Source of the DNA: Candidatus Iainarchaeum sp.
GTDB lineage: Archaea > Micrarchaeota > Micrarchaeia > Anstonellales > Bilamarchaeaceae
DNA: 33,221 nucleotides
Direction: 5' to 3'
NCBI GenBank assembly: GCA_028713495.1
Contig: JAQTOF010000006.1
Coordinates: forward strand, 1 to 33,221
In this document: piece after piece, positions 1 through 33,221 of the stretch
How positions within the stretch are numbered: position 1 is the first letter of the stretch
How the letters are laid out: each line of letters begins with the position of its first letter
Made by a program: the position numbers and the translations under genes
The notes under the pieces: model-generated
What the model was told of the DNA's origin: nothing
The model's input: the letters and a program-made list of their open reading frames with translations, nothing else
Databases searched by the model: none

Positions 1-1
1 G

Positions 2-331
2 GTGTACGGAGAACTCATCGTGAGCGATTACCGCGGGCTGTTCCCGGCCAGAGACACTGAGGAGGCGCTCGTGCGGAAGGGAGCGATCAATGTCCAAGGC
101 GAGGAAGAGATCCATGCGCACAGGTTCGCAGAGCGGGTGCTCGGCAATGATATTTTACGCAGGTGGCTTGAGAAGAGGTATGATATAGACCTTGAAGGCG
201 CAGAGACATCAGAGGATGTGCTAGCAAGGATAGCAGAGCGGCGGAAATGGTACCTCAAAGGCGGAGAGCTCAATATCGCCGAGGCAGCGAGAAGTTTGTT
301 GAGAGCGATGAAGGAAGCCCCAGAGATATAA
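2..331 (+). CDS. C-terminal part of a probable ribosome-biogenesis GTPase (YlqF/YawG-like); may be truncated by window edge
   Basis: ORF open from the window edge; C-terminal pattern 'DVLARIAERRKWYLKGGELNIAEAARSLLRAMKEAPEI' resembles the C-terminal helical region of YlqF-type circularly permuted GTPases. No G-motifs inside the window. Confidence 0.5.
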   Translation: MYGELIVSDYRGLFPARDTEEALVRKGAINVQGEEEIHAHRFAERVLGNDILRRWLEKRYDIDLEGAETSEDVLARIAERRKWYLKGGELNIAEAARSLLRAMKEAPEI

Positions 332-364
332 GTGGCCCGTTTATAAGTTCTATGTAACAGAGGA

Positions 365-883
365 ATGGTTATGATGTGCTCAACAAAATTGCTGCCGCCA
401 CATGAAGGCAAAGAGATAAGGGGATTGCCACCACCCCATAAAGAGAACGGCGGCTCAGGCACATTGTCTCCTTTCCCTACTCTGAAGACATCAGAACCGG
501 ACACTGTGAGGACCCAGAAGAAGCTATTCATACTGGTTGTTGATGATGAATCGCAGAATAGAGAGACCGTGGCCAGGGTTGTGGCACGGATCGGCCATAG
601 CGCAGAACAGGCGGCAAGTGGGAAGGAAGCGCTTGAGAAGCATGCCGCAGCAGAGGTAAAACCTGACCTTGTGATAAGCGACTATAATATGGTTAACATG
701 ACCGGCCTTGAGCTGTTCAGGAACCTCAAGGAGACTGACCCGCATGTGAAGATGATAATCGTCAGCGGCGGTATCGACTCGGATGAGAAACAAACCTGCC
801 TGGCTGAAGGGGTTAAGACAGTCATCCTCAAGCCGTTTAGTATCGGGGAACTGACAGCTGCTATAGAGCGCTTCGGATTTTAA
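365..883 (+). CDS. Stand-alone response-regulator receiver (CheY-like) protein
   Basis: ILVVDDE...DLVISDYNMVNMTGLELFRNLK...KMIIVSGG...VILKPF: acidic pair, phospho-Asp, and Lys of REC domains. A TATA-like 'TTTATAAG' about 25 nt upstream of ATG 365 supports that start. Confidence 0.85.
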   Translation: MVMMCSTKLLPPHEGKEIRGLPPPHKENGGSGTLSPFPTLKTSEPDTVRTQKKLFILVVDDESQNRETVARVVARIGHSAEQAASGKEALEKHAAAEVKPDLVISDYNMVNMTGLELFRNLKETDPHVKMIIVSGGIDSDEKQTCLAEGVKTVILKPFSIGELTAAIERFGF

Positions 884-905
884 ATCGCGCATGTGAATGT
901 GCTGC

Positions 906-1289
906 ATGATCCTCTCTTATCGGAAAGGCTCGCGCGCAGAACGGGAGCTGATAGACTATTTCTCAACGAGGGGATTCTGCGTCATCAGGGCGGCAGGCAG
1001 CGGAGTGAACTCGCTCAGCCCTGACATACTGGTCTTCAAAAGAGGGATGCAGCTCGGCATAGAGGCCAAGGCCATAGAGAAGGAGAACCTGAGCATAGAC
1101 AGGGAACAGTTCGAGAACCTGAAACGCTGGGAAGATATCAGCGGCATAAACTGCTACATCGGCTGGAGACGGAACCGCGAGCCCTGGGTATTCGTGCCCC
1201 TGGCGGTGTTCAAGGAGAACGAGAAGACATTCGGCATAAACTGGAAGAACGCCAGCGGTTTAGGGAAGAAGATTGAGGAATTCTCATAA
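906..1289 (+). CDS. hjc: Archaeal Holliday junction resolvase Hjc
   Basis: MILSYRKGSRAERELIDYFSTRGFCVIRAAGSGVNSLSPDILVFKRGMQLGIEAKA: Hjc family nuclease motifs (RKGxxxErEL, PDIL, E-A-K). Confidence 0.88.
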   Translation: MILSYRKGSRAERELIDYFSTRGFCVIRAAGSGVNSLSPDILVFKRGMQLGIEAKAIEKENLSIDREQFENLKRWEDISGINCYIGWRRNREPWVFVPLAVFKENEKTFGINWKNASGLGKKIEEFS

Positions 1290-1320
1290 AGGCTAAAATA
1301 CTTGCCTTGGTAGCCAAAGC

Positions 1321-2793
1321 ATGACCGGCTTCGGTAAATCACTGCTTTTGGGAACGGCCATCGCGCTTCTTCTGATTTCGTCGCTTTCTTTCGCTGAGAC
1401 CACCTGCACAAGGAACGGCTGCGACATAACCATCACGATAAAGATGGCTTTCGCAGGAGCTGATGACGCATATATCAACAAGTCCACCACTGAGATAGAT
1501 AGCTTCTGGAACGGTCCGAACGGCTTCAGGCCGGTTGGCGACTGCAAATGCAAGATGCATGTGAAGGTGGAGACGCAGAAGGTGGCGGACTGCAAGAATA
1601 ACGCTCCTGCAGGATACCACTGCATAGACGTCACAAAATTCTTCAAGCCTGACGGCACTTATGACAATCCGCCGAGGAACCAGACCAATATCACCGGCGC
1701 GGCTATCTATGTCGGCTACATGTAAGGCATATCAACTGGCAACGGCAACAACAGCGGATCCGGTTGGTGGTCAGACCAGATGAGCAGACCAGTGAATCCA
1801 AACAATCCTGGCGACCAGCATTACAACGATTTCGCGCATGAAGCAGGCCATATGATGGGCCTTAACCACAGCACCAACACCTCGAGCATTATGAACAACA
1901 CACTGGCCACCCAGCCGAGCCAGGCTGACCTTGATGGCGTGGCAAAGGCGATATGCGGCGACAACTATTGCCCTGGCAGCTGCTGCTGCGGCAATGGCGT
2001 AGTGGATAAGGACAAGGGCGAGAACTGCGATCCGAAAGCCAATCCCACAGGCTGCGGGACCGGAGCTTCATGCTGCCCTGTGTGCTGCAGCTGCTACTCA
2101 CCGCTATGTATAGCAGCCAACGGCGAGTATTTGAGCATAGAATCTTGCCAGTCATCGTGCGGCATAGGCGCCTCATGCTACAAGAACTACAAGACAGGAT
2201 GCTGGGACTGCGTGAAGCAGACGGTCGTGGTCACCGGCACATGCAGGGACCCGTCCGTCATCCGCGGTAATCCTGACTGCGACCATGTCGAACGTTCTTT
2301 CGTTGACGAAGCAGTGAGGATGTACAACACGGGCTTGATGATGATGCCTGTGCTGGGCTCGGTATTCTCTGACGAAAGGGTGAATATAATCACGTTCGAA
2401 GGCGATGAAAGCCATGTGGTGACCGAGGGCGGTGCCGTGACAGGTCATGGCGAAGGCCTTCTTCCTGATCCTACGATGACCGTGAGGACGGATAGGGAAA
2501 CTATAAGGCTGGTGGCTGGCGGCGAGATGACAGCATACCAGGCAGTGGCAAATGGAAAGATCATGGTGGAAGGGAACGACTTCTTTAGCGCCCTGAGACT
2601 TGGGCTTTATCGGGTGGTGTTCGGATTCTATAGCACTTTCAATCCTCCAGAGCAGCAGGTGATTGCGGAGGAAGGGCCTGAGCTACCGCAAGAATATTAT
2701 GATGAGATGAACGATGTGAACGAAGCGCCACCTGCAGGAGGAGAGCCGCTTGCTATAGGGGAACCACCGGATGCAGGTTATCGGCCTGAATGA
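1321..2793 (+). pseudogene. Secreted metzincin-type zinc metalloprotease with Cys-rich and C-terminal domains, interrupted by in-frame TAA at 1723-1725
   Basis: ORFs 1321..1725 and 1780..2793 are in the same frame, separated by a single TAA. N-terminal signal peptide in the first; metzincin motif HEAGHMMGLNH in the second. Reading through gives a continuous protein. Confidence 0.75.
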
Positions 2794-3768
2794 TTAGCCA
2801 AGCACTTCCTTCATCCGATCTATCCTGTAATTGGTTATCGGCACGCATTTCTTCACAGGCATGGCGCCGTACTTCTTATACAACAAGGAACCGGCGTAGG
2901 CAATCATCGCCCCATTATCGCTGTTCAGCTCGTCAGGAGCGACACCGAACGAAACGTCGGCCTCCACGCACATCTGCTTCAGCATCTGCTGGAGCCGTTT
3001 GTTCTGCGCCACACCACCGCACACGACCAGGTGCTTCTTCCTAGTGAGGAACAATGCCCGTTCCGTCACTTCGCAGGTCATGGCGAACGAAGTCTCCATC
3101 AATGAATATGCCACATCGCGATGCGGATGGCTTTTCGCGGCTTTCTCGGCAGCAGTCTGCAGGCCAGAGAAGACCAGATTCATGCCTTTCACTGAATATG
3201 GCAATGGAACGTACTTTCCGCCTTCTGCGAGCTTGGCCAGTGCCGCACCGTGCGCCTCTTTCATGCCTATCGCCCGCGCGAATGAATCAAAGAGATTTCC
3301 GATGCCCACATCCAGGGTCTCCCCGAGGATGTGGTAATAGCTATCTTCATCTTCAGCCAGTATCTGGCTGTTGCCGCCTGAAAGATAGAGGACCAATGGC
3401 TTCTCCATCCTGCACATGTGCTCGCTTATCTTGACATGGGCATAGCAATGGTTCACGCCGATCAGTGGCTTGTTGTATTTCAGGGCGAGATATTTAGCCC
3501 CGGCTATGCCGACAGAAAGAGGTGAGCCGATGCCTGGCCCTTGTGAGAATGCGATGAGGTCGATGTCATTAAATTTGGTTTTCGCTGATGCGAGGCTGCG
3601 AGAAAGAACAGACGAGAATGTGCTGGCATGATGGTCTGCCATCTTCCTTGGTATGAGGCCCTCTGCTCCGCCAGAATAGCGGTCGATGATATTGGAGAGC
3701 ACCTTGCCGCCATCGGTTATCCCTATGGAAAGCGTGTGCGCTGTGCTCTCTATGCCAAGGACTTTCAT
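2794..3768 (-). CDS. kae1: tRNA N6-threonylcarbamoyladenosine biosynthesis protein Kae1 (stand-alone, no Bud32 fusion)
   Basis: [17 protein letters not shown]...VNHCYAHVKISE...LYLSGGNSQI...VCGGVAQNKRLQQML: Kae1/TsaD motifs; 324 aa ends without a kinase domain. Confidence 0.93.
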   Translation of the reverse strand: MKVLGIESTAHTLSIGITDGGKVLSNIIDRYSGGAEGLIPRKMADHHASTFSSVLSRSLASAKTKFNDIDLIAFSQGPGIGSPLSVGIAGAKYLALKYNKPLIGVNHCYAHVKISEHMCRMEKPLVLYLSGGNSQILAEDEDSYYHILGETLDVGIGNLFDSFARAIGMKEAHGAALAKLAEGGKYVPLPYSVKGMNLVFSGLQTAAEKAAKSHPHRDVAYSLMETSFAMTCEVTERALFLTRKKHLVVCGGVAQNKRLQQMLKQMCVEADVSFGVAPDELNSDNGAMIAYAGSLLYKKYGAMPVKKCVPITNYRIDRMKEVLG

Positions 3769-4478
3769 GTCATCAGCTTCATCACTGCTATGGAAAGGAG
3801 GTTATAGATCATATGGACTGCGATGCAGGGCACCACGCTCTTGGATATCCTGTATATGGAGCCCAGCAGCAGGGCTATCACGAACACGCCGACTATCTCC
3901 ACCACAGAGCCATAGGAGAGATGCAAGATGCCGAATACGAACGCTGCCAGGATTATGCCTGTCAGGGATGCTGCGGATAAAGCCCGAGGCGTATTCCCGA
4001 ATATAGAGGATGCGAAGGATATGGCTGCCGGAACGAGCATCGCCCTGAAGAACAGCTCTTCTGTGATAGGGGCGATGAAGACTGCGAGGGCGAGCACCAG
4101 GATCGGCAGGTCGCTGACTTTCTCCACCACTTTCTCCTGGTCATTGAAGCCGATCACAAGGGCTACGAGCTGGAGCCAGAACAGGAGGGTGAATAAAGCC
4201 GTCAGGCCGATGGCAGTGAAGAGGATATGGTTCTTGATATCGAGGTTTATACCCATGGAAGCCAGGGTGGTGCGGAGATCCTTTCTCCACAAGAAAAGCA
4301 GGGCAGCAGACAGCAGGAATAGATGTATCGCTCCTGACCCGAGGTAGATGTAATTATCCAGGACCGGGACGCAGAAACCGGCCTGCAGGAATTGGCAACC
4401 GACAGAGAGCATGAATACCGCTGCTGCGATCACCGCTAGGATAAGGAACAGGATGACAGGCACTTGAAGAGGTTTCAT
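3765..4478 (-). CDS. CPBP-family intramembrane metalloprotease (Abi-like)
   Basis: Multi-TM protein with [23 protein letters not shown] and HMIYN motifs; start at MKPLQVP (4478) overlaps the S27ae stop as ATGA. Confidence 0.8.
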
Positions 4479-4642
4479 TTTCTCTCGAAGTATCCGCATT
4501 TGCCGCAGGCGCGCCTGTCCTTGTGCTCTGCCAGCCTGACGCCGGATCCGCATTTCGGGCATGACTTGCCGGGCTTGTATGGCCCTTTCTTCTTTTCCTT
4601 CTTCTTCGGGGCCGGAGCCGCTTTCTTTTTTTCCTCAGCCAT
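4475..4642 (-). CDS. rps27ae: 30S ribosomal protein S27ae (55 aa; missing from ORF track)
   Basis: Minus-strand translation [56 protein letters not shown]-x2-C...C-x2-C zinc ribbon typical of S27ae; located between S24e and the Kae1 block as in other archaea. Confidence 0.93.
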
Positions 4643-4647
4643 AATCA

Positions 4648-4977
4648 TCACGCTTTCTTCTTAGGCGCAGGAGCGGCCTTTTTCTTCTTCTCAGGCTTCT
4701 GCATCATGCCTTCGCGGACCTTCACATATGTGGGTTCCGTCGCTATGAGCAGTTCCTTGCTCGGATATGCATATGCAGTGATCGTCACGCTGTGCCTGCC
4801 GAAGCTGCTGACGACCTTCCTGAGGACCATGAGCTCTGGGTTGGCGCCGATCTTCTGGCTTACAGCCTCCTTCAGCTGGAGCCTCTTTGGCGTGGCCGCA
4901 TCAAAGCTCACCTCAGCCACTATCTCCTTGCGGTCAAGGAGCTTGTTGTCAGTATTGGATACTATGTTTACGTTCAT
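4648..4977 (-). CDS. rps24e: 30S ribosomal protein S24e
   Basis: [61 protein letters not shown]. Confidence 0.93.
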
Positions 4978-5366
4978 TTCACCCTCTCCATCTTCTTCCT
5001 GCCCATGGCTTCAAGCACCTCGGCCTCCTTGCCGGCCGCGGCCTGGCTTTGGAGATCTGCGGGTATCTCAAGGTCGTAGACCTCGTAGGTCTGCTGATCC
5101 ATGACCTGGGCGCTGTTGCCTGAAACAGACATGATCTGGACGTTCTTCCTTTCTATGATGGGGACATCAACGTCGGCATCACCCGGAGTGAGAAGGGTCT
5201 TCTTCTGCCCCTCGAACACGCCTATGGCGGTTATCCTCATCTTGGCAGCCCCGTGCTTGCCAGGCTTGGAGCTTTCTATCTCCACCACCTTGCAGGGGAT
5301 GTCGTCTATGAGCACGTATTTCCCTATCTTCAGTTCCTTAGCTACGGCAAATACTTTCTCTACCAT
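4974..5366 (-). CDS. Translation initiation factor aIF5A
   Basis: VEIESSKPGKHGAAKMRI hypusine-site loop; VEKVFAVAKELKIGKYVLIDDIPCKV. Start chosen at MVEKV. Confidence 0.93.
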   Translation of the reverse strand: MVEKVFAVAKELKIGKYVLIDDIPCKVVEIESSKPGKHGAAKMRITAIGVFEGQKKTLLTPGDADVDVPIIERKNVQIMSVSGNSAQVMDQQTYEVYDLEIPADLQSQAAAGKEAEVLEAMGRKKMERVK

Positions 5367-5392
5367 TTTTACACCTGACAATTCGAGAGCTA

Positions 5393-5419
5393 TTAGTTAT
5401 AAAACACTAGGGTTTTTAA
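5393..5419. promoter_or_regulatory. Divergent promoter region between aIF5A (-) and TatD (+)
   Basis: TATA-like GTTTTATAAC reading on minus (about 5395-5404) and GTTTTTAAAT reading on plus (about 5410-5419), in a 60-nt intergenic gap. Confidence 0.5.
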
Positions 5420-5428
5420 ATCTGGATT

Positions 5429-6157
5429 ATGGTCATCGTGGATTCGCATACTCATCTCTACGACATGAAAAAAGGATACGAATTGCCAGCCGACATACTG
5501 CCTGTTGTAGCAGGTTATTCGCACTCGTCCAACAGGAAGGCAGTCGAACTCAGGGAACAGAAGGGATATCCGATCATACTCGGCATCGCACCCCAGACAG
5601 CGATCAAGAAGGACATTGAACGGCTGGATGAATGGGTGGATTTCATAAGACAGAACAAGCCGAACGGAATAGGCGAGGTGGGGCTCGATTACAAATGGGC
5701 CCAGACGACCAAAGACATAGAGAACGAACGCATCGTGTTTGAGAGGATGATCTCGCTGGCGAAGGAGATGGACCTGCCGATCATCATACATTCACGGAAT
5801 AATCCTAATGAAAATGATTTGCCGAAAGATGCGGTGGATGATATCTTGCCCTTAGTGAAGGGGATGAGGGTGCTCATGCATTTCTATAGCGGGACTGCCG
5901 AGCAGGCAGAGAAGATAGTGGCTGACGGGGGCTATATATCCATGACCCATATGCGCTCCAAGGAGAGGAGGAAAGTTATTAATATCGTGCCGCTGGATAG
6001 ACTTCTCGTGGAAAGCGACTGCCCTTATGTGGGCAAGAGCCCGGAAAGCATACGTGAAGCTGTGGCGTACATAGCAGAAGCGAAAGGCCTTGATGTCGAG
6101 ACCGTGGGCCAGGCGACTGCTGCGAACGCCGCGAAATTCTTCAATTTCAGGTTATAG
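5429..6157 (+). CDS. TatD-family metal-dependent hydrolase/deoxyribonuclease
   Basis: VDSHTHL, GIGEVGLDY, PIIIHSR, LVESDCPY motifs. Confidence 0.92.
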   Translation: MVIVDSHTHLYDMKKGYELPADILPVVAGYSHSSNRKAVELREQKGYPIILGIAPQTAIKKDIERLDEWVDFIRQNKPNGIGEVGLDYKWAQTTKDIENERIVFERMISLAKEMDLPIIIHSRNNPNENDLPKDAVDDILPLVKGMRVLMHFYSGTAEQAEKIVADGGYISMTHMRSKERRKVINIVPLDRLLVESDCPYVGKSPESIREAVAYIAEAKGLDVETVGQATAANAAKFFNFRL

Positions 6158-6159
6158 AC

Positions 6160-6639
6160 ATGTTCGACTTAGGAAAGATGTTCGGGAAGAAAGCGAAGCC
6201 GGATATAGCATTATTGGTGGATGGCCCGAACGTCTTGCGCAAGCAGTTCAATATAGATCTGATTGCAGTGAAGAAGGAGCTAGGCAAGTACGGCAACATC
6301 AGAATAGCCAAGATATACCTTGACCAGTACGCCTCTGATAAATTGATAGAGGCCATGGTGAACCAGGGATTCCAGACCGAGATAACCACAGGCGACGTGG
6401 ATGTCACCATGGCGATCGAGGCCATGGAGTATGTGGTGGACCCGAATATAGATATCATAGCGCTCATGACAAGGGATACCGATTATCGGCCGCTACTGGT
6501 GAAGGCCAGGGCAAGGGGCAAGAAAAGCATAATAATCGCGACTGATTTCGGCTTCAGCGCGGCATTGAGGAACACTGCCGACAAAGTGCTGATATTCAAG
6601 GGTAAGGGAGAAATCGAGACGCTGGAGAACAGCGAATGA
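6160..6639 (+). CDS. NYN (PIN-like) domain protein, LabA/DUF88 type
   Basis: IALLVDGPNVLRK...DVTMAIEAMEY...IIALMTRDTDYRPLLVKARARGKKSIII: NYN catalytic Asp residues. Confidence 0.85.
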   Translation: MFDLGKMFGKKAKPDIALLVDGPNVLRKQFNIDLIAVKKELGKYGNIRIAKIYLDQYASDKLIEAMVNQGFQTEITTGDVDVTMAIEAMEYVVDPNIDIIALMTRDTDYRPLLVKARARGKKSIIIATDFGFSAALRNTADKVLIFKGKGEIETLENSE

Positions 6640-6695
6640 GTTATAAAACCTACCCTCATAGGAATAGAAAGATTTGTTTTTTGAGAGGTGAAACT

Positions 6696-6920
6696 ATGCC
6701 AGAGAGGAGACCATTCGACGTTTTGAACAGCTCTTTGAACAACACCGTCATCATCGGTATGAAGGGCGGTTATGAATTCCGCGGTGTGATGGTGGCGTAC
6801 GATGTCCACATGAACATCGTGCTTGAGAAGGCCGAGCAGATGATGAACGGCGAGGTCAAGAGAGGCGTGGGCACCGTGCTTCTGCGCGGCGACTCAGTGA
6901 CGTTCATATCGCCTTCATAG
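6696..6920 (+). CDS. Archaeal Sm-like protein (LSm/SmAP)
   Basis: RPFDVLNSSLNNTVIIGMKGGYEFRGVMVAYDVHMNIVLEKAEQ...GTVLLRGDSVTFIS: Sm1 and Sm2 motifs; GAGGTG Shine-Dalgarno upstream. Confidence 0.93.
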   Translation: MPERRPFDVLNSSLNNTVIIGMKGGYEFRGVMVAYDVHMNIVLEKAEQMMNGEVKRGVGTVLLRGDSVTFISPS

Positions 6921-6950
6921 ATCTTTATTTGATTTTTTTCTTTTCTACTT
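6921..6950 (+). terminator. T-rich archaeal-type terminator after Sm gene
   Basis: ATCTTTATTTGATTTTTTTCTTTTC directly after the stop codon. Confidence 0.45.
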
Positions 6951-6951
6951 C

Positions 6952-7023
6952 GGGCTCGTAGCTCAGTAGCAGAGCACCCGCTTGGCGTGCGGGGGGCCGG
7001 GGGTGCGAGTCCCCCCGAGTCCA
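6952..7023 (+). tRNA. tRNA-Ala (anticodon GGC), atypical D- and T-loops; CCA not encoded
   Basis: Acceptor GGGCTCG/CGAGTCC, D-stem GCTC/GAGC, anticodon stem CCCGC/GCGGG with loop TTGGCGT, T-stem GGGGG/CCCCC with loop TGCGAGT, discriminator A. Confidence 0.93.
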
Positions 7024-7101
7024 CTATTATAACTACTAGTCCCATTAGGGCAGGAACCAGAAACGCTTTTTAATCTGTCTTGATAATATACTTCGATAGT
7101 A

Positions 7102-10100
7102 ATGGTCTTTATCTCCCGCCTCAAATTGAGGAATTTCAAATCTTTCAAGGCAGCGGATATAACCCTGCCGAAGACTTTCATATGCTTCGCTGGCCCCAAC
7201 GGCAGCGGCAAGTCTAATCTTTGCGACGCCATCCGCTTCGTCATGGGAGAGACCAGCCTGAAATCCCTCAGGGCGAAGAAGGTCACGGACCTTATCCACA
7301 CGGGCTCCAGGACCGCAGAGGTCACCATGATAATGGAGGACGGCAACAACGGCGGCGGTCACAGGTACGAGATAAAAAGGGCCATCCGCGAGGACGGCAA
7401 GATAAAATACCGCTTCAACGACAAACGGACCACCAGGAGCACAGTCCTGGAGGCATTGAAGAAGCACAACCTTGACGAGAGCGGCAGGAACACCATAGCC
7501 CAAGGCGAGGTCCAGCGCGTAATCAGCATGAACGGCAAGGAAAGAAGAACCATCATAGACAGCGTTGCAGGGATCGCTGATTTCGAGGAGAAGAAAAAAG
7601 AGGCAGTGCACGAGCTGGACATAGTTGACACCAGGATAAAGGATGCCAGGCTGGTGCTGGGGGAGAGGAAGACGTTCCTGGAGGACCTCGGCAGGGAAAG
7701 GGATGTCGCCCTGAAATATATAGATGCCAAGAAGGCGCTCACAGATGCCAAGGGAACCCTGCTCAAGAACGAGATGGACAGGCTCGATAAGGACCTGAAG
7801 GACTCGTCCAATCATGAGGAGAAGCTGATCGCGCTCCAGAAGGTCAAGGAGGCGGAGATGGCTGAAGTCGAGAAGGCCATAGCCGATGTGGAGGTCGAGC
7901 GGGCGAAGATCAGCCAGGATATACAGGCCAAGCAGAAGACGAATGCGCTCATAAGGAAGCTTGAGGAGCTGAAGGCTTCCTGCGGCTCAAAGAGGCAGCT
8001 CATAGACGACAAAGAGGCTTCAGTCAAGACGCTGAAGTCAGATGCAGAGGTCCTTGCCAAGGAGATCGAGAAGGAAAAACACGCGATGGAAAAGCTGGGC
8101 GAAGGGCTCAGCGAGCTGGAAACCCACCTCAAGGAAGCTGAGGAGAAGCTGGCTGCCGAAGGCGGGATGGCAGAGGACGTGAGGGTGACGGGCTTCAGGA
8201 AGTCGCTTGAGGCCCAGGAGAAAGAGCTTTCATCGGTCCGCGAGAAGCTGGCGGTCCTTGAATCCGAAGCCAACGCAGCCAAACAGCTCATGGACGCGAG
8301 GAAAGAGGAAGAGAAGAGCATCAGCCCGAAGGAGGGCGGCGAGAAGGAGGAAAGCGAGCATCCGGATGATCTCAGGAGGCAGGCAGACAGGATAGCCAAG
8401 GACATAGAAAAATCATTCTCACGCACAAAGGAGATAAACGCGAAGATGGCTGAGCTGGACAAGGAGATGCTCACGCTGAAGGAAAAGGCGGCCATCTTCA
8501 GGGTGAGGAGCTCGCCGCAGCTGGCGAATCCTGCGCTCGGCTTCATAAGCGAGCTGACGAAGGATAAGAAGACCGGCATCTACGGCACTGTCGCTGATTT
8601 GATAAGCTTCGACAACAAGCATGCGAACGCCGTGGAGGCTGCCGGAGGGGCGAGACTGCTCTATGTGGTCGTGGACAGCGTGGATACCGCCACTGCGACC
8701 ATAGAGAAGCTGAAGGCCGCCAAGGCAGGAAGGGCGACGTTCATACCTCTGGATACAGTACGCACGAACGCGCCTGCGAAGGCGAATGGATTCTCATCGG
8801 TCATGGATGTCGTCGACTTCAAGGGCGAGGTGAGGCGGGCAGTGGAATATGTCTTCGCAGACACATTGCTCGTTGATTCCGTGTCAGATGCGAAAAAGCT
8901 CGGCATAGGGACAGGGAGGATGGTGACGCTGGACGGCGAGATATTCGAGCGCTCTGGCATAGTGAGCGGAGGCCGCACCCAGGGCGGCATGCTCGGGGCG
9001 AACCAGCTCAGGAAGATAGAGAACGAGCTGAACGAAGTGAAGGCCACAAAAGACGCTTTCCTCCAGGAATTATACTCCATAAGGGAAGACGAATCCAAGA
9101 TGAGGGCCGAGAAGTCCCAGATAGAGATAAAGATAAAGACGCTTGAGATGACCCGGAAGATGGAGGATGAGAGAAGGAAAGAGAGCGAAGCGCTGGTAAA
9201 AAGGAAGGAACAGCTCGGCGAGGAGATAGCCAGGCTGGGGAAGGAGATAGAAGCCAAGCATGCAGAGAAGGAGAAGCTGAAGGGCTCCTTGGGTTCCATG
9301 GAGAAGAAGGCATCCGATCTGAAGGCAGAGCTGCATGCTGCAGAGGAGGAGTTCAGGAAGCACACTGAAGCCACAAGCAAGAAAAGGGCAGAGATGAGCG
9401 CCAAGGTGTCATCGTTACGCGCCAAGATAGAAGGCAAGAAGAGCGAATCCGAGCTGCGCATGAAGGAATTGTCTGCCAAAGAAGAGAGGCTGAGCAAGCT
9501 GGGCAAGGATGAGAAGGATGCCCACAGCAGGATAGGCGAAGTGAAGAAGCAGATAAAGGACGAGGAAACGGAGATCACCGCGGTCGAGGAGAAGATAAGC
9601 GCGGTCAGCAAGGACATAGAGAAGCTTTTCGAGCAATTGAAATCCTATGAGGATAAGCTCGAGAACCTTGGCGGGAAGCGCGGCAAGATGAGGATGGACC
9701 TGGACAAGGCAGGAAGGGACGTGGGCCAGTTCACCGTGAAGAAGGCGACAGCCGCCACAAGGCTAGAGGATATCAAGGCAGAGTTCGCATCATACTCAAC
9801 AGCGGAGTTCATCAAGGCCAACAAGGAGGAGCTCAACAGGATGATAACCGATTCCGAAACCACCCTTGCTGCTTTAGGCAACGTCAACATGGCGGCCATA
9901 GAGATGTATGGAAAGAAGAAGGCGGAGATAGATGATGTGGAATCCAGGATAGGCAAGCTGGATACTGAACGCGAGGCCATCCTTTCCATGATAAGCGAGA
10001 TAGACGAGCACAAGAAAGCGGCATTCTTCGAGACGTTCGATGCGGTCAGCCAGAACTTCAGCGGCATGTTCAAGCACATCAGCGTGGGCCAGGGGCATCT

Positions 10101-10476
10101 CTATCTGAGCGATCCGGCCAACCCGTTCGATAGCGGCCTTTTCATAAAACTGAGGCGGGGCAACCAGGAGCACTCGCTTGACGCGCTGTCAGGCGGGGAG
10201 AAGACGCTGGTCGCGCTCATGTTCATATTCGCACTGCAGCTGTTCAAGCCTGCGCCGTTCTACATCCTTGACGAGGTGGATGCGGCCCTGGACAAGCCCA
10301 ACAGCAAGAACCTGGCCGACCTGGTGGCCAAGATGAGCAGGGACAGCCAGTTCATCCTCGTTACCCATAACGATACGGTCATGTCGAGCGCGGAATCCGT
10401 GATCGGCGTGACAAAATCCGACAATGTGTCAAAGCTTGTCGGCATAAAACTTAAACAGGTGGTGACTCAGACATGA
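7102..10476 (+). CDS. smc: Chromosome segregation protein SMC (1124 aa)
   Basis: N-terminal Walker A GPNGSGKSNLCDAIRFVMGE, long coiled coils, hinge region, C-terminal LSGGEKTLVALMFIFALQLFKPAPFYILDEVDAALD. Confidence 0.97.
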   Translation: MVFISRLKLRNFKSFKAADITLPKTFICFAGPNGSGKSNLCDAIRFVMGETSLKSLRAKKVTDLIHTGSRTAEVTMIMEDGNNGGGHRYEIKRAIREDGKIKYRFNDKRTTRSTVLEALKKHNLDESGRNTIAQGEVQRVISMNGKERRTIIDSVAGIADFEEKKKEAVHELDIVDTRIKDARLVLGERKTFLEDLGRERDVALKYIDAKKALTDAKGTLLKNEMDRLDKDLKDSSNHEEKLIALQKVKEAEMAEVEKAIADVEVERAKISQDIQAKQKTNALIRKLEELKASCGSKRQLIDDKEASVKTLKSDAEVLAKEIEKEKHAMEKLGEGLSELETHLKEAEEKLAAEGGMAEDVRVTGFRKSLEAQEKELSSVREKLAVLESEANAAKQLMDARKEEEKSISPKEGGEKEESEHPDDLRRQADRIAKDIEKSFSRTKEINAKMAELDKEMLTLKEKAAIFRVRSSPQLANPALGFISELTKDKKTGIYGTVADLISFDNKHANAVEAAGGARLLYVVVDSVDTATATIEKLKAAKAGRATFIPLDTVRTNAPAKANGFSSVMDVVDFKGEVRRAVEYVFADTLLVDSVSDAKKLGIGTGRMVTLDGEIFERSGIVSGGRTQGGMLGANQLRKIENELNEVKATKDAFLQELYSIREDESKMRAEKSQIEIKIKTLEMTRKMEDERRKESEALVKRKEQLGEEIARLGKEIEAKHAEKEKLKGSLGSMEKKASDLKAELHAAEEEFRKHTEATSKKRAEMSAKVSSLRAKIEGKKSESELRMKELSAKEERLSKLGKDEKDAHSRIGEVKKQIKDEETEITAVEEKISAVSKDIEKLFEQLKSYEDKLENLGGKRGKMRMDLDKAGRDVGQFTVKKATAATRLEDIKAEFASYSTAEFIKANKEELNRMITDSETTLAALGNVNMAAIEMYGKKKAEIDDVESRIGKLDTEREAILSMISEIDEHKKAAFFETFDAVSQNFSGMFKHISVGQGHLYLSDPANPFDSGLFIKLRRGNQEHSLDALSGGEKTLVALMFIFALQLFKPAPFYILDEVDAALDKPNSKNLADLVAKMSRDSQFILVTHNDTVMSSAESVIGVTKSDNVSKLVGIKLKQVVTQT

Positions 10477-10997
10477 AACGCGCGCTTTTCGTAGGAAGGT
10501 TCCAGCCGTTCCATCACGGCCATCAGTATGCCCTGAAGAAGCTGCTGAAGAAATACAAGGAAGTGGTGGTCGTCATCGGCAGCTCGACGGACTCGTTCAC
10601 CCTGGACAACCCGTTCACGTGCGGGGAGAGGTTGGAGATGATCCGGGCATGCTTCAGCAAGAGCGAGCTCGCCAGGCTGATCATCGTGCCGGTGCCTGAT
10701 GTGAACGACAACAGGATATGGGTGGACTACGTGTTCATGCACATCCCGCCAATCGATGAGGTCTACTCCAACAACCAGCTGGTGAAGATGCTCTTCTCAA
10801 AGCACGGCATACTGGTGAAGACCGTCGAGTTCTATGACCGCGGGCCGAAAGAGGGCTCCACCATAAGGAGGCTCATGGCAGACGGGAAAAGGGAATGGAC
10901 CATCCATGTGCCCAAGAATGCGGTGCAGTATCTGGACTCCATAGATGCTGACCAGAGGATAAAGAAGCTCGTCAGGATGGGAGCGAGACACTCCTGA
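10473..10997 (+). CDS. Archaeal-type nicotinamide-nucleotide adenylyltransferase
   Basis: MKRALFVGRFQPFHHGH nucleotidyltransferase motif, EGSTIRRLM C-terminal motif; ATGA overlap with smc stop. Confidence 0.92.
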   Translation: MKRALFVGRFQPFHHGHQYALKKLLKKYKEVVVVIGSSTDSFTLDNPFTCGERLEMIRACFSKSELARLIIVPVPDVNDNRIWVDYVFMHIPPIDEVYSNNQLVKMLFSKHGILVKTVEFYDRGPKEGSTIRRLMADGKREWTIHVPKNAVQYLDSIDADQRIKKLVRMGARHS

Positions 10998-12051
10998 CGG
11001 ATATCACTTTGTCCCCTACGACCAGCGCGGTGACGTTCAGCGAGATGTTCTCATCCACAGCATGTTCTTTCTGGGTCTCCAGCACGAACGGGGTCGTCCC
11101 GAAATCGTACTGGGTCGATGCGCCTGATATGTCCAATGTGTAGCCATAGCTCACAGAAGCATTGAAGGGTATGTCAGGCGTCTGGTTTGTGGTGATGACG
11201 AGCGTGGATGCTGGAAGGCTGTACTGCACATCCTGGAAGTTCAGGCCGATCTGCGTCGCGTTGGTGAACGAAGGCTCCACCTGGGCGCTCGACGCGTCTA
11301 TGTATGTTATGTATGGGAACTGCTTCTTGGTCAGGATCTGGTCCACAGTCAGGGGAGTGGTGAAGATGATCGAGTCCAGCCTCCTGTAATTGGCTGTTCC
11401 GTATTGCGTCAGGTCGCCCAACGAGCTTCTGCTCTCCCATGGTATCGAATAGACGTATATCTTGTAGTCGAGCGAGGCGACCCTGGCTTCCAGCGGGATG
11501 ACCGCTTCCTGCATCATGATGGCCGCGGAGCGGTAATCTATGATGAAACCTTCGTTGACGACCGCTATGAGGGAGACTGTGACATCGCTGTCAGTATCAA
11601 GCAGGGGCTCGGTGACCACGCGGATGACGCCGTAGGCAGGTGTCGCGTTAACCTTGCCAGTGGCAGTGTCCACCACTATGTCTTCTGTCACCGCGATGTT
11701 GGCTATGGCAAGGGCGCTGACATTCTGCTGCCTAAGGAAAGCGCCGAGGGGATAGACATCGTCCCTGGTCTCGGTCTCCACCACGTAGCCATCGGTATCA
11801 GACTTAACGTTCTTCACGCCGCTGTGCAGCCTTAGGTCTTCTATGACGGACTGGCTGGTGTTGAGAGGGAGGAAAAGCATCGGATCGTAGGTCCTAATGG
11901 TGCCATTGAATGTCGCGGTGCCGGTGCTATTCATCCCGGTCGGCGTTCCGGTGCCGATCTGCGTGTATGCGCCGCCGAAGAAGAACAGTTCGGTTATGAA
12001 TCCGATGACCACTACCAAGGCCAGTATCTTTATGATGTCGCTCTTTTCCAT
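10972..12051 (-). CDS. Membrane-anchored extracellular protein of unknown function
   Basis: 359 aa with one N-terminal TM segment (IIKILALVVVIGFITELFFFGGAY) and a Thr/Asn-rich exported-type remainder; no recognised family. Confidence 0.7.
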   Translation of the reverse strand: MEKSDIIKILALVVVIGFITELFFFGGAYTQIGTGTPTGMNSTGTATFNGTIRTYDPMLFLPLNTSQSVIEDLRLHSGVKNVKSDTDGYVVETETRDDVYPLGAFLRQQNVSALAIANIAVTEDIVVDTATGKVNATPAYGVIRVVTEPLLDTDSDVTVSLIAVVNEGFIIDYRSAAIMMQEAVIPLEARVASLDYKIYVYSIPWESRSSLGDLTQYGTANYRRLDSIIFTTPLTVDQILTKKQFPYITYIDASSAQVEPSFTNATQIGLNFQDVQYSLPASTLVITTNQTPDIPFNASVSYGYTLDISGASTQYDFGTTPFVLETQKEHAVDENISLNVTALVVGDKVISVRSVSLPS

Positions 12052-12129
12052 GTTGAACTACCCGCACCTGAAACAGATTCGATGAGGAAGCTAATGGGAC
12101 GGTTAAAATTAAAAATGGGAGCGCGCCCC

Positions 12130-13089
12130 TCAGATGCCGTCCATCGCCTTCGCGAGGATGGCCATTGGATCCAGCTTTTCAGCTGTGTCCCTGTAGAGGG
12201 CGAGCCTCTTGTGATTGAGCGTCTTCGCATAATCTATGGCTGCCTGGAGGGATTCTGCTGTCAGAAAATCTTTGTCCAGCAACACACCGATGCCTTTCTT
12301 TTCCAGCATTAAAGCATTGTTGTATCTCTCGGAATATGTCTTGTCCACGATGCAAAGCACAGGCTTGCCATAGGAAAGCGCCTCCATGATGGTCGTATGG
12401 CCGCCGTGGCATATGACGAGCTCAGCATCCGCGTAACAGGACCGGATGTCGGTCTTGCCGCCATAGATGGCCTGGCCGCCCAGATAGGGCTTCAGCTCTT
12501 TCTCCAGGAGGCCTGCGACCACGAACCTCTTGTTGTGGCTGATCTGCTTCCGCCTCTCGACCAGAGGCCCTATGAATGCGAGCGGGAACGAGCTATCCAG
12601 GTTGAGCGCTGTAACCGTGAGCGGTGGGGGGAAATCAGGCACGATGATGATGCGGGCCGACAGCATGAGCCGGTCCAGCAAAGAGCCTGCGACCTTCTTC
12701 TGCAGGTGGCCGTGCACGCCGACAAGGGCAGAGGTATCATTGCTTATGTATACCGCCTTCTTGCCAGCGAGTCCTGCTATGGCAAGGCCAAGCGGTGAAC
12801 CGTCCACTATGACCAGGTCCACTTTCATGAAATGCGCCTGTATCTTCGCAAGGCTGGCAGGCTTGAGGAAGCGGATAAGGTCCGTTATCTCACTGGCGAT
12901 CTGGACTTTCTCCTTGCCGGCCCTTATCACATAGGGCGGGGGGGTCTCTATGAAATGCATGGCATTGAGCCTGCAGTATTCGGCTCCTTTGCCGAATGTC
13001 ATTATCGGGAAGCCGAAATGCCTGGCGATTATGCTGTCCCTTGCGGCATGGCCGTAACCGTTGCCTTCGGAGAATATGAGAGCTTTCAT
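12130..13089 (-). CDS. Glycosyltransferase, GT-B fold (MurG/GT28- or MGT-like)
   Basis: GNGYGHAARD N-terminal motif and VICHGGHTTIMEALSYGKPVLCI donor-binding motif. Confidence 0.85.
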   Translation of the reverse strand: MKALIFSEGNGYGHAARDSIIARHFGFPIMTFGKGAEYCRLNAMHFIETPPPYVIRAGKEKVQIASEITDLIRFLKPASLAKIQAHFMKVDLVIVDGSPLGLAIAGLAGKKAVYISNDTSALVGVHGHLQKKVAGSLLDRLMLSARIIIVPDFPPPLTVTALNLDSSFPLAFIGPLVERRKQISHNKRFVVAGLLEKELKPYLGGQAIYGGKTDIRSCYADAELVICHGGHTTIMEALSYGKPVLCIVDKTYSERYNNALMLEKKGIGVLLDKDFLTAESLQAAIDYAKTLNHKRLALYRDTAEKLDPMAILAKAMDGI

Positions 13090-13093
13090 TTCA

Positions 13094-14101
13094 TCACCTC
13101 GGCTGCTGTTGGGTGACGCAGTGTATGGCGCCTAATCCCCAGACAAGCGGCTCGCAATATATCGGTACGACTTTCCTGCCTTTGAAATGCTCTTCCAGCA
13201 ATGCTATGGCTTTCTCGTCATTGGCATGCTTGAAGACAGGAAGCAGGACCACGGAATTGCCTATATAGAAGTTGGCATAGCTCGCAGGCAGGCGGCCATA
13301 ATCAGAGCGGACAGGGCCAGGCATCGGCAACGGCTTGACTTCCAATGGCTCACCGTCCTGGTCATGCGCCTTGCCCAGCATGTCGAAGTTGTGCCTGAGG
13401 AGAGCGTAATTCTCGTCGGTTTTGTGCTCCTCTACTGCGCAGAGGACTGTTTTCGGCCCTACGAACCTGGCGATGTCGTCTACATGGCCGTCGGTATCAT
13501 CGCCTGCTATGCCTTCCTTCAGCCAGATTATGTTCGAAGCGCCCAGGTATTCCTTGAGCTGTCCTTCTATCTGCCCTTTGCCCAGATGATGGTTGCGGTT
13601 GGGGTTGAGCAGGCATTGCTCGGTCGTGAGGAGCGTGCCCTTGCCATTGACATCTATGGAGCCGCCTTCAAGGATCATTCCTGGCTTCAGGACCTCCATG
13701 CCGAGCATCGGGGCGATATGGGACACCACCTGGTCGTCCTTCATCAGTTCCTCGTATTTCCCTCCCCAGGCATTGAACGTCCATTTGGTTATCTTCAGCT
13801 TGCCTGCATCCCTGACGAATATCGGTCCATAGTCCCGCATCCAGACATCCACTGTCTTTATCCTGTGCAGCAGGACGTTCTTCCTGGCGCCGGCCTCGTC
13901 CAGCATCTTCCTGATGCGTTCTTCTTGTTTTTCATCATCAACGAGCACATGGACATTCTCGCCAGCACTGAGGGCTGAGATCATCTGGGCATAGATATCC
14001 TCGACCTTGGGGAGCACGTCTCCAGGGAATGTCTCCGGGTCTTTTGGCCATGATAGCCATGTGGCTTCATGCGGCTCCCATTCGGCAGGCATCAGGTTCA
14101 T
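13094..14101 (-). CDS. aguA: Agmatine deiminase
   Basis: MPAEWEPHEATWLSWP, VWMRDYGPIFV, ILEGGSIDVNGKGTLLTTEQCLLNPNRN, DDTDGHVDDIARFV, catalytic Cys in GLGAIHCVTQQQPR. Confidence 0.93.
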   Translation of the reverse strand: MNLMPAEWEPHEATWLSWPKDPETFPGDVLPKVEDIYAQMISALSAGENVHVLVDDEKQEERIRKMLDEAGARKNVLLHRIKTVDVWMRDYGPIFVRDAGKLKITKWTFNAWGGKYEELMKDDQVVSHIAPMLGMEVLKPGMILEGGSIDVNGKGTLLTTEQCLLNPNRNHHLGKGQIEGQLKEYLGASNIIWLKEGIAGDDTDGHVDDIARFVGPKTVLCAVEEHKTDENYALLRHNFDMLGKAHDQDGEPLEVKPLPMPGPVRSDYGRLPASYANFYIGNSVVLLPVFKHANDEKAIALLEEHFKGRKVVPIYCEPLVWGLGAIHCVTQQQPR

Positions 14102-14102
14102 A

Positions 14103-14948
14103 TCATCCCTCTGTTATCTTCCCGTATGTCTCTGGCCTCCTGTTGTGGAAGAAGCGCCAGCCTTCTTTCACATCCTTGCCAAGCGAAAGGTCTATCTGCG
14201 CCATCACTATCTGCTCCTTGTCCCCTCCCCTGGCAAGCAATGTGCCGAACTGCGAGCTGATGAATGAACCGCCCCAGAACTGCATGCCGCCTTCCCTGCC
14301 AATCCTGTTGACAGATGCGACTGCGACGCCATTGGCTATCGCATGGCCGCGCTGCACAGTGGTCCATGCGTCCTGCCAGCTGCCCTCTGACTGCTCGGTG
14401 CCGTAGATAAGGCCTATGGCAGTCGGGTAGAATATGATGTCCGCGTCCATCAGGGAGACGATGCGCGCGGCCTCAGGGAACCATTGGTCATAGCAGATGA
14501 GCGTCGCGATCTTCCCGTATTTCGTGTCGAATACCTTGTAGCCCAAATCGCCTGGCTTGAAATAATTCTGCTCATAGAACTTCGGGTCGTGCGGCACGTG
14601 CATCTTGCGGTATTTGCCGAGCATCTTGCCCTTCTCGTCGAACACCATGGACGTGTTGTAGAATGATTTGCCGTCCTTCTCGAATATGGAACCGCCTACG
14701 ACTATCACATCGTTCTCTTTCGCGACCTTTGAAAGCGCCGCACTGGTATCGCCAGGGATCGCTTCGGCATATTTCACTGCATCAGCCTTCTCCTCCTGCG
14801 GGAAATATGGCGATGTGAACAGCTCCGGCAAAGCGATCACATGCGCGCCCCGCGATGCTGCGGTCTCGATATGTTTCACCGCTTTGGCCAGGTTCTTCGC
14901 CGGCTCATCCGACATGGCCATCTGTATAAGACCCAACGTGACTTTCAT
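14103..14948 (-). CDS. aguB: N-carbamoylputrescine amidase (carbon-nitrogen hydrolase family)
   Basis: Nitrilase-superfamily motifs: PELFTSPYF (Glu), YRKMHVP (Lys), LICYDQWFPEAAR (Cys); adjacent to aguA. Confidence 0.9.
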   Translation of the reverse strand: MKVTLGLIQMAMSDEPAKNLAKAVKHIETAASRGAHVIALPELFTSPYFPQEEKADAVKYAEAIPGDTSAALSKVAKENDVIVVGGSIFEKDGKSFYNTSMVFDEKGKMLGKYRKMHVPHDPKFYEQNYFKPGDLGYKVFDTKYGKIATLICYDQWFPEAARIVSLMDADIIFYPTAIGLIYGTEQSEGSWQDAWTTVQRGHAIANGVAVASVNRIGREGGMQFWGGSFISSQFGTLLARGGDKEQIVMAQIDLSLGKDVKEGWRFFHNRRPETYGKITEG

Positions 14949-14950
14949 AA

Positions 14951-15898
14951 TCAAACCTCCTGTGTGAGAAGTGTTTTTAACCTCTGCAGGCTCTGCTGCG
15001 GTTTTTCTATCGTGTTTAGGAGATAGACCGGAGCCTCTGAGAAGAGCTGCATGAAGAATTGCTTCCTCTTGGCTATCTTCTCTCTTGTGCGCATGAGCTG
15101 GTGCGGGTTGCAGAAATCGTTCTTCACCATGAAAGCGAGCGCCTCTTCCGCTGTGAGGCGTTTCAATGGAGGCAATTCCTTGTCCCTTGTGAGCAGAACG
15201 GTCAGGGCGAGCGTGGAATCCGAACGTATCCTGTCGCTGCCCAGCAGTTGCCTGACATCGACCACTGCGCGCTCTTTCCCGTCTTTCTTCAATCCTTTCA
15301 GCCTGTCGCAGTATTCAGGCCAGTCTGTGCCCAGATTGCCGCGGATATAGGAGTTCTTCTCCGAGGAATAGACAAGGGTCGCGTTGTCTGCCTGCCTTAC
15401 GAAGAACCAGTCGTCTGTGAGGAAATTGCAGCGCTTGTCCAGCAACAGGCCGTAGGTCAGGGTGGTCTTTCCGCTGCCTGACGGGCCGATGATGGCCATA
15501 CCCCTGCCGTTCCTGTCCACGAATGAGCCATGGATGGAATATCTCCTGTGCTCTGATGTGAAGTCCTCGAGGAACTCGGCGACAAGGGCCAGGGCGATGC
15601 TTTTTATCCAGCCGTAGTAGCCGCAGCCTTCCACGATGACCGTCTTTGATGCAGGCTCGTAGAGGACACGGAGCTTTTTCCCTGAGATCGCGAAAAGGCG
15701 TGCGTGCGGCCTTATCCAGTCAGGCATGGGTTCGAAGTTGTCTTCCCACATGTCCTTGAACTCGTGGCTGTCCGTGAAGAGCTTGACACAGGTGCCATGG
15801 ATCGCTGCTTTTCTTTCGAAAAGGGATGATGAGTATATCTTCTCCATCAGCTTCTCTTTGACTTTTGGGGAAATGAGCGTGACCTTGTATTCCTGCAT
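14951..15898 (-). CDS. HPr kinase (HprK)-like P-loop protein
   Basis: HGSFVDRNGRGMAIIGPSGSGKTTLTYGLLLDKRCNFLTDDWFFV: Walker A followed by the LTDD pattern of HprK C-terminal-domain-like proteins. Confidence 0.7.
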   Translation of the reverse strand: MQEYKVTLISPKVKEKLMEKIYSSSLFERKAAIHGTCVKLFTDSHEFKDMWEDNFEPMPDWIRPHARLFAISGKKLRVLYEPASKTVIVEGCGYYGWIKSIALALVAEFLEDFTSEHRRYSIHGSFVDRNGRGMAIIGPSGSGKTTLTYGLLLDKRCNFLTDDWFFVRQADNATLVYSSEKNSYIRGNLGTDWPEYCDRLKGLKKDGKERAVVDVRQLLGSDRIRSDSTLALTVLLTRDKELPPLKRLTAEEALAFMVKNDFCNPHQLMRTREKIAKRKQFFMQLFSEAPVYLLNTIEKPQQSLQRLKTLLTQEV

Positions 15899-15915
15899 GT
15901 AGTGGATGGAGAGGC

Positions 15916-15925
15916 AAAATTTATA
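15916..15925 (-). promoter_or_regulatory. TATA-like element for the HprK-like/aguB/aguA/GT operon
   Basis: Minus strand CCTATAAATTTT about 25 nt upstream of ATG at 15898 (leaderless geometry). Confidence 0.5.
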
Positions 15926-15935
15926 GGCGCAACTA

Positions 15936-16065
15936 TTTTGATGACACCGGCTTACATCGCAGGCTATCAGGAACGCTGATTAGACACTTCGTAACGAATG
16001 GTTTCGCTCATCTAGACGAATCAGCAACTGCGCGATAGACTCCGAGCACTTGATGAGCATCAAAG
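15936..16065. ncRNA. Candidate structured RNA element in intergenic gap
   Basis: Three nested colinear helices: TTTGATG(15937-43)/CATCAAA(16058-64), ATCGCAG(15956-62)/CTGC(GC)GAT(16028-36), GCTGATT(15975-81)/AATCAGC(16019-25), plus apical TTCG-TAA-CGAA. No ORF. Confidence 0.4.
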
Positions 16066-16539
16066 TTAAAGCCCCAACTCTTCCTTGATCGGGTTGTATT
16101 CATGAGGCTGTTTGTAATAATCCACGATTATATGGGTCGTGGTCTTCGCGACCACCTTGGTCGCCTGCATCCTCCTCATGAATCCGGCCAGGTGCTTCTC
16201 ATCCCTCACCCTTGCGATGACCAGCGCGTCCTGCTCCCCGCTCATCAGGATGAAAGAGACGATCTCAGGGAATTTCGCCGCAGGCCTCAGGGCACCCTCC
16301 CAGTCTTTCTCCATGTTCACCCTGAGGAACATCAGGACATCCAGCATCTTGCCCACTTTGGGGAAATCCACCACTGCCTGGTATTTCTTTATCACACCGT
16401 TCTGCTCCAGCTTCTTCACCCTCTGGAGCAAGGTGTTCGGATGTATCCTGAGCTTCCTTGAGAGCTCCTTGGACATCATCTTCGAATTCTCGATTAGAGA
16501 CGACAGAATCCGTTTGTCCGTCTGGTCCAGCTTATCCAC
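16066..16539 (-). CDS. Lrp/AsnC-family transcriptional regulator (GTG start)
   Basis: LDQTDKRILSSLIENSKMMSKELSRKLRIHPNTLLQRVKKLEQNGVIKKYQAVVDF: AsnC-type HTH followed by RAM-like domain. Confidence 0.9.
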   Translation of the reverse strand: MDKLDQTDKRILSSLIENSKMMSKELSRKLRIHPNTLLQRVKKLEQNGVIKKYQAVVDFPKVGKMLDVLMFLRVNMEKDWEGALRPAAKFPEIVSFILMSGEQDALVIARVRDEKHLAGFMRRMQATKVVAKTTTHIIVDYYKQPHEYNPIKEELGL

Positions 16540-16557
16540 ACGACCACCCCCCTCTGA

Positions 16558-16587
16558 ATGTGTATATGCCTGAAAAAGTATTTAAAC
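16558..16587. promoter_or_regulatory. Divergent TATA elements for Lrp (-) and UbiA-family gene (+)
   Basis: GTATTTAAAC (about 16577-16586) about 26 nt before ATG 16609; minus-strand GCATATACAC about 20 nt before the Lrp start. Confidence 0.5.
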
Positions 16588-16608
16588 CAGGGAGGGGATT
16601 GATGACGC

Positions 16609-17454
16609 ATGTACCTGGGAGAGTGGGTGAAACTCACGCGCTTCGAACATGCGGTGATGCTTGCTTTTGCGGTCCTCATAGCCGAGACCATAGCATTAGG
16701 AGCGCTTCCACCGCCAACGCTGATAATCGCGCTATCGTTATTGATTCCTGTATTCAGCGAGATGGGATCCTTCGCGCTCAACGATTATATGGATATGGAG
16801 ACCGACAAGCTCAACAAGAAAAACAGGCCATTGGTCAAAGGGACGATAAAACCAAAAACCGCGCTATACTTCTCGCTGCTCGCTCTCGCCATATCCACAG
16901 CCCTCGCTTATTTCGTGGGTGTGTTGGCGTTCATTATCGCGCTCGCTTTCAATGCAGTGGCGATATTATACAACTGGAAGCTCAAGGACCTTCCACTGGC
17001 TGGCAATGCGTATATCGCGCTGACTATGGCCATACCGTTCATCTTCGGCAATTTCGTCGTGTCGATCGCGCTCTCCCCGGTCGTCCTGATCCTCGCGGTT
17101 CTGGGTTTTGTGGCTGGTCTGGCAAGGGAGATAGTGAAATCAGCCCAGGACATGGAAGGGGATATCAAGGCAAGGAACTCAAAGACTCTGCCCGTGGTCA
17201 TCGGCAGGAAACGGGCTCTCGCGGTCGCCCTGGGGTTATACCTCTCGTTCATACCACTCACCGCAGTGCCCTTCGCCATGGGATTGGATGCAGCTCCGTT
17301 ACAGCTAGCTTTCATAGGCGCTGCTGACGGCTTGATCCTCGCCACCTGCTACCTGGTGGCCAGGAGGCCTAAAGAGTCCTACAAATTCGCAAGGGATGCC
17401 AGCCTGGCGGCGTTCATGCTTGGTATGGTAGGCATTTTCCTTGCGGTTTTATGA
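16609..17454 (+). CDS. UbiA-family prenyltransferase, probable digeranylgeranylglyceryl phosphate synthase
   Basis: ALNDYMDMETDKLNKKNRPLVKG (NDxxDxxxD) and REIVKSAQDMEGDIKA second Asp-rich motif; multi-TM. Confidence 0.85.
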   Translation: MYLGEWVKLTRFEHAVMLAFAVLIAETIALGALPPPTLIIALSLLIPVFSEMGSFALNDYMDMETDKLNKKNRPLVKGTIKPKTALYFSLLALAISTALAYFVGVLAFIIALAFNAVAILYNWKLKDLPLAGNAYIALTMAIPFIFGNFVVSIALSPVVLILAVLGFVAGLAREIVKSAQDMEGDIKARNSKTLPVVIGRKRALAVALGLYLSFIPLTAVPFAMGLDAAPLQLAFIGAADGLILATCYLVARRPKESYKFARDASLAAFMLGMVGIFLAVL

Positions 17455-17542
17455 CCGGATTTCGGCAAAAGACGAAAAACGCAACGCTAAAGTTTTTAAA
17501 TAAGGCAAGTGGCCGATTAGACTTGCCAAGAGGTGATAGTGA

Positions 17543-17926
17543 ATGGCGAAAGAACAGAAATATGGCGAGTGGGCATTCCTAGGCGGATTGATCCTCGCAC
17601 TATTAGTTGGTGTGGCTTCAGGATTCATTGGAGCGACCATGCTGCCGGTTGTGATGGCAGTGCTGGCGATCCTTGGTCTTGTGGTCGGATTCCTGAACAT
17701 CAGTGAGAAGGAGGTCAACGCCTTCCTGATAGCGACGATTGCCCTGTTGATGGCATTCAACTCGCTGGGCCCGATAACAAGCGTAATCCAGAACGCCATG
17801 GGAGATACCGGCATAATGCTGGTCGCATGGCTGAGCGGCTTCATGGGAGCTGTGGTGGCGTTCATATCGCCAGCTGCTTTCATAGTGGCGCTGAAGGCCA
17901 TCTACAACCTGGCCAGGAGCGACTGA
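17543..17926 (+). CDS. Small conserved-type membrane protein (about 4 TM)
   Basis: 127 aa of hydrophobic segments; TATA-like TTTTTAAATA and GAGGTGA SD upstream. Confidence 0.7.
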   Translation: MAKEQKYGEWAFLGGLILALLVGVASGFIGATMLPVVMAVLAILGLVVGFLNISEKEVNAFLIATIALLMAFNSLGPITSVIQNAMGDTGIMLVAWLSGFMGAVVAFISPAAFIVALKAIYNLARSD

Positions 17927-17931
17927 ACGTC

Positions 17932-17962
17932 GTCTCCTTTTTTCTCTTTTTGTTTGGGTTTT
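17932..17962 (+). terminator. T-rich terminator
   Basis: TCTCCTTTTTTCTCTTTTTGTTTGGGTTTTTC after the stop codon. Confidence 0.4.
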
Positions 17963-18033
17963 TCATGGTATATCTTGTTCTAGCGGCTGAGTTATATATA
18001 GTATTAAAAAGTGTCACGTCTAATTAAGTTCCC

Positions 18034-18378
18034 ATGAACGGACGCAGAAGGACGATTGGCGGCGCCAAGGGGCGCAGTATGGGGGGCGCCGATGCGCATC
18101 AGGGCGTAGATAGGCTCATGTCGGGTCTGATGCATACGCCTCTGACAGAAACAAGGATAGCATCTTTGGAACAGATGGGGACTGATGATGCGAAACGCAT
18201 GGCCATCGCGGATTACTTGTGCGAGCACACGGCGCCTGAGGAAGCTATCAGGATGATCATGATGATGAAAGATACCAGGATACTCAAGGAGATAGTATCT
18301 CTCACGAAAAATACGAGCGTAAGAAACGCGGCTCTGGACCGGGTCGCAGCCATAGAAGACGATACGCTCAGGAGCTAG
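18034..18378 (+). CDS. Hypothetical small helical protein
   Basis: 114 aa; upstream TATA-like TTATATATAG (about 17992-18001) about 35-40 nt before ATG; no family recognised. Confidence 0.55.
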   Translation: MNGRRRTIGGAKGRSMGGADAHQGVDRLMSGLMHTPLTETRIASLEQMGTDDAKRMAIADYLCEHTAPEEAIRMIMMMKDTRILKEIVSLTKNTSVRNAALDRVAAIEDDTLRS

Positions 18379-18471
18379 CGGTCCGAGGAACAGTCTTTTT
18401 AAAGATTACCCTATGATAACAAATCAGCCAATTCTTAGTCCTCTGAAGAGGGCGAGCCGAAGGTGGCGAAT

Positions 18472-18819
18472 ATGAAAGTGAAAAAGGACAATCAGATTCT
18501 TCTGTCTCTCATAGAGACGTTGAATAGGACGGAGAAACCGTTCTGGAAGAAGGTTGCATACGAACTCTCCAGGCCGAGGAGGCAGAGGGCAGAGGTCAAC
18601 CTCAGCAAGCTGGACGCATACTCCGGCGAGGAAGGCACAGTCATAGTGCCTGGCAAAGTCCTGGCGTCAGGCTCTGTGTCCAAGAAAGTGAATGTGGCGG
18701 CATTCGCCTTCAGCGAGAGGGCGAAGCAGCTGATAAGCGCCGCAGGCGGCAAGGCCATGACCATAGAGAGCCTGCACAAGTCCAACCCCGAAGGAAGGGG
18801 AGTCATGATCCTGAAGTGA
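18472..18819 (+). CDS. rpl18e: 50S ribosomal protein L18e
   Basis: LLSLIETLNRTEKPFWKKVAYELSRPRRQRAEVNLSKLDAY...GTVIVPGKVLASG. GTG at 18463 is an alternative start. Confidence 0.92.
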   Translation: MKVKKDNQILLSLIETLNRTEKPFWKKVAYELSRPRRQRAEVNLSKLDAYSGEEGTVIVPGKVLASGSVSKKVNVAAFAFSERAKQLISAAGGKAMTIESLHKSNPEGRGVMILK

Positions 18820-18829
18820 GTTGATATTC

Positions 18830-19246
18830 ATGAATGTCGTCGATGGAACTAACATGATTTTCGGTAGGCTCGCCAGCCAGCTGGCCAAGAGGCTGATGAA
18901 AGGCGAGGAGATCCACCTGATAAACGCGGAGAAGGTGGTCATAGTGGGCAAGCCTGAGCAGATATCACAGCGCTATCTCACCAAGAGGGGCATAAGGCAC
19001 AAGGGAAGGCCTGAGAAATCTCCGGTCTGGCCAAAGGTGCCGCACATGCTTGTCAAGAGGATGGTGCGTGGCATGCTGCCGAGGACGAGCTCGCGCGGCA
19101 GGGACGCGCTGAAGAGGCTGAGAGTCTATACAGGAAACCCGAAGAAGCTGGTAGCGGGCATGAAGATAGAGGATGCTTCTTTCGATGGGATTTCCAAGCA
19201 CATTACCATTCATGAACTTTGCAAGAGCATAGGTTATTCGAGCTGA
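18830..19246 (+). CDS. rpl13: 50S ribosomal protein L13
   Basis: VVDGTNMIFGRLASQLAKRLMKGEEIHLINAEKVVIVG...VKRMVRGMLPRTSSRGRDALKRLRVYTGNP. Confidence 0.94.
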   Translation: MNVVDGTNMIFGRLASQLAKRLMKGEEIHLINAEKVVIVGKPEQISQRYLTKRGIRHKGRPEKSPVWPKVPHMLVKRMVRGMLPRTSSRGRDALKRLRVYTGNPKKLVAGMKIEDASFDGISKHITIHELCKSIGYSS

Positions 19247-19251
19247 TGATT

Positions 19252-19914
19252 ATGGCAAAAGAAGAGAAGGCGGAAGAGAAAAAGAAAGCGGCCCAGAAGC
19301 CGAAGGCCAAGAAGCCTGCCATGAAAGAGGCACCGAAGGAAGCCCCGAAGGCAGAGGTACCGAAGCCAGTGGCAGCCCCGGCTCACAAGCCAGAGGTCCC
19401 GAAAGCTGCAGCGCCCACGAAGGCAGCTGCGCCGATGCCGGCTCCGAAGCCAGAGGTGCACCCGGCACCAGCCCGCAAGGAGCCCAAGAAGAAAAAGACG
19501 GCCCCGAAGAAGGTCACACGCGCTTTTGTGGCAAGGGGCAAGAGGAAGGAGAGCGTCGCCCGTGCCAGCATAAAGGCAGGCAAGGGCGTCATAAGGGTGA
19601 ACATGCTCAACATATCTGCGATAAACAATCCTTACATAAGGGAGATAATCAGGGAGCCGTTGCGCTATGTCGGCCCAGAGGCCAACAACGTTGATATATC
19701 CGTCAACATCAATGGCGGCGGCATGATGGGCCAGGCCCAGGCCGCGAGGACGGCCATCGCGCACGCCCTGATGCTGTACTTCGACCAGATGAACCTCAGG
19801 GACAAGTTCCTGTCCATAGACCGCTCCATGGTGATAGAGGACACACGGCGTGTGGAGACGAAGAAGTTCCGCGGGCCCAAGGCAAGGGCGAGATTCCAGA
19901 AATCCTACAGGTGA
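19252..19914 (+). CDS. rps9: 30S ribosomal protein S9 with about 90-aa Lys/Ala/Pro-rich N-terminal extension
   Basis: C-terminal ARGKRKESVARASIKAGKGVIRVN...GGGMMGQAQAARTAIAHAL...DTRRVETKKFRGPKARARFQKSYR; low-complexity N-terminus. Confidence 0.94.
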   Translation: MAKEEKAEEKKKAAQKPKAKKPAMKEAPKEAPKAEVPKPVAAPAHKPEVPKAAAPTKAAAPMPAPKPEVHPAPARKEPKKKKTAPKKVTRAFVARGKRKESVARASIKAGKGVIRVNMLNISAINNPYIREIIREPLRYVGPEANNVDISVNINGGGMMGQAQAARTAIAHALMLYFDQMNLRDKFLSIDRSMVIEDTRRVETKKFRGPKARARFQKSYR

Positions 19915-19919
19915 TATGA

Positions 19920-20114
19920 TTGGAGTTCCCGGTTAGATGTTTCACGTGCGGCGGCGTTATCGGCCATCTCTACGAGCAGTACAAGGGCTCAGTGAAGGAG
20001 AAGAAGCCAGATGTCGTGCTGGATGAGCTCGGTGTTGAGAGATACTGCTGCAGGAGGATGTTCCTCTCGCATGTGGATATCGTCCCGAGTGTCCTGAGAT
20101 ATCCCCGCGTATGA
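19920..20114 (+). CDS. rpoN: DNA-directed RNA polymerase subunit N (Rpb10 homologue), TTG start
   Basis: FPVRCFTCGGVIGHLYEQY...LDELGVERYCCRRMFLSHVDIV; TTG directly preceded by in-frame TGA, so no upstream start exists. Confidence 0.94.
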   Translation: MEFPVRCFTCGGVIGHLYEQYKGSVKEKKPDVVLDELGVERYCCRRMFLSHVDIVPSVLRYPRV

Positions 20115-20192
20115 CTTTCTTTTTTACATTAAACATCCATAAACTAAAACAATCGTTTTAAAACATTTCCATCTATAATATAGTACGGGTGG

Positions 20193-20241
20193 ATATGGAA
20201 TTTCCTTCTGCAGGGGTTCCCTTGCTCAGGGTTTTCCATAT
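20193..20241. repeat. Inverted repeat ATATGGAA-N33-TTCCATAT overlapping the TATA-like region of the downstream gene
   Basis: Perfect 8-bp arms at 20193-20200 and 20234-20241, immediately upstream of the 685-aa ORF; the 3' arm overlaps CATATATAA. Confidence 0.6.
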
Positions 20242-20246
20242 ATAAT

Positions 20247-22304
20247 GTGGTTTTGATGGCAGGAAACCGTAGATTCGATGAAGCTCCAAATGGTTCCTCC
20301 AGTCCTACCACAATCGATTCTTTGAAAGGACTGGGCCGGGACGCCTTCAGACACTTACGCCGGAGGATCGGCCTTGCAATCATGGGGCGAGTTACACCGT
20401 CAGCTATACCAGAAATTTTATATGCTATTAAGCCTGCCTTGGACGGCGAGCCGGGATCCGCAAAGCAGCCCACCGCGGAACGCCGTGATGGATCAAGTCT
20501 GGGAAATGGGCAAGGCACCGTAGAGGAGCGGATAGCAGGATTGTGCGACCAGAAGGCTGAAACCGATGAGAGGTTCGCGGCTGAGAAGAACGCGCTGCTG
20601 TCCAAGCTTACTTCGGCGACGGATGAGGAACAGATAAGCGCTATACGGATGCAGATTGCAGAATTAGATAAGCAGACGGCTGAAAGCGATGAGAAGTTCG
20701 CGGCTGAGATGAAAGCGCTGCTGTCTGAAATCCCTCCAGAGGATTATTCAACAAAAGTCATGTTGATGCTCTTTGCAAAGACAGTTGGAAAGAAAAAGGG
20801 CTGGGCCCAGAGCTATGATCCACATATGTACGATACAGGGCATGATCCTGCCGTAGAGGGGCTCATGATAAATATCCTCGAGGTGGACAGACTTAAAGTC
20901 AATCCACAGTCCACTCCCATCATAGGAAAACGGATCCTTGAGATGAGCGGCGGCACAGGCACAGTCATAGACATCCTGTACAGGAACATGCTGGAAAGGA
21001 ACAGATCCGCCATGATAAAGGAACAAAAAGCCCTGCAAGGGCTCGGGGAATCGGACGAGATAGCCAGCGATGTCGCTGAAAAGATCCACCAGAAGGCGGT
21101 GGAGAAGACAAGGGCGGAGCTAGATGTGACGCTCAATGATGCCTCTGAAGACATGAAACAGCTCGCGAGCAAAAAGCTCGAAGGCAAGTGCGATGTCAAA
21201 TATACCGGCCAGGATCTGAGAGCGCTGGATTTCCCACGTTGGTCAGTTGACACCCTCATACTCTCCCAGACGCTCCACCTCATCACCGACCCGGCATTGC
21301 TTGCCCTTGAGAGGGAACCGAAATGGCTGCAGGGAGAGACAGATCATATAGAAGCCAAGCTCGAGGCCATCAGAAGGGGCTTCCATGCGCTTGCCCCAGG
21401 AGGCCACTTCATACTCGTGGATGAGTGGCCTGCGGTGCTTTCCAACAATCCGGTCAAACCCCTGGACGAGATGGTCTCTATCTTATTCAAGGCGACGTTC
21501 AGGCCGGTAGCAGACCGGACTATCATGGGCAACGCGCTGCATGAGGAGATACCAGAGGCGAAGTTCGTGGCTGAGCTGAAGATGCCTATCGACAAGCACC
21601 ATTCTATGTATGCGCTTGTCTATGAGAAAGGGAGTGTTGAAAGGGAACGTGAAGCCCTGCCCGTCAGCGATTTCAAAGGGGATACCTCGCCGGACAACGA
21701 TGAGACGCTCCCGAAGGAAGTCAAGGAAAGGCATGAGGCTGAATCACGCATAGTCGGAGCCTTCCAGGATCTGGATGTGCAATTCATAACCGCTTATCGA
21801 CGCATGAACGGTGGCCAGTACTGGCAGAACTTCGAGCCGCTGAAGCTCGACCAAGAGCACCATCTCAGGCTGGCCGTCATCAGGGAGATAGCTAAGAAAC
21901 CTGAAGAGCAGATTGAATGCATCATGGCGCAGCTCAAAGAGGAGAAAGCGAAGCCTGAAGCAGAGAAAAGATTCAACAGCATCACCATCAGCCAGGTGCT
22001 GCACTGGATGGAGCCAGACCAGAGAAAAGAGTTTATAGAGAGTGCCATAGACGCCCTCAAGCTTGGAGGGGCGCTCGTGATAGTGGATGAGTGGAAACCC
22101 CCGGCAGGGATGCCGCACCCCATCGAAAATGACGATTTCAGGAGTAGGACCATGGGGCGCTTCCAGAAAAGGACCAGGAACAGGATCATATTCGAAGCTG
22201 CCCTCAAAACCCCGATAGTAGGGGGCTATGAGGCCAGCAACATGTGCGGCTATGTCTATCGAAAGATAACTACTTCTCAGGGCCCACAGCTGCAAGCGGA
22301 TTGA
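20247..22304 (+). CDS. Large protein with a Class I SAM-methyltransferase-like domain and a second, degenerate methyltransferase-like unit
   Basis: Unit 1: ILEMSGGTGTVIDILYRNM (motif I-like) ... SQTLHLITDP ... IRRGFHALAPGGHFILVDEWPA. Unit 2: ITISQVLHWMEPDQRKEFIESAIDALKLGGALVIVDEWKPPAG. True start uncertain (GTG 20247, ATG 20256 or later). Confidence 0.65.
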   Translation: MVLMAGNRRFDEAPNGSSSPTTIDSLKGLGRDAFRHLRRRIGLAIMGRVTPSAIPEILYAIKPALDGEPGSAKQPTAERRDGSSLGNGQGTVEERIAGLCDQKAETDERFAAEKNALLSKLTSATDEEQISAIRMQIAELDKQTAESDEKFAAEMKALLSEIPPEDYSTKVMLMLFAKTVGKKKGWAQSYDPHMYDTGHDPAVEGLMINILEVDRLKVNPQSTPIIGKRILEMSGGTGTVIDILYRNMLERNRSAMIKEQKALQGLGESDEIASDVAEKIHQKAVEKTRAELDVTLNDASEDMKQLASKKLEGKCDVKYTGQDLRALDFPRWSVDTLILSQTLHLITDPALLALEREPKWLQGETDHIEAKLEAIRRGFHALAPGGHFILVDEWPAVLSNNPVKPLDEMVSILFKATFRPVADRTIMGNALHEEIPEAKFVAELKMPIDKHHSMYALVYEKGSVEREREALPVSDFKGDTSPDNDETLPKEVKERHEAESRIVGAFQDLDVQFITAYRRMNGGQYWQNFEPLKLDQEHHLRLAVIREIAKKPEEQIECIMAQLKEEKAKPEAEKRFNSITISQVLHWMEPDQRKEFIESAIDALKLGGALVIVDEWKPPAGMPHPIENDDFRSRTMGRFQKRTRNRIIFEAALKTPIVGGYEASNMCGYVYRKITTSQGPQLQAD
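20547..20732 (+). repeat. Intragenic direct repeat (two 63-nt copies, period 123 nt) in the coiled-coil region
   Basis: Copy 1 20547-20609 and copy 2 20670-20732 match at 51 of 63 positions by hand; encode DQKAETDERFAAEKNALLSKL and KQTAESDEKFAAEMKALLSEI. Confidence 0.85.
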
Positions 22305-22752
22305 ACTGGTAGCTCTCCTTATAGGTCACCAGCACCAGATAGCTCGTTGTCCTGAGGACAGCCGGCTCGGTCTGGATCCTTGTCAATATGCGCACCAGGT
22401 CGTCCCGGTTCTTGGCCTTGACCACCGCGATACAGTCAGCACCCCCTGCGACAGCATATAGGGATTGCACCTCTGGCAGGGCAGCAACATGCTTGAGAAG
22501 GTCCTGATCCTCGAGACCGCTCTTCTTTATCTTTATCATGACCACCGCATGCATGTCATAGCCGAGCTCCTTGTAGTCTATGTCGGCATGGTACTTGCGG
22601 ATTATCTTGGACTTCTCCAGCCTCTTTATCCTCTGGAGAAGGGTATTCGGGTGCATGCGCAGCTTCTGGGCCAGCTCCCTCATGGGGCGCTTGCAGTCAT
22701 CGCGTAGTTCCCTAAGAATCATCAGATCAAGCGTATCAACCTTGTTTTTCAT
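22270..22752 (-). CDS. Lrp/AsnC-family transcriptional regulator, second paralogue
   Basis: LDLMILRELRDDCKRPMRELAQKLRMHPNTLLQRIKRLEKSKIIRKYHADIDY; RAM-like C-terminus; 3' end overlaps the convergent methyltransferase-like gene. Confidence 0.9.
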   Translation of the reverse strand: MKNKVDTLDLMILRELRDDCKRPMRELAQKLRMHPNTLLQRIKRLEKSKIIRKYHADIDYKELGYDMHAVVMIKIKKSGLEDQDLLKHVAALPEVQSLYAVAGGADCIAVVKAKNRDDLVRILTRIQTEPAVLRTTSYLVLVTYKESYQFNPLAAVGPEK

Positions 22753-22924
22753 CCCACCACCCACCTTGTTGTTTTATCACAAAGCCCTGCCCGCGGCAGC
22801 TTGGTTTTTGTGTTTTTCACATTTTCCCATTTGTTTTTGTGCATTTTCTACTTTATATATGTTATATGAGGTGTTGGTCGCTTTTTAAATCTTTTGATTG
22901 GTGAAGCGGGAAAAGATACAAAAA

Positions 22925-22939
22925 CTACAAATTTTGTAG
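22925..22939. promoter_or_regulatory. Candidate operator: 15-nt dyad CTACAAA-T-TTTGTAG
   Basis: Perfect 7-bp arms around a single centre base in the intergenic gap between Lrp (-) and the MscS-like gene (+). Confidence 0.45.
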
Positions 22940-23062
22940 CGTATTGTTGTAGAAAATCACGGTCAGACGCTCGGAAAAGCGTCCTTATGGCTCAGACGGT
23001 GCTTATAGAAACATTTAAAAGCGTCAGAGAACCTGATATTCCCGGGTGATTCTATAGTAGAA

Positions 23063-23734
23063 TTGAACCAACAAGTACTAACGGATGCTTTGTATCAGGC
23101 AGGACAGAATGTGCTCACGTCGATTACTGAGCTGCTTCCGGGCCTGATCGCGGCAATACTCGTGTTCCTGTTAGGATGGGTAATTGCTATCCTGATAAGC
23201 AGGATCTTCCGCCGCATCCTCAAGGCAATAAAGCTTGAGGAGACGCTCAAGGAGCACAAAGTCGAAGATGCCTTGGGCACCGTGAAGATAAGCGATGTGC
23301 TGACGAAGATAGTGAAATACTACGTCCTGTTGATCTTCCTTCAGGCCGCCGTGTCACTGGTGTGGCTAGGAACCATAAGCAGCTTCCTTACGATGGTGCT
23401 GCTCTATGTGCCGGTGCTGATCGCTGGCATTCTGGTCGTGCTCGCCTCTGTGATAATCGGTGAGTACCTCAAGGAGATGATAATCGAACTGAGCAAGTCA
23501 CCTGTGGTGAGGCTCACCGGCAGGGTGGTCAAGCTCCTCGTGGTATACATCGGTGTGACCATGGGCCTGGCAACCATAGGATTCAACACGACTCTGATAA
23601 CAGGAGTATTCCTGACCATATTGCAGGGCCTTGTGTACGGAATCGCGTTGGCTGTCGGCATAGCGTTCGGCCTCGGCGGACAGGATGACGCCAGGGACAT
23701 GATAAAGAACAGCAGGAAGCACTTCAAGGTCTGA
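23063..23734 (+). CDS. Small mechanosensitive-channel-like / conserved TM-helix (PF05552-type) membrane protein
   Basis: Several TM helices, LPGLIAAILVFLLGWVIAILISRIFRRIL and C-terminal GIALAVGIAFGLGGQDDARDMI typical of CmpX/TM-helix repeat proteins; TTG start. Confidence 0.8.
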   Translation: MNQQVLTDALYQAGQNVLTSITELLPGLIAAILVFLLGWVIAILISRIFRRILKAIKLEETLKEHKVEDALGTVKISDVLTKIVKYYVLLIFLQAAVSLVWLGTISSFLTMVLLYVPVLIAGILVVLASVIIGEYLKEMIIELSKSPVVRLTGRVVKLLVVYIGVTMGLATIGFNTTLITGVFLTILQGLVYGIALAVGIAFGLGGQDDARDMIKNSRKHFKV

Positions 23735-23738
23735 AGCG

Positions 23739-23776
23739 CCTTTTATTTTCTTTTTCTCTTCTTTTTCCTCTTCCCC
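23739..23776 (+). terminator. Long pyrimidine/T-rich terminator
   Basis: CCTTTTATTTTCTTTTTCTCTTCTTTTTCCTCTTCCCC after the stop codon. Confidence 0.45.
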
Positions 23777-23784
23777 AGCCAGTA

Positions 23785-23803
23785 GTAGGTATAAAAAACC
23801 TAC
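23785..23803 (+). promoter_or_regulatory. TATA box inside a perfect dyad: GTAGGT-ATAAAAA-ACCTAC, promoter of tRNA-Pro
   Basis: TATAAAAAA centred about 30 nt upstream of the tRNA 5' end (23826); flanked by 6-bp inverted arms. Confidence 0.6.
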
Positions 23804-23825
23804 GTCCTAACCTTCTAATTCACTT

Positions 23826-23993
23826 GGGGTCGTGAGGTAACCTGGTATCCTGCAAGCTTGGGGTGCTTGTTATCTGAGCGGGCTTTTTAGTAAAAAGCTC
23901 GGCAAAAACGGGCCGTAAATTAAAAAGCTCCAGAAATTCAACCGGCTGATTACAAATACCTGCGATCGGCTGGAATAGATCTCAGCGACCCCA
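23826..23993 (+). tRNA. tRNA-Pro (anticodon GGG) interrupted by 102 nt at the T-loop (probable non-canonical intron or introns)
   Basis: Acceptor GGGGTCG(23826-32)/CGACCCC(23986-92) 7/7 bp, discriminator A 23993; D-arm AGG...CCT with loop AACCTGGTA; anticodon stem CAAGC/GCTTG with loop TTGGGGT; T-stem CTGAG(23874-78)/CTCAG(23981-85) 5/5 bp; CATTTTTC follows. Confidence 0.78.
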
Positions 23994-24041
23994 TTTTTCC
24001 CTTCGCCAAAGGTGTCGGGAATATCCAGGAGGATTGAGAAA

Positions 24042-24833
24042 ATGACGACAGAAAAAACCGGAATGCCTGTGAAACAGGACGTGTTCCTTGAGGCCGGCGT
24101 ACACATCGGCACCAAGATAAGGACAAGCGATATGAGGGAGTATATCTTCAAGAGGCGCGACGACGGATTGTATATCCTGGACCTGCGCAAGAGTTCCGAG
24201 AGGCTCATGGCTGCGGCCAAGATGATAGCCAAGTTCAAGCCTGAAGAGGTCACTGTGGTCGCATCCCGTGTATACTCAGGCAACCCGGCCGGAAGGTTCG
24301 CGGAACTCACCGGCGTGAACATCGTGAAGGGCAGGTTCGTGCCTGGCACTATGACCAACATGAATGTGGCTGGGTTCATGGAACCGAAGCTGGTCCTTGT
24401 CTGCGACCCTAAAGGAGAGCATGAAGCGCTTGTCGAGAGCGCCAAGAACGGCGTGCCAGTCATAGGTTTGTGCGACACAGACAACGAGACCAAGTTCGTG
24501 GATCTGATAATCCCGATAAACAACAAAGGAAAGCGCTCGTTGGCACTCATCTTCTACATCCTGTCAAGGGAGGTCATGATGGCCCAGGGCAAGATAAAGT
24601 CCTACGACGAGTTCACTTATGACATAGGCTACTTCGAACAGCTCGTCCTTGAGGAGAAGAAGGCCCCCGAAGGAGTGGAGGAATCAGCGCAGCCCGAGGC
24701 CGCTGAAGCCACCGCGGAGGCGCCAGCCGAGGCGAAGCCTGCGGAAGCCGAGCCAGCGCCGACTGAAGAGAAGAAAGAGGAAAGCGCTGAGGGCAAGGCT
24801 AAGGTAAAGAAGAAAGAAGAGAAGGCCGAGTAG
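24042..24833 (+). CDS. rps2: 30S ribosomal protein S2 with acidic/Ala-rich C-terminal tail
   Basis: FLEAGVHIGTKIRTSDMREYIFKRRDDGLYILDLRKSSERLMAAAKMI...PGTMTN...EPKLVLVCDPKGEHEALVESAKNGVPVIGLCDTDN. Confidence 0.95.
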   Translation: MTTEKTGMPVKQDVFLEAGVHIGTKIRTSDMREYIFKRRDDGLYILDLRKSSERLMAAAKMIAKFKPEEVTVVASRVYSGNPAGRFAELTGVNIVKGRFVPGTMTNMNVAGFMEPKLVLVCDPKGEHEALVESAKNGVPVIGLCDTDNETKFVDLIIPINNKGKRSLALIFYILSREVMMAQGKIKSYDEFTYDIGYFEQLVLEEKKAPEGVEESAQPEAAEATAEAPAEAKPAEAEPAPTEEKKEESAEGKAKVKKKEEKAE

Positions 24834-24851
24834 GCCTTTCTATTTTGTTTT

Positions 24852-26189
24852 TTATCCTGTCTTATTGGACTCGTAAGCCATGCGGCATGTTTCTCCCGAA
24901 TAGCCATTCTCCGTGTAGTCGCAGAGCGAGACGTTGTCATACAGCTTGGCGGCCTCTATGTAGCACTTGTTTTTCCAGTCGAAATTGAGGACATCGCCAC
25001 AGTAGGTCCAGTTCAGGTTCTGGTTCGAATAGATTATGACGCCCTGGTAGCAGGTGCTGCGCGAGGACATCTGATCTATGACATCGCAGGCGGCGGCGTT
25101 GCCGTACAGCTTCGCGTATTCAAAGACGCAATTGAAGCGATGGCTGGTGGCAAGCGGATCGATTGCCCTGCAGCCATCCAGGTCTCCGCTGCCCAGGGCA
25201 TAGTGCGTGTAGCAGTCCCATCTCTCGTTCAGTTGGAAGATGTCGCATATCGACAGATCACTCCGCTGCGCAGCGAAGTATGAATAGCAGTCCACAGCAT
25301 AGTCGCTACCGGTGCTTATGTCGGTGCAGGTGATGTAGTCGTTGCTGTATACGGCGTAAAGCTGGTAGCAGAGGTCCTGCTCAGCCACGGCCGGCAGCAG
25401 ATAGCACTTGTCGACCATCTTGACTGTCGAGACGCATGCTTTTGATTGCGCCGCCTCGCTTATGAGTTCGCAGGTGGTGCTGTTCCTCTTGGTGATGCTG
25501 TAGTTCAGCAGGCATGTGTCGTTGCTGCCGCAGAGCGAAGGGTCATTATCCAGCAGAGCGAGGCAGAGCGTCCGGTCTGCTGCGTTTATGCAGGGGTCCA
25601 CAGCGAGCCTGCATTCATCGCGGCCTACGGTGATCAGATCGCAGAGGGCGATGTCCTTGTCTGCCACTGCGAACGAAGTCACGCAGGATTGCTTCTTGGC
25701 GGCATCGGTCAATGCCTTGCAGGCGTCCATGGATACCTGGGATAGCTGGTAGTAACAGTCCTGCTGCATGCTCTCGCCTGATATGAGCTGGCAATCCGAA
25801 ACATTTTGGTCCGCTATCGCCCTTGTGTAAAGGCACTCATCATCGCACGTTGTGACATTGGTCATGTTGGTCTGGTTGCCCGTCTGGTTGGTCTGGTTTT
25901 GGGGCGGGACCCATTCTTCAGGGCCTGGTTTCTGGGCCATGAACACAAGCAGGGCTCCGCCGATTATGATGATTAGGACCAATAGGATGCCGATGACCAG
26001 CACGGGTGGTTTTGCCTCTTCCTTGCCGTAACGATAAGGCTTTTCCTCAAGCGGTTCCTCGGGCTTCTCCTGGGGAGCCTCCACCAGCCTTTGCGGCGGA
26101 GCTTTCATCGGGGGGATCCTGCCTGGCTCCTCGCTTGGTTTCTTGCTTGCCTTCTTAAGTGATCTGTAACGGGATTTTTCCTGGGCCAT
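24852..26189 (-). CDS. Membrane-anchored protein with large Cys-rich tandem-repeat ectodomain
   Basis: Basic/Pro-rich N-terminus, one TM (VLVIGILLVLIIIIGGALLVFMA), N/T-rich linker, then about 13 units of form CxxI-x(6-10)-CYxxxA-x(5-8)-D. Confidence 0.85.
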   Translation of the reverse strand: MAQEKSRYRSLKKASKKPSEEPGRIPPMKAPPQRLVEAPQEKPEEPLEEKPYRYGKEEAKPPVLVIGILLVLIIIIGGALLVFMAQKPGPEEWVPPQNQTNQTGNQTNMTNVTTCDDECLYTRAIADQNVSDCQLISGESMQQDCYYQLSQVSMDACKALTDAAKKQSCVTSFAVADKDIALCDLITVGRDECRLAVDPCINAADRTLCLALLDNDPSLCGSNDTCLLNYSITKRNSTTCELISEAAQSKACVSTVKMVDKCYLLPAVAEQDLCYQLYAVYSNDYITCTDISTGSDYAVDCYSYFAAQRSDLSICDIFQLNERWDCYTHYALGSGDLDGCRAIDPLATSHRFNCVFEYAKLYGNAAACDVIDQMSSRSTCYQGVIIYSNQNLNWTYCGDVLNFDWKNKCYIEAAKLYDNVSLCDYTENGYSGETCRMAYESNKTG

Positions 26190-26309
26190 GCGAATATGAG
26201 GAAGACAAGATTTAAAAAGAAACTCGCCGGGGAGATTGCAGAAAAGGAATTTCTGTGGTTTGGATGCTCCGGGGAGAAAATTCAGCTATATAAATTTTTT
26301 CAGCATAAG

Positions 26310-26410
26310 CCATTTCCCCTTTTGGGGAAGAGTGGGAGGCGGGATGGAGCCTTCGGGTCTACCATCCTCCTCACTTCATACTTATCTTCGGCGTCTGCAC
26401 GCGGCACCGA
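26310..26410 (+). ncRNA. Candidate structured RNA upstream of EF-1alpha
   Basis: TATA-like CTATATAAATTTTTT at 26286-26300; hairpin TTCCCC-TTTT-GGGGAA (26314-26329); long stem GTGGGAGG/CCTCCTCAC (26332-39 / 26366-74) capped by ATGGAGCC-TTCG-GGTCTACCAT with a C(UUCG)G tetraloop; third hairpin GCGT/ACGC near 26391-26402. A separate TATA for EF-1alpha (CTTTAAAAAC) lies at 26421. Confidence 0.45.
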
Positions 26411-26504
26411 TTTGAGAAACCTTTAAAAACATCACGTCCTAAATTCAGTTTTACCTTTTTCTAAAAGGTTGGTCAGAATCAGTAATGGATAGGAGGTTAT
26501 GAAT

Positions 26505-27773
26505 ATGGCAAAGAAAGAACACTTGAACCTAGTGTTCATTGGACATGTCGACTCTGGTAAGTCGACCAGCGTGGGAAGGATACTTTACGAGACCGGCGCG
26601 ATCTCAGAGCAGACACTCAACAAGCTCAAGGACGAGGCCGCGAAGGTCGGTAAGGCCACCTTCGAGTTCGCGTTCGTCATGGACGCGCTGAAGGAGGAGA
26701 GGGAGCGCGGTGTCACCATAGACATCTCGCACAGGGAATTCGAGACCCCGAAGTACTACTGCACGATAATAGATGCGCCAGGCCACCGTGACTTCGTCAA
26801 GAACATGATCACGGGTGCAAGCCAGGCAGATGCTGCGGTCCTGCAGGTGTCAGTGAAGGACGGAATCCAGCCACAGACCAAGGAGCACGCGTTCCTTTCC
26901 AAGGTGCTGGGCATCAACCAGATTGCTGTCAACATGAACAAGATGGACGCTGTCGGATACAAGAAAGAGGACTACGACAAGGTCAAGGCAGAGGTTGAGA
27001 AGCTCCTCAAGAGCGTCGGCTACAAGACCGAGGATGTCAAGTTCATCCCTTGCTCAGGATATGTGGGAGACAACTTAACCAAGAAGTCCGCCAACATGCC
27101 ATGGTACACCGGCCCGACCCTGCTTGAGGTCATAGACACGTTCAAGGTGCCACCGAAGCCGACCGACAAGCCGCTGAGGCTGCCCATCCAGGACGTCTTC
27201 ACAATCACCGGCCACGGCACAGTGCCTGTCGGCAGGGTTGAGAGCGGCAAGATGAAGCCAGGCGACAGCGTCATAGTCATGCCAGCTGGCGTGAAGGGCG
27301 AGGTCAAGAAGATAGAGATGCACCACCAGGAGCTCACCGAAGCCAACTGCGGAGACAACGTCGGCTTCAACCTCAAAGGCGTGGACAAGAAGGACATCAA
27401 GAGAGGAGACGTTCTCGGCTCGATCAGCAGCCCACCCAAGGTGGCTGAAGAGTTCACCGCCCAGATAGTGGTGCTGAACCACCCGACCGCCATCTCGATC
27501 GGCTACACTCCGGTGTTCCACATCCACACGGCGCAGTTCGCAGGCAAGGTAAGCGAGCTTGTGGAGAAGAAGGACCCGAAGACCGGCCAGTCGCTCGGCA
27601 AGCCAGACTTCATCAAGACAGGCGATGTCGCCATCGTCAAGATACAGCCCCTGAAGCCCATAGTCATAGAGAAGTTCGCGGACTTCCCGCCTCTGGGAAG
27701 GTTCGCCCTGAGGGATATGGGACAGACAGTGGCTGCAGGCGTCGTTCTTGATGTCAAGCCGAAGGCTATGTAA
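26505..27773 (+). CDS. tuf: Translation elongation factor EF-1alpha
   Basis: [26 protein letters not shown]...[24 protein letters not shown]...NKMD; AGGAGGT SD upstream. ATG 26499 is an alternative start. Confidence 0.96.
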
Positions 27774-27783
27774 AGCCTTCAAT

Positions 27784-27823
27784 CTCTTTTATTTTTATTC
27801 TCTTATTTTCCTTTTATCCGCTT
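27784..27823 (+). terminator. T-rich terminator after EF-1alpha
   Basis: TCTTTTATTTTTATTCTCTTATTTTCCTTTTATCC. Confidence 0.45.
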
Positions 27824-27876
27824 CTTATTCTGAGCTGAAACGCTGTTTTATATTATTTTCCGCCTAATTGAGCAGC

Positions 27877-29175
27877 ATGATGATAACCAATATAGGCACT
27901 ATTTTTGCTGAGAAGCTGGATGGCAAGGACATCGCCCTGCGCGGCTGGGTGCACAGGCACCGTGCAAGCGGCAACATGGTATTCGCGGTTATGAGGGATC
28001 CGACAGGCATCATCCAGATCGCCGTCAAGAAGGACAAGGTCGGCGAAAAGGACTGGAAGGATGCGAACAGCGCATATGTGGAGAGCTCTTTCACGATCAC
28101 AGGCAGGGTGAAGAAGGACGACCGAGCGCCTGGCGGCTATGAGATAGAAGCCGCAGGATTCACGCTGATATCCCAAGGCGAGCCTTTCCCGATAGCGAAG
28201 GATTTATCGGACGAATATCTTCTTGATGTCAGGCACCTCTGGCTCCGCTCCCAGAAGATGACTTCCATAATGAAGGCGAGGCACCACATAGTCAACTACC
28301 TCAGGGAGTTCTTCGAAGTGGAGGGGTTCTATGAGATGGCCCCACCCATAATAACCAAGTCGGCATGCGAAGGCGGGAGCACCCTTTTCGAGATGGATTA
28401 TTTCGGCGATAAGGCATACCTCACGCAGAGCTCGCAGATGTATGCGGAGGTCTTTATTTTCTCATTGGGGAAAGTTTATGTGCTGGCGCCGTCTTTCAGG
28501 GCAGAGAAGTCCAGGACTATAAGGCACCTGGCGGAATACTGGCACCTCGAGCCCGAGATGGCTTTCTATGACCACAAGATGAACGTCGACCTCCAGGAAT
28601 CCATGGTGAAATACACTGTCGGCAAGATGGTGGAGAACTATTCCGACCTGCTGAAGGCCTGCGGAAGGGAGCCTGAGGACCTCATGGCCACGATCCAGAA
28701 CCCGTTCCGGAGGATGGAGTACAAAGTGGCAGTGGAAGAGGTCAACGAGGCTGGCGGCAAGATGGATTTCGGCCAGGACTTCGGCGCTGACGAGGAGGCC
28801 CTGCTCACCAAAGGGGCCACTGAGCCCATATTCGTGACCAAGTTCCCGAAGGAGATCAAGGCCTTCTACATGAAGGAGGATCCAACCGACCCTGAATTCG
28901 TGCTGAACGACGATTTGCTGGCTCCTGCAGGCCATGGCGAGATAATAGGAGGGAGCGAACGTATCTGGCACTACGATGAGCTGATAGCCAGGATGAAGGA
29001 GCAGAACCTCAATATCAAGGATTACCAGTGGTACGTGGACCTCAGGAGATACGGTTCTGTGCCCCACTCAGGCTATGGCCTGGGCGTAGAAAGGTTGGTG
29101 AAATGGATCCTGAACCTGGACCACATCAGGGATGCCATACCGTTCCCTAGGAATATTACGAGATGCTATCCGTAG
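27877..29175 (+). CDS. asnS: Asparaginyl-tRNA synthetase (class IIb)
   Basis: RGWVHRHRASGNMVFAVMRD OB fold; VLAPSFRAEKSRTIRHLAEYWHLEPEMAF is AsnRS-like (SRTxRHL) rather than AspRS; GYGLGVERLVKWILNLDHIRDAIPFPRNITRCYP motif 3. Confidence 0.85.
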   Translation: MMITNIGTIFAEKLDGKDIALRGWVHRHRASGNMVFAVMRDPTGIIQIAVKKDKVGEKDWKDANSAYVESSFTITGRVKKDDRAPGGYEIEAAGFTLISQGEPFPIAKDLSDEYLLDVRHLWLRSQKMTSIMKARHHIVNYLREFFEVEGFYEMAPPIITKSACEGGSTLFEMDYFGDKAYLTQSSQMYAEVFIFSLGKVYVLAPSFRAEKSRTIRHLAEYWHLEPEMAFYDHKMNVDLQESMVKYTVGKMVENYSDLLKACGREPEDLMATIQNPFRRMEYKVAVEEVNEAGGKMDFGQDFGADEEALLTKGATEPIFVTKFPKEIKAFYMKEDPTDPEFVLNDDLLAPAGHGEIIGGSERIWHYDELIARMKEQNLNIKDYQWYVDLRRYGSVPHSGYGLGVERLVKWILNLDHIRDAIPFPRNITRCYP

Positions 29176-29176
29176 C

Positions 29177-29455
29177 TCAGTTGCCCATGGATTCTTCCAG
29201 GCAGTCAGCCATCTGCTGAGGCGGGAGATTGTTGCACTTGCTAGGATCGCTCATGCCGCCAGAGGTCGTCCCCCCAACGTCGACTATTTCTCCCCCGCTG
29301 TCTCCGGCAACATTTCCACCTGTCTGGCCTTGGTCTATGTCCTCATTGCCAGTCTGCCCGGTTGAGCCGGTCCCTTCATTCCCAGGAGGAGTTATGCAGC
29401 AACCAGCCAGAACCATGAATGCGACAATCAATCCAAGCGCATGACTGAACTTCAT
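29177..29455 (-). CDS. Small secreted lipoprotein-like protein, Gly/Thr-rich
   Basis: 92 aa; hydrophobic N-terminus ending in VLAGC lipobox; 1-nt gap, convergent with asnS. Confidence 0.6.
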   Translation of the reverse strand: MKFSHALGLIVAFMVLAGCCITPPGNEGTGSTGQTGNEDIDQGQTGGNVAGDSGGEIVDVGGTTSGGMSDPSKCNNLPPQQMADCLEESMGN

Positions 29456-29517
29456 TATTTCACCTGCCAGGCATTACCCGTCAAGGATTTTAAACACAGA
29501 TTTCCCTTATCTATCCG

Positions 29518-30621
29518 ATGAAAGCAGAGAACAGCTTAGGTAAATTGCTGGCGATATACATACCGTTCAGTCTAGCCAACGGCCTGGCTTCAGGCCTTTT
29601 CAACTTGTATTTTAAGAACGCCGGGATTAGCGACGCTGACATAATTACAAGCTTCATTTTCTTCTCCATCGCGCCCTTGCTCGTCATCCTCGCCCTGGAC
29701 AACAGGAAGGCGGGCTCGCGAGTCCTTATCTGGCTCGGGCTCGCCGCCAGCGGCGCGGCTTATGCACTTGTGGCGCTGCTGCCCCCGACGAGAGAGCTGC
29801 TTTTCGCCAGCTCGTTCCTTTTCGGCACCACTTGTTTCCTGTTCTGGGTGCCTTTCAACATAATGTACTTCGGAGCCAGCCATGGCAGGGCGGCCAGCCT
29901 CGGCACGGTATACTTCTCCATCGGTTCGCTGCTGGGCCTGGCGCTGCCGCTCGTCGCTGCGAGCATAGCGCAGGACATGGGATACGGCATGCTCTTCCTT
30001 GCCAGCGCGGCGCTATACGTCATTCCAATGATAGCTGCCCTGATTCTGGCGGAAAGCACCCATAGCCATCAGCTGAAGCTCTGCATGGACGAGCTCAGGG
30101 GATTCAAGACCCTGGTGCTGCTGGAAGGCGCGTACAGCGAGGGCACGTTCGCGGCAGTGGCGGTCATATCGCTGTTCTATTTCACGACACCCATGGAGAT
30201 GGGCGTGTTCCTCTCGATAACAACCCTGTTCGCTGTCCTCGCTTCAGTGGTGGTAAGCAGGCTCTCGGACAAATCGCGCAGGCGCATGGTGTACATAAAG
30301 CTTTTCGGCCCTGGCCTCGGCCTTGTCACATTCCTGGGGGCGCTCGCGAGCAACGCCGTGGCATGGTATGGCGCGATATCAGCTAGGAACTTCTTCGCCT
30401 CCCTCTTCTGGCCATTCACCACAGCCATAATCGTGGACAACAAAAGAGACATGGCAAAGAGCATGGTGAGCAGGGAGTTCATGCTCAACGTAGGAAGGAT
30501 CATCGGGATTGGAATCGTACTGTTCTGTTCCCTGTTCCTGGATATCTATCTGTCGCTGGTCATCCTGGGCGTTTGTATAATGGCCTATCCTCTCGTGATA
30601 GAACTGAAAAAAGACATATAA
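29518..30621 (+). CDS. MFS-type transporter
   Basis: 367 aa with about 11-12 hydrophobic segments; VVSRLSDKSRRRMVYIK loop of MFS type. Confidence 0.75.
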   Translation: MKAENSLGKLLAIYIPFSLANGLASGLFNLYFKNAGISDADIITSFIFFSIAPLLVILALDNRKAGSRVLIWLGLAASGAAYALVALLPPTRELLFASSFLFGTTCFLFWVPFNIMYFGASHGRAASLGTVYFSIGSLLGLALPLVAASIAQDMGYGMLFLASAALYVIPMIAALILAESTHSHQLKLCMDELRGFKTLVLLEGAYSEGTFAAVAVISLFYFTTPMEMGVFLSITTLFAVLASVVVSRLSDKSRRRMVYIKLFGPGLGLVTFLGALASNAVAWYGAISARNFFASLFWPFTTAIIVDNKRDMAKSMVSREFMLNVGRIIGIGIVLFCSLFLDIYLSLVILGVCIMAYPLVIELKKDI

Positions 30622-30632
30622 AAGTGGAATGA

Positions 30633-30887
30633 TCAGCGCGGGGTCATGGGCCTTGCTTCGCTCACTGTGAGCGGGCGGCCTTCGATGTCCTTGCCGTTCA
30701 TGTCGGCGATGGCCTTGTCTGCGGCAGCATCGTCGCTGAAGGTCACGAACCCGAAACCCTTGGACCTGCCGCTGCGGCGGTCCATAATCACGGTCACTTC
30801 AGTCACTTCGCCGAAAACGGCGAACATCTCCTTGAGCCTTTCCTGCGTTATGCTGAAAGGCATATTCCCTACATACAGTTTCTTCAT
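30633..30887 (-). CDS. RNA-recognition-motif (RRM) RNA-binding protein
   Basis: KKLYVGNMPFSITQERLKEMFAVFGEVTEVTVIMDRRSGRSKGFGFVTFSDDAAADKAIADMNGKDIEGRPLTVSEARP: RNP2 LYVGNM and RNP1 KGFGFVTF. Confidence 0.93.
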   Translation of the reverse strand: MKKLYVGNMPFSITQERLKEMFAVFGEVTEVTVIMDRRSGRSKGFGFVTFSDDAAADKAIADMNGKDIEGRPLTVSEARPMTPR

Positions 30888-30909
30888 AATATCACTCATC
30901 TGAATAACA

Positions 30910-31368
30910 TCATTCATCTGATGCGTATAAGAACGTCTCGTTGAGCTTGTACTCGAACAGCTCGTTAGGCTTGAAGAAGCGTTTTATCTCCTTCTCTGCG
31001 GTCTCCTTGGAGTCCGAGGCGTGTATCACATTCCTGGATGTGCTGTTCGAGAAGTCTCCCCGGATGGTTCCGCCAGGCGCCTTGGACGCGTTGGTCGGAC
31101 CGACTATCAGCCTTGTGACCTCCACGGCCTCCTTGCCTTCCACGACCGCGGCCACGATAGGCTGGCTGGTCATGAACTTCTCCAGGTCATGATAGAAAGG
31201 TTTCTCGACGAGGTGGGCATAGTGCTCCTTGGCCAGCTCTTTGCTCACATGGAGCATCTTCAGGCCCACTATCTTGAAGCCCTTCTTCTCGAATCTGGCG
31301 AGTATATCTCCCATGAGACCCCGCTGTATGGCATCGGGCTTTATCAGAAGCAGTGTGCGCTCTTTCAT
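30910..31368 (-). CDS. ndk: Nucleoside diphosphate kinase
   Basis: ERTLLLIKPDAIQRGLMGDILARFEKKGFKIVGLKM...GPTNASKAPGGTIRGDF...NVIHASDS (active-site His). Confidence 0.95.
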   Translation of the reverse strand: MKERTLLLIKPDAIQRGLMGDILARFEKKGFKIVGLKMLHVSKELAKEHYAHLVEKPFYHDLEKFMTSQPIVAAVVEGKEAVEVTRLIVGPTNASKAPGGTIRGDFSNSTSRNVIHASDSKETAEKEIKRFFKPNELFEYKLNETFLYASDE

Positions 31369-31372
31369 AGGA

Positions 31373-31609
31373 TCACGCATTCTTGGCTTCGGCCTTAGCC
31401 GGCTTCTGGCCGGTCTTCTTCACGGCTTCCATCTCCTGGAACTTCCTGGCTGCAGGGGTCCATTTCTGGCGTCTTCCCTCGCGTCCGAGCCCCAGAGCGC
31501 CTTTCTTGCACTTGCTGGAGCAGAAGTTGTAGATGGTCCCGTCCTTCTTCACGAAGATCAGACCGGTGCCCTTCATCACAGGGCTGTCGCAGAACGAACA
31601 GTTTGGCAT
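31373..31609 (-). CDS. rpl24e: 50S ribosomal protein L24e
   Basis: CSFCDSPVMKGTGLIFVKKDGTIYNFCSSKCKKGALGLGREGRRQKWT: zinc-binding L24e. Confidence 0.93.
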   Translation of the reverse strand: MPNCSFCDSPVMKGTGLIFVKKDGTIYNFCSSKCKKGALGLGREGRRQKWTPAARKFQEMEAVKKTGQKPAKAEAKNA

Positions 31610-31613
31610 GCGT

Positions 31614-31820
31614 TCACCTTGCTTTTATCTCTTTGGCTTCGCGGTCGGTCTCCAGGAGAACGATCACCATGCCTTTCTTGACAGGGCCCTTGACGTTCCT
31701 GAGGATGACCCTGCCTGCGTCCGGGCCTTCAAGGACCTTGCACAGGACCTGGTATATCTCCCCGTAGACGCCGGTCTTGGCGCGTATCTCAACAATCTCA
31801 GCCGGATATCCTTCTGGCAT
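31614..31820 (-). CDS. rps28e: 30S ribosomal protein S28e
   Basis: [68 protein letters not shown]; the ORF-track start at 31991 is too long. Confidence 0.93.
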
Positions 31821-31825
31821 CCAAA

Positions 31826-32188
31826 TCACTTCTGCGGCTTGGGCAGCTTCTTGATTATGTCCTGGAGCTTCTCTGTCGCTCCGCCGGCATTCTCGACCGC
31901 CACTGCAGAGGTGCCCACCGCGATGCCCACTGCCGCGCCGAGATCCTTCTTGGTCGGCACGAAGGCATATGGTATGCTCTTCTCCTTGCAAAGCATCGGT
32001 ATGTGGATCACTACCTCTTCAGGGGTGACGTCGCCTGCGAGCACGACGAACTGAGCGGTCTTGCGCTCTATGGACTTCGTCGCTTCGTTGACTCCCTTCT
32101 TAACCTTCCCGCTATCCTTGGCTACCGAGAGCATCTCTATGATCTGCGGAACCAGTTCCTGTGGTATCTCAAGATCTACGTATCCCAT
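31826..32188 (-). CDS. rpl7ae: 50S ribosomal protein L7Ae
   Basis: [68 protein letters not shown]. Confidence 0.96.
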
Positions 32189-32362
32189 TCTTTCACCTCG
32201 ATTTCTGTCATCGGTTTCAGATAAAAATCGGTGAAAATACTTAGATGGGGCGGATTTAAAAGGCTTGTGCCGTCAGAGGAGCGAACAACTTACCGAGTGA
32301 ACGCCCTTGACAAGCATGGCTTCTCCAATTTATTAATAAACATTTCCCCGCGAGAGCAGGTT

Positions 32363-33100
32363 ATGCTTCTTGAGATATTGCTGGCCACGCTGTTCGTGAG
32401 CCTCCTTTCGCTCTCTGGAGTCCTTCTGCTCTCCCTGCAGAAGAAGATGCAGGAGGCGGTGGTCTTCATCATACTCAGCTTCGCTACAGGCTCGCTTCTC
32501 GCAGCGGCTTTCTTCGACCTGCTCCCGGAGGCCATAGACGGCCTCCCAAGCAGCACCGTGTTCGCCTTCACGCTTGGCGGCATAATAACATTTTTCATCC
32601 TAGAAAGGGTGGTTCACTGGCACCACGAGCACCATGACCACAAGGAGCATGAGAAACCAGTGGCCTATCTGGTCCTTATCGGAGATGGAATACACAACTT
32701 CTTTGATGGGGTGGCCATAGCAGCCGCGTTCCTCACCTCGCTGCCGCTCGGTGTAGCCACCACCTTCGCCATAATGATGCACGAGATACCGCAGGAGATA
32801 AGCGATTTCACGCTGCTTACCTATGCTGGGTTCTCCACAAAGAAAGCCCTCTTCACCAACCTGTTGAGCGGCCTTGTGGCGGTCCTCGGGGCGCTGTTCT
32901 TCTTCTATCTGTCAAGCTATGTGCAGAACCTGCAGTTCTACGGCTTGGCATTCGCTGCAGGGGGCTTCATCTACATAGCAGCCAGCGACCTCATCCCTGA
33001 GCTCCACAAGCAGAGCAAGATACGGATATGGATACAGCTGGCAGCCATACTAACAGGCATCGCAGCTATGTGGCTGCTGGCGAACCATGTGTCAGCCTAG
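32363..33100 (+). CDS. ZIP-family divalent metal transporter
   Basis: LLEILLATLFVSLLSLSG...HWHHEHHDHKEHEK His-rich loop...LIGDGIHNFFDGVAIAAAF...MMHEIPQEISDFTLL. Confidence 0.9.
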   Translation: MLLEILLATLFVSLLSLSGVLLLSLQKKMQEAVVFIILSFATGSLLAAAFFDLLPEAIDGLPSSTVFAFTLGGIITFFILERVVHWHHEHHDHKEHEKPVAYLVLIGDGIHNFFDGVAIAAAFLTSLPLGVATTFAIMMHEIPQEISDFTLLTYAGFSTKKALFTNLLSGLVAVLGALFFFYLSSYVQNLQFYGLAFAAGGFIYIAASDLIPELHKQSKIRIWIQLAAILTGIAAMWLLANHVSA

Positions 33101-33221
33101 CAGAACTCGCACACGCCGCTCTCTTCGCCCTTCTTCTTGTAGTCCTGGAAGCACTTGGGGGAGCAGAAATAAGCCTTGATGCCTACTACATTCTCCCGTT
33201 CTATCCATTTCTTCGAGTTAG
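33097..33221 (-). CDS. C-terminal fragment of a small Cys-rich (TRASH-like/zinc-binding) protein, truncated by window edge
   Basis: Minus translation ...NSKKWIERENVVGIKAYFCSPKCFQDYKKKGEESGVCEFC*; C-x3-C and C-x2-C pairs. Stop overlaps the ZIP stop (CTAG). Confidence 0.55.
   Translation of the reverse strand, partial: NSKKWIERENVVGIKAYFCSPKCFQDYKKKGEESGVCEFC

Follow-up and report, generated by a model that had tools for sequence, protein, structure and literature searches.

A Micrarchaeal tRNA-Pro(GGG) Gene with Two T-Arm Introns and a Dispersed Family of tRNA Introns with a Structured Core

Introduction

Introns at positions 53/54, 56/57, and 59/60 of archaeal tRNAs are established, as are tRNAs that carry several introns (PMC4090602, PMC3218864). 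The tRNA-Pro(UGG) of Pyrobaculum islandicum, for example, has introns at 25/26, 37/38, and 56/57 (PMC4090602). Similar introns in different tRNAs of the Thermoproteales were described in 2010 and are ascribed to transposition by an unknown mechanism (PMC4090602, PMC4033280). Multi-intron tRNAs are also found in ARMAN-1 and ARMAN-2 (PMC12397907, PMC4033280), and the roles of residues of the ARMAN-2 splicing endonuclease, including Y160 and K161 in an ARMAN-specific loop, have been described (PMC12397907). The available part of the account of the Atabeyarchaeia and Freyarchaeia likewise reports an abundance of tRNA introns, which often lie at non-canonical positions and often share a gene with others; both groups are Asgard archaea, and that part reports no repeated intron family (PMC11291895).

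The tRNA-Pro(GGG) gene considered here resembles the multi-intron tRNA genes of the Thermoproteales in having several bulge-helix-bulge (BHB) introns at non-canonical positions. It differs in that both introns are in the T-arm, 5 nt apart, in that its host belongs to the Micrarchaeota (DPANN), and in the type of endonuclease. T-loop introns have been described before at 53/54 and 59/60, which makes the architecture in itself unremarkable. Transposed tRNA introns and tRNAs with several introns have likewise been described from the Thermoproteales. The intron family to which intron 1 belongs shares with the transposed Thermoproteales introns the occurrence of similar introns across different tRNA genes, implying spread. 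It differs from them in phylum and in having a structured core, a covarying stem, coupled T and A runs, both orientations, and copies beside tRNA genes. The ARMAN lineages have an endonuclease of the type found here, including the residues of the ARMAN-specific loop, but the descriptions of them consulted mention no family of dispersed introns sharing a conserved core like that of the genus studied here (PMC12397907, PMC4033280). Nor did we find a structured-core tRNA intron family in Micrarchaeota or other DPANN in the literature searched, which covers few subscription journals.

The tRNA-Pro(GGG) Locus

The window is the whole stretch of DNA analysed, 33,221 nt of contig JAQTOF010000006.1 (assembly GCA_028713495.1, positions 1 to 33,221, forward strand). 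The host assembly, from an uncultured archaeon assigned to Candidatus Micrarchaeota, has 1.02 Mb in 78 contigs and is 90% complete; like the genomes compared with it, it is a metagenome assembly. The best match to its rps2 is from ‘Candidatus Micrarchaeota archaeon isolate Sv348’, at 93% identity.

The ends of the tRNA span positions 23826–23993 of the plus strand, as do all features below. The acceptor stem, GGGGTCG/CGACCCC, is paired at 7/7 positions and is followed by a discriminator A at 23993; the anticodon arm reads CAAGC-TTGGGGT-GCTTG; and the T-stem strands, CTGAG (23874–23878) and CTCAG (23981–23985), pair at 5/5 positions across a gap of 102 nt (23879–23980). A TATA-box-like sequence, TATAAAA (23790–23796), a putative promoter element, is 30–36 nt 5′ of the tRNA, and a TTTTT run (23994–23998), a possible terminator, follows immediately. 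The next gene is rps2, encoding uS2 (24042–24833), a neighbour conserved in relatives. Thus, the complete tRNA ends, the TATA box, and the T5 run of the original prediction were all located.

The gene was detected neither by ARAGORN nor by Rfam at the gathering threshold, in keeping with the expectation that standard scans would miss it; at a permissive threshold, Rfam gave matches at the locus at chance level alone. A spliced alignment against a reference of 38 intact tRNAs, mostly from one related genus, recovered tRNA-Pro(GGG) at 23826–23993 with a score of 47.5, compared with a maximum of −6.5 in 100 shuffles of the region. This score, together with the conservation and compensatory changes in relatives described below, excludes a chance origin of the tRNA. 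Group I and group II intron models of Rfam had no match in the window region or at 40 loci, so self-splicing introns of these kinds were not recognised.

When the host genome was searched with the locus, it returned tRNA-Pro(GGG) itself, the related Pro(TGG), and one further match that consists of the intron core only. The search for an intact Pro(GGG) elsewhere, proposed with the original prediction, thus found no second gene, although an assembly that is 90% complete leaves room for one. Pro(CGG) is present and bears an intron of its own (L308). A sense copy of the element described below directly follows the 3′ end of the tRNA-Ser(GCT) gene of the same genome.

Orthologues and Covariation

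In many relatives, tRNA-Pro(GGG) adjoins rps2, and the orthologues differ in their introns, as follows. Those of some genera have no intron (L013, L014, L016, L019), and two have intron 1 only (L006, L050). Both introns are found in most species of the genus (L001–L005, L007, L010, L011, and others), and introns near 59/60 occur in further relatives (L017, L055). Among the orthologues, the TTCAA between the two introns is invariant. At the BHB of L050, the exon has TCCC and the intron GGGA, a compensatory change that keeps the pairing.

When seven orthologues were aligned, double compensatory changes were seen at 19 of the 53 pairs. The compensated pairs include acceptor pair 5–163 (T-A to C-G), three anticodon-stem pairs, and pairs in the helices of both introns. 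It follows that the two halves, although apart, evolve together as a single functional tRNA. A degenerate pseudo-tRNA, or an unspliced tRNA-like leader of rps2, would fit a position directly 5′ of rps2 and a T5 run, yet it would leave unexplained the compensatory changes that seven species show in their acceptor and anticodon stems, the functional-looking intronless orthologues at the same place, and our finding no other Pro(GGG) gene. We regard it as highly improbable. The decay of the stems by which a pseudogene was to be recognised is not seen; they are conserved in relatives.

Two Introns Rather than One

The original prediction described an insertion of about 100 nt exactly at the T-loop. 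The 102-nt gap stands, and so does the broader claim of a Pro(GGG) gene with its T-loop broken by archaeal-type introns, but the gap is not one insertion. Two introns, of 58 and 37 nt, stand in it on either side of TTCAA, and it ends with the final two bases of the T-loop, AT. Exon 1 (23826–23878; positions 1–53, from the acceptor 5′ strand to the T-stem 5′ strand) is read from the sequence and the spliced alignment. Intron 1 (23879–23936), at position 53/54 with the BHB TCTG-AG^C / CAGA-AA^T, is supported by alignment and orthologues, being the sole intron in L006 and L050. It is followed by the mini-exon TTCAA (23937–23941), which supplies T-loop positions 54–58. Intron 2 (23942–23978), at 58/59, is placed by alignment and orthologues; its BHB is GTTC (or ATTC)-AA^C / GAAT-AG^A, and it has the conserved loop TACAAATACCTGCG. 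Exon 3, ATCTCAGCGACCCCA (23979–23993), contains the end of the T-loop, the 3′ strands of the T-stem and acceptor stem, and the discriminator A.

For intron 2, the splice-site reading used was GTTC-AA^C / GAAT-AG^A, with four pairs. The central helix is thus paired at 4/4 positions at each intron, with 3-nt bulges at both splice sites, as in archaeal BHB tRNA introns. The outer helices adjoining intron 1 are weak, and its BHB would therefore be of the relaxed type. Removal of both introns in silico gives a 73-nt tRNA that ARAGORN calls as a normal Pro(GGG); when one intron alone was removed, ARAGORN made no tRNA call.

With the intron cost set to 7, the spliced aligner placed two introns, and with it set to 9, just one; the two-intron call was decided by the orthologues and the BHB motifs and not by the aligner. 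A single intron of about 95 nt across the T-loop, with the loop restored from its two ends, would accord with the better score of one intron at cost 9 and with a T-stem that closes over the whole insertion. However, no single cut restores the TTCAAAT loop, since TTCAA is central and invariant; L006 and L050 have intron 1 only, followed by TTCAAAT; there are two separate BHB helices; and ARAGORN is silent when just one intron is removed. The single-intron reading is accordingly exceedingly improbable.

The loop of intron 2 at 23951–23964 (TACAAAnACCTGCG) shows strong conservation throughout the genus, over a stem that co-varies; from the sequence comparison, this suggests a role for the loop beyond splicing.

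The Splicing Endonuclease

The host genome encodes a cognate splicing endonuclease of the epsilon type. This 403-aa protein matches the ARMAN-2 three-unit endonuclease (4fz2/9w2k) over its full length (2.4e-131), and, as read from the alignment, it retains the residues found at Y160, K161, Y236, H251, R275, and K282 of the ARMAN-2 enzyme. The PF01974 endonuclease family is present in 17/17 genomes of the genus. A second EndA-like protein, of 165 aa, is found beside the three-unit endonuclease (G000:C37:3709-3954, L176) in most genomes of the genus.

We propose the following course of events. The precursor tRNA-Pro(GGG) would contain, on either side of the 5-nt mini-exon, a BHB intron of 58 nt at 53/54 and one of 37 nt at 58/59. 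Both BHBs would be cleaved by the ARMAN-2-type three-unit endonuclease, after which a ligase would seal the exons into the normal 73-nt tRNA. Intron 1 itself is one copy of a structured element of about 55 nt, a hairpin S1-CTTTTTAGTAAAAAG-S1′ followed by a CAAAAAC loop, that has spread among the tRNA genes of the genus, acting as a whole intron at the D-loop, at 37/38, and at the T-loop. A functional tRNA-Pro(GGG), with two T-arm BHB introns cut by an ARMAN-2-type endonuclease and with intron 1 a copy of a spread element, is very probably the correct reading; judging from sequence, its transcript would be made and spliced in the cell.

A Dispersed Intron Family

The conserved core of intron 1 (23883–23912), CTTTTTAGTAAAAAG...CAAAAACGGG, is defined by its recurrence across copies; a core of the form CTTTTTAGTAAAAAG...CAAAAACNGG is also present in other tRNA genes. 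This membership in a dispersed family escaped the original prediction, which saw a lone insertion and to which the other copies were not visible. Copies were counted with a covariance model, and the counts include overlapping matches on both strands. So counted, the element is matched in 38 of the 84 genomes of the order and in 17/17 of the genus, with 1–59 copies each. Genomes of genus g2 have 16–25 copies, two genomes of another family have 18 and 10, and there is little else.

Placement was studied in a sample of 125 matches in 116 loci. tRNA introns hold 97 of these matches, 13 are near a tRNA yet outside an intron, and the remaining 15 have no confident tRNA, some of them because the reference library is without that tRNA. 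Whole-intron copies occur at the D-loop, at 37/38, and at the T-loop. Since 71 of the 96 distinct introns have a length of 50–59 nt, the element in most cases makes up the entire intron. A complete 4-bp BHB helix is reached by 53% of the 96, compared with 18% after intron ends were swapped among genes. Similar introns thus occupy different tRNA genes and positions, as in the transposed tRNA intron families of the Thermoproteales kind. Lineages of site-specific introns were considered and rejected, same-site cores being no more alike than different-site cores (permutation, 377/1000).

Several further placements were observed. Antisense copies abut the 5′ ends of Ser-GCT, Leu-CAA, Leu-GAG, and Pro-TGG genes (L111, G000:C1:280-469; L301, G000:C61; L302, G000:C50; L337, G002:C23). 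One copy starts at the 3′ end of a match to archaeal SRP RNA (L118, G010:C3:14462-14516; RF01857, 73.5 bits, under the gathering score), and another, 5′ of an ORF, has no tRNA recognised around it (L107, G000:C56:1374-1428). In genome G014, the tRNA genes L137, L130, and L138 have nested or very long intron clusters with several element copies.

Structure of the Element

In 114 distinct copies, the stem around CTTTTTAGTAAAAAG has a mean of 3.78 bp, as against 0.87 in exchanged copies, and 0/2000 permutations reach 3.78. The length of the T-run is correlated with that of the hairpin A-run (rho 0.77) and with that of the second-loop A-run (rho 0.79). T4 occurs with A4 in 31/33 copies, T5 with A5 in 54/64, and T6 with A6 in 6/11. 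At the T-loop site of tRNA-Trp, one species has T6/A6/A6 and another T5/A5/A5. The coupling of run lengths could also come from shared subfamily ancestry. A bistable arm, in which the 5′ strand would pair family-wide with a distal second copy, was rejected, since distal complementarity is 4.50 versus 4.43 in exchanged copies and 54/500 permutations reach it; among the tRNA-Pro orthologues, the distal pairing does co-vary.

Could the copies have converged independently on a hairpin suited to the endonuclease, instead of inheriting their shared core from a spreading element? Every copy is a hairpin, and the sequence of the S1 stem varies from copy to copy, as convergence would allow. Against this, mean core identity is 58%, versus 24% in shuffled sequences; copies are concentrated in genera g1 and g2 though the family’s other genera also have tRNA introns; and antisense copies and copies outside introns occur. 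Convergence is therefore unlikely.

Orientation and Mode of Spread

The anticodon loop, at 37/38, has 25 sense and 22 antisense copies, against 47 sense and 2 antisense at the other sites. The difference between sites gives a Fisher p = 8e-7, a value that is too small because orthologues were counted more than once. The D- and T-loop copies may have created the introns in which they are found, and the 37/38 copies may have entered older introns in either direction. In the tRNA-Ser(GCT) of genome G013, a 53-nt copy follows position 38, and the exons are 100% identical to the uninterrupted gene of the host genome. Elsewhere in the genus, most species have the gene whole, and some have it interrupted at this position.

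From these patterns, we infer that the element is mobile, and a route for its spread can be sketched. It is tempting to propose a lineage-specific non-coding element of about 55 nt that is actively spreading through the tRNA genes of the genus and whose insertion makes ready-to-splice introns, with sense copies giving new D- and T-loop introns and copies of either orientation entering 37/38. The lengths of the T-run, the hairpin A-run, and the second-loop A-run are matched, which would follow if the loop docked on a T/A helix as a triple. This proposal is tentative, and we consider it possible rather than probable.

A different means of movement would be that of a REP- or MITE-like unit mobilised by a Y1 transposase (IS200/IS605 or RAYT). 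Such units are small foldbacks with high copy number and both orientations, as is the element, and yet PF01797 is absent from the host genome and from G010, which has 50 copies, is present in 10/43 genomes with no link to copy number, and no target-site duplication could be established. Being absent from carrier genomes and unlinked to copy number, a Y1 enzyme was rejected as the mobiliser; the idea is largely refuted for Y1 and very unlikely as a whole. A viral origin was also rejected: the two-part core has no exact match in viral contigs, and the 15-mer alone matches at about chance level.

Significance

Because standard scans overlook a considerable share of the tRNAs in such genomes, apparent absences of tRNAs in Micrarchaeota need to be read with care. 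The way in which archaeal tRNAs acquire introns has yet to be settled. Here, there is a single recognisable intron family, found mostly in one genus, of near-constant length and with known orientation and position. Closely related species can have tRNAs that match except for one precise copy, which makes gain and loss measurable, and the family lends itself to work on the spread of tRNA introns in archaea.
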